Assembly (NCBI RefSeq): GCF_009601025.1
Contig: NZ_WIVE01000028.1
Location: forward strand, 1 to 52,996
Source: Roseospira navarrensis
GTDB lineage: Bacteria > Pseudomonadota > Alphaproteobacteria > Rhodospirillales > Rhodospirillaceae
Direction of reading: 5' to 3'
DNA: 52,996 nt
Shown here: positions 1 through 52,996 of the stretch, piece by piece
How the letters are laid out: every line of letters starts with the position of its first letter
Numbering within the stretch: the first letter of the stretch is position 1
The notes under the pieces: generated by a model
The model's input: only the letters and a program-made list of their open reading frames with translations
Databases searched by the model: none
Told to the model about the DNA's origin: nothing
Position numbers and translations under genes: made by a program

Positions 1-37
1 GCTGGAATTCGAGCAGGGATCGAGGAAACTTGCTCAT
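1..37 (-). mobile_element. 5' end of a probable IS1595-family transposase (cut by window edge)
   Basis: Minus-strand ATG at 37-35 opens a frame reading MSKFPRSLLEFQ that runs off the window. The pattern K-x-P-R-x-L-x-E-F-Q resembles, from memory, the start of IS1595-family transposases (typically followed by RRFPDEAACxxYL). A CGGAG ribosome site lies just upstream on the minus strand. Only 12 codons are visible, so this rests on a short match. If right, the end of the insertion sequence should lie between 37 and about 125, next to the shortened ImmA gene. Confidence 0.4.
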
Positions 38-121
38 GGTCGGGCTCCGGAAATGGCGTGCGTTCACGTTATGTTCTACGCCGTTTCAGGCCACCTGTCA
101 CCACATGATGTGGTCCCGGAC

Positions 122-601
122 TCAAAGGGATAAGCCCTCTTCGGTAATATCCCCATTCGTATCTTTATACGCATTGCGAAAATCACTTTCAGGCATCAAG
201 AAGGCAGCGGCGAACCAATTGGCTTCCCATTCCGTTCGGTCAGAGCCATACCTGAGTGCCTTGACAGGTCCTGTTATCTCTCCGTTGCGATTTGGCCAAA
301 GAAAGTGAAGAACATAATGACCAAGCTCATGGGCCAAAGTGAATCGATCACGTGTTTGACTTGTATCCCAGCTTAGAAATATTGTGAAATCTCTTTCGCC
401 TCTAATCTCAGTCGAGCCAGAATCCGTGTTCTCGTTCCAAAAGTCTTTGTATTGAATGTCGCCGCCCAGTTTTTCTACGATGTCCTCGAGATTTCCGCCG
501 ATATCGTAGCCAACCTGCTTAGCTACGCTTTCCGCGAGCTTTTCCACTGAGTTCTTTGTTAAGCCGCTTGCAGTGGCTGCAGCGAATTTTTGGTCTGACA
601 T
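122..601 (-). CDS. ImmA/IrrE-type metallopeptidase, probably C-terminally truncated
   Basis: 159-residue protein with the zinc-protease motif HELGH (H91, E92, H95) in the context FTLAHELGHYVLHF, and the third ligand region EWEANWFAAAFLMP near residues 124-137. This family (ImmA of ICEBs1, IrrE of Deinococcus) cleaves or acts on Xre-type repressors and often controls mobile elements. No Xre partner is seen beside it. The protein stops at GDITEEGLSL just where relatives continue into a short winged helix (LAxxFxVSxxAVxxRL), and neither other frame restores that tail. Base composition is clearly lower in GC than the chromosome. It is divergent from the restriction gene. Confidence 0.8.
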   Translation of the reverse strand: MSDQKFAAATASGLTKNSVEKLAESVAKQVGYDIGGNLEDIVEKLGGDIQYKDFWNENTDSGSTEIRGERDFTIFLSWDTSQTRDRFTLAHELGHYVLHFLWPNRNGEITGPVKALRYGSDRTEWEANWFAAAFLMPESDFRNAYKDTNGDITEEGLSL

Positions 602-799
602 ATATACCTCTCAGGTCCTGCCCCCGACTGCCTGAAAAGCTAGCCTTGATGAGACCGTATTCAAGGCGGATTCGCGGACGCTATGTCAAGGGCAACTTAC
701 AGATGGCAGCGCGTGAATGATATGGAAGGGGCCGACAATATGCCGTACCCCTGGCCATCAAGCGAGAGAACGCTCGCGGGCGCACGCAAGAGGGCAAAG

Positions 800-3664
800 G
801 TGACCCCCGAATCCTTCATCGCCAAATGGCAAGCCGCCGAGCTCAAGGAGCGGTCCGCCGCTCAGGAGCATTTCATCGACCTGTGCCGCATGCTGGGGGA
901 GCAGACCCCGGCCGAGGCTGATCCCAAGGGCGAGTGGTACTGCTTCGAGCGCGGCGCCACCAAGACCACGGGGGGCGAGGGCTGGGCCGACGTCTGGAAG
1001 CGCGGCCATTTCGGGTGGGAGTACAAGGGCAAGCGCAAGGACTTGTCCGCCGCCTTCGTCCAGCTTCAGCAATACGCGGTGGCGCTGGAAAACCCGCCGC
1101 TGCTGATCGTCTGTGACCTCGACGATTTCGAGATTCACACCAACTGGACCAACACGGTCTCCGAGGTTCATCGGTTCACGCTCGATGACCTGACCCGCGC
1201 CGATGTGCGGGACAAACTGAAGTGGGCCATGAGCGAGCCGGATCGGCTCAAGCCCACCCGCACGCGGGACAGCCTGACGGCGGACGTGGCCAGCGACTTC
1301 GCGGCGCTCGCCGCGTCCCTGCGCACGCGGTTCGCGGATCAGCCACAGGCCGTGGCCCACTTCATCAACCGGATGATCTTCTGCATGTTCGCGGAGGATG
1401 TGGACCTTCTGCCCAACGACATGTTCTCGCGGCTGCTGGACCGGGCTTTTCACGCGCCGGAGGATTTCCCGGACCTCGTGCGGGAGTTGTTCGCGCGCAT
1501 GGCGGCCGGCGGGTTCTTCGGGGTGGACCGGATCGCCTGGTTCAACGGCGGCCTGTTCGATGCCGACGATACCGTCTTTCCTCTGACCCGCGCGGAAATC
1601 GACATCTGCCGCAAGGCGGCGGCCATGGAATGGGGCGACATCGACCCCTCCATCTTCGGCACCCTGTTCGAGCGCGGGCTTGACCCCGACAAGCGAAGCC
1701 AGTTGGGGGCGCACTACACCGACCGCGACAAGATCATGCTGATCGTGGAGCCGGTGATCCTCCGCCCCCTGCTGGCCGAGTGGACCGATGCGAAAGCGGC
1801 CATCGCGGAGGCCATGGCCAAGGCGGAGAACCCCAAGTCCACGCCCGCCACGCGCACTCGGCACCGCAACCGCGCCGAAACGCTGCGGCAGCACTTCATG
1901 GAGCGCTTGCGCGGCTTCCGGGCGCTCGATCCCGCCTGCGGGTCCGGCAACTTCCTTTACGTGGCGCTGCACGCGCTCAAGGACCTGGAACTGCGCGTCA
2001 ACCTGGAATGCGAGGCCCTGGGCCTGCAAAAGGAATTCCCGTCCCTGGGGCCGGAGGTGGTCAAGGGCATCGAGATCAACCCCTATGCCGCCGAACTGGC
2101 CCGCGTGACGGTGTGGATCGGCGAAATCCAGTGGATGAAGCGGCGCGGCTTTGACGTGTCACGGAACCCGATCCTGAAGCCGCTCGATACGATCGAATGC
2201 CGGGACGCGGTGCTGACGGAGGCGGGCAAGGAGGCGCCTTGGCCGAAGGCGGACGTGGTGATCGGCAACCCCCCGTTCCTCGGTGGCAAGCGCATGCGCG
2301 ACGGGCTGGGGGATGACTATGTGAACCGCCTGTTCCGGGCCTATGACGACCGCGTGCCGGCCGAAGCCGACCTCGTGGCCTATTGGTTCGCCAAGGCGTG
2401 GCAGGCGATCCAGGCGGGGACGCTGACGCGCGCGGGGCTGGTCTCGACCAACTCCATCCGGGGTGGCGCCTCCCGCCGGGTTCTGACACCGATTGTCGAA
2501 CAGGGTGCCATTTACGAAGCGTGGGACGATGAACCCTGGGTGGTCGAGGGCGCGGCCGTGCGGGTCGCGATGGTCTGCTTTGCTGCCGCGCCGCCCCTCG
2601 GGGAAAGCCGGTTGGACGGGGTGCCGGTGGACCGCATCTATTCGGACCTCACGTCCGGCGGGGTGGACCTGACCAAAGCGCAACGCCTACCCGAGAACAA
2701 GGGCGTGGCGTTCATGGGCGACACCAAGGGCGGCGCGTTCGATGTTTCGGGGGACGTGGCTCGGGCGTGGCTGAAACAGCCGCTGAACCCGAACGGGCGG
2801 CCCAATGCCGACGTGTTGATGCCGTGGGTCAATGGCATGGACCTGACGCGGCGCCCGGCCGGCAAGTGGATCATCGACTTCGGGTGGGACATGTCGGAGG
2901 CCGACTGCGCACTTTACGAAGAACCTTTTCTATACTCACAAGAGAAAATTAAACCTGATCGTGAGAAGCGTCAGTCACGAGGGTATGCGAAGGCTTGGTG
3001 GCGCCACGAACGCCCAAGGCCGGAGATGTGGGATGCCCTCAAGGGAAACGGTGCCTACATTGCGACTCCAACGGTTGCGAAGTATCGGCTCTTCGTTCGC
3101 TTACCCCGGACGGTCTGCCCGGATCACCAACTCATCGTGATTGCCCGCGACGACGACACGGCGTTCGGCATCCTGCATAGCCGGTTCCATGAGACTTGGG
3201 CGCTCCGCTTGGGGACGTGGCTCGGCAAGGGGAACGATCCGCGCTATACCCCCAGCACGACCTTCGAGACGTTCCCATTCCCCGAGGGGCTGACGCCCGA
3301 CATTCCCGCCGCCGACTACGCGGGCGATCCGCGCGCCATCGCGATTGCGGAAGCCGCGCGCAATCTGGATGAACTTCGCCGCAACTGGCTCAATCCGGCC
3401 GATCTGGTGGAGGTGGTGCCGGAGGTCGTGCCGGGCTATCCGGATCGGCTGATCCCCAAGGACGACGAGGCGGCGGCGGTGCTCAAGAAGCGCACGCTCA
3501 CGAACCTGTATAACCAGCGGCCGGCGTGGCTCGCCAACGCGCACGAGGCGTTGGATCAGGCCGTTGCCGACGCCTACGGCTGGCCCGCCGACATCTCCGA
3601 TGATGACGCGCTCGCCCGCCTGTTCGCCCTCAATCAGGACCGCGCGGCGGCAGAGGGGGCGTGA
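800..3664 (+). CDS. MmeI-like (type IIL) bifunctional restriction endonuclease / DNA adenine methyltransferase
   Basis: Single-chain R-M enzyme that would cut and methylate DNA from one polypeptide of about 954 residues (MmeI is 919). With the GTG start at 800 the nuclease motif is D64-x9-E74-x-K76 (in ADVWKRGHFGWEYKGK), nearly the same numbering as MmeI D70-x9-E80-x-K82, which is why I prefer this start; in-frame ATGs at 683, 722 and 740 are alternatives. SAM motif I is DPACGSGNF (D377) and catalytic motif IV is NPPF (N490). A helical linker containing YTDRDKIMLIVEPVILRPLL separates nuclease and methylase, and the C-terminal third (FETFPFPEG motif, then the terminal helix bundle) is the target-recognition part. 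A 4-nt gap precedes the next gene. GC falls sharply at 2911-3110, inside the recognition domain. Confidence 0.85.
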   Translation: MTPESFIAKWQAAELKERSAAQEHFIDLCRMLGEQTPAEADPKGEWYCFERGATKTTGGEGWADVWKRGHFGWEYKGKRKDLSAAFVQLQQYAVALENPPLLIVCDLDDFEIHTNWTNTVSEVHRFTLDDLTRADVRDKLKWAMSEPDRLKPTRTRDSLTADVASDFAALAASLRTRFADQPQAVAHFINRMIFCMFAEDVDLLPNDMFSRLLDRAFHAPEDFPDLVRELFARMAAGGFFGVDRIAWFNGGLFDADDTVFPLTRAEIDICRKAAAMEWGDIDPSIFGTLFERGLDPDKRSQLGAHYTDRDKIMLIVEPVILRPLLAEWTDAKAAIAEAMAKAENPKSTPATRTRHRNRAETLRQHFMERLRGFRALDPACGSGNFLYVALHALKDLELRVNLECEALGLQKEFPSLGPEVVKGIEINPYAAELARVTVWIGEIQWMKRRGFDVSRNPILKPLDTIECRDAVLTEAGKEAPWPKADVVIGNPPFLGGKRMRDGLGDDYVNRLFRAYDDRVPAEADLVAYWFAKAWQAIQAGTLTRAGLVSTNSIRGGASRRVLTPIVEQGAIYEAWDDEPWVVEGAAVRVAMVCFAAAPPLGESRLDGVPVDRIYSDLTSGGVDLTKAQRLPENKGVAFMGDTKGGAFDVSGDVARAWLKQPLNPNGRPNADVLMPWVNGMDLTRRPAGKWIIDFGWDMSEADCALYEEPFLYSQEKIKPDREKRQSRGYAKAWWRHERPRPEMWDALKGNGAYIATPTVAKYRLFVRLPRTVCPDHQLIVIARDDDTAFGILHSRFHETWALRLGTWLGKGNDPRYTPSTTFETFPFPEGLTPDIPAADYAGDPRAIAIAEAARNLDELRRNWLNPADLVEVVPEVVPGYPDRLIPKDDEAAAVLKKRTLTNLYNQRPAWLANAHEALDQAVADAYGWPADISDDDALARLFALNQDRAAAEGA

Positions 3665-3667
3665 GGC

Positions 3668-4510
3668 ATGCCTGTTCTTCCGATCCAGGAGACGGACCTT
3701 CCCTTGGCTGGCAACGTATTCCTGTCCGCCATGGCCATGGTGTTCAGCCGGGGCGATGCCGCCAAACATGACCTGATGTATCGCGGTCTGCTCGCGCAAG
3801 CGGACTACTTGTCGATCACCCAACGGGGTACGGTCCCCGATATGGACTGGCAGGCGCACGCGAACCTTGTCGAGGCCGGCGCTTTTCGCCGGGAGTGGCA
3901 AGGCGACATCACCCGAGGGATGGTCGGATTCGTCAATACCGCCGAGTTGCTGATCGTCGTCTTGAGCTTGTCCAAGACCAGCCCGAAATGGTCGACTCTG
4001 GAAAATGCTCTTCGGATCGTGGGGCGGCGCCGCACGGCAGCGAAGTTGCGCGGCGCCCGGAGCGGCTTTCTCGCGGACTGGAAAACGTGGAGCCCTATGG
4101 CCCACCTCGGGGCGGCTATGGTGCTGTGCCCAGCGTTTCAGGACGTGCCGCCGGAATTCCTTTCATCCTTCGGTTTGTCGGGCTGGCCTGATCTTGGTGA
4201 GATGCGATTGCCCGACGATGGGCCGGATGATTCGCGAGCTGAATTTCCGGAAGGCTCGCCGCTCCATGCCCTGGGTCTCGACATCCTGGGGCAGTTGGAA
4301 AAACGCTCGCTCAGCTTCCTATCAACAGCGAACCGGGTCCTTGACGATGCCTCCGGGTATTACGCGAGGGGTCAGGAAAAGCTGAACAAACCGCTTTTGG
4401 ACCGGCAGACCGCCTGGACGTTCCCGGAGGCGCTTGACCTCGATCCCTTGCCGGTGACGTACCCCCGAATATCCGACACGGAAGTCTGGTGGCTTGGCGA
4501 ACGAGGCTGA
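3668..4510 (+). CDS. Unknown protein following the MmeI-like enzyme
   Basis: 280-residue soluble protein that I do not recognise. It starts 3 nt after the R-M gene stop (TGA at 3662-3664, ATG 3668), so it is almost certainly translated from the same message. There is no signal peptide or membrane segment and no recognisable catalytic motif. The middle is basic (IVGRRRTAAKLRGARSG, around residues 117-133) and the C-terminus is acidic and proline-rich. Composition is less GC-rich than the chromosome core, like the rest of the island. A role tied to the R-M enzyme is inference from position only. Confidence 0.6.
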   Translation: MPVLPIQETDLPLAGNVFLSAMAMVFSRGDAAKHDLMYRGLLAQADYLSITQRGTVPDMDWQAHANLVEAGAFRREWQGDITRGMVGFVNTAELLIVVLSLSKTSPKWSTLENALRIVGRRRTAAKLRGARSGFLADWKTWSPMAHLGAAMVLCPAFQDVPPEFLSSFGLSGWPDLGEMRLPDDGPDDSRAEFPEGSPLHALGLDILGQLEKRSLSFLSTANRVLDDASGYYARGQEKLNKPLLDRQTAWTFPEALDLDPLPVTYPRISDTEVWWLGERG

Positions 4511-4542
4511 TCTACGCGTTTGTCAAGGAGTCCTAGAAAACA

Positions 4543-4570
4543 TTGGACTCCCCGCAGTCCAAAGTTTCTT
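4543..4570 (+). terminator. Probable terminator after the R-M operon
   Basis: TTGGACT (4543-4549), loop ccccgc, AGTCCAA (4556-4562), followed by the T-rich run AGTTTCTT. It lies 33 nt after the stop of the unknown protein. Two further GGACTC-type words flank it (GGAGTCC at 4528, GGGACTC at 4571), so it could also be part of a binding-site cluster ahead of the AlpA gene. Confidence 0.4.
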
Positions 4571-4651
4571 GGGACTCGTTATCCATTCGTTTTCAGTCGT
4601 TTAGCGTCCTCCTCGGTCATCGCGAGTGACCTGGATTCAAGGAGGACTCAT

Positions 4652-4867
4652 ATGAGCGACACCCATCCGCGCAAACTCCGCGCGCCCGCCGCCGCCGTCT
4701 ACCTCGGCCTGTCCGCGTCCACCCTGGCCAAGATGCGCCTGCGGGGCGACGGGCCGGTCTATTCCAAGGCCGGGCCGCGCATCGTGCTGTATGACGTGGC
4801 GGACCTCGACGTTTGGCTTGCGGGCCGCCGCCGGACCTCGACTTCCGACACGGGAGGCCGGGCATGA
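4652..4867 (+). CDS. AlpA-like excisionase / DNA-binding regulator
   Basis: 71-residue MerR/AlpA-type winged-helix protein. The helix-turn-helix reads APAAAVYLGLSASTLAKMR, and the wing and tail YDVADLDVWLAGRR match the excisionase-like HTH family found in phages and integrative elements, where members act as recombination directionality factors or activators. The ATG at 4652 has an excellent AAGGAGGACTCAT leader, and an upstream extension lacks support. Its stop overlaps the next start (ATGA), so it is translationally coupled to the primase gene. Its place at the head of a primase/DUF3987 operon beside a tRNA supports an element-control role. Confidence 0.8.
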   Translation: MSDTHPRKLRAPAAAVYLGLSASTLAKMRLRGDGPVYSKAGPRIVLYDVADLDVWLAGRRRTSTSDTGGRA

Positions 4868-5754
4868 TGGACGCGGACACCATGGCCGGGGCGCTCGGTC
4901 TCCGGCGGACGGGGCGTGGCACGTTTGGCGGCGCCTGTCCCGCCTGCGGATACCCGAACGCCTTTTTCCTGCGCGAGGGGCGGGAGCGGGTCCTGTTCCG
5001 CTGCCACGCCTGCCGCGATCAGGACGCCATCATGGACGTCCTGACCGACCGGGGCCTGTGGGGGCTCAAAAACGCCGGGGCTGGGTGTGCCCCTGCTCAT
5101 TCTGCTCATCGTGCTAATCACGCGAACACGGCGGCCTTTCGGGATGGGCGCCATGTGGACTTTGCGCGGCGGATTTGGCGGGAGGCCGTCCCGGCGGCGG
5201 GCACGCTGGCCCATACGTATCTAAAGGGGCGTCATCTGCATGAGCCGCCGCCCGGCTCTCTTCGGTTCCACGGCGGTTTGCGACATCCGGAGGCGAGGGG
5301 GCGTCTCCCGGGTATGGTCGCCGCCGTCACCGTCTGGCCGGACCGGGACGTGCGCGCGGTGCATCGAACGTTCCTGAAGCCCGGCGGGGAGGGCAAGGCG
5401 GCGGTGTCGCCGCCGAAGATGACCCTGGGGCCGCTGGCCGGCGGCGCCGTGCGCTTGGCTCCGCTTGGGCCGTGCCTGCTGATCGGGGAGGGCATCGAAA
5501 GCACGCTGTCCGCCATGGCGGTGTTCGACCTGTCGGGGTGGGCCGCGCTTTCGACCGGCGGACTGCGCGGCGTATGCGTGCCGCCGCCTGACCTTGTGCC
5601 GGATATCGTGATTGCCGCCGATCATGACCAGCCCGGTCTCTCTGCGGCGCGGGGCCTGGCGGCGCGTCTGCATGCGCTTGGGCATCGTGTCCGACTCGCG
5701 TGTCCGCCCGACGAAGGCGCCGACTACAACGACGTGCTGCGGGGGGCGGGATGA
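4864..5754 (+). CDS. Zinc-finger / Toprim primase-like protein (DUF7146-type)
   Basis: 296-residue protein. The N-terminal zinc site is CPAC (C25, C28) and CHAC (C47, C50), a CHC2-like primase finger. The middle contains YLKGRHLHEPPPGSLRFHGGLRHP, typical of the DUF7146 segment in phage and plasmid primases. The C-terminus has a Toprim fold with the glutamate motif LLIGEGIESTLSAM and the aspartate motif VIAADHDQPG. It probably primes replication of the integrated element. ATG 4864 overlaps the AlpA stop, and its own stop overlaps the next start, so the three genes form a tight operon. A Toprim-only repair role is possible but less likely. Confidence 0.8.
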   Translation: MMDADTMAGALGLRRTGRGTFGGACPACGYPNAFFLREGRERVLFRCHACRDQDAIMDVLTDRGLWGLKNAGAGCAPAHSAHRANHANTAAFRDGRHVDFARRIWREAVPAAGTLAHTYLKGRHLHEPPPGSLRFHGGLRHPEARGRLPGMVAAVTVWPDRDVRAVHRTFLKPGGEGKAAVSPPKMTLGPLAGGAVRLAPLGPCLLIGEGIESTLSAMAVFDLSGWAALSTGGLRGVCVPPPDLVPDIVIAADHDQPGLSAARGLAARLHALGHRVRLACPPDEGADYNDVLRGAG

Positions 5755-7220
5755 TGGAGGACTTCACCCCGGAGCCGCCGCGCCCCCTCTTGCGCGACCT
5801 GCCCGAGGGGGACCCATACCCGGTGGACGCCCTCGGCCCCGTGCTGGGGGGCGCCGCGCGGGCGATCCATGAGAAGATCCAGGCGCCGTTGGGCATGTGC
5901 GCCCAAAGCGTTCTCGCGGCGGCCGCGCTCACGGTTCAGGGCCGGCGGGACGTTGCCTTGCCCCATGGGCAGGCGCGGCCGTTGTCCTGTTTCTTCCTGT
6001 CCATCGCCCCCAGCGGTGAACGCAAAAGCTCATGCGACTCGGAGGCCCTGGCGCCCGTACGAACGTACGAACAGACCCTCCGCGCCGCGTACGATGAAGA
6101 GGAGATGACGTACCGGAATGAGAAGGAGGCATGGGACGCCTGCCGGCAAGCGATCCTGCGCGGCAAGAAGTCCGGCACCATCCCCGATATCCGCGCGAAG
6201 TTGGATGGCCTGGGGCCGGAGCCAGCGCCCCCGTTGAAGCCGGTCATCGTCTGCGCGGAACCGACGTTCGAGGGGTTGTGCCGGCTGTACGAAGAGGGCC
6301 GGCCCTCGCTGGGCATCTTCTCGGCCGAGGGCGGGCAATTCATCGGCGGCCATGGCATGAGCGAGGAAAACCAACTGCGCACGGCGGCGGCGCTCAGCGA
6401 GGTCTGGGACGGGCAGCCCATTACCCGCGTCCGTGGGGGCACCGGAACCAGCGTGCTCCCGGGGCGGCGTCTCGCCATGCACATGATGACCCAACCGGAC
6501 GTGGCGTCCCGGTTCCTCCAGAATCGGGTGTTGGGCGATCAGGGGCTTCTCTCCCGCTTCCTCGTGTGCGCCCCGGCCCCTGCCGCCGGGACACGGTGTT
6601 TCCGTGAGCCGTCGGACGCCTGCCGGTCCGCCCTCCATACGTATGAACGGACAATCGCGGGTTTGCTTCGGGAGCCGCTTCCGTTGGCCGAGGGGCAGCG
6701 GAACGAACTGGCGCCGCCGGTTTTGGGTTTGTCTGCTAACGCCCGTGCCCGGTTGATTCCGTACATAGGGGAGGTCGAGGCGCGGCTTGGTCCCGCCGGT
6801 ATGTACGAAGCGATCCGGGCCCTGGCCAACAAGCTCCCTGAGCATGCCGCCCGGCTCGCGGCCGTCCTGGCGCTCGTGGCGTATGTTCATACGGATTCGG
6901 TCGCGGCGAACCACATGGAGGCGGGCATTGCCCTTGCGGACTTCTACGCGGGTGAGGCGGTGCGGCTGCATATGGCCGGGCACGACGATCCCGACCTCCG
7001 CCACGCCCAGCGGGCGCTGGACTGGCTCCATACGGGGTGGGGCAAGCCCGTGGTGATGCTCGCCAATCTGTACCAGTCCGGCCCGGGCTCGCTCCGCTCC
7101 GCGAAGGACGCCCGGCGGATCACCCGCATCCTCGAAGATCACGGCTGGCTCGTTCCGATCCCCGGCGCCGAAATTGACGGCGCCCGGCGGAAAGAAGCAT
7201 GGCGGGTGGTCCGTGGATGA
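5751..7220 (+). CDS. DUF3987 (YfjI-like) protein, probable element replication helicase/ATPase
   Basis: 489 residues. The sequence has the DUF3987 core with the P-loop-like segment LSIAPSGERKSS followed by a long helical insert (YEQTLRAAYDEEEMTYRNEKEAW) and the conserved stretch IFSAEGGQFIGGHGMSEEN. DUF3987 proteins are paired with Toprim primases in phages and genomic islands and are thought to act as replicative helicase-like ATPases; that function is inferred, not shown. ATG 5751 overlaps the primase stop (ATGA), whereas the longer in-frame start at 5700 would overlap the primase by 55 nt. The gene ends 158 nt before the tRNA-Ala 3' end, where an integrase would usually sit but none does. 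Confidence 0.75.
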   Translation: MMEDFTPEPPRPLLRDLPEGDPYPVDALGPVLGGAARAIHEKIQAPLGMCAQSVLAAAALTVQGRRDVALPHGQARPLSCFFLSIAPSGERKSSCDSEALAPVRTYEQTLRAAYDEEEMTYRNEKEAWDACRQAILRGKKSGTIPDIRAKLDGLGPEPAPPLKPVIVCAEPTFEGLCRLYEEGRPSLGIFSAEGGQFIGGHGMSEENQLRTAAALSEVWDGQPITRVRGGTGTSVLPGRRLAMHMMTQPDVASRFLQNRVLGDQGLLSRFLVCAPAPAAGTRCFREPSDACRSALHTYERTIAGLLREPLPLAEGQRNELAPPVLGLSANARARLIPYIGEVEARLGPAGMYEAIRALANKLPEHAARLAAVLALVAYVHTDSVAANHMEAGIALADFYAGEAVRLHMAGHDDPDLRHAQRALDWLHTGWGKPVVMLANLYQSGPGSLRSAKDARRITRILEDHGWLVPIPGAEIDGARRKEAWRVVRG

Positions 7221-7310
7221 GCCGGGTGCGAATGGGTTAGCAGGTTTAGCAGGATGAGCGGCGACGGTTTCGGAGGCGCGAAATGTGGTCCTGTGGGCGC
7301 TCGGCCCCCC

Positions 7311-7330
7311 GTGCTTACTATGTGCTTACT
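7311..7330. repeat. Paired GTGCTTACT direct repeats near the island end
   Basis: GTGCTTACT occurs at 7311-7319 and again at 7322-7330, an 11-bp period (one helical turn), about 50 bp from the tRNA 3' end. Spaced short direct repeats at this position resemble arm-type binding sites of a tyrosine integrase or excisionase. That role is inference. Confidence 0.35.
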
Positions 7331-7332
7331 GG

Positions 7333-7378
7333 AATAAAATAAGGGGCTAGACGGTCTGGCCTAACCCCTTGATTTTAT

Positions 7379-7379
<1 letters not shown>
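7333..7379. terminator. Bidirectional intrinsic terminator between the island and tRNA-Ala
   Basis: AATAAAAT-AAGGGG (7333-7346) pairs with CCCCTT-ATTTTATT (7365-7379, one bulged base). This makes a GC stem flanked by A and T tracts on both sides. Read on the minus strand it ends the tRNA transcript with ATTTTATT; read on the plus strand it can stop the DUF3987 operon. Confidence 0.6.
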
Positions 7380-7454
<75 letters not shown>

Positions 7455-7821
7455 GTCGCTGTCTTTGTCTCGCGTCACCCTCCGGGCGTTGGGTGGGTCC
7501 GGTCGGGCGATCGTCTGACGATCTTCCGTCGGACCCCGGGGAGGGTCGGAGCGCCCCGCCGGTGCGGTGGGTGCCCCCTGTCGAGGCCCGGGAACTTAGG
7601 GTCTCGGCTCCGCCGGGGCAAGAAGAAAATTGGGGTCTCCTGCGCTTTTTTTCGGTGCGGTGGCGGATGAATTTCTGTTGGCTCGCTGCGCCCCGGGCGA
7701 CCCCGACGGGGCCGGTGCTCAAGGCGTCGCGTCGCGTCGCCATCCCGGAGGTGGTCGCCCCTGGGCGACCGGGGCGACGGCGGCGATGAACCGGACGAGT
7801 CCGGTTCATCGCCGATCGATC
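7455..7821. other. Gene-free stretch between tRNA-Ala and the FYDLN gene
   Basis: 367 bp without a supportable gene. It must hold the tRNA promoter (minus strand, not resolved). A CGTCGCGTCGCGTCGC run occurs near 7727-7742, and the 14-bp hairpin at 7782-7813 ends the neighbouring gene. Frames open on both strands here look like composition artefacts. Confidence 0.6.
7782..7813 (-). terminator. 14-bp hairpin with CTCG loop, 8 nt after the FYDLN stop
   Basis: GGCGATGAACCGGA (7782-7795), loop cgag, TCCGGTTCATCGCC (7800-7813): a perfect 14-bp stem. On the minus strand it begins 8 nt after the stop codon. It lacks a U tract, so it may protect the 3' end or act with Rho. A second hairpin of the same build lies at 20342-20373. 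Confidence 0.6.
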
Positions 7822-8181
7822 TCAGTCGTCGTCGTTGTCGTTGTCCAGGTGCTCGATGACCTCGGCCATGTCTTCCTCGTCCTCGCCCAGGTCCGAGGCG
7901 TCCTCGATCATGTCGCCGCTTTCCTCGTCGGTCGTCTCGTCGTCGCTCCCCAGGCCCGGTTCGTCGAGACCGGGCTCGTCCAGCGTCTCGTCTGGCACGG
8001 GGGCCGCCTTGGGCTTTTTCTCCGCCGCCGGGGCCGGTTTGGGCCGCCGCTGGCGCACGGGCGCCTCATCCTCGTACACCGCCCCGCACTTGGGGCAGGT
8101 GATGGGCTGGCGCCGCATGTCATAGAAGCGCGCTCCGCAAGAGCCGCAGGTTCGCTTGGATCCCCATTCCGGCTTGGCCAC
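7822..8181 (-). CDS. FYDLN-acid family protein (TIGR02300)
   Basis: 119 residues. The N-terminal zinc-ribbon-like module has C12-x2-C15 and C29-x2-C32 around the family signature FYDMRRQPITCPKC (FYDLN in most relatives). A basic proline-alanine linker follows, then a strongly acidic tail rich in D and E (EDEEDMAEVIEHLDNDNDDD). The family is almost restricted to alphaproteobacteria and commonly lies next to aroA-cmk, as here. Its function is unknown; a nucleic-acid or transcription-linked role is a guess from the zinc ribbon. It is divergent from the AroA-Cmk fusion, with 241 bp between starts. Confidence 0.92.
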   Translation of the reverse strand: MAKPEWGSKRTCGSCGARFYDMRRQPITCPKCGAVYEDEAPVRQRRPKPAPAAEKKPKAAPVPDETLDEPGLDEPGLGSDDETTDEESGDMIEDASDLGEDEEDMAEVIEHLDNDNDDD

Positions 8182-8422
8182 CCTGGTCCTCCCTGGAGTC
8201 TGGCTCGAAACACCGCGGCGCGGTCGGGGGCGGAGTCCGGTTCGGTTCCCCGGCCGGCACCCCGGACCCCTGCGGGGCCGCCACTGGTTGAGTTGGGCGC
8301 GTTTGCCATCATCGCCCGGTCAAGTCAACGTTTCTTGCCGCGCGGGCGGGCGGGCGTCTGTCACCCCGTGCGGGCGTGTGCTAGATGCCCCGTCACACCG
8401 GGCGCAGAAGGAACCGCAGTCG

Positions 8423-9829
8423 ATGACAGAGACCAGAACCACACCGAACGAGGCCGTCGGGTCGGGGGAGGCCCTGGCGCGCGAAATGGCAGCCCCCCTG
8501 GCCGTGCTGCTGGCGGCCTCGACCGTGGGCGAGACCCGCTTGCCGCCCGGGCTGGCGCCGGCGCGCGCGGCGGCCCTGGCGACGGCCCTGGGCGCCGACA
8601 GCGCCGCCGATCCGGCGCGGGACGGGGGGATGGTGATCGCCGGACGCGGGCCGGGCGGCCTGCGGGAGCCGGCGGCGCCCCTGGACCTGTGCGGCCTGCC
8701 GGCCCTGGTCGGCCCGGTCTGCGGGCTGCTGGCGGGGCAGGCGGTGACGGCCATGGTGCTTGTCGGGACCGTGCCGCCCGGGCTGTCCGCGGTGTTGGAG
8801 GCGAGCGGGGCGCGGGTCGTGGCCCCCGGGGCCGGCGCGCACGGTCCGCTGGCCATCGCGGGCCGCGACGCGCCGATGGCGCAGGATCGCAGCGACCGGC
8901 CGGACGACCCGCCGGAGCTGGCGATGGCGGCGCTGTGCATCGGCCTGACCGCGCCGGGCGAAACCAGGGGTCTGCTGCCGCCGGCGCTGGCGGCGCTGGC
9001 GGTGGACCTGTTCGGGGCCTTCGGGGTTCCGGTTGCGGTGACGCCGCAGGGGGCGCGGCTGTGCGTGGCGGTCACCGGCCAGACGGAGACGACCCCGGCC
9101 GCTCTGCCCGACGGCTGGCCCGCCCTGCCGGCCTGGGCGGCGGCCGCGCCCCGTCCGTTGACCATTGCGGTGGACGGCCCGGCGGCGGCCGGCAAGGGCA
9201 CGCTGGCCCGGACGCTGGCGGATCGGCTGGGGCTGGCCTATCTGGACACCGGCCTTCTGTACCGGGCGACCGGCATGGCGGTGAGGGCGGCCGGGGGCGA
9301 CCCGGACAATCCGGGGGATGCCGAGGCGGCGGCCCGCGCCCTGGACCCGACCGCGATCGAGCCCGACGCCCTGCGCGGTGAGGATGCCGGCGATGCGGCC
9401 TCGCGGGTGGCGGCGATCCCGGCGGTGCGCGCCGCTTTGCTCGACCAGCAGCGCGCCTTCGCCCGCCAGCCGCCGGCGGGCGCGCGCGGCGCGGTGCTGG
9501 ACGGGCGCGACATCGGCTCGGTGGTCTGCCCCGACGCGCCGGTGAAACTGTTCGTGACGGCCAGCGTGGAAACCCGGGCCAAACGGCGCGTTCTGGAGTT
9601 GCGGCAGCGGGGGCAAGAGGGTATAGAGTCGCGTGTCCTTCAGGATATGAAGGCACGCGACGCGCGGGATTCCGCCCGCGGCGTTGCACCGCTCGTTCCC
9701 GCGGACGATGCCGTCGTGCTGGACACCTCCGACCTGGACCGGGACGGGGCGCTGTTCGGCGCATTGGCATTGGCCGGGGCTCGCCTGCGCGCGGGCCCGC
9801 AAGGGATGGGCGGACCGCACACCTCCTGA
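8423..9829 (+). CDS. cmk: Cytidylate kinase with a degenerate half-length AroA domain fused at the N-terminus
   Basis: 468 residues in two parts. Residues about 245-468 are a complete CMP/dCMP kinase that phosphorylates CMP and dCMP for nucleotide synthesis. It has P-loop GPAAAGKGT (G252-T260, K258), the YLDTGLLYR motif, DGRDIG (D360-G365) and the terminal RDxxDSxR-type motif KARDARDSARG. Residues 1-243 align by eye to the first half of EPSP synthase: VGETRL, LDL...GLLAGQ (87-106), LTAPGETR (175-182). The catalytic words are gone: the LGNxGT loop is replaced by LCGLPAL and the SSQxxSA serines by PPELAMA. The segment ends where relatives have PGDPSSAAF, so the second half is missing. ATG 8423 is the first sensible start. 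Neighbours cmk-rpsA-ihfB are the standard alphaproteobacterial order, with aroA normally separate and upstream. Confidence 0.9.
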   Translation: MTETRTTPNEAVGSGEALAREMAAPLAVLLAASTVGETRLPPGLAPARAAALATALGADSAADPARDGGMVIAGRGPGGLREPAAPLDLCGLPALVGPVCGLLAGQAVTAMVLVGTVPPGLSAVLEASGARVVAPGAGAHGPLAIAGRDAPMAQDRSDRPDDPPELAMAALCIGLTAPGETRGLLPPALAALAVDLFGAFGVPVAVTPQGARLCVAVTGQTETTPAALPDGWPALPAWAAAAPRPLTIAVDGPAAAGKGTLARTLADRLGLAYLDTGLLYRATGMAVRAAGGDPDNPGDAEAAARALDPTAIEPDALRGEDAGDAASRVAAIPAVRAALLDQQRAFARQPPAGARGAVLDGRDIGSVVCPDAPVKLFVTASVETRAKRRVLELRQRGQEGIESRVLQDMKARDARDSARGVAPLVPADDAVVLDTSDLDRDGALFGALALAGARLRAGPQGMGGPHTS

Positions 9830-9907
9830 CCAAACCTGTGCCACAAAGACCGCCGGATCCAACCGGCAGGCCGGAAAACAGTCACCACCCGAAAGGATTG
9901 AGACTCC

Positions 9908-11635
9908 ATGGCCGAAGCCGCCACAGACATGACCGCCGAGATGGGCGGGATGGAAGACTTCGAGGCGCTCCTGAACGAGACCCTGGGCGAGAACGCCTCT
10001 CTGGAAGGCACCGTCATCAAGGGCACCGTGATCGCCGTGCGCAACGACCACATCGTCGTTGACGTGGGCCTGAAGTCCGAGGGGCGCGTGCCCCTGAAGG
10101 AGTTCACCAAGGCCGGCGAGGACCCGGAACTGCGTCCGGGCGACCCGATCGACGTGTTCGTCGAGCGCTACGAGGACCGTGATGGCAACATCATGCTGTC
10201 CCGCGACAAGGCGCGCCGCGAGGAGGCCTGGAACGAGCTGGAGAAGGCCTACAACGAGAACCAGCGCGTCAAGGGCCAGATCTTCGGCCGTGTGAAGGGT
10301 GGCTTCACGGTGGACCTGTCCGGCGCCATGGCGTTCCTGCCGGGCAGCCAGGTGGACATCCGTCCCGTGCGCGACGTCACCCCGCTGATGGGCCAGCCGT
10401 TCGAGTTCCAGATCCTCAAGATGGACCGCGCGCGCGGCAACATCGTGGTCTCGCGCCGTTCGGTGCTGGAGGAGACCCGCGCCGAGGAGCGGGCTAAGCT
10501 GCTGGAGCGCCTGAAGGAAGGCGAGATCCTGGACGGCGTGGTCAAGAACATCACCGACTACGGCGCCTTCGTGGACCTGGGCGGCGTGGACGGCCTGCTG
10601 CACGTCACCGACATTTCCTGGAAGCGCATCAACCACCCGACCGAGGCGCTGAGCATCGGCCAGACCGTGCGCGTGCAGGTCATCCGGTTCAACCCGGACA
10701 CCCAGCGCATCAGCCTGGGCATGAAGCAGCTGGAGGCCGACCCCTGGGAGGGTGTGGCCGCCAAGTACCCGGTCGGCACCGTGTTCGCGGGCCGCGTCAC
10801 GAACATCACCGACTACGGCGCCTTCGTGGAGCTGGAGCCGGGCGTCGAGGGTCTGGTGCACGTCTCCGAGATGAGCTGGACCAAGAAGAACGTACACCCG
10901 GGCAAGATCGTCTCCACCAGCCAGGAAGTGAACGTCATGATCCTGGACGTGGATCCGGACAAGCGCCGGATCTCGCTGGGTCTGAAGCAGACCATGGGCA
11001 ACCCCTGGTCGGACTTCCTGGAGCGCTTCCCCGTCGGCTCCGAGGTCGAGGGCGAGATCAAGAACATCACCGAGTTCGGTCTGTTCATCGGCCTGCCCGG
11101 CGAGATCGACGGCATGGTCCATCTGTCAGACCTGGACTGGAACCGTTCCGGCGACGAGGCGGTCAAGGACTACGGCAAGGGCGACGTGGTCAAGGCCAAG
11201 GTCCTCGACGTGGACGTGGACAAGGAGCGCATCAGCCTGGGCATCAAGCAGCTCGGCGATGATCCGTACTCCGCCGCCACGGCCGACCTGCGCAAGGGCC
11301 AGATCGTCACCGGCGTCGTGACCCAGGTGCAGGACAACGGCATCGAGGTCGAGGTCGGCGGGGCCGTCGGCTTCATCCGCAAGAGCGACCTGGCCCGCGA
11401 CCGCGCCGATCAGCGGCCGGAGCGCTTCGCCGTCGGCGAGAAGGTGGACGCCAAGATCACCAACATCGACAAGGCGAACCGCCGCATCGGTCTGTCCATC
11501 AAGGCCCGCGAGGTGGACGAGGAAAAGCAGGCCATGGCCGACTACGGCTCGACCGACTCCGGCGCGTCGCTCGGCGACATCCTCGGGGCGGCCCTGAAGC
11601 AGGCCCAGGCCGGCAAGAAGGGCGACGACGAGTAG
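9908..11635 (+). CDS. rpsA: 30S ribosomal protein S1
   Basis: 575-residue S1, which holds mRNA on the 30S subunit. Six S1/OB repeats are visible, each with a GxVxxIxxxGxxV-type core. Repeats 3 to 5 are the most alike (KNITDYGAFVDLGG, TNITDYGAFVELEPG, KNITEFGLFIGLPG), and repeat 6 (VVTQVQDNGIEVEVGG) is the last. Each strong repeat is followed by LHVTDISW/VHVSEMSW/VHLSDLDW and RISLGxKQ. ATG 9908 follows GAAAGGATTGAGACTCC. It lies 78 bp after the cmk fusion and is followed by a strong hairpin, so it forms the end of that operon. Confidence 0.97.
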   Translation: MAEAATDMTAEMGGMEDFEALLNETLGENASLEGTVIKGTVIAVRNDHIVVDVGLKSEGRVPLKEFTKAGEDPELRPGDPIDVFVERYEDRDGNIMLSRDKARREEAWNELEKAYNENQRVKGQIFGRVKGGFTVDLSGAMAFLPGSQVDIRPVRDVTPLMGQPFEFQILKMDRARGNIVVSRRSVLEETRAEERAKLLERLKEGEILDGVVKNITDYGAFVDLGGVDGLLHVTDISWKRINHPTEALSIGQTVRVQVIRFNPDTQRISLGMKQLEADPWEGVAAKYPVGTVFAGRVTNITDYGAFVELEPGVEGLVHVSEMSWTKKNVHPGKIVSTSQEVNVMILDVDPDKRRISLGLKQTMGNPWSDFLERFPVGSEVEGEIKNITEFGLFIGLPGEIDGMVHLSDLDWNRSGDEAVKDYGKGDVVKAKVLDVDVDKERISLGIKQLGDDPYSAATADLRKGQIVTGVVTQVQDNGIEVEVGGAVGFIRKSDLARDRADQRPERFAVGEKVDAKITNIDKANRRIGLSIKAREVDEEKQAMADYGSTDSGASLGDILGAALKQAQAGKKGDDE

Positions 11636-11651
11636 GCACTCGCGACCCTTC

Positions 11652-11710
11652 GCGGATCCGCACGCGGATCCGCCCTGTGGCGACGGCGGTCCGGGGCTCC
11701 GGGCCGCCGT
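11652..11710 (+). terminator. Tandem hairpins terminating rpsA
   Basis: Two copies of the 10-bp palindrome GCGGATCCGC (11652-11661 and 11664-11673) are followed by a 12-bp stem, ACGGCGGTCCGG/CCGGGCCGCCGT (11683-11694 with 11699-11710, loop GGCT) and a short T-containing tail. Confidence 0.6.
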
Positions 11711-11924
11711 TGTCCGTTTGGGGGGAGCGGCGGGGCCGCCGCATAGTGTCCGGAATACACTCACCGAGAAAAAATCGTTGTTGTCGAGGCCGTTACCTTG
11801 ACCCGCCCGCAACCCTTTGGCAGCTTAGGGTTAATTTGAGGGCGGCGTTCGCGGCGACTCGGGCTCATAGGGGGGCCGAGTCGCCACCGTTGGTGGGGCC
11901 GCCGACGCATGAGGTCTTGGTAGG

Positions 11925-12215
11925 ATGACGAAGTCCGAACTGATCGCCCGTATCGCGGAACTGAATCCCCATCTGTATCAGCGCGACGTTGAACGCATCG
12001 TGTCCACCATATTTGACGAGATCGCGAGTGCGCTTGCCCGTGGGGATCGTGTGGAATTGCGCGGGTTTGGGGCGTTTTCGGTGAAGCACCGGGATGCGCG
12101 GGTCGGCCGCAACCCGCGGACCGGCGAGACCGTGTCGGTGGATGCGAAGGCCGCGCCCTACTTCAAGACCGGAAAGCAACTGCGGGAATTGTTGAACGGC
12201 GGGGAAAGTGTCTAG
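11925..12215 (+). CDS. ihfB: Integration host factor, beta subunit
   Basis: 96-residue HU/IHF protein. It opens [17 protein letters not shown] and carries the beta-arm and signature [27 protein letters not shown], with the intercalating proline in RNPRTG. It bends DNA as a heterodimer with IHF-alpha in recombination, replication and transcription. The position after rpsA is conserved in proteobacteria. The gap from rpsA is 289 bp with a terminator, so it probably has its own promoter; a moderately AT-rich patch is seen at 11755-11840 but no clear -35/-10 pair. Confidence 0.96.
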
Positions 12216-12453
12216 TAGACTGGACACCGGCCTGAGGGAAACGGGGCCGTGGGCCGAGGCATGGCGCGGGCTGGCTGAGCCACGTCGTGCCCCGGACGGG
12301 TCCGTTTCCGGACGGGGACCGGGGCCGTCATGTGTCCGGTTTCCGTGACAAGAGGGGCGCCAGAGCCCAATGACGCTGACCGCTCACGGGACAACCCCGG
12401 GGCGGGTTGTTGGGCACTGGGGGCTGGCAACACTCAAGAACGGGACGCGACCA

Positions 12454-12744
12454 GTGTTCAAATTCTTCGCATGGGTGATCGGGCTGCCGATCATCGTTAT
12501 CGCCGTCTTCTTCGCCATCTCCAATCAGGAGTCGACCACGCTGAGCTTCTGGCCGACCGAGTACACGGCCGAGATGCCCATGTTCTGGGCCGTGCTGGGT
12601 GCGCTGTTGATCGGTCTGATCCTCGGCGTGTTCTTTGCCTGGCTTTCGGGCGGCAAGCGCCGCTCCGAGAACCGCCGCCTGCGCAGCGACCTGAACTCGG
12701 CGCGCCGCCGCGCGGAACAGGCCGAGGCCAAGCTGGCCGGCTGA
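12454..12744 (+). CDS. LapA-domain (DUF1049) small membrane protein
   Basis: 96 residues with two membrane helices (about 5-22 and 42-64) separated by a short periplasmic turn containing SNQESTTLSFWPTEY, then a basic coiled-coil tail (RRSENRRLRSDLNSARRRAEQAEAKL). This is the layout of LapA, which with LapB adjusts lipopolysaccharide synthesis in E. coli and sits beside ihfB in many alphaproteobacteria. I chose the GTG at 12454 because relatives begin with FKFFAWLIGLP; an in-frame ATG at 12370 would add an unrelated 28-residue stretch. The 238 bp upstream contain only GC-rich inverted repeats. Confidence 0.85.
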   Translation: MFKFFAWVIGLPIIVIAVFFAISNQESTTLSFWPTEYTAEMPMFWAVLGALLIGLILGVFFAWLSGGKRRSENRRLRSDLNSARRRAEQAEAKLAG

Positions 12745-13011
12745 CGACCGCCATTGCGGGCCCCTGCGCGGTCGGCGCAGGGCCCGGCCGGGTCGAACGG
12801 TCGGGCCGGGGGGTCAACCCGCGTCTGAGTCACCACGTCGTGCATCGGGAGTCCGGCCGGCTGACCCGGGCTCCCGATGGCGCGTGGCAGGCGTGTGCAT
12901 GTCGCCCATGCGGGCCGTGCGCTTGCATCCGACGCCCTGTCCTGTCTTTGTCCGGCGCGGAGGGACCCCGGCGCTCGGGGTCCACAGACAGGGACAGCCG
13001 CGACCGCGTCG

Positions 13012-14079
13012 ATGCCGTGTAATCAACCCACCCAGTCCCGGGGCGGGGCCATCAGGCCACCGCTCGAGTCCCGGCCCGCCGACTCCGCGGCGCTGGAGGC
13101 GGCCGCGCATGCGCTGCGTGCGGGCCGTCTGGTGGCGTTTCCGACCGAGACGGTCTATGGTCTGGGCGCGGATGCCCGGTCGGACGCGGCGGTGGCCGCG
13201 ATCTATGCCGCCAAGGGGCGGCCGGCCCGCAATCCCGTCATCGTGCATGTCCCTGATTTGGCGGCGGCGGAATCCTTCGTCGAGGTGACGGCGGCGGCCG
13301 AGGAATTGGCCCGCCTGTTCTGGCCCGGCCCCCTGACCCTGGTGCTGCGCCGCCGGCCGGAGTCGCGGTTGTGCGCGCGGGTCTCGGCGGGCGGGGCGAC
13401 GGTGGCGATCCGCGCGCCGGCGCATCCGGTCGCACGGGAGTTGCTGCGCCGGGCGGCGATCCCTGTGGCCGCCCCGAGCGCCAACCGCTCTGGGGCGGTC
13501 AGTCCGACCACGGCGGCGCATGTGGCGGCTGATCTGGGCGCGCCGCCGCCCGAGGCCCTGGCCATGATCCTGGACGGCGGGCCCTGTCCCGTCGGTGTCG
13601 AGTCCACCGTGCTCGACCTCAGCGGCCCGCATCCGCGCGTGCTGCGACCGGGCGGGATCACCCGCGCGGCGCTGGAGGAGGCCCTGGGCGGTCCACTTGA
13701 CAGCGCGTCCGGCGACTCGGAGACGGACGGGACAGGGGCGCGCGGCCCGCTTGCCGCCCCCGGCATGCTGTCGAGTCATTACGCCCCCAGCCGCCCGGTG
13801 CGGCTGGACGCCACCGGGGCCGATCCGGGCGAGGCCCTGCTTGGATTCGGGGGGACCGCGGGCGCCGACCTGGACCTCAGTCCGGCCGGGGACCTGGACG
13901 AGGCCGCGCGCAATCTGTTCGCCATGCTGCGCGCGCTGGATGTCCCACCCCATCGGGGCATCGCGGTCGCGCCGGTGCCGACGCGGGGGCTCGGGCAGGC
14001 GATCAACGACCGGCTGAGCCGCGCCGCCGCGCCCCGCACCGGCGACGTGACGCGGGTGCAACGAGGTGAGTCGAAATAA
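13012..14079 (+). CDS. L-threonylcarbamoyladenylate synthase, Sua5 type
   Basis: 355 residues. It makes threonylcarbamoyl-AMP for the t6A37 modification of ANN-decoding tRNAs. The YrdC domain (about 25-215) has FPTETVYGLGADA, the nucleotide-binding AAKGRPARNPVIVHV, PSANRSGAVSPT and STVLDLSG. The Sua5 C-terminal domain follows, introduced by the linker PGMLSSHYAPSRPVRL near residue 250, so this is the long form rather than TsaC. ATG 13012 was chosen because the longer frame (12877) reads as basic nonsense. There are 267 bp of gene-free DNA upstream. The next gene is 101 bp away. Confidence 0.93.
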   Translation: MPCNQPTQSRGGAIRPPLESRPADSAALEAAAHALRAGRLVAFPTETVYGLGADARSDAAVAAIYAAKGRPARNPVIVHVPDLAAAESFVEVTAAAEELARLFWPGPLTLVLRRRPESRLCARVSAGGATVAIRAPAHPVARELLRRAAIPVAAPSANRSGAVSPTTAAHVAADLGAPPPEALAMILDGGPCPVGVESTVLDLSGPHPRVLRPGGITRAALEEALGGPLDSASGDSETDGTGARGPLAAPGMLSSHYAPSRPVRLDATGADPGEALLGFGGTAGADLDLSPAGDLDEAARNLFAMLRALDVPPHRGIAVAPVPTRGLGQAINDRLSRAAAPRTGDVTRVQRGESK

Positions 14080-14180
14080 AAAGGTCATGCAATGGGTTAC
14101 GGGTTGACTGGTAGGAAGGCCGCGACGGTGGGGCCGCCCCTGAAGGGGCTGGGCGCCGCGCTGAAGCGGGAGGATGAGCG

Positions 14181-15116
14181 ATGACCACGGTCTCCAGTCT
14201 GGGCGTCATGCTCACACGCACCGACGGCGACGGTCTCGCGCGCTCGCTCGACATGCTGGCGGCCGCGGGGGCGGAGCATGTCGAGATCAATCCGACCCTG
14301 GTGCATGGCCTGCTGAACGGGCGCGTTCGGCCCGAGGTGGTGCGGACCCTGCGGGATGACCTGACCGCGCGGTCCCTGGGCGCTGTGGTGCACGCGCCGC
14401 TGTCGCTGAGCCTCATGGACGAGGAACATGCGGGCCTGCAGCGGGCCGTGGGCGAGGCCAGCGTGGCGTTCGCCGCCGGACTGGGTGCGCGGCGCATGGT
14501 CATCCACCCCGGATGGGTCGAAGGGCGGCGGCTGAAGCTGGAACGCGAGCGTCTGATGCAGATGGAGCGCGCGGGGTTGCGGCATCTCGCCACGGTGGCG
14601 GCGGACAGCGGGGTGACCCTGTGCCTGGAAAACATGCCGGCCACCGAGGAGTCACCGGACGGCACCCTGGACAACCACGGGCTCGACTGCCGCAGCGTCG
14701 CCGCACAGGTGCGCGCGGTGGATCACCCGGGGCTTGCGGCGACCATCGACGTCAGCCACGCCTACATCTCCAGCGCGTGGCTGGGGGAGGACCTGCGGGC
14801 TCAACTGGAAGCGCTGGCGCCCGTCACGCGGCATCTGCACTGGCACGATTCGTTCGGGCGCGTGGCCACGTTGCCGCGACCGCGCCCCGGGGAAAACCTG
14901 GCCTACGGCCTCGGCGATCTGCACTTGCCGCTGGGCTGGGGCGACCTGCCGTGGGAGGCGGCCATGGCCGGATTGCCGCTGCCGGACGAGGTCAGCATTA
15001 CATTGGAAATCACGCCGAAATACGCCACGCCGGATACGGTGACGGACAGCGTGGCCCGGGCTCGCGCGCTGATCGAGCGGCTCGGCGCCCGGCAAAATGG
15101 CGAGGCGGCGGCCTGA
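14181..15116 (+). CDS. Xylose isomerase-like TIM-barrel protein (sugar phosphate isomerase/epimerase family)
   Basis: 311 residues. The AP endonuclease 2-like barrel shows strand-end metal-ligand motifs: VEINPTL, VVHAPL, MVIHPGW, LCLENMP, ATIDVSHA (D and H), HLHWHDSFG and a terminal SITLEITP. These suit a divalent-metal isomerase, epimerase or nuclease. The substrate cannot be told from sequence. It is followed after 31 bp by phnN, so a shared role in phosphonate or ribose-phosphate handling is possible but inferred only from position. A GGGAGGATGAGCG leader supports the ATG at 14181. Confidence 0.75.
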   Translation: MTTVSSLGVMLTRTDGDGLARSLDMLAAAGAEHVEINPTLVHGLLNGRVRPEVVRTLRDDLTARSLGAVVHAPLSLSLMDEEHAGLQRAVGEASVAFAAGLGARRMVIHPGWVEGRRLKLERERLMQMERAGLRHLATVAADSGVTLCLENMPATEESPDGTLDNHGLDCRSVAAQVRAVDHPGLAATIDVSHAYISSAWLGEDLRAQLEALAPVTRHLHWHDSFGRVATLPRPRPGENLAYGLGDLHLPLGWGDLPWEAAMAGLPLPDEVSITLEITPKYATPDTVTDSVARARALIERLGARQNGEAAA

Positions 15117-15147
15117 GCGCGCCGCGCGCGGCGGGCCTGAGAGGATC

Positions 15148-15777
15148 ATGATGGACGGTAGCGGAGACGATCGGACCCCGGCGCGGGGCGGTCTGGTGTA
15201 TGTCATTGGCGCATCGGGCGCCGGCAAGGATACGTTGATCGAATGGACGCGAAACCGCCTGGCCGAAGAGAACCCGGCGGCGCCGCTGGCCTTCGCGCAT
15301 CGCTACATGGTCGGGTCGGGGCGTCCGGCGACGGCGCTTCATGTGCCGCTCGGGCATCAGGAGTTCGCGGCGCGGGAGGCGGCCGGGCTGTTCGCCCTGG
15401 TCTGGGAGAGCCTGGGGCTGCGCTATGCGGTGGGCGCGGAAATCGACCTGTGGCGGGCCGCCGGCCTGACCGTCGTGGTCAATGGCTCGCGGGCTTATCT
15501 GCCGGTGGTTGCGCAGCGCTATCCCGATGTGCGTCCGGTGCTGATCTCCACCGCGCCGGAGGTGCTGCGCCGCCGCCTTGAGGCGCGCGGACGGGAGAGC
15601 GCGGCCGAGATCGAGCAGCGGTTGCAGCGGGCCGCCGAGATCCAGGTGGAACACCCGGCGCTGGCGCGCGTGGACAACAGCGGTCCGCTGGAGGCCGGCG
15701 GGGCGCGCCTGATGGCCCTGTTGAAGGCGGTGGCCCTGATCGGCCACGGCGGTCCGGTGTCGGCGCGGTATCTTTGA
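15148..15777 (+). CDS. phnN: Ribose 1,5-bisphosphate phosphokinase PhnN
   Basis: 209-residue guanylate-kinase-like P-loop enzyme that turns ribose 1,5-bisphosphate into PRPP, the last step of the C-P lyase pathway. The P-loop is GASGAGKDT (G21-T29). The PhnN motifs FAHRYMV, GLRYAVGAEID, VVVNGSRAYL and VLRRRLEARGRES are all present. Two adjacent ATGs (15148, 15151) follow GAGAGGATC. No other phn gene is in the window. A solitary PhnN may instead provide a side route to PRPP. Confidence 0.9.
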   Translation: MMDGSGDDRTPARGGLVYVIGASGAGKDTLIEWTRNRLAEENPAAPLAFAHRYMVGSGRPATALHVPLGHQEFAAREAAGLFALVWESLGLRYAVGAEIDLWRAAGLTVVVNGSRAYLPVVAQRYPDVRPVLISTAPEVLRRRLEARGRESAAEIEQRLQRAAEIQVEHPALARVDNSGPLEAGGARLMALLKAVALIGHGGPVSARYL

Positions 15778-15991
15778 TCCCGGGCGAGGGGCGGGCAGAG
15801 CGCCCGCATCTCGTGTTCCGAAAGGGCCTGGATGGCCATATCTTGATCTCCCATCTGAACGCCGCAGAAAAGTCTTGCTATATCAGTGGGATCATAGAAA
15901 ACTCTAAGACACTTGGTTAAGCTTGGCCCCGCGCCCGCCGGCATCCGGACGGTGCGGGGCCGGGCGGCGCATGGGGTGTTCTGGAGTCGGC

Positions 15992-17056
15992 ATGATGCGA
16001 CGGGCGGGACGGGCCTGGGGCCTGTGGCGCGGCATGATCCTGGCGGGCGCGGCGGCGATCGTGCCGGCCGGGCCCGGGCTCGCCGATCCCGTGCCGGAAG
16101 GCCCTTATGTCGGGGCCGGCGGGGGCCTCAACCTGAATGACACCGGGGACCTGGAGATCGGCGGCCGGCAGCGGGAGCTGGACACGGACCTGGGGTTCGT
16201 CGGTCTGGCCAGCTTCGGCTATGCCTTCGGCAACGGTCTGCGGGCCGAGGTGGAGGGCGGCCACCGCCGCAACACCGTGGACAACTGGGGCGGGACGGGC
16301 CTGGACGGCGACCTGAGCGCCTGGCACGGCATGGTCAACCTGCTCTATGACATCGACACGGGCACCGGCTTCACGCCGTTCGTGGGCGCCGGCCTGGGGG
16401 CGGCTTTCGTCAGCATCGACGCCGACAACCGCGCGCGCGGTCTCTCCGCCGACGACTCCGACGTGGGGCTGGCCTATCAGGCCATGGTCGGGCTGGGGTA
16501 CAGCGTCACCGACAGCCTGAGCCTGTCGGCGGATTACCGCTTCTTCCACGCCGTGGACATCACGGCCGACGCGGGCAGCGGCGGCGTGTCGGACTCCTAC
16601 ATGAACCACGCCCTCGTCGTGGGGCTGCGGTATGCTTTCGGCGTCCCGGACCAGCGGGGACGGGGCGAGAGCCTGGACCAGATGGCCGCGCCCGAGGTGC
16701 CCATTCCACCGCCGCCGGCGGCCGTGCCCACCAGCTATCTGGTGTTCTTCCAGTTCGACAGCGCGGACCTGTCCCCCAATGCGGCCAGCATCGTGGACAC
16801 GGCGGCCCGCAATGCCCGCGACGTGGGGCGCACCCGCATCGAGGTCACCGGCCACACCGACCGGGTGGGGGCGGAGTCCTATAATCTGGTGCTGTCGCAG
16901 CGCCGCGCCCAGACGGTCATGGAGCGGCTGGTCTCGCAGGGCATCGCGCGCGGGGACATTGCCGTTTTCGCCCGCGGCGAGGATGAACCGCTGATCCCCA
17001 CGCCGGACGGCGTGCGAGAGGCGCAGAACCGCCGCGTCGAGATCGTGCTGATGTAG
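15992..17056 (+). CDS. OmpA-family outer-membrane protein
   Basis: 354 residues with a signal peptide (MMRRAGRAWGLWRGMILAGAAAIVPAGPGLA). An eight-stranded barrel region (about 32-225) has alternating strands such as PYVGAGGGLNL, AEVEGGHR and FTPFVGAGLGAAF, followed by a proline-rich hinge (PIPPPPAAVPT). The OmpA peptidoglycan-binding domain (about 245-354) has YLVFFQFDSADLSP, VTGHTDRVG and LSQRRAQTV. It anchors the outer membrane to the wall. ATG 15992 follows GGAG. Upstream, 15850-15915 is a clearly AT-rich pocket likely to hold the promoter. Confidence 0.92.
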   Translation: MMRRAGRAWGLWRGMILAGAAAIVPAGPGLADPVPEGPYVGAGGGLNLNDTGDLEIGGRQRELDTDLGFVGLASFGYAFGNGLRAEVEGGHRRNTVDNWGGTGLDGDLSAWHGMVNLLYDIDTGTGFTPFVGAGLGAAFVSIDADNRARGLSADDSDVGLAYQAMVGLGYSVTDSLSLSADYRFFHAVDITADAGSGGVSDSYMNHALVVGLRYAFGVPDQRGRGESLDQMAAPEVPIPPPPAAVPTSYLVFFQFDSADLSPNAASIVDTAARNARDVGRTRIEVTGHTDRVGAESYNLVLSQRRAQTVMERLVSQGIARGDIAVFARGEDEPLIPTPDGVREAQNRRVEIVLM

Positions 17057-17201
17057 GACCGCCCGACGAAACGACACGGTTGATCTCTTCGTCGGGCGAC
17101 CGGCGCGCCTCAGGCATCGCTTCGCGATCCCGGCTGAAACAACGTTCAACACGGATAACCGGGGTCGGGCGGCTTCTGGACCGTTGCGGCCCCCGAGAAA
17201 A

Positions 17202-17297
17202 GCCCTCCCCAGCCCTCCCCATTCCATGGGGAGGGAGTCCGTGCTGCGCCGTGTGGACCGGGAGTCCTCCCCCATTTATGGGGGAGGTGGGGAGGGC
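17202..17297. repeat. Nested palindrome complex
   Basis: Outer arms GCCCTCCCCA (17202-17211) and TGGGGAGGGC (17288-17297) enclose two hairpins: CCCTCCCCAT-tcc-ATGGGGAGGG (17213-17235) and CCTCCCCCAT-tt-ATGGGGGAGG (17266-17287). The right arm abuts the mobile element and supplies its left target duplication. Confidence 0.75.
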
Positions 17298-17513
17298 AGG
17301 GCGACGGGCTCAGGTTAACGGGATCGTACTTCCAGGTCTTTGCAGGGGTCGGAGACCTGCGCTCGAGGTCCTTCAGCCGCTTCGCGGCTTCAGGATGACA
17401 CCCTATAATTTCAGTGTGTCATCCCGAGTGAGCGAAGCGAGACGAGGGATCTCGAGAGGCCCGCTCCGACAGCCCGGAACAGTCCGTCGTGTTATCTCGA
17501 ACCCGTTGCCCTG
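17297..17513 (+). mobile_element. MITE-like element, 218-bp type, copy 1
   Basis: 217 bp. The left end is CAGGGCGACGGGCTCAGG and the right end, read inward, is CAGGGCAACGGGTTCGAG. It is flanked by GTGGGGAGGG (17287-17296) and GTCGGGAGGG (17514-17523), 9 of 10 identical. It contains a 95-bp palindromic core (17362-17456) bounded by CTCGAG. No reading frame of note. Confidence 0.85.
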
Positions 17514-17648
17514 GTCGGGAGGGGGGCAGGGCTTGACACGCGAATACAGAGAGCGAGCCAGGCCCGCGCGAAACCCCTCGCCGCCCTGAACCCTCCGGTC
17601 CCCGGAAATCCTTGATGACCCTGAAATACTGGGTCCGGCGATCGCCGA

Positions 17649-18470
17649 CTACCGCGACAGGATCATGGGCAGTGTCAGCCCCGGCAGGATCGACTTGGTC
17701 ACGCCGCCGCGCCGCAGGCGGGGCGTGTCATAGGCGCCGTGGGCGCCCATCGCCAGAACGTCCGCCGCCAGATCCGCCGCGCGCGACAGGATCAGTTCGC
17801 TCACCGGGATGTCGGTCGGCGCCTCGTGCTCGATCTGGGCCTTGATGCCGTGGCGGGCGAGCATGTCGCGGTGCGCCTCCCAGCGCCACTGCTGGGCGAC
17901 CGGATCGCGGCTGACGGCGAGCAGGGTGACCATCTCGCACTGGCCCAGGAACGGCAGCACGTCGGCGAGCGCACGGGCGCTGGCGGCATCCTCGTTCAGC
18001 GCGACGACGGCGCGCTTGGGCATGGAAAAGCTCTTGGTGATGTAGGGCAGCACCAGCACCGGCCGGCCGCCGCTGACGGCCACCTGCTCGATCACCTCGT
18101 TGGTGATGGTGTGCCCCGCGTCCTGCTGGCGCGGCTGGGAGATGAGCCCCACGTCGGTCGTCTGCAGGTTGGCCGCGAGCTGCACGCCGATCAGGGTGGC
18201 GTCGGCCCCGTGGATTCCGTGCCAGCCGCAGGCCAGCCCGCGTTCCTCGCAGGCGGCGCGGAAGGGCGCCTCGGCGGCGTCCACCTTGGCCAGGAAGTCC
18301 GACGAGACCTGACGGGTGTAGGGATGCCGCTCGGTGTGGTCCACCACCCCGTAGATGCCGAGAACGAACCCGGAGCCCGCATGGTCGCCGAGAATGGACC
18401 GGGCGATATCCAGCCGGGTGCGCCAGGCGTCGGTATCGTCCACATGAACCAGGATGGTGCGCGGCATCAT
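17649..18470 (-). CDS. Tandem-domain universal stress protein
   Basis: 273 residues with two UspA-like halves. The first opens PRTILVHVDD and the second PKRAVVALNED. The second ends with the nucleotide-binding glycine motif GAHGAYDTPRLRRGGVTKSIL and PMILSR. The first half has lost that glycine pattern (LISQPRQQDAGHT), as usual in UspE-like tandems. It is probably ATP-binding and stress-responsive. I took the ATG at 18470 because AGGGAGGACTTTTATCC precedes it; the 47-residue upstream extension is unlikely. Convergent with the OmpA-like gene. Confidence 0.85.
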   Translation of the reverse strand: MMPRTILVHVDDTDAWRTRLDIARSILGDHAGSGFVLGIYGVVDHTERHPYTRQVSSDFLAKVDAAEAPFRAACEERGLACGWHGIHGADATLIGVQLAANLQTTDVGLISQPRQQDAGHTITNEVIEQVAVSGGRPVLVLPYITKSFSMPKRAVVALNEDAASARALADVLPFLGQCEMVTLLAVSRDPVAQQWRWEAHRDMLARHGIKAQIEHEAPTDIPVSELILSRAADLAADVLAMGAHGAYDTPRLRRGGVTKSILPGLTLPMILSR

Positions 18471-18856
18471 GGATAAAAGTCCTCCCTGTTGCGCGGCCGC
18501 CCGGTTCGGCGCCCCGGAGGGCTCCCCGTGTCCGGCCGTCGTCTGTTCCGGCCGGGTTATAGCACCCTTGGCGGGCACCCGTAAGGGCGAACGCATGCCG
18601 CGCCAGGGCAATCGGGTGAAAGGGCGTCTGGTGTCAAGGACGCGGTGTCGGGCGGATTCGACCCCGCCCGTTTCCCGATAAGGAAGCGCGGCGGGGCGAA
18701 CCCGCCCGATGCGGTCCGGCAGTTCGCCAAAGGTGTGCTCACCCGATTGCCCTGCATGCCGCGCGGACTCTTGCCCTTGCGCCGGGATTGCCGGAGACTT
18801 TCCGGCCCGCCCGGGGGCGAAACCGGACGGACGGCTTGAGGGGAGGACGGACGCAT
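18471..18856. other. Intergenic stretch holding a 151-bp mobile element
   Basis: 386 bp between divergent genes. Apart from the element at 18604-18754 it contains the leaders and presumably promoters of both neighbours, which I could not pin down. Confidence 0.6.
18604..18754. mobile_element. 151-bp MITE-like element with perfect 10-bp target duplication
   Basis: Perfect 16-bp terminal inverted repeats, CAGGGCAATCGGGTGA (18604-18619) and its complement (18739-18754). The 10-bp direct repeat CATGCCGCGC flanks it on both sides (18594-18603 and 18755-18764). Internally it has a second imperfect inverted repeat of about 34 bp per arm centred near 18680. It has no coding capacity. Confidence 0.9.
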
Positions 18857-20197
18857 ATGGGACTGACGGGATTGATCGCGCGACGCCTGGAGCAGGGGGA
18901 CGGCCCGGTCCGGGTGGGGCTGGTGGGGGCCGGCAAGTTCGGGGCCATGTTCCTGGCCCAGGTGCCGACCAGCCCGGGCATTGCGGTGACGGCCATCGCG
19001 GACCTGGACCCGGCGCGGGTGCGGCGCACGCTGGAGGGTGTCGGCTGGCGGCCGGACCGGATCGAGGCGACCCGCATCCTGGATGACGCCGACACGGTGG
19101 TCTCGGCCGATGACGTGGATGTGGTGGTCGAGGCCACGGGCGATCCCTGGGCGGGCATTCATCATGCCCGCGCGGCCTATGCCGCCGGCAAGCATGTGGT
19201 GATGGTCAACGTCGAGGCCGACGTGCTGGCCGGTCCCCTGCTGGCGCGCGAGGCCCAGGCGGCCGGGGTGGTGCACTCGATGGCCTACGGCGATCAGCCG
19301 GCCCTGATCTGCGAGCTGGTGGACTGGGCGCGGGCCTGCGGCTTCGAGGTCACGGCCGCCGGCAAGGGGACCAAGTACCTGCCAGCCTATCACGATTCGA
19401 CGCCCGAGACGGTGTGGGACCACTACGGCATCAGCGGAGAACAGGCGGCCGCGGGCGGCATGAACCCGCGCATGTTCAATTCCTTCCTGGACGGCACCAA
19501 GTCGGCCATCGAGATGGCGGCGGTCGCCAACGCCACCGGGCTGGCCGCGCCGGTTCACGGCCTCGGGTTTCCGCCCAGCGGGGCCGACGACCTGCCCCGG
19601 ACCCTGCGCCCCCGGGCCATGGGCGGCCATCTGGACGGGCGTGGCATGGTCGAGGTGGTCTCGTCGCTGGAGCGCGATGGTCGCCCGGTGTTCCGCGATC
19701 TGCGCTGGGGTGTCTATGTCACCGTCGAGGCGCCGACGAACTACGCCGGGGCCTGTTTCCGGCAGTACGGCCTCGTCACCGATCCAAGCGGGCGGTTCGC
19801 GGCCATGTACAAGCCCTATCACCTGATCGGGATGGAACTGAACGTGTCCATTCTGTCGGCCGCGCTGCGGGGCGAGCCCACGGGCGCGCCGCGCGGATTT
19901 TCCGCCGATGTGGTGGCCGTGGCCAAGCGCGACCTGTCCCCGGGCGAGGTGCTGGACGGCGAGGGCGGATTCACCGTCTGGGGCCGCCTGACCACGGCCC
20001 GGCGCTCGCTGTCGGACCGGGCGCTGCCCATTGGCCTGGCGCACGGAGTGCGCCTGACCGAGCCCGTCCGCCGGGGCGAGGTGGTGCGCATCGGCGATGT
20101 GGACCTGGGCACGGCCCACACCGAGGCGCTGGCCCTGCGCCGCCGCCTGGAGGACGAGAGCCGCGCCGCCCTTGGCCTGGAGGCCGTCCCGGCGTGA
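18857..20197 (+). CDS. NAD(P)-dependent oxidoreductase with C-terminal SAF domain
   Basis: 446 residues. The N-terminal Rossmann fold has GLVGAGKFG (G24-G29) and an acidic strand end IADLDPARV, as in homoserine dehydrogenases. A catalytic middle contains VVEATGDPWAG, AAGKGTKYLPAYH and NSFLDGTKSAIEM. A SAF domain follows (RDLSPGEVLDGEGG onward), the antifreeze/sialic-acid-synthase-like fold also seen in FlgA. Such fusions are often mis-annotated as FlgA or homoserine dehydrogenase; several act in sugar-acid catabolism. The substrate is unknown. ATG 18857 follows GGGAGGACGG. Monocistronic. Confidence 0.8.
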   Translation: MGLTGLIARRLEQGDGPVRVGLVGAGKFGAMFLAQVPTSPGIAVTAIADLDPARVRRTLEGVGWRPDRIEATRILDDADTVVSADDVDVVVEATGDPWAGIHHARAAYAAGKHVVMVNVEADVLAGPLLAREAQAAGVVHSMAYGDQPALICELVDWARACGFEVTAAGKGTKYLPAYHDSTPETVWDHYGISGEQAAAGGMNPRMFNSFLDGTKSAIEMAAVANATGLAAPVHGLGFPPSGADDLPRTLRPRAMGGHLDGRGMVEVVSSLERDGRPVFRDLRWGVYVTVEAPTNYAGACFRQYGLVTDPSGRFAAMYKPYHLIGMELNVSILSAALRGEPTGAPRGFSADVVAVAKRDLSPGEVLDGEGGFTVWGRLTTARRSLSDRALPIGLAHGVRLTEPVRRGEVVRIGDVDLGTAHTEALALRRRLEDESRAALGLEAVPA

Positions 20198-20341
20198 TGG
20201 CGGCGGGACGACGCAATCGGATCATGGATCCTGTTTCGCCCGCCGTGCGTGAATTCACCCGGGTTACACCGCGCGGCCTATGACGTGATTTCATAGGCCG
20301 GACGGCCGGTGCGACTGCACCGGCGCCGCGAAGCGGCGTAG

Positions 20342-20373
20342 GGCATTTGTCCTGACGAGTCAGGACAAATGCC
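20342..20373 (-). terminator. 14-bp hairpin with CTCG loop, 8 nt after the aldo/keto reductase stop
   Basis: GGCATTTGTCCTGA (20342-20355), loop cgag, TCAGGACAAATGCC (20360-20373), a perfect stem. It may serve both convergent genes. Same stem length, loop and distance to the stop codon as the hairpin at 7782-7813. Confidence 0.6.
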
Positions 20374-20381
20374 GGCCCGTA

Positions 20382-21428
20382 TTACGGGCAAGGGTAGGTG
20401 AACTCGGCGTGGATGGCCTCGATGCCCTCCAGAACCGACTCCGGCAGGGTCACGGTGATGCTGTCGATGTTGCGGGCGAGCTGCTCCAGCGTGGTGGCGC
20501 CGATGATGTTGCTGGCGACGAACGGGCGGCTGTTCACGTAGGCCAGTGCCATGTGCGCCGGGTCCAGGCCGTGGTCGCGCGCCAGGGCGACATAGCGTTC
20601 GGTCGCCGCCACGCCGCGCGGCTTCAGGTACCGCCCGAAGATGTCGCCGAACTGGGTGAGGCGCGCGCCCTCGGGCTGGGCGCCGCCCAGGTACTTGCCC
20701 GACAACGTGCCCATGGCGAGCGGCGAGTAGGCGCACAGGGGCACCTCTTCGCGGATGGCGGCCTCGGCCAGCCCGACCTCGAAGCCCCGGTTCAACAGGT
20801 TGTAGGGGTTCTGGATGCAGGCGGGGCGCGGCAGGCCCTGCGTCTCCGCCAGCCCGACCGTGTGCATCAGGCCCCAGGCGGTCTCGTTGGACAGCGCCAC
20901 GTGCCGGATGGACCCGGCCCGGACCAGCTCCTGCAGCACCTGCATGGTTTCGGCCAGGGCGATGGCATTGGCGTCCCGCTCCGGATCCGGTTCATAGCCC
21001 AGTCGGCCGAAGTAGTTCGCGCCGCGCTCCGGCCAGTGCAGGTAATACAGGTCGATGTAGTCCGTCCGCAGGCGGCGCAGCGAGTCCTCGACGGCCTGCC
21101 GGATGTTGGTGCGGTCCAGGCGCACGCTGCCGTCGCGGAAATGGGTCATGCGGCCGGGGCCGACCACCTTGCTGGCCAGAATCACCTTGTCGCGGGTGCC
21201 CCGGTCGCGGAACCAGGTGCCGATGTACTCTTCCGTCCGGCCCTGCGTTTCCGGGCGCGGCGGAACGGGGTACAGTTCGGCCGTGTCGAAGAAGTCCACG
21301 CCCCGGTCCAGGGCCAGGTCCATCTGGGCGTGGGCGTCGGCCTCGGTGTTCTGCTGGCCCCAGGTCATGGTGCCGAGACAGATGGCGCTGACGGACAGGC
21401 CGGAGCGGCCCAGGGAACGATGCTGCAT
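20382..21428 (-). CDS. Aldo/keto reductase (Tas-like)
   Basis: 348-residue NADPH-dependent (beta/alpha)8 reductase. The catalytic tetrad is visible: D48 and Y53 in FFDTAELY, K87 in ILASKV and H131 in LYYLHWPER. The cofactor region near the C-terminus reads NIIGATTLEQLARNID. Length and motifs fit the Tas/YghZ group that reduces small aldehydes and ketones. The physiological substrate is unknown. The ATG at 21428 matches the family start QHRSLGRSGLSVS; a 31-residue upstream extension is not credible. Divergent from the GIY-YIG gene, 49 bp apart. Confidence 0.92.
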   Translation of the reverse strand: MQHRSLGRSGLSVSAICLGTMTWGQQNTEADAHAQMDLALDRGVDFFDTAELYPVPPRPETQGRTEEYIGTWFRDRGTRDKVILASKVVGPGRMTHFRDGSVRLDRTNIRQAVEDSLRRLRTDYIDLYYLHWPERGANYFGRLGYEPDPERDANAIALAETMQVLQELVRAGSIRHVALSNETAWGLMHTVGLAETQGLPRPACIQNPYNLLNRGFEVGLAEAAIREEVPLCAYSPLAMGTLSGKYLGGAQPEGARLTQFGDIFGRYLKPRGVAATERYVALARDHGLDPAHMALAYVNSRPFVASNIIGATTLEQLARNIDSITVTLPESVLEGIEAIHAEFTYPCP

Positions 21429-21477
21429 GGGGAAGAGTCCTCGCGATCGGAAAGACGGCGCGGCCGCACGGAACCGC

Positions 21478-22002
21478 GTGCGCGCGAACGGGACCTTGCC
21501 GCCTGAGCCCGGCGCGGACAAGCCCCTTGACGGTCCCGCCGGGCTCCGCGCCCTGGCCGGAGACTGGGTGGCGGCCGGGGACGCGTCGGCGATCGAGGCT
21601 CTGCCGACCGCGCCCGGGGCCTATCTGCTGGTGCTCCGGGTGCCGGACCCGGTGGCGCCGCCGCCGCGTTTTGTCGCGCGGGCGCGGGCGGATCTGCCGC
21701 CGGGCTGGCTGGTCTACGCCGGCAGCGCGCGGGGTCCGGGCGGGCTGCGGGCGCGCCTGCGTCGGCACCTGCGTCCGGACAAGGCCCGCCGCTGGCACGT
21801 GGACTGGCTGACCACCGCCCCCGGCGTCCGGGTCTGGGCGGGCCCGGTGCCGGGCGGGGACGAATGCGCCCTGATGGCGTCGGTGCTGGCATTGCCCGGA
21901 GCGACCGTCCCGGTCCCCGGGTTCGGCAGCAGCGACTGCCCGCGCTGTCCCGCCCATCTGGCGGCGCTGCCGGAGAGGGCTGGCCCCGACGCCCCCCGGT
22001 GA
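21478..22002 (+). CDS. GIY-YIG nuclease superfamily protein (DUF123)
   Basis: About 174 residues. The DUF123 signature is present: GAYLLVLRV, GWLVYAGSARGPGGLRARLRRHLR (the GIY-YIG-like strand and following arginines), HVDWLTTAP, a glutamate in GGDECALM, and the zinc-like CPRC near the end with GFGSSDCP. DUF123 proteins resemble a reduced GIY-YIG endonuclease; activity is unproven. The GTG at 21478 avoids overlap with the divergent reductase; an ATG at 21427 is the alternative and would overlap its start codon. Ends 83 bp before bamD. Confidence 0.78.
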   Translation: MRANGTLPPEPGADKPLDGPAGLRALAGDWVAAGDASAIEALPTAPGAYLLVLRVPDPVAPPPRFVARARADLPPGWLVYAGSARGPGGLRARLRRHLRPDKARRWHVDWLTTAPGVRVWAGPVPGGDECALMASVLALPGATVPVPGFGSSDCPRCPAHLAALPERAGPDAPR

Positions 22003-22026
22003 CAGCCGGCCCGGCCATGGTATAGT
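21999..22026 (+). promoter_or_regulatory. Probable sigma70 promoter of bamD
   Basis: GTGACA (21999-22004), 16-bp spacer, TATAGT (22021-22026), each one base off consensus, 60 bp before the bamD ATG. Confidence 0.45.
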
Positions 22027-22085
22027 GCGGCCCGGCGCCTGACATCGCCCCCCACGCCGCCGCCCCCGTTTCCGCCGACCAGAGG

Positions 22086-22988
22086 ATGTCCGTCCCGGCC
22101 ATGATGCTTCGTCTCAGTCCCCGGCCTGCCCCGTCTTCCGGACGCCGGCGTCCGCCGTCCCGCGTCCGGGCGCGGGCGACCCTTCGCCTCCTGGCCGCCC
22201 TGGTGCTGGTTTCGGGCCTGGGCGCCGGGCTCGCCGCCTGCGGCGGGCCGGAAGAGAAACCCTACATCGAGCGGCCGGTGGAACAGATCTACAACGAGGC
22301 CGTCAGCCTGCTGGAAGCCGGCGAGTACGAGGACGCCGCCGACGCCTTCAACGAGGTGGAGCGCCAGCACCCCTATTCGGTCTGGGCGACCAAGGCCCAG
22401 CTCATGGCGGCCTACAGCTACTACGAGGACAACGAATACGACGACGCGATCGTCGCGCTGGAGCGCTTCATCCAGCTCCACCCGGGCAACCGCGATATTC
22501 CGTATGCGTATTATCTCAAGGGTTTGAGCTATTACGAGCAGATCGCGGACGTGCGCCGGGATCAGGAGATCACGGGTCTCGCCCTGGATAGCCTGCGCGA
22601 GGTCGCCAACCGCTTCCCCAACACCAAGTACGCCCGCGACGCCCGCTTCAAGATCGATCTGGCCCGCGACCACATGGCCGGCAAGGAAATGAGCGTCGGC
22701 CGCTTCTATCTGGACGAGAAGCACTATCTGGCGGCGGTGAACCGCTTCAAGCGGGTGGTCGAGAGCTACGAGCAGACCACGCACGTGCCGGAGGCCCTGT
22801 ACCGGATCGCCGAGATCAACATGATCCTGGGTCTGGAGGAGGAAGCGAAAAAGGTGGCCTCTGTGCTGGGCTACAACTATCCGGGCAGTGACTGGTACGT
22901 GGACGCCTATGAACTCGCGACCGGCGAGCGGATCGGCAATCCGGACGAGGACACCGCCTGGTACGAAAGCCTGTACGACTGGCTATAA
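22086..22988 (+). CDS. bamD: Outer-membrane assembly lipoprotein BamD
   Basis: 300 residues. A lipoprotein signal ends in the lipobox LAAC (C52), followed by CGGPEEKPYIERPVEQIYNEA, the start of five TPR-like repeats (ALLEAGEYEDAADAFNEVERQHPYS, DNEYDDAIVALERFIQLHPGN and so on). It is the essential BamA partner for inserting beta-barrel proteins. The ATG at 22086 touches an AGAGG; ATGs at 22101 and 22104 are alternatives that shorten a rather long basic leader. Upstream of recN as in most alphaproteobacteria, where lpxC usually precedes it but here does not. Confidence 0.95.
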   Translation: MSVPAMMLRLSPRPAPSSGRRRPPSRVRARATLRLLAALVLVSGLGAGLAACGGPEEKPYIERPVEQIYNEAVSLLEAGEYEDAADAFNEVERQHPYSVWATKAQLMAAYSYYEDNEYDDAIVALERFIQLHPGNRDIPYAYYLKGLSYYEQIADVRRDQEITGLALDSLREVANRFPNTKYARDARFKIDLARDHMAGKEMSVGRFYLDEKHYLAAVNRFKRVVESYEQTTHVPEALYRIAEINMILGLEEEAKKVASVLGYNYPGSDWYVDAYELATGERIGNPDEDTAWYESLYDWL

Positions 22989-23098
22989 TCTTTGTCGGCT
23001 GAGAGGCGGACGCGTCAACGTCCGTGCCTCCGCCGCTTCGCGGCGCGGGATAACCCCGCCGGCCCTTCTGATTGACCCCTTCCACCGGACCCGCCGTC

Positions 23099-28141
<5,043 letters not shown>

Positions 28142-28150
28142 GGGGTCTGG

Positions 28151-30400
28151 TTATCCCTTCAGGCGCAGGGGCAAGGACCGCAGCCGCGTGCCGGTGGCGG
28201 CGAAGACGGCGTTGGCCACGGCGGGCGCGACCGGCGGCAGCGCCGGTTCGCCGATCCCGGTCGGCGCGGCGGTCGAGGGGAGGATATGGACCTCGATGTC
28301 GGGCACCGCCGCCATGCGCAGCACTTCGAAGTTGTGGAAGTTGGACTGCTCCACGGCCCCCGTGTCGTCCATTGTGATGCGCCCGCGCAGCGCGGCCGAC
28401 AGGCCGAAAACGATGGCGCCCTCCACCTGGGCGCGGATCACACTCGGGTTCACCGGCAGGCCGCAGTGGACGGCGCAGACGACGCGGTCCACCACGATGG
28501 TGGAGTCCTTCACCGTGACCTCGGCCACCTGCGCGACGCTGGTGCCCCGGCTGCGGTGGACAGCCAGACCGCGCCCGCGCCCCGGGGCGAGGGGGGCGGC
28601 CCAGCCGGCCTTGTCCGCGACCAGCAGCAGCACGTTCAGCATGTCCGGATGGGCGTCCCGCAGCAGGTCCAGCCGCAGCGCCAGCGGGTCGGTCCCGGCG
28701 GCGTGAGCCAATTCGTCCACGAAGCTTTCGGTGGCAAACGCGGTGTGGGAATGCCCGCCCGCGCGCCACCACAGCACCGGCACGCCGGTTTCTGGCATGT
28801 GCAGGTCAAGGTACATGTTCGGCACGGCGTACGGGAGGTCGGCGACCCCCTCGACACAGGTCGGGTCGATGCCGTCACCCATCAGCGGCCCTTCGAACAC
28901 GGTCCCTTTCAGGATCGACTGACACACCACGCGGTGTCGCCAGGCGGTCGGACGCCCGTTGGCATCCACGGCGCCCGACACCGTATGCAACGCCATCGGT
29001 CGATACCATCCGCCGCGAATCTCGTCCTCCCGGGTCCAGACCAGTTGGACCGGCGCGCCGATGCCCTGTTCGGCCAGCGCGCGGGCGATGGCCGCCACAT
29101 CGCGGGCGCATCCGCCGTCGGGGCGCGCCCGCAGGCCGAAACTGCCGCCGGCGAAGGTCGGGTGCAGCGTGACCCGGGCCGGATCCACGCGGGCGGCTTC
29201 GGCGACGGCGAGCACGTCGGTGGTGGGGGTCTGCGAGGCGGTCCAGATCTCGATGCCGGAATCGGTCAGGTGCGCGACCGCGCTCGGCGTTTCCATCGGG
29301 GCATGGGCCTGATAGGGCACGTCATAGGTGGCCTCGATGGCGACGGAGTCGGGCTTTGTCAGGGCTGCGGCGGCATCACCCTGGTTGCGGACGACCGTGC
29401 CGGGGGTCTTGGCCTGCTCGCGGTAGCGCTCCAGGATGGCGTCGGTCCCGGTCGTGACCGTGGCCGAGTCGTCCCACTCCACGGCAAGGACGGCCAGCGC
29501 CCGGGCGGTCTGCCACGGCATCTCGGCGACGACCGCCAGACCGGCGCCGGCGGGCAGCGGGGTGACGGCTTTCACGCCGGGGACGGCCAAAGCCGCTTCG
29601 GTGTTGACGCTCTTCACGGTCGCGCCGAAGCGGGGCGGGCGACGGATACGGGCCACCAGCATTCCGGGCAACCGGATGTCGCTGGCGTAGAGGGCGCTGC
29701 CGTCGATCTTGGCGGCCGCATCCGGCCGATGCAGATCGACGCGGCCAATCAGGCGGAAGGTCGCGGGGTCCTTGAGGGGCACCGTGTCCGGGTCGGGGAC
29801 GGGCAGGGCGGCGGCGGCGGCGGCCATCTCGCCGTACCCGGCCGAGCGGTCGCCGGCCGCGTGCCGGAGCCTGCCGTCGGTGGTCTCGATCTCGTCGGGC
29901 GGCACGTCCCAGGCCTCGGCCGCCGCGCGCACCAGCATGGCCCGGGCGACCGCTCCGGCCCTGCGCATCTGCTCGAAGGCGTTGGCGAGCGAGGTGCTGG
30001 CGCCGGTGCCCTGGAGCGGGCCCCAGTACAGATTGTTGTACAGGGCCGCATCGGCCGGCGCGGGCGCGGGATGCACACTGTCCCAGGGGGCGTCCAGTTC
30101 CTCGGCGACCAGAGCGCACAGTCCGGTGTAGACCCCCTGGCCCATCTCCAGGTGTTTGCAGATGACCGTGACGCGCCCATCCCGGGCCAGCCGCACGAAG
30201 GCGTTGGGGGCCAGGTCCGCCGATCCGGCGTCCGTGGTGTTGTCTCCGTCGGCGGCGGCCGCCGGCTCGCTGCCGGGCAGGACAAGCCCCAGGGTCAGGC
30301 CGGCCCCCGTGCCCATCATCACCCGCAGGAGGGTGCGTCGGCTCGGGGCGTCAGGGGCGGGTGTGCGGTCGGGACGAGGGCGATGGTTGGTCATGGTCAT
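28151..30400 (-). CDS. Molybdenum hydroxylase large subunit (isoquinoline 1-oxidoreductase / CoxL-like, IorB group)
   Basis: 749 residues. A Tat signal ([12 protein letters not shown]21-R22) precedes a hydrophobic stretch, so it is exported folded, as in IorB-type enzymes. Molybdopterin-cytosine-dinucleotide regions are seen at [45 protein letters not shown] and [18 protein letters not shown], the last holding the catalytic Glu of the GxGE motif. It oxidises an N-heterocycle or aldehyde using water as oxygen source; the true substrate is not readable. 4 nt after the small subunit. Start ATG 30400 is preceded by GGGGTGACGCC. Confidence 0.9.
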
Positions 30401-30404
30401 GGCG

Positions 30405-30875
30405 TCACCCCTTCGCCGGGTCGGACAGGGACGTGGCCGCCGTCCGGATCGCGGCGTGGATGCGGCCATAGGTGCCGCAGCGACACAGGTTGCCGTTCAT
30501 CGCCGTCCGGATGGCCGCGTCATCGGGGTCGGGGGTCTCCGCCAGAAGGGCGGCGGCCCGCATGATCTGCCCCGGCTGGCAATGGCCGCACTCGGTTGCG
30601 TCATGCGTCAGCCAGGCCGCCTTCAGCGCGTCCCCGATGGGACCGGACAGGCCCTCGATGGTCGTGATCTCGGCATCCCCCAGATCACCGACATAGGCCT
30701 GGCAGGCCTGCACCGCGTCGCCGTTGACGAGAACCGTACAGGCCCCGCATTGCGCGATGCCGCAGCCGTACTTGGTGCCGGTCAGGTTCAGGACATCCCG
30801 CAGGGCGGACAGCAGGGAGGTGTCAGGGGCCACGTCGATCGACTTCGACGAGCCGTTGACTGTCAGGCGCGCCAT
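30405..30875 (-). CDS. Molybdenum hydroxylase small subunit, 2x[2Fe-2S]
   Basis: 156 residues. A plant-type ferredoxin cluster uses C38, C43, C46 and C58 (YGCGIAQCGACTVLVNG, VQAC). A second helical cluster uses C96, C99, C131 and C133 (ECGHCQPGQI, NLCRCGTY). It passes electrons from the molybdenum centre of its partner. First gene of a small-large-transporter operon; no cytochrome or XdhC/MocA maturation gene is visible nearby. Confidence 0.95.
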   Translation of the reverse strand: MARLTVNGSSKSIDVAPDTSLLSALRDVLNLTGTKYGCGIAQCGACTVLVNGDAVQACQAYVGDLGDAEITTIEGLSGPIGDALKAAWLTHDATECGHCQPGQIMRAAALLAETPDPDDAAIRTAMNGNLCRCGTYGRIHAAIRTAATSLSDPAKG

Positions 30876-31348
30876 GCGGACTCCGTCTTCATTTCAGGAT
30901 CACGATCGTTACACGAGTTCGTCGTCCGATCCCGGCCCCGTGTGCCGTGGTGGGACGGGTGCATCATGGGCACACATAGGACATCCCGCCGGTGGCGGAA
31001 AGAGGGCGCGTCGGCGGCGCAAGCGGACGCCGACGCCAGGGTAACGGGCTCAGGGTCACGGCCTTGCTCTTCCAGGTCTTTGTAGGGGGGCGGAGACCTG
31101 CTTTCGGGGTCCTTCAGCCGCTTCGCGGCTTCAGGATGACATCTTATGGTTTTCGTATGTCATCCCGAGTGAGCGAAGCGAGACGAGGGATCTCGAGAGG
31201 CCTGCTCCGACAGCGCGGACCGTGCCGTCATGTTAACTCGAGCCCGTTGCCGTGATGCGGACGCGCGCGGCCTTGACCGCCATGAGGTGGGGACCGCACT
31301 ATTGGGCGCGATTTGGGCGGAAACAATGATGGGGGCCATAAGGGCGCG
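30876..31348. other. Intergenic stretch with a mobile element
   Basis: 473 bp between divergent genes. 31037-31254 is a 218-bp CAGGG element. The remaining 160 bp on the left should carry the hydroxylase promoter (AT-richer at 30885-30915) and the last 95 bp lead into the SH3 gene. Confidence 0.6.
31037..31254 (+). mobile_element. MITE-like element, 218-bp type, copy 2
   Basis: 218 bp, same orientation as copy 1 and visibly homologous throughout. Ends are CAGGGTAACGGGCTCAGG and, inward from the right, CACGGCAACGGGCTCGAG. Flanks are ACGCCGACGC (31027-31036) and ATGCGGACGC (31255-31264), 8 of 10 identical, so this copy looks oldest. Core palindrome at 31103-31197. Confidence 0.8.
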
Positions 31349-31954
31349 ATGACCAGGCGGGCTTCGCGGATATGGGGGGGGGTGACGGGGGCGGTGCGGA
31401 CCGGGACTCCGGGTCTCGCGTGCGCGCTGATGGCCGCGATGCTGGCCGTGGCCGTGGCCGTGGTGGTGGCCGTGCCGGCGGCGGCGCAGGACCCGGGCGC
31501 CGCTGACGAGGGGCCCGTGACCGGGCCGAGCGGGCTGCCGCTGCCCCGCTTCGTCTCGCTGGGCTCGAACAAGGTCAACCTGCGCATCGGTCCCGGCATC
31601 CGCTATCCGGTCGCGTGGGTCTACCAGCGCAAGGGCCTGCCGCTGGAGATCCTGCGCGAAAGCGAAGACTGGCGGAACGTGCGCGACCCGGCCGGGGCCA
31701 CCGGCTGGATGCACCGGAACATGCTGTCCAGCGGCACCCGCACGGCCGTGGTGATCGGGGAGATCCGCCAGCCGCTGTTGCGCCGTCCGGCGGCCGACGC
31801 CGAGCCGGTGGCGGAGGTGGAACCGGGCGTGGTGGTCACGCTGCTGCAATGCCCGCTGGACGGCCTGCACTGCCGGGTGGAAACCGACCGCTTCCAGGGC
31901 TGGCTCGCCCGGGGCGCCCTGTGGGGCATCCATGACAGCGAGGCCATTGAGTGA
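31349..31954 (+). CDS. Exported SH3-domain protein
   Basis: 201 residues. A long signal sequence with hydrophobic stretch CALMAAMLAVAVAVVVAVPAAAQ is followed by two bacterial SH3-like units: SNKVNLRIGPGIRYPVAWVYQRKGLPLEIL...GWMHRNMLS and a second with EPGVVVTLLQCPLDGLHCRVE...GWLARGALWG. The family (SH3_4, COG3807) is periplasmic and probably binds wall material. ATG 31349 was chosen over a TTG at 31313. Its stop overlaps the GTG of the next gene, so the two are coupled. Confidence 0.85.
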   Translation: MTRRASRIWGGVTGAVRTGTPGLACALMAAMLAVAVAVVVAVPAAAQDPGAADEGPVTGPSGLPLPRFVSLGSNKVNLRIGPGIRYPVAWVYQRKGLPLEILRESEDWRNVRDPAGATGWMHRNMLSSGTRTAVVIGEIRQPLLRRPAADAEPVAEVEPGVVVTLLQCPLDGLHCRVETDRFQGWLARGALWGIHDSEAIE

Positions 31955-33282
31955 GGGGGCCGGGCGCCCCGCCTCCGGCCGGCGATGCCCCCCGCTTCGC
32001 GCCCGCCGCCGCATGGTGCCTGTACGACTGGGCCAATTCGGCCTTCCCCACCGTCATCGCCACCTTCGTCTTCTCGGCCTACTTCACCAAGGCCGTGGCC
32101 GAAACGCCGGAGCAGGGGACCACCCTGTGGGCCTGGGCCACCGCGCTGTCCGGGCTGCTGATCGCGATCCTGAGCCCGACCCTGGGCGCGATCGCCGATC
32201 GGGGACGCCGCCGCAAGCCCTGGCTGGCGGCCTTCTCGCTGCTGACCATCGTGTCGTCGGGTCTGCTGTACTTCGTGGCGCCCGACCCGTCCTTCGCGCT
32301 GCTGGGCCTGCTGCTGGTGGTGATCGCCAACACGGCGTTCGAGGTCGGCATCGTGTTCTACAACGCCCTCTTGCCGGCGGTGGCGTCCGAGCGCTGGCTG
32401 GGGCGGATCTCGGGTTGGGCCTGGGGCCTGGGGTATGCCGGCGGGCTGGCGGGACTGGTGATCGCCCTGTTTCTGTTCGTGCAGGCCGATCCGCCGCCGT
32501 TCGGACTGGACCCGGGCGAGGACGCGCTGGAGAACATCCGCGCCACCTGCCTGCTGGTCGCCGTCTGGTATGCCGCGTTCGCCTGGCCGCTGTTCCTGTG
32601 GGTGCCCGACGGCGCGCCGGACGAGGACCGGCCGACGGCCCGCCTGCCGGTCCTGGCGACGGTGCGGCAGGGGCTCGCCACCCTGTGGGCCAGCCTGCGC
32701 ACGCTGCCCCGCCGCGACCCCAACCTTCTGCGCTTCCTGATCGCGCGCATGCTCTACACCGACGGCCTGAACACCCTGTTCGCGTTCGGCGGCATCTATG
32801 CGGCCGGCACGTTCGGCATGGGCTTCGACCAGATCGTCCTGTTCGGCATCGCCATGAACATCGCCGCCGGCCTGGGGGCCGCCGCCTTCGCCTGGGTGGA
32901 CGACTGGATCGGCTCGCGCGCGACCGTCATCATCGGGCTGCTGGGCATGACGGGCTTCGGGATCGGCATCCTGCTGGTCGAGGATGTCACCTGGTTCTGG
33001 ATCCTGGGCCTGTCCATGAGCGTGTTCTTTGGCCCCGTCCAGGCGCCGAGCCGCACCCTGATGGCCCGACTGGCCCCGCCCGAGATGCGGGCCGAGATGT
33101 TCGGCCTGTTCGCGCTCTCGGGGCGGATCACGGCCTTCATGGGGCCGCTGGTGCTGGGCTGGGTGGTGGCGCTGACGGGCAGCCAGCGCCTCGGCATGGC
33201 CTCCATCCTGCTGTTCCTGATCCCGGGCCTGCTGCTGATGCTGACGGTGCGCGACCGGATGCCTGAGCCCGTGGCGCGCTGA
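31951..33282 (+). CDS. UMF1-family MFS transporter (Atg22-like)
   Basis: 443 residues, 12 membrane helices. The family start AWCLYDWANSAFPTVIATFVFSAYF is unmistakable for the UMF1/Atg22 group, together with GAIADRGRRRKPWL and the C-terminal half GPVQAPSRTLMARLAPPEMRAEMFGLFALSGR. Yeast Atg22 exports vacuolar amino acids, but bacterial cargo is unknown. The GTG start overlaps the SH3 stop by 4 nt (GTGA), so it depends on coupling. Confidence 0.88.
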   Translation: MRGPGAPPPAGDAPRFAPAAAWCLYDWANSAFPTVIATFVFSAYFTKAVAETPEQGTTLWAWATALSGLLIAILSPTLGAIADRGRRRKPWLAAFSLLTIVSSGLLYFVAPDPSFALLGLLLVVIANTAFEVGIVFYNALLPAVASERWLGRISGWAWGLGYAGGLAGLVIALFLFVQADPPPFGLDPGEDALENIRATCLLVAVWYAAFAWPLFLWVPDGAPDEDRPTARLPVLATVRQGLATLWASLRTLPRRDPNLLRFLIARMLYTDGLNTLFAFGGIYAAGTFGMGFDQIVLFGIAMNIAAGLGAAAFAWVDDWIGSRATVIIGLLGMTGFGIGILLVEDVTWFWILGLSMSVFFGPVQAPSRTLMARLAPPEMRAEMFGLFALSGRITAFMGPLVLGWVVALTGSQRLGMASILLFLIPGLLLMLTVRDRMPEPVAR

Positions 33283-33304
33283 TCCCCGCGGCGGGCCGGC
33301 GCGG

Positions 33305-33332
33305 TTGTTCCGTCCAGGGCACCCCGTATAAT
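33305..33332 (+). promoter_or_regulatory. Sigma70-type promoter of the nucleoside transporter gene
   Basis: TTGTTC (33305-33310), 16-bp spacer, perfect TATAAT (33327-33332), 41 bp before the ATG. Confidence 0.55.
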
Positions 33333-33373
33333 GCGCGCCGCAAAGGCCATGGCGGTGCAGGGGGATTGTGACG

Positions 33374-34630
33374 ATGACGGCGGTGCAGGGACTGTTGGGG
33401 GTGGTCGCCATCGTGGCGCTGTGCTGGGCGCTGAGCGAACGGCGGCGGGACATTCCATGGCGGCCGGTCCTGATCGGGCTGGCGCTGCAACCGATCCTGG
33501 CTCTGATCCTGCTGAAGACGCCCGGCGCGCCGACCGTCTTCGTGTGGCTCAACGGCGCGGTGCTGGCGGTGCAGGAGGCCACGCGGGCCGGCACCTCCTT
33601 CGTGTTCGGGTTCGTCGGTGGCGGTGATCTGCCGTTCGAGGAGCCCTTCCCGGGCGCGGCCTTCGTGCTGGCCTTCCAGGCGCTGCCGCTGATCCTGGTG
33701 GTCAGCGCCATCACCTCCGTCCTGTTCTACTGGCGGGTGCTGCCGGTGATCGTGAACGGCCTCGCCTGGGGCCTGCGCCGGACCATGGGCGTGGGCGGCG
33801 CGGTCGGGCTGTCGTCGGCCGCCAACGTCTTCGTCGGCATGGTCGAATCGCCGCTGTTCATCCGGCCCTACATCGACCGCATGAGCCGGGCCGAGCTGTT
33901 CATGATGATGACCGTGGGCATGGCGACCATCGCCGGCACGGTGATGGTGCTGTATGCCAGTTTCCTGGGCGGGATCCTTGAAACGCCGCTGGCGCACATC
34001 CTGATCGCGTCCATCATCAGCGCACCGGCGGCGCTGGCCATCGCCCTGATGTTGGTGCCGGGCGACCCGGACGAGGCCCCAACCGAGGCCAAGTTCAAGC
34101 TGCCCCCGCCCGAGGCCCGCAACACCATGGAGGCGGTCCTGCTGGGCACGCGCGACGGCGTGACGCTGCTCATCAACGTGACCGCCATGCTGCTGGTGAT
34201 GGTCGCGCTGGTGAGTCTCGTCAATCAGGCGCTGGGGCTGTTGCCCATGGTCGCGGGCGAGGCCCTGACCCTGGAGCGTGTGCTGGGATGGGTCATGGCG
34301 CCGGTCATGTGGCTGATCGGCATTCCCTGGGCCGAGGCGACCACGGCCGGGGCGCTGATGGGCACCAAGACCGTGCTGAACGAGCTGCTCGCCTACGCCG
34401 CCATGGCGGGCCTGCCGGCGGAGGCTCTGTCGGCCCGCAGCGAACTCATCATGACCTATGCCCTGTGCGGGTTCGCCAACTTCGGCTCGCTGGGCATCAT
34501 GCTGGGCGGCCTGACCGCCATGGCGCCGGAGCGGCGGGGCGACATCGTCTCGCTGGGCGGGCGCACCATCGTGTCCGGCACCCTGGCGACCCTGATGACG
34601 GGGGCCGTGGTCGGCTTGATCGGGGGGTAG
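33374..34630 (+). CDS. Concentrative nucleoside transporter (NupC/CNT family)
   Basis: 418 residues, multiple membrane helices. The CNT core is GLSSAANVFVGMVESPLFIRPYIDRMSRAELFMMMTVGM (residues about 150-188; the helical hairpin that binds nucleoside), followed by GTVMVLYASF. The second half has MGTKTVLNELLAY and CGFANFGSLGIMLGGL. It takes up nucleosides with H+ or Na+. ATG 33374 sits about 10 nt after AGGGGG; a GTG at 33368 is in frame. It ends 4 bp from the convergent ClpP-like gene. Confidence 0.93.
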   Translation: MTAVQGLLGVVAIVALCWALSERRRDIPWRPVLIGLALQPILALILLKTPGAPTVFVWLNGAVLAVQEATRAGTSFVFGFVGGGDLPFEEPFPGAAFVLAFQALPLILVVSAITSVLFYWRVLPVIVNGLAWGLRRTMGVGGAVGLSSAANVFVGMVESPLFIRPYIDRMSRAELFMMMTVGMATIAGTVMVLYASFLGGILETPLAHILIASIISAPAALAIALMLVPGDPDEAPTEAKFKLPPPEARNTMEAVLLGTRDGVTLLINVTAMLLVMVALVSLVNQALGLLPMVAGEALTLERVLGWVMAPVMWLIGIPWAEATTAGALMGTKTVLNELLAYAAMAGLPAEALSARSELIMTYALCGFANFGSLGIMLGGLTAMAPERRGDIVSLGGRTIVSGTLATLMTGAVVGLIGG

Positions 34631-34634
34631 CGCC

Positions 34635-35516
34635 CTACCGCAGCCGGATGTTGGCGCTGACGATGGTCGCGAGGCCGGTCTCGCGGAGCTGGTCCTCCGT
34701 CAGCACATAGAGGTCCTCGAACGGCGTTTCCATGGCGAGGCGCCAGACCAGCGGGTCCACGTCCATGCTTTCCAGATGGGTCATGATGTCGGCGGCCGAG
34801 GCCTGCCCGGCCTCCCACGCGTCGGCGGGTGACGCGCCGGCCGAGATCTGGTGCAGGCGCGACCGATGCACGCCGACCCAGGCGTCGGGGTAGACGACGC
34901 GCTCGATCCCGCCGGCCAGGATCAGCGGGCAGGCGGAGAAGCAGAAGCCCTCGCGCGGGATGATGGTCTTCAGGTCGCGCTCGCGCACCCGGGCGGACAT
35001 GGTGAGCGCCTCGCCGACCACGCCGCCGCGCGAGATCAGGACCAGGTACCGGGCCGTTTCGCCCGTGTCGGCGTCGAAGCGGCGGAACTGCTCGGCCGTG
35101 CCGGTGGCGATGTCCCCGACCGCCAGGATATAGGGCACATCGGCGGCGGTGGTGTCGAACGTGAAGCGCATGCGCTCGAACGGCGGCGCATCGATGGGCG
35201 TGCCGTCCGGCAGGCTGGGATTGGCGGGGCGGTCCGGCGAGTCCTTGGGCACGATCTCCGGCCGGTAGGGCCGCACATGGTCGCCCGGGCTGGGGCGCGG
35301 GATCACGGTCGGTTCGGGTCGTGTGCCGGGGCCCTCGGGGGCCGGGCCGAACTGCGGGAACGCCCCGGCCGCGTCCAGCACCATGCCGCCGATGCAGGCC
35401 ACGGCCATGACCTGGAACAGCCGTCGCAGCGCCCAGCCGGTCGGCCGGGCCTCGATCCAGGCCCGCAGGCGGCCCGGGGATCCGGCCCATTCGGCGCGCG
35501 TGGGCTCGGCCTCCAT
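34635..35516 (-). CDS. Membrane-anchored ClpP-like protein (COG3904 type)
   Basis: 293 residues. One membrane helix (about 33-52) and a proline-rich linker precede a ClpP/crotonase-like domain. Within it, LVLISRGGVVGEALTMSARVRERDLKTIIPREG resembles the substrate-groove strand and helix, and CFSAC (C192-C196, candidate nucleophile S194) is followed by LILAGG and GVHR (H218). The family is poorly characterised; peptidase activity is inferred. It starts 6 nt after the coiled-coil membrane gene, so the two probably act together. Confidence 0.65.
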   Translation of the reverse strand: MEAEPTRAEWAGSPGRLRAWIEARPTGWALRRLFQVMAVACIGGMVLDAAGAFPQFGPAPEGPGTRPEPTVIPRPSPGDHVRPYRPEIVPKDSPDRPANPSLPDGTPIDAPPFERMRFTFDTTAADVPYILAVGDIATGTAEQFRRFDADTGETARYLVLISRGGVVGEALTMSARVRERDLKTIIPREGFCFSACPLILAGGIERVVYPDAWVGVHRSRLHQISAGASPADAWEAGQASAADIMTHLESMDVDPLVWRLAMETPFEDLYVLTEDQLRETGLATIVSANIRLR

Positions 35517-35522
35517 GGCCCG

Positions 35523-36791
35523 TTACTCCGCCGCCGACCGCGCCGGGCGGGGCGCGGCGGAGGGCTGCGCCGCCGGGTCTTCGGTATGGGCGGCGGCGGG
35601 CGTGGCGGTGCGGTCCCGTTCCGCCTCGATCCGGCGCAGCGCCGTCATGGCGGCCTGGAGGTCCTTGAGGGTCATGGTCTCTTCGACCGGCAGCGGGTCC
35701 TCGTAGCTGCGGATGGCGGATTGCACGATCATCAGGATGAACACGATCACGCCCGGCAGCAGGTCGATGGCGATGGCGCCGGCCCAGGAGGGAATGAAGT
35801 CCTCGGCGTAGATCAGCACGGCCTCGGCGGTCGAGATGGGCGTGAAGCGCGGGGTCTCGACCGTGGGGGCGTCCAGCACCTCGGCGGCGGCCTGGGCCAG
35901 GGCCAGGGACTGCGCCTGGATGGTCTCGCGCACGGACTGCACCACCACGGCCTGCCGCTGGCGCAGGTCGGTGGAGGCCCCGTCGGGCGCGGGCGCGATG
36001 AAGCTGCGCGACAGGTCCTCCGCCGCGCGCTTGACGGCGGGGGCAACCGAGGTCTGCTTCAATTCCGCGACCAGACCGGCGACCTGCACGGCCTCCTCGG
36101 AAAAGGCGATGGAGCGTTCCTCCACCGCGCCCTGCGAGGCGACCAGTTCGCGCATCCGCCGCAGGTGGTCGGTGCCCTGGGCGAACAGGCTCGCCACCTC
36201 CTCGCGGGAGGCCGCGATCTGGCCTTCCAACTCACGCAGTTGCCCGGCCATCTGGGTGAGAAGCTGCACCACGGTCCCGGACCCGCTGGTGCCGGTCAGG
36301 GTGCCGTCCCGGCGCTCCTGGTCGGCGAGGGACTCGAAGTTGCCGGCGGCGATGCGGATGTCCGGCAGCAGGCCCTGGGCGGCGAGCGCCTGTTCGTGGG
36401 CGGCTTCCAGGGTCTCCTGGTAGTCCTCCACGGTCTCCGCCAGATGCTGTTCGACCGCCGCGGACCCGGCCAGCGCGGCCGCGTTCAGCCACGAGGACAT
36501 GGCGACGATGGCCGCCGCCCCGATCAGCATGGCGACGGTCATCTGGGCGCGCCGCCGGGGGCAGCGCAGCAGCGGGAAAAACCGCAGGATGTAGGTCCAG
36601 AAGACGTAGATGCCCACGGACACGGCGATGGCGTAGGCCACGGCGGCGGCGGCGCTGAGCCCGCTCGATCCGTCCAGCAGGCCCTTGACGCCGATGTAGG
36701 TGTAGACCCCCGACGCCAGCGCCAGGATGCCCAGCGCGGCCGAGGTGGTCGTGGCCAGATCGGAAATGCCGGTCTTGAGATCGCGCGCCAT
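35523..36791 (-). CDS. Polytopic membrane protein with long coiled coil, function unknown
   Basis: 422 residues. Three N-terminal membrane helices (about 13-33, 45-68, 83-107) are followed by a long helical, probably coiled-coil stretch (about 110-325; for example QLLTQMAGQLRELEGQIAASREEVASL). A fourth helix (AIAIDLLPGVIVFILMIVQSAI, about 340-361) and an acidic/alanine-rich cytoplasmic tail complete it. It is not recognised as a named family. ATG 36791 follows AGGGACGG. First gene of a two-gene operon with the ClpP-like protein, which suggests a membrane-bound sensor or scaffold with protease; that is inference. Confidence 0.65.
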   Translation of the reverse strand: MARDLKTGISDLATTTSAALGILALASGVYTYIGVKGLLDGSSGLSAAAAVAYAIAVSVGIYVFWTYILRFFPLLRCPRRRAQMTVAMLIGAAAIVAMSSWLNAAALAGSAAVEQHLAETVEDYQETLEAAHEQALAAQGLLPDIRIAAGNFESLADQERRDGTLTGTSGSGTVVQLLTQMAGQLRELEGQIAASREEVASLFAQGTDHLRRMRELVASQGAVEERSIAFSEEAVQVAGLVAELKQTSVAPAVKRAAEDLSRSFIAPAPDGASTDLRQRQAVVVQSVRETIQAQSLALAQAAAEVLDAPTVETPRFTPISTAEAVLIYAEDFIPSWAGAIAIDLLPGVIVFILMIVQSAIRSYEDPLPVEETMTLKDLQAAMTALRRIEAERDRTATPAAAHTEDPAAQPSAAPRPARSAAE

Positions 36792-36883
36792 GCGGCCGTC
36801 CCTTGTTCCTGCGCTGAAGGATGTCAGGGGCAGCGTGATGCCGCCTTGTGGCCATTTCATGGAGTCGGATCGGTCCGGCGTGT

Positions 36884-37080
36884 CAGGGCTCCGAATCCAG
36901 ATGACCGGGGTATCACGGTTCGTGCCACATCACGAGATCCTTCGCGCCCTTAGGGCGCTCAGGATGACAAGAACTACGAATAGTGTGTCATCCTGAGAGA
37001 GCGAAGCGACCGAAGGATCTCGGGAGGTGGGTTCGACCCCCACCAGTGTCACAGACCGGCAATCCGGGTTCGGAGCCCTG
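36884..37080. mobile_element. 197-bp MITE-like element (third type)
   Basis: Terminal inverted repeats CAGGGCTCCGAATCC (36884-36898) and, inward from 37080, CAGGGCTCCGAACCC; 21 of the first 25 bases match. Flanks are TCCGGCGTGT (36874-36883) and TCCGGCGTGC (37081-37090), 9 of 10, where the last base belongs to the next element. A 90-bp palindromic core, CGAGATCCTTCG...CGAAGGATCTCG (36933-37022), is related to the core of the 218-bp type. Confidence 0.85.
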
Positions 37081-37089
37081 TCCGGCGTG

Positions 37090-37308
37090 CAGGGCAACGG
37101 GTTCAGGTTAACATGACGGCACGGTCCGCGCTGTCGGAGCAGGGCTCTCGAGATCCCTCGTCTCGCTTCGCTCACTCGGGATGACACACTAAAATGATAG
37201 GATGTCATCCTGAAGCCGCGAAGCGGCTGAAGGACCTCGAGCGCAGGTCTCCGACTCCCTGCAAAAAATCTGGAAGAGCGATCCCGTTAACCTGAGCCCG
37301 TCGCCCTG
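37090..37308 (-). mobile_element. MITE-like element, 218-bp type, copy 3
   Basis: 219 bp, opposite orientation to copies 1 and 2. Ends CAGGGCAACGGGTTCAGGTT and (inward from 37308) CAGGGCGACGGGCTCAGGTT match at 21 of 23 bases up to TTAAC. The flanking 10-bp repeat GTCCGGCGTG is perfect (37080-37089 and 37309-37318), so this looks the youngest copy. Core palindrome 37147-37241. Confidence 0.9.
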
Positions 37309-37364
37309 GTCCGGCGTGTCGGATGGGTTGCCGAGGCGGACGGCCCGACACTACCATGCGCGCC

Positions 37365-38144
37365 ATGACCACGACGCACCCCATCTGGACCGCCCACTAT
37401 CCCGTCAACACCCTCGTTCTCGACCACCGCAAGCGGCTGGGTCTGGTCGGCCTGCTGCAGATCCTGCAGGACGTGGCGTGGCTGCACGCCCGGCACCTGG
37501 GGCATGGCTACGAGGCCATGATGGACCGGGGCACCCTGTGGGTGCTGGCCCGCTTCCAACTCGCGATCCTGGGGCCCCGGCCGACCTGGGGCCAGGATGT
37601 GACCGTGCGCACCTGGGTGCGGCCGCCGGCCGGCCCCATCGCCCTGCGTGATTACGAGATCCTGGCCGAGGACGGCGCCCCCGTCGCCGAGGCCACCGCC
37701 GGGTGGCTGACCCTGGACGCCGCCAGCCGCCGCCCGCGCAAACTCGCCCTCGATGGGGACGGCCGGTTCCCGTACCGCCGGGACGGGACGTTGACCCTTC
37801 AGCCCGGCAAGCTGCCGCCCCGGACCGATCTGCCCGAGGTCGCCCGGGTGGCCGTCCACAACAGCGACCTTGATGTGAACGGGCACGTCAACAACACGCA
37901 CTATGCCCGCTGGATCCTGGACACGCTGCCCCTGGCGGAGATCGAGGCGCACAGGCTGGTCCGCTACGAGATCAACTTCCTGGCCGAAAGTGCGCTGGGC
38001 GATACCGTGATCGTGGAGCGCGGCCCGATGGACGCCGTAACGGGCGCGGGGGCGGTGGACGCGGTCGATGTGCAGGTGCAGGGCCGCCGCGCCAGCGACG
38101 GCGCGGTGCTGTTCGTGGCCCGCCTGGGGGCCGAGCGACGGTAG
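37365..38144 (+). CDS. Acyl-ACP thioesterase-family hydrolase
   Basis: 259 residues, two hot-dog domains in tandem. The first has LVGLLQILQDVAWLHARHLGHG and GTLWVLARFQLAI, and the second has VAVHNSDLDVNGHVNNTHYARWI with the conserved D...NGHVNN active-site region and INFLAESALGDTV. It would release fatty acids from ACP or CoA. ATG 37365 (MTTTHPIW) was chosen; an ATG at 37356 is nearly equivalent. Its upstream DNA is a mobile-element insertion whose right target repeat ends 46 bp before the start, so its promoter must be very short or lie within the element. Confidence 0.82.
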   Translation: MTTTHPIWTAHYPVNTLVLDHRKRLGLVGLLQILQDVAWLHARHLGHGYEAMMDRGTLWVLARFQLAILGPRPTWGQDVTVRTWVRPPAGPIALRDYEILAEDGAPVAEATAGWLTLDAASRRPRKLALDGDGRFPYRRDGTLTLQPGKLPPRTDLPEVARVAVHNSDLDVNGHVNNTHYARWILDTLPLAEIEAHRLVRYEINFLAESALGDTVIVERGPMDAVTGAGAVDAVDVQVQGRRASDGAVLFVARLGAERR

Positions 38145-38154
38145 GGCCGGCCTG

Positions 38155-39048
38155 TCAGAACCGCCGCTGGGCCAGTTCGCGGATCAGGAAGTCGCGGAAC
38201 ACCTCGACCTTCTTGGAGTGCCGCAGTTCCTCGGCATAGACGAAGTAGATGGTGACCTCGGGCCCGCGCAGGTCCGGCAGCACCTTCACCAGATTGGCGG
38301 CTTCCAGGCTGAAGTATTCCGGCAGCGCGGCGATGCCCAGCCCGCTCTGGACGGCGCGGAACATGCTGTAGATGTTGTTGACGCGCAGGATGGGCTTGCG
38401 CTTGGGCCGGTCCGGGCTGGCCCCGGCCTCCAGCAGCCAGTTCATGCGCTCGACGGGCGGTTTGAACTTCTCGCCGTAGATGATGATGTTGTGGGTGTCC
38501 AGGTCCTCGGGCGACTGCGGGATGCCGTGCTGCTTGATGTACTCCGGCGCGGCGAAGCAGTGATAGTGCATGGTCACGAGCTGGCGCTTGACCAGATCGG
38601 GCTGGCGCGGCGGCATGAAGCGCAGGGCCACGTCCGCCTCGCGCATGGCCAGATCCAGCTCGCCGTCGTTCTGGATGATGGTCAACTCGATTTCCGGATA
38701 GCGCTCCAGGAACCGCTTGACGCGCGGCGTCAGCCACAGCGAGCCGAAGGCCACGGTGGTGGTGATGGTCAGCTGTCCTTCCGGGCGCTCGCGCGTCTCG
38801 CCCAGCTTGGCCTCCACCATGGCCAGCTTGGCGAACACCTCGTGGACGGTGCGATAGAGCATCTCCCCGGCCTCGGTCGGGATCAGGCCCCGCGCGTGCC
38901 GGTGGAAGAGGGTGACCCCCAGGCTTTCCTCCAGGCCGCTGATCTGTCGGCTGACGGCGGACTGGCTGAGATTCAATGATTCCCCGGCATGGGTGAAACT
39001 GCCGGCGTCGGCCACCGCGTGAAACACGCGCAGCTTGTCCCAGTCCAT
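38155..39048 (-). CDS. LysR-family transcriptional regulator
   Basis: 297 residues. The N-terminal winged HTH is MDWDKLRVFHAVADAGSFTHAGESLNLSQSAVSRQISGLEE, followed by a LysR substrate domain (ITTTVAFGSLWLTPRVKRFL, VNNIYSMFRAVQSGLGIAALPEY). ATG 39048 follows GGGGAGG at 5 nt; an in-frame ATG at 39069 is weaker. It lies on the same strand and 290 bp after trxB. A LysR gene by trxB is common in alphaproteobacteria. A redox link is inferred, and the target and effector are unknown. Confidence 0.92.
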   Translation of the reverse strand: MDWDKLRVFHAVADAGSFTHAGESLNLSQSAVSRQISGLEESLGVTLFHRHARGLIPTEAGEMLYRTVHEVFAKLAMVEAKLGETRERPEGQLTITTTVAFGSLWLTPRVKRFLERYPEIELTIIQNDGELDLAMREADVALRFMPPRQPDLVKRQLVTMHYHCFAAPEYIKQHGIPQSPEDLDTHNIIIYGEKFKPPVERMNWLLEAGASPDRPKRKPILRVNNIYSMFRAVQSGLGIAALPEYFSLEAANLVKVLPDLRGPEVTIYFVYAEELRHSKKVEVFRDFLIRELAQRRF

Positions 39049-39338
39049 CGCGCCTCCCCGCGCTGGCATCGCAGCATCCTCCCTGGTCCTGGGGTCTTGG
39101 CCCCGGTGTCCTGCGGCCTTCTTTTCGTTGTGATCCCTGCCGTCAGAAACCGAAGGGCAGGGTCGGATGGTGGGAGCCCGTCGCGCCCCCCCAAAGCCCC
39201 ACCCATTCGACCCTGTTCCGAGGGGCAAGATCAAGAGCGATCGCCAACCTGTTTGGTCGGAAAGAAGGAATCGGCGGGGGCGGGGGGGCCGCGATGCGGG
39301 AACCGGCGGCCGGGCCGGGACCGAGGGTTCCGATGGGG

Positions 39339-40301
39339 TCAGGCCGCGGCCTCGGTCGTTTCGCCGTGGGCGACCAGGAAGCGGTCGGCTTCCAGCGCCG
39401 CCATGCAGCCGGTGCCGGCGGCGGTGACGGCCTGACGGAAGACGTGGTCCTGCACATCGCCCGCCGCGAACACCCCGGGGATGCTGGTGGCGGTGCTGTC
39501 GGGTTTGGTGAGGAGATAGCCGGTCTCGTCCATCTCAAGCTGGCCGTTGAACAGGTCCGTGTTGGGCTGGTGCCCGATGGCGATGAACACGCCGTCCACG
39601 GCCAGGTCCGAGGTCTCGCCGGTCTGGGTGTCGCGCAGCCGCACGCCCGTCACACCGGCGGGCATGCCGCCGCCCAGGATCTCGTCCACCACGCTGTTCC
39701 AGCGCACCGCGATCTTCGGGTTGGCGAACATGCGCTCCTGCATGATGCGCTCGGCGCGCAGGCTGTCGCGGCGATGAATCAGGGTCACCTTGGAGGCGTG
39801 GTTGGTCATGTAGATGGCTTCCTCGACGGCCGTGTTGCCGCCGCCGATGACCGCGACCTCCTTGCCGCGATAGAAGAACCCGTCGCAGGTCGCGCAGGCG
39901 GACACGCCCAGGCCGGAGTATTTCTTCTCGCTGTCCAGGCCCAGCCATTTGGCGCTGGCGCCGGTGGCGATGACCAGGGTCTCGCCGATGAACACGTCGC
40001 CGGAGTCGCTCTTGCAGACGAAGGGGCGCTTGGACAGATCGGCCTCGACGATGATGTCGTCGAAGACGCGGGTGCCCACGTTCTGCGCCTGGGCGCGCAT
40101 CTGCTCCATCAGCCAGGGGCCCTGGATGGGATCGGCGAAGCCGGGGTAGTTCTCGACATCGGTGGTGATGGTGAGCTGACCGCCCGGCTGCAGGCCGGCG
40201 ACCATGATCGGCTCCAGGCTGGCGCGGGCGGCATAGATCGCGGCGGTGCAGCCGGCGGCACCCGAGCCCAGCACCAGCACCTTGGTACGGTATTCAGCCA
40301 T
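39339..40301 (-). CDS. trxB: Thioredoxin-disulfide reductase
   Basis: 320 residues, low-molecular-weight type. FAD site GSGAAGCTAAIYAARA near the N-terminus, redox pair C136-A-T-C139 in SACATCDGFF, NADPH site VIGGGNTAVEEAIY with HRRDSLRAE, and the C-terminal FAD motif GVFAAGDVQD. It keeps thioredoxin reduced. Transcribed after the peroxiredoxin gene, which uses thioredoxin or a similar reductant, so the pair makes functional sense. Confidence 0.97.
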   Translation of the reverse strand: MAEYRTKVLVLGSGAAGCTAAIYAARASLEPIMVAGLQPGGQLTITTDVENYPGFADPIQGPWLMEQMRAQAQNVGTRVFDDIIVEADLSKRPFVCKSDSGDVFIGETLVIATGASAKWLGLDSEKKYSGLGVSACATCDGFFYRGKEVAVIGGGNTAVEEAIYMTNHASKVTLIHRRDSLRAERIMQERMFANPKIAVRWNSVVDEILGGGMPAGVTGVRLRDTQTGETSDLAVDGVFIAIGHQPNTDLFNGQLEMDETGYLLTKPDSTATSIPGVFAAGDVQDHVFRQAVTAAGTGCMAALEADRFLVAHGETTEAAA

Positions 40302-40412
40302 GACGAGACGTGTCCTTGATGGGCCGGCGCCGGTCCCGGGCAGGGCGGGAGAGGGGCCGCGCCAAGTGGTGTTGATGGCCTGACGGTAAATATGGAAACC
40401 GGGCCGGTCAAA

Positions 40413-40447
40413 GGAAACGGGGCGCCCCGATGGAGCGCCCCGTTTCC
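40413..40447 (-). terminator. Terminator after the peroxiredoxin gene
   Basis: GGAAACGGGGCGC (40413-40425) and GCGCCCCGTTTCC (40435-40447) form a 13-bp stem with a 9-nt loop. On the minus strand it is followed by TTTG. A smaller hairpin GGCGGAGC/GCTCCGCC lies between it and the stop codon. It separates the peroxiredoxin gene from trxB. Confidence 0.6.
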
Positions 40448-40497
40448 GTCGCGGTCGGTGGCGGAGCCGGCCCGGGGACCCGCTCCGCCATCGGTGC

Positions 40498-41112
40498 TTA
40501 CAGCGCGTCGGCGTGCTCCGACAGGAAGGCGGCCACGCCGTCCGGCGTCGCCGTCATGCCGGCTTCGCCCTTCTTCCAGCCGGCGGGGCAGACCTCGCCG
40601 TGCTCTTCGTGGAACTGCAGGGCGTCCACCATGCGCAGGGACTCGTCCACGTTGCGGCCCAGCGGCAGGTCGTTGATGACGTAGTGGCGGATGTTGCCGG
40701 CCTTGTCGATCAGGAACGAGCCGCGCAGCGCCACGCCCATGTCCAGCAGCACGCCGTAATCCTTGGCGATCTGCTTGGTCAGGTCGGCGACCAGCGGGAA
40801 CTTGACCTGGCCCAGGCCGCCCTGCTCGGTCGGGGTCTTCTTCCACGCCAGGTGGGTGAAGTGGCTGTCGATGGACACGCCCACCACCTTCACGCCGCGC
40901 TGCTCGAACTCGCCCAGGCGATGGTCGTGCGCCAGAATCTCGGACGGGCACACGAAGGTGAAGTCCAGCGGATAGAAGAAGATCAGGGCGTAGGAGTCCT
41001 TGATGTACTCGCTCAGCGTGAACGACTCGTTGATGGTGTTGTCGCCCATGACGGTCGGCGCGGTGAAGTCCGGCGCCGGCTGGCCGATCAGGTTGCCAAT
41101 GGTCTCGGTCAT
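40498..41112 (-). CDS. Typical 2-Cys peroxiredoxin (AhpC/Prx1 class)
   Basis: 204 residues. The peroxidatic cysteine is C55 in FTFVCPSE with T52 and later arginine (VALRGSFLIDK), and the resolving cysteine is C175 in HGEVCPAGWKKGE. It reduces H2O2 and organic peroxides. ATG 41112 was preferred, as a 26-residue extension reads unlike the family. The promoter with a Fur-family-like palindrome lies 120-160 bp upstream. Downstream neighbours are trxB and LysR. Confidence 0.95.
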   Translation of the reverse strand: MTETIGNLIGQPAPDFTAPTVMGDNTINESFTLSEYIKDSYALIFFYPLDFTFVCPSEILAHDHRLGEFEQRGVKVVGVSIDSHFTHLAWKKTPTEQGGLGQVKFPLVADLTKQIAKDYGVLLDMGVALRGSFLIDKAGNIRHYVINDLPLGRNVDESLRMVDALQFHEEHGEVCPAGWKKGEAGMTATPDGVAAFLSEHADAL

Positions 41113-41228
41113 CTCTGGAATCTCCCTCTTGTTCCCGTCAGGGGACGCGGATGGCTGCTTTGATAAAGGACGGACGGCGGCCGGTTTCAAGGCCGGGCCG
41201 GCGCGATCCGACCCGCGCCGACCCGTTG

Positions 41229-41271
41229 TTTAGAACAGTTCCAATAATAGCCCTCGCGGCGGGGAACGCAA
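41229..41271 (-). promoter_or_regulatory. Peroxiredoxin promoter with an Irr-box-like operator over the start site
   Basis: Reading the minus strand: TTGCGT (41271-41266), 16-bp spacer, TATTAT (41249-41244), then the palindrome ATTGGAACTGTTCTAAA (41245-41229), which covers the predicted +1. It matches the iron control element TTTAGAA-N3-TTCTAAA recognised by Irr at all but two positions (plus-strand reading TTTAGAACAGTTCCAAT). Repression by Irr or another Fur-family protein is inference. Confidence 0.5.
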
Positions 41272-41331
41272 GCCCCCGCGTGCCCCATTCCGCGTGCGGG
41301 ATGAGGACCCGCCAGAGGTCAGCGGCCCGTC

Positions 41332-42552
<1,221 letters not shown>

Positions 42553-42660
42553 TGAAAGCTTGCTCACGACGGTCGGGTTCTCCAAGACTGTGGACACGAA
42601 ACGGGGGCGGGGGACCGCTTCTCCTACCACAGAGCACCCGCGAACACGAAAGGGGTTTTC

Positions 42661-43131
42661 ATGACAGGACAGATCGAGGCCCGGTTGGCCGAACTGGGGA
42701 TCACGGTGCCGGAGGCGGTTGCGCCGGTCGCCAACTACGTGCCCGCCGTCACGACCGGGTCGCTGGTCTTCATGTCGGGGCAGATCCCCCTGGCCGGCGG
42801 CAAGCCCGCCTTCACCGGCCTGCTGGGCGGCGGTCTGTCGCTGGAGGACGGGCAGGCGGCCGCGCGGCTGTGCGGCGTCAACCTGATCGCCCAGGTGAAG
42901 GCGGTATGCGACGGCGACCTGGACCGGGTGCGCCGGGTCATCCGGCTGGGGGTGTTCGTGGCCGCGACCCCCGACTTCACCGACCATCCCAAGGTCGCCA
43001 ACGGGGTCTCCGACCTGATGGGCGCGGTGTTCGGCGACATCGGCCGCCATGCCCGTGCGGCCGTCGGCTGTTCCTCGCTGCCGCTGGGGGTGCCGGTGGA
43101 GGTGGAAGGCCTGTTCGAGATCGCCCCCTGA
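42661..43131 (+). CDS. RidA/YjgF-family protein
   Basis: 156 residues, the longer RidA subgroup. Motifs are SGQIPL near the N-terminus, LIAQVKAVCDGDLDRVRRVIRLGVFVA in the middle and the C-terminal ARAAVGCSSLPLGVPVEVEGLF with the conserved arginine. RidA hydrolyses reactive enamines such as 2-aminoacrylate released from serine by PLP enzymes. It is divergent from serA (about 108 bp), which fits a serine-metabolism link. Confidence 0.9.
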   Translation: MTGQIEARLAELGITVPEAVAPVANYVPAVTTGSLVFMSGQIPLAGGKPAFTGLLGGGLSLEDGQAAARLCGVNLIAQVKAVCDGDLDRVRRVIRLGVFVAATPDFTDHPKVANGVSDLMGAVFGDIGRHARAAVGCSSLPLGVPVEVEGLFEIAP

Positions 43132-43273
43132 CCGGGGCTAGGCAACGGGATCATGGCCCTGGGTGAGATCCTGCGGACCATCGTGCGCGCGGGCTTTGGC
43201 GTGACCGCACCGCCATGCATCTACCGACGGCGGCATAGGACCGCGCAGGGACCGAACAAAGCGAGGGATCGCC

Positions 43274-43302
43274 TTGTGCGCGCCCGTGGCGGGAGCTAGG
43301 CT
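43274..43302 (+). promoter_or_regulatory. Possible promoter of the sensor kinase gene
   Basis: TTGTGC (43274-43279), 17-bp spacer, TAGGCT (43297-43302), 40 bp before the ATG. Moderate match only. Confidence 0.35.
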
Positions 43303-43341
43303 GAGCGGCGATGTCCTGAACTGGGGTGGCGTCATAGGACT

Positions 43342-45867
43342 ATGAAAAAGCCGTCCTTGCGGACCGTTTTCGTTGTGTCGGCCCTCGTGATCATTTTGAT
43401 TACAAGCGGTGCGGTCGGGTATATCGCCACCCTGAATGCAACGCTGACCCTGAAATCGGTCACGGAGACCTTGCACAGGGAAGTGTCGGCGCGGGTGTTC
43501 GGTCACCTGAAAGCCTACCTGGACATGCCCCAGGTCCTTCTGATCCAGAACGACCGCCTGCTGTCTTCCGGCATCATTCCGACGGACGACCAGGCGGCGC
43601 TGCAGGCCCTGTTCCTGCAACAGGCGACGATCCCGGTGCCCGCGACCAGCATCTATTTCGGCAACACGGCGGGGGGACTGGCTGGCGCGGGCCACGAAGG
43701 AGAGCGGAACGCCTTCTACACCACCGGGACCGAGGGGTTCACCGCCGGGCGCTTCAGGAAAATCGAGACGACGCCGGACGGCCGCGCGGGGGCCGTCGTG
43801 GCGTCCCTGCCGGCCTACGACGCCCGGCAGCGCCCCTGGTACACGGCCGCGCTCGAACGGGACGGAGGGACGTGGGGCAAAGTCTACGTCCTGTTCACGC
43901 GGCATGATCTGTCCCTGCCCGCCAGCCGCGCCGTGCGGGCGCCGGACGGGCGCCTGATCGGGGTGCTGGGCGTCGATCTGTTCGTCTCGGCCATCGGCGA
44001 CTTCCTGGAGGATCTGCACGCCGGAACGGACGGCATCACCTACATCATGGAGCCGTCGGGGCTTCTGATCGCCTCGTCCACGGCCGAGCGGCCGTTCCAC
44101 ATCGAGGGGCCGTTGGGCACGCCTACCGGGCGGCTGTCGGCGTTGGACAGCGTCCGGCCAGAGGTGGCCGAAAGCGCGCGGCTGATCCTGTCCGGGGCGC
44201 TCTCCCCGGACCATGGCCCGAAGACCATGCCTCCGACCGGGCCGGAGGGGGGCGGCGTGCCGCAGGTCGGCCGCATCACGGTGGGGGGCGAGACGTTCGT
44301 GGTCGGGGCCACGCCCTTTGAGGATCCCAGGGGCCTGTCCTGGATCATCGCGACCGTCGTGCCGGTTGCCGCCCATGAAGCCCCCATCGTGGCGGTCAAC
44401 CTGCGGACCCTGGCGCTGACCACCCTGGCGGTCGCGCTCATCGCGGGACTGGCGACCCTGATGATCCGCCGGGCCCTGGCGCCGCTGGCCGACGTGGCGG
44501 CGTCGGCCGGTGCGGTGGGGCGGGGCGATCTGTCCCGGACTCTGCCGGAGCGCGGCGGCGATGAGGTGGGCGCCGTGGCCCGGGCCTTCAACGAGATGAT
44601 CCGGCGCCTGAGGGCGGCGCAGGCGTTGCAGGACCGCCATCTGGCGGACCTGAGTGCGGCGGAGGACAGGTTCCGTCGCCTGTTCCGGAATGCCGAGGTC
44701 GCCATCTGCAACGAGGACCTCTCCGACCTGATGGCGGGTCTGGATGCGTTGCGAACGCAGGGGGTCACGGACCTGCGGGCTCATCTGCGGGCTCATCCCG
44801 AGGTGCTGCGGGACTTCGCCGCCCGTGTCCGGGTCATTGACGCCAACCCGGCGACGCGACGCCTGCTTGGGCTCGATCCCGAGGGCGGCCCTGTTCCGCG
44901 GTTCGCCGACCACTTCATGGACACCACCTGGGACCTGTTCGTGGAAATGCTGTGTACCGCCTGGACCGGCGGGGCGCAGTTCCGCATGGAGGGGCGAATC
45001 CGCACCCGGAGCGGCGAAGAACGCGACGTGCTGTTCTGCACGCCCATTCCGAAGACCGCCGAGGAGTCGCGGGTCGTGCCGGTCAGTCTGGTGGACCTGA
45101 CCGAGCAGAAACGCGCCGAGGCGGCCCTGCGTCTCAAGAACGAGGAACTGGAGCGCTCCAACGCCGAGCTGGAATCCTTCGCCCATGTGGCCGCGCACGA
45201 TCTCCGCGAACCGCTGCGCACCGTGACGTCATATGTCACGCTGTTGCGGCGCCGCCTGGGGGACCGCCTTGCCCTCGATGAGGGCGAGTTCATGGGCTTC
45301 ATCCATCAAGGCGCGCTGCGCATGGATGCGCTGGTCAGCGATCTCCTGGAGTTCGCCCGCGTGGGGCGGGCGGACAGACCGGCGGCCGCCGTGTCCCTGC
45401 GGGCCGTGGTGGAGGCCGCCATGGATGGAATGCGTGCGCAGATCGATCTGACCGAGGCCCGGGTGTCCGTCGCGCAGGACCTGCCGACCGTACGGGGGCA
45501 CGCCGATGATCTGGGGCGCGTTTTCACGAATCTGATCGGAAACGCGGTCAAGTATCGCCAGCCGGGCCGGCCGCTTCAGATCGAGATCGGCGCCGAGGTT
45601 CTGTCCCCGGAGGTGGCCACGGGCGCGCCGATGGTGCGGGTGTTCGTGCGCGACACCGGCATCGGCCTGCCGGCCGGCGAGGGCCAGGAAGAGCGGATCT
45701 TCGGCCTGTTCAAGCGCCTGCACCACCGCGAGGCCTTCGGCGGGGGAACCGGCCTCGGTCTGGCCATCTGCAAGAAGGTGGTCGAGTACCACGGCGGCCG
45801 CATCTGGGCGGAGTCGGCGGGCGAGAACCAGGGCAGCACCATCTGGTTCACGCTGCCGCTGGCGTGA
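43342..45867 (+). CDS. Membrane sensor histidine kinase (Cache-HAMP-PAS-HisKA-HATPase)
   Basis: 841 residues. TM1 is about 8-30. A large periplasmic double-Cache-like sensor (about 35-345) contains YDARQRPWYTAALE and the LIGVLGVDLFV strand typical of dCache. TM2 is about 355-375. HAMP is RRALAPLADVAASAGAVGRGDLSRTL. A PAS domain (about 450-590) has VIDANPATRRLLG. HisKA carries phosphoacceptor H619 in FAHVAAHDLREPLRTV, and HATPase_c has NLIGNAVKY, DTGIGLP and GGGTGLGLAICKK. No receiver domain and no response-regulator gene adjoin it, so it is an orphan kinase like phytochrome-type HWE/DHp kinases with the AHDLREPL box. The ligand is probably a small molecule. Confidence 0.92.
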   Translation: MKKPSLRTVFVVSALVIILITSGAVGYIATLNATLTLKSVTETLHREVSARVFGHLKAYLDMPQVLLIQNDRLLSSGIIPTDDQAALQALFLQQATIPVPATSIYFGNTAGGLAGAGHEGERNAFYTTGTEGFTAGRFRKIETTPDGRAGAVVASLPAYDARQRPWYTAALERDGGTWGKVYVLFTRHDLSLPASRAVRAPDGRLIGVLGVDLFVSAIGDFLEDLHAGTDGITYIMEPSGLLIASSTAERPFHIEGPLGTPTGRLSALDSVRPEVAESARLILSGALSPDHGPKTMPPTGPEGGGVPQVGRITVGGETFVVGATPFEDPRGLSWIIATVVPVAAHEAPIVAVNLRTLALTTLAVALIAGLATLMIRRALAPLADVAASAGAVGRGDLSRTLPERGGDEVGAVARAFNEMIRRLRAAQALQDRHLADLSAAEDRFRRLFRNAEVAICNEDLSDLMAGLDALRTQGVTDLRAHLRAHPEVLRDFAARVRVIDANPATRRLLGLDPEGGPVPRFADHFMDTTWDLFVEMLCTAWTGGAQFRMEGRIRTRSGEERDVLFCTPIPKTAEESRVVPVSLVDLTEQKRAEAALRLKNEELERSNAELESFAHVAAHDLREPLRTVTSYVTLLRRRLGDRLALDEGEFMGFIHQGALRMDALVSDLLEFARVGRADRPAAAVSLRAVVEAAMDGMRAQIDLTEARVSVAQDLPTVRGHADDLGRVFTNLIGNAVKYRQPGRPLQIEIGAEVLSPEVATGAPMVRVFVRDTGIGLPAGEGQEERIFGLFKRLHHREAFGGGTGLGLAICKKVVEYHGGRIWAESAGENQGSTIWFTLPLA

Positions 45868-45932
45868 CGCGGGCGGCCTAAGCATGAAAAAAAGGGGGTC
45901 ATCACCGAAGCCCGGGGAGAGTCGATCGACCT

Positions 45933-45967
45933 TTGCTAGGGCGCCCACGACGTAGTAACATCACTAC
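45933..45967 (+). promoter_or_regulatory. Promoter and palindromic operator of the toxin-antitoxin operon
   Basis: TTGCTA (45933-45938), 17-bp spacer, TAACAT (45956-45961). The palindrome GTAGT-aacatc-ACTAC (45952-45967) overlaps the -10, the usual place for autorepression by the antitoxin. An AAGGAGG ribosome site follows at 45981. Confidence 0.45.
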
Positions 45968-45992
45968 CACCAGTTCGGCGAAGGAGGTCATC

Positions 45993-46247
45993 GTGCCGAT
46001 CACCACCCTGTCCAGCCGCGAACTCAATCAGGATGTTGGCCGGGCCAAAAAGGCGGCACGGCAAGGGCCCGTCTTCATCACCGACCGGGGCAAGCCTTCC
46101 CATGTTCTTCTGAGCATTGAGGACTATGAGAACCTGACCAGCCGAGGCCGGAATATTGTGGAGGCCCTGTCAATGCCGGGGTTATCCGACATTGCTTTTG
46201 AGCCCCCGCCCGTGCGGATCGGGAGTCACGTTCCGGATCTCTCCTGA
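45993..46247 (+). CDS. Phd/YefM-type antitoxin
   Basis: 84 residues. N-terminal DNA-binding fold TTLSSRELNQDVGRAKKAARQGPVFITDRGKPSHVLLSIEDYE is the Phd/YefM signature, and the C-terminal tail (DIAFEPPPVRIGS) would wrap the toxin. The GTG at 45993 has a near-perfect AAGGAGG at 5 nt, so upstream codons are excluded. Its stop TGA overlaps the toxin start by one base (TGATG). It represses its own promoter, probably through the palindrome at 45952-45967. Confidence 0.9.
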   Translation: MPITTLSSRELNQDVGRAKKAARQGPVFITDRGKPSHVLLSIEDYENLTSRGRNIVEALSMPGLSDIAFEPPPVRIGSHVPDLS

Positions 46248-46675
46248 TGCTCTATGTGCTCGATACCAATGTCGTTTCGGAACTGCGCAAGGCGGGCGAC
46301 GGGAGAGCGGACAAGGGGGTGACCGACTGGCTGGCCGGGGAGGATGCACCCCGCTTCTTCCTCTCTGTCGTGACGCTCTTGGAACTCGAAATCGGCGTTG
46401 GTCGGGTCGAACGGCGTGACCCGGCCCGGGGTGCGCGGTTGCGCGAATGGATTGACGGCCGTGTCCTGCCCGAGTTTTCGGGCCGCGTTCTTCCGATCGA
46501 CATACCCGTCGCCCTTCGGTGCGCCAAACTGCATGTGCCGGATCCGAGAGCAGAAAGGGACGCGCTGATCGCCGCGACCGCTCTTGTTCACGGCATGACC
46601 GTGGTCACGCGGAACGTGGGAGATTTCCGGGAGACGGGCGTTCCCTTCCTGAACCCCTGGCTCGAACGGCCGTAA
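46247..46675 (+). CDS. PIN-domain toxin (VapC/FitB group)
   Basis: 142 residues. The four acidic residues of the PIN ribonuclease are D6 (VLDTNVVSELRK), E46 (TLLELEIGV), D105 (RDALIAATA) and D126 (TRNVGDF). The sequence is closest in style to FitB/VapC of plasmids and proteobacterial chromosomes. It would cut tRNA or other RNA when the Phd partner is lost. A PIN toxin with a Phd-fold antitoxin is a common pairing. No terminator directly follows on the plus strand. Confidence 0.92.
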   Translation: MLYVLDTNVVSELRKAGDGRADKGVTDWLAGEDAPRFFLSVVTLLELEIGVGRVERRDPARGARLREWIDGRVLPEFSGRVLPIDIPVALRCAKLHVPDPRAERDALIAATALVHGMTVVTRNVGDFRETGVPFLNPWLERP

Positions 46676-46770
46676 CCGTCCACTCCCACCTGTGGCGATG
46701 GGGCCTCTTGCGCTGGCGAACGATCCGGCCCCGGAGATCTGCTTTCGGCCTGTCGCGGCTGTCCCTGGGC

Positions 46771-46804
46771 AAAAAAAACCCCGGAAAGCGAAGGCTTTCC
46801 GGGG
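46771..46804 (-). terminator. Strong intrinsic terminator, minus strand
   Basis: CCCCGGAAAG (46804-46795 on the minus strand), 6-nt loop, CTTTCCGGGG (46788-46779), followed by eight T. The best rho-independent terminator in the window. Confidence 0.8.
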
Positions 46805-46870
46805 CAAGTGGAACAGGGAGGTTTCACGTCTGGGAGACGTCGGGAACCTGTCGGAGACAGGACCCGCACC
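46771..46870 (-). ncRNA. Candidate small RNA with C-rich anti-Shine-Dalgarno segments
   Basis: On the minus strand three hairpins follow one another: CCTGTC-tcc-GACAGG (46861-46847), ACGTCT-ccc-AGACGT (46840-46826), an unpaired GAAACCTCCCTGTTCC (46825-46810), then the intrinsic terminator. No minus-strand gene upstream explains that terminator. C-rich loops and CCUCCC in open RNA are typical of alphaproteobacterial riboregulators. The 5' end is not resolved. Confidence 0.4.
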
Positions 46871-47203
46871 GGATGAGACACCCGATGTTCCGGATCGGCC
46901 CCAAGTGGTTATCGCTATCATCGCGACCGCGCACCCAGTGCCGAACAACCGTCTCGGCCAACGCCGATGTGCGTAAGGTAATGAGACGCCCCTCTGGACA
47001 CCACACTGATTTGCGAACATTTGCCATGCAACGGTCGCATGGCTAGGGGTGCGTTATGCGCAATTTGAATAGACTTCCACGTTTTCACGCCCGTCCCACC
47101 CGCTGTTCCACCCGCCGCCCGGGTCGATCACCCGGCTGATCGGGCGCTGACCGGCGCCATACGGGCCGGCTGTCGCGAGACGTGCGCAGGTGCGGAATTT
47201 CAC

Positions 47204-47232
47204 TTTGGGCCCCAGGGTCGCATGAGTATACT
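47204..47232 (+). promoter_or_regulatory. Probable dnaN promoter
   Basis: TTTGGG (47204-47209), 17-bp spacer, TATACT (47227-47232), 59 bp before the ATG. Confidence 0.4.
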
Positions 47233-47291
47233 GTGCGGCCCCGCGCCGGCCCGCCCGCCGCTCCGACATCCCAGACAAAAACGAACCGGCC

Positions 47292-48409
47292 ATGCAGTTG
47301 ACCATTGAGCGTTCCGCCCTGCTGAAGTCCCTCGGCCATATCCAGAGTGTCGTCGAGCGCCGCAACACCATTCCCATCCTGTCCAACGTGAAGCTCGATG
47401 CCCGCGACGGTGCGCTGGGCCTGAACGCCACGGACATGGATCTGGAGATCGCCGAGTCCGTCGGCAGCGACATCGCCAAGGCGGGGGCCTCGACCGCGCC
47501 GGCCCACACGCTGTACGACATCGTCCGCAAGCTGCCGGACGGTGCGCAGGTGGAACTGAGCCTGGACGGCGAGGGCAACCATCTGGTGCTGCGCTCCGGC
47601 CGGTCGCGCTTCAACCTCGCCTGCCTGCCGGTGGACGAGTTCCCGGCCATGAGTGCGGGCAGCTATACGCACAGCTTCTCGGTCTCGGCCGCCGACCTGC
47701 GCGGCATGATCGACCGCACGCGGTTCGCCATCTCCACCGAGGAGACGCGCTATTACCTGAACGGCATCCACCTGCACGCCACCACCAGCGACGGTGTGCC
47801 GGTGCTGCGCGCGGTGGCCACCGACGGCCACCGGCTGGCCCGGGTCGAGGTGCCGCTGCCCGACGGGGCGGCCGGCATGCCGGGCATCATCGTGCCGCGC
47901 AAGACGGTGGCGGAACTGCGCAAGCTGATCGACGAGACCGGCATGGACGTCTCGGTGTCCCTGTCCGACTCCAAGATCCGCTTCGCCTTCGACGACTGCG
48001 TCATGGTCTCCAAGCTCATCGACGGCACCTTCCCGGACTATGAGCGGGTCATCCCGACGGACAACGACAAGGTCCTGGAGATCGACGCCGCCACCCTGGG
48101 CAAGGCGGTGGACCGGGTGTCGGCCATCTCCGCCGAGAAGTCCCGGGCCGTGAAGATGGCGGTGGAGAAGGGGCAGGTCACCCTCTCGGCCAACAGCCCG
48201 GATGCGGGCAGCGCCGTGGAGGAGATCGAGGCCAGCTACGACGCGTCCCCGATCGAGATCGGCTTCAACAGCCGGTACCTGCTGGACATACTGGGGCAGG
48301 TCGAGGGCGATGCCGTGCGGCTGGTCATGGCCGATGCCTCCGCGCCCACGGTGATCCGGGACGTGGCCGACGGCTCCGCCATCTATGTGCTGATGCCGAT
48401 GCGGGTGTG

Positions 48410-48410
<1 letters not shown>
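47292..48410 (+). CDS. dnaN: DNA polymerase III beta sliding clamp
   Basis: 372 residues, three clamp domains. The start MQLTIERSALLKSLGHIQSVVERRNTIPILSNV is highly conserved, as are ATDGHRLARV in domain 2, ISAEKSRAVKM and the C-terminal LMPMRV. It is the processivity ring for replication and repair polymerases. Overlaps recF (TGATG), so dnaN-recF-gyrB reads as one operon. dnaA is not upstream. Confidence 0.98.
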
Positions 48411-52049
<3,639 letters not shown>

Positions 52050-52106
52050 CGGCGGCGGCCCCTCCCTGCCTGGGGGTCGCATCCGCCGCGCGCCGAGCCC
52101 GTTCGC

Positions 52107-52996
52107 ATGTCGCAGCCCTCCGCCATTCGCGTCGTCCAGGCCCGGCCGCCCGGGGTGCCCGGGGCCTCCGCCCTGGACGACCTGGCGGCGATCACCGTGG
52201 AGGGGCTGCGGGCGCTGGGCCACACCGTGGACCACGCCACGGAGGACATCGACCCCGAGACCCTGACGATCCTGATCGGCGGCCACCTGCTGGAGTCGCG
52301 GGGGATCGAGGCCGTGCCGCCCGAGGTGGTGGTCTACAACGCCGTGACGGTGCCGCCGGGCGGGCTGGCGGACCGCTTTCCCGGCTATGCCCGCCTGCTG
52401 GCGCGCAACCCGGTGTGGGACGTCAGCCGGACGTCCCTGGACGCGCTGGCCGCGTTCAGCAGCCGGACCGCGGGCGACGGGCTCCAGCACGTGCCGCCGG
52501 GCTGGGTGCCCGGCCTGGGGCGGGTGCCGGTGGCGCGCGCCCAGGATATCGGGTTGCTCTACATCGGGCCCATGGATCGGGTTCGCTGGCGCCTGCTGGC
52601 CGACCTGGAGTCCCAGGGCCACGCCGTGCGCCATGTGGCGGAGGTCTATGGCAACAAGCGCGACGCCCTGGTGGCGCGCGCCCGGCTGGTGCTGGAACTG
52701 GCGCCGATGGAGGACCAGACGCCGGAGCCCACGCGGCTGCTCTACCTGCTGTCGAACCGCAAGGCGGTGCTGGCGGAATCCACGCCCGAGCTGGAGGCGG
52801 ATGCCCTGCTGCGCACCGGCGTGCGGCTGGCGTCCCTTGAGGAACTGACGCGGGCCGCGCAGCGCCTGGGGAATGACATCGACGGCCGCAACGCCCTGGA
52901 ACTGCGCGGGCTGGACGCGGTGCGGCGGCGCGACGCCGCCTCGGTGCTGAAGCGGGCGCTGGCCGACCTGCCGGCGCGGGCGACCCGGCCCCGTCC
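52107..52996 (+). CDS. Partial gene, glycosyltransferase-like (GT-B / CgeB-type) C-terminal signature
   Basis: At least 296 residues, open at the window edge. Residues about 150-220 (LLYIGPMDRVRWRLLADLESQGHAVRHVAEVYGNKRDALVARARLVLELAP...TRLLYLLSNRKAVLAES) resemble the module found in glycan-biosynthesis clusters where an ERDxLIARxKLVLN motif and SYLLANxKAVVSE follow a Rossmann strand. No nucleotide-sugar motif can be confirmed. ATG 52107 lies 57 bp after gyrB. Function remains open. Confidence 0.45.
   Translation, partial: MSQPSAIRVVQARPPGVPGASALDDLAAITVEGLRALGHTVDHATEDIDPETLTILIGGHLLESRGIEAVPPEVVVYNAVTVPPGGLADRFPGYARLLARNPVWDVSRTSLDALAAFSSRTAGDGLQHVPPGWVPGLGRVPVARAQDIGLLYIGPMDRVRWRLLADLESQGHAVRHVAEVYGNKRDALVARARLVLELAPMEDQTPEPTRLLYLLSNRKAVLAESTPELEADALLRTGVRLASLEELTRAAQRLGNDIDGRNALELRGLDAVRRRDAASVLKRALADLPARATRPR

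What the first reader, a model, noticed from the sequence alone, without database searches (positions are those of the whole stretch)
8423..9829. CMP kinase fused to a dead, half-length AroA (EPSP synthase) domain
Residues 1-243 keep recognisable EPSP-synthase landmarks in order (VGETRL, LDL...GLLAGQ, a PLxIxG strand, LTAPGETR, then the next strand-helix). The phosphoshikimate/PEP residues are replaced: LGNxGT becomes LCGLPAL and the SSQ serines become PPE. The second half (PGDPSSAAF, NWRxKETDR, DHRMAM) is absent, and the frame runs straight into a complete Cmk. Full AroA-Cmk fusions are known in some proteobacteria, but a decayed AroA kept as an in-frame cap on an essential kinase is unusual. 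The open frame over 240 codons suggests selection on a new structural or regulatory role.
Basis: partly seen in the sequence, partly recalled or inferred. Interest (0 to 1): 0.75.

Follow-up and report, generated by a model that had tools for sequence, protein, structure and literature searches.

The report
Dead EPSP-synthase domain fused to Cmk
In this purple bacterium, half of an old enzyme for making aromatic amino acids has lost its active site, has been kept as a protein domain, and is now joined to a nucleotide kinase, while a different version of the enzyme elsewhere in the genome appears to do the old job.

Summary
8423-9829 is one 468-codon frame: the N-terminal domain of EPSP synthase (AroA), a short linker and a complete (d)CMP kinase. 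A plain Pfam scan misses the AroA part, but a profile from six congeners matches EPSP-synthase structures (E 1.4e-17), and the predicted fold agrees. The genus is Roseospira: one congener is R. marina.

All 6 held genus genomes keep this half-AroA directly before cmk, where 48 of 51 placed relatives outside the genus have aroA. Catalytic motifs are lost. All 6 carry an intact aroA elsewhere, of another type (E. coli/plant-like, where relatives have the CP4-like type). So the native enzyme was displaced and its remnant kept.

The remnant is fused to Cmk in 4 of 6 and is a separate upstream frame in 2 of 6. Codon models reject neutral evolution in a fused and in an unfused species pair, so it is selected as a protein. 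The fused species lack the usual cmk ATG.

What the domain does is not shown; I favour a non-catalytic partner or stabilising domain for Cmk. A published precedent is the truncated EPSPS remnant on TyrA of Pseudomonas syringae. New variant of a known kind.

The parts
8406..8413 (+). Shine-Dalgarno-like AGAAGGAA, 9 nt before the ATG of the fused gene
   Evidence: sequence; duplex energy -5.0 for the upstream stretch
8423..9091 (+). Residues 1-223: non-catalytic EPSP-synthase N-terminal domain (aligned core about residues 25-223)
8684..8704 (+). Residues 88-94 (DLCGLPA), where the GNSGT motif of native AroA stood
   Evidence: alignment with 23 native AroA
8909..8917 (+). Residues 163-165 (PPE), aligned with native S-A-Q (substrate site; role recalled)
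9092..9157 (+). Residues 224-245: linker; W232 and W238 are shared by the 4 fused species and not by the 2 unfused
   Evidence: alignment A4; W238 column also
9158..9829 (+). Residues 246-468 and stop: complete (d)CMP kinase; the ATG start seen in unfused relatives is absent
   Evidence: TIGR00017 above cut-off; starts
7822..8181 (-). TIGR02300/FYDLN_acid gene, divergent neighbour
9908..11635 (+). rpsA (30S ribosomal protein S1), next gene after cap-cmk

Best explanation
The native CP4-like aroA of the Roseospira ancestor became redundant when a different, E. coli/plant-like aroA settled elsewhere in the genome (shown by distribution and sequence type; order of events inferred). The native gene then lost its second domain and its catalytic residues but kept its first domain as a selected protein frame directly upstream of cmk (shown). 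Later, probably once in the ancestor of four of the six species (support 88/90), the stop and the usual cmk ATG were lost and the domain became the N-terminal part of Cmk. By sequence it cannot make EPSP. It most likely acts as a non-catalytic partner of Cmk, stabilising it or tuning its amount or activity, first in trans and then in cis (inferred). My estimates: nature and history 0.9; protein-level selection 0.9; a role exerted on or through Cmk 0.45.
For: Homology to the EPSPS N-terminal domain. Six of six genus genomes have the remnant before cmk; 48 of 51 placed genomes outside the genus have aroA directly before cmk, one of them (G073) only as a fragment at a contig end. Intact aroA elsewhere in 6 of 6. 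Type: the window genome's intact AroA is nearest plant-type and E. coli/Vibrio enzymes in the PDB (up to 308 bits; CP4 122-125), while a native relative is nearest CP4 (467 bits; E. coli about 118); the cap profile follows the native pattern (best 67 bits to the CP4-like group, at most 20.6 to Vibrio entries). In a tree the intact genus copies lie across a 100/100 branch from 24 native rows. Of 100 native columns conserved at 90% or more, 60 are lost in at least 5 of 6 caps and 28 kept in at least 5, mostly G, L, P, A. Selection: omega = 1 rejected with likelihood-ratio statistics 104.6 (G002/G003, fused) and 101.9 (G001/G005, unfused); 40 neutral simulations at the divergence of G002/G003 reach at most 4.3 and give identity 0.35-0.49 against 0.60 observed. 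No in-frame start codon position at the Cmk boundary is shared by the four fused species, while 10 of 11 relatives read (16 tried) have ATG in MI(I/V)AIDGPA. Sixteen cap-invariant residues are not the native majority.
Against: No experiment shows the protein or a role. Over 15 species pairs the cap's dN is 2.0-3.3 times that of Cmk and 3.8-8.1 times that of the intact AroA, so constraint is loose. Omega values are unreliable because synonymous sites are saturated. The domain tree does not place the caps: they form a long branch apart from both AroA types, and grouping with the genus's own intact AroA is not rejected (p-AU 0.098); descent from the native gene rests on position and profile scores. 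Lost columns include 8 Gly and 7 Leu, not only catalytic letters, and five of the 60 lie at or past the domain end. An Arg still aligns with the native RPM Arg in G005. Each fused species has some GTG or TTG near the Cmk start, and G002 an ATG at residue 234, so internal starts cannot be excluded. The fold model used three sequences, one of them a true AroA. Contacts between the two domains could not be judged.
Confidence: 0.6

Rival explanations
1. Passive passenger: once fused, the remnant must fold and stay soluble so as not to harm the kinase; it has no job of its own.
For: Kept residues are mostly G, L, P, A; rates are high; models of Cmk with other whole N-terminal partners exist (NCBIfam PRK13477 and PRK11860).
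Against: The same constraint is seen in the pair where the remnant is a separate frame (G001/G005, statistic 101.9), where this reason does not apply.
Confidence: 0.25
2. Leader frame: the remnant is kept because its translation carries ribosomes to cmk; its amino acids do not matter.
For: Separate remnant and cmk overlap as ATGA in G001; Shine-Dalgarno pairing before the separate cmk of G001 and G005 is modest (-5.5 and -4.0).
Against: Selection acts on amino acids in the right frame. In G005 51 nt separate the cap stop from the cmk ATG. A leader needs no conserved fold.
Confidence: 0.12
3. Recent pseudogene still decaying, open by chance in GC-rich DNA.
For: The window protein alone no longer matches PF00275; other long frames overlap here.
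Against: Open in 6 of 6 species at 39-60% identity; neutral evolution rejected in the 5 of 15 pairs tested.
Confidence: 0.04
4. The cap is not translated; Cmk starts near 9158.
For: A TTG at residue 246 in the window could start MTIAVDGPAA (pairing -5.0), and the other fused species have GTG codons nearby.
Against: No start position is shared by the four fused species; the usual ATG is gone; the cap is under protein-level selection.
Confidence: 0.04
5. The remnant still works as an EPSP synthase or complements the other AroA.
For: EPSPS-domain fold is predicted.
Against: Second domain absent; the K, S, R, N, S-A-Q and R-D-H positions of the first domain are lost in 6 of 6; intact AroA present in 6 of 6.
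Confidence: 0.02

Closest known systems
Truncated EPSPS domain (there called AroF) on TyrA of Pseudomonas syringae, with a laterally acquired stand-alone EPSPS (PMC1173090, BMC Biol 2005; section 23 read whole, passages)
   Same: Native EPSPS disabled by loss of part of the protein, remnant kept on a working partner, foreign EPSPS elsewhere; the authors suggest the remnant might become a regulatory domain.
   Different: There the partner is TyrA, the fusion came before the decay, the lost part is about 200 residues given as N-terminal in section 23 and Table 5 and as C-terminal in another passage, in one species. Here the partner is Cmk, decay came before the fusion, one N-terminal domain is kept, and conservation across 6 species could be tested.
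Bifunctional AroA-Cmk (NCBIfam NF008816, PRK11860)
   Same: Same two genes joined in the same order.
   Different: There both enzymes are complete; here 163.8 bits against a cut-off of 943, matching only the Cmk part.
CP4-like EPSP synthases (2gg4/2pqb), Coxiella (3roi), and native AroA of the relatives ('class II', recalled label)
   Same: Sequence profile and fold of the N-terminal domain.
   Different: No second domain, catalytic residues lost.
N-terminal domain of Vibrio cholerae EPSPS solved alone (3ti2)
   Same: Same single domain, matched along its length (TM by target 0.59-0.66 for the cap model; 0.71 for the fusion model), so the domain can stand alone.
   Different: Domain of a full-length enzyme, solved on its own.

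Membership tests
(d)CMP kinase, TIGR00017 | score above the curated cut-off (135.55) | tested here: met
   161 bits over residues 246-438
EPSP synthase / AroA, TIGR01356 | equivalog score above 287.25 over the full length | tested here: not met
   no TIGR01356 match listed for the window protein at E <= 10
EPSP synthase / AroA, TIGR01356 | first-domain motifs GDKS, GNSGT, RPM, S-A-Q, TRDH (roles recalled) | tested here: not met
   the K, S, R, N, T, S-A-Q and R-D-H columns: 23 of 23 native AroA, 0 of 6 caps; the RPM Arg: 23 of 23 native, lost in 5 of 6 caps
EPSP synthase N-terminal domain (fold and descent) | profile and fold match over the domain | tested here: met
   E 1.4e-17; Foldseek E 8.6e-9, probability 1.00
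Bifunctional AroA-Cmk, NF008816 | score above 943 with both enzymes | tested here: not met
   163.8 bits, only the Cmk part
Pseudoenzyme / non-catalytic domain | loss of catalytic residues with selection on the protein | tested here: met
Pseudoenzyme / non-catalytic domain | no enzyme activity; a shown non-catalytic role | not testable with these tools
   needs purified protein and mutants
Displacement of native aroA by another type | working copy of another sequence type, native place holding only the remnant | tested here: met
   6 of 6 genomes; type (window genome and one relative); donor not identified

The most novel reading that the evidence does not exclude
An EPSP-synthase domain freed by gene displacement has become a dedicated regulator or chaperone of CMP kinase: it bound Cmk as a separate protein first (still so in two species) and was then captured as a fused domain with a docking linker, so the genus preserves both stages of the birth of a new two-domain enzyme.
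Probability: 0.35. Interest if true: 0.7.

Novelty: new variant of a known kind. Interest (0 to 1): 0.52.

Why it matters
How displaced enzymes become non-catalytic domains is mostly inferred from end states. Here intact native AroA (relatives), separate dead domain (two species) and fused dead domain (four species) sit at one conserved gene place, with the displacing gene known. That makes the step from redundancy to a new protein part directly testable, and it tests a suggestion made in print in 2005 for a similar EPSPS remnant (PMC1173090).

Tried and rejected
Plain Pfam/NCBIfam scans of the window cap gave nothing usable; overcome with a genus profile. A domain tree could not place the caps with either AroA type: each group is its own clade, the cap branch is long, and grouping with the intact genus AroA is not rejected. 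Nei-Gojobori dN/dS of 0.40-0.86 for the 15 cap pairs looked loosely constrained to near neutral, but the method ignores base composition (GC 0.90 at third positions), so codon models (5 of the 15 pairs), neutral simulations (one pair's divergence) and wrong-frame controls (3 pairs) were run. Wrong-frame controls were mixed: reverse frame rc1 also rejects omega = 1 with omega below 1 (statistic 83, 50, 41) but less than the true frame (102, 107, 73); frame +2 and rc2 reject it with omega above 3 (40-64); frame +1 and rc0 gave 0-9 with omega 0.9-1.9. Three genomes outside the genus also lack aroA before cmk (G014, G016, G032); a MeaB/ArgK-like frame stands there (name recalled, no family search) and I saw no remnant by eye. 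Profile search of 73 family genomes: 66 match at E <= 1e-5, one or two places each; no other genus scored near the caps (best 97.7 bits against 298.9-350.8); shorter frames in G022, G057, G058, G395, G397 and G402 were not followed up. The second PF00275 match of the genome was taken as MurA from its weak aroA-model score, not tested with a murA model. In one search one row (L085, the genome's own copy) was mislabelled as native. Literature: searches found no paper, 64 one, 70 two, 66 and 67 listings only (start of abstracts seen); only PMC1173090 bears on it. Roseospira genome papers were seen as a listing only.

Full report
WHAT IS THERE. The frame at 8423-9829 (+) is open and codes for 468 residues. 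Residues 246-438 are a (d)CMP kinase above the curated cut-off (TIGR00017, 161 bits against 135.55). Residues 1-241 give no Pfam match at E <= 10 and only a marginal hit to the AroA part of a bifunctional model (E 0.0077). It passes better tests. A profile of the six genus sequences finds EPSP synthases among PDB sequences, best E 1.4e-17 (3rmt, profile positions 59-213), then about 1e-16 (3roi, 3tr1, 4gfp, positions 26-238) and CP4 entries at about 1e-13; Vibrio cholerae entries come at 0.002-0.009. hhalign against one native AroA gives E 9.9e-17. The same AroA part is hit more clearly by other caps alone (R. marina 5.3e-8, G001 1.4e-8). An AlphaFold2 model of the cap (mean pLDDT 71.3, pTM 0.74, three rows of which one is a true AroA) matches EPSP synthases in the PDB first (CP4, E 8.6e-9, probability 1.00) and also the separately solved N-terminal domain 3ti2. 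The model of the whole fusion (pLDDT 75.8, pTM 0.57) matches Cmk and EPSPS structures. The kept part is therefore one structural domain.

WHERE IT COMES FROM. Six genus genomes are held and all six have the remnant. Of the 54 genomes outside the genus I could place both aroA and cmk in 51 (not G008, G022, G025). In 48 of these 51 they are neighbours on one strand (one, G073, with only part of aroA at a contig end); in G014, G016 and G032 they are not. In the genus 0 of 6 have an intact aroA before cmk. In the window the remnant is followed by cmk, rpsA and a Bac_DNA_binding (HU/IHF-type) gene and preceded by a divergent TIGR02300 gene.

THE REPLACEMENT. All six genus genomes have an intact aroA elsewhere (TIGR01356, 414-424 bits) with the motifs GSKS, GSAGT, SSQ, SDA, ESDR, DDHR and SKT kept in an alignment of the six (one reads RPL for RPM; motif roles recalled). 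It is of another type than the native enzyme. The window genome's copy is nearest a group of PDB entries that includes a chloroplast EPSPS (308 to 305 bits), then, among others, Vibrio and E. coli (267-240), with CP4 at 122-125. The native AroA of a relative (L034) is nearest CP4 (467-463 bits), with E. coli at about 118. These groups are commonly called class I and class II (recalled). In a sample of 299 genomes of the phylum the intact genus AroA finds 54 at E <= 1e-60: its own, two of the same class (39 and 43% identity) and 51 outside the class (34-41%). In a tree the genus copies lie across a 100/100 branch from 24 native rows. The donor is not identified.

DECAY. Of 100 columns conserved at 90% or more in 23 native AroA, 60 are lost in at least 5 of 6 caps, 28 kept in at least 5, and 22 kept in 6 of 6. 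Lost in all six are the Lys, Ser and Arg of GDKSISHR, the Asn and Thr of GNSGT, S-A-Q and the Arg-Asp-His of TRDH; the RPM loop is deleted in four and altered in two, with an Arg still aligned in G005. The lost set also holds 8 Gly and 7 Leu, and five of its columns lie at or past the domain end. Kept are mainly Gly, Leu, Pro, Ala. Forty-three residues are invariant in the caps, 27 of them the native majority residue and 16 not.

FUSED OR NOT. In G000 (window), G002, G003 and G004 the frame runs through into Cmk; in G001 the cap's stop and the cmk start overlap as ATGA; in G005 the cap ends in TGA and the cmk ATG follows after 51 nt. A tree of RpsA plus Cmk rooted on 13 relatives puts G001 and G005 together (100/100) and the four fused species together (88/90), so one fusion event is favoured but not firmly. 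In 10 of 11 relatives whose start could be read (of 16 tried) Cmk begins with ATG as MI(I/V)AIDGPA; the four fused species lack that ATG and have no start position in common at the boundary, though each has a GTG or TTG nearby and G002 an ATG at residue 234. Two tryptophans of the linker (W232, W238) are shared by the four fused species and not by the unfused ones.

SELECTION. Over 15 pairs dN of the caps is 2.0-3.3 times that of Cmk and 3.8-8.1 times that of the intact AroA (for G002/G003: 0.314, 0.137, 0.067). A codon model with position-specific base composition rejects omega = 1 in all five cap pairs that I tested, with likelihood-ratio statistics of 68 to 105, including the independent pairs G002/G003 (fused) and G001/G005 (unfused). 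At the divergence of G002/G003, 40 neutral simulations gave a statistic of at most 4.3, identity 0.35-0.49 and mean changes of 0.33/0.38/0.26 at the three codon positions; observed are about 102, 0.60 and 0.28/0.24/0.46. One reverse frame also shows omega below 1, always weaker than the true frame. Synonymous sites are saturated, so I use the test and not the omega values.

HOW IT PROBABLY WORKS. Shown: descent of the domain from EPSP synthase, loss of its active site by sequence, presence in all held genus genomes, protein-level selection in a fused and an unfused pair. Inferred: that the protein is made, that displacement came before decay, that it is the native gene's remnant (position and profile scores; the tree is silent), and that the role is exerted on Cmk. 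The unfused pair weighs against a mere passenger. The steady place directly before cmk, the later fusion and the linker tryptophans weigh for a partner of Cmk. A partner elsewhere cannot be excluded.

KNOWN OR NEW. A model of AroA-Cmk fusions of two whole enzymes exists (NF008816). The nearest precedent is PMC1173090 (section 23 read whole): in Pseudomonas syringae the EPSPS part of a TyrA-EPSPS fusion lost about 200 residues, a foreign EPSPS was acquired, and the authors considered that the remnant might become a regulatory domain; the same paper gives aroF(EPSPS)-cmk-rpsA as a stable alphaproteobacterial linkage group (passages). In seven searches of the open-access library I found no paper on an EPSPS remnant fused to Cmk; subscription papers are mostly not covered. 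I rate it a new variant of a known kind.

Noticed in passing
window 683-7220: MmeI-type restriction-modification methylase, a 280-residue protein without Pfam match, a HTH_17 protein, a DUF7146/Toprim_3 protein and a DUF3987 protein next to tRNA-Ala(GGC) at 7379-7454 (-): looks like an integrated mobile element. A direct-repeat search of 1-8000 showed no clear attachment repeat (20 of 39 families shown).
   Followed up: partly
G014, G016, G032 (L101, L102, L103): In these relatives a MeaB/ArgK-like frame (name recalled), not aroA, stands directly before cmk: aroA left the row in other lineages too, with no remnant seen by eye.
   Followed up: partly
G003 contig C91 (L039, L106): In one congener the intact aroA lies about 12.5 kb from the fused gene on the same contig; in the other five it is on another contig. 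Within the 8-11 kb stretches compared, flanks of the window genome's intact aroA matched only G004, so the gene may have moved within the genus.
   Followed up: partly
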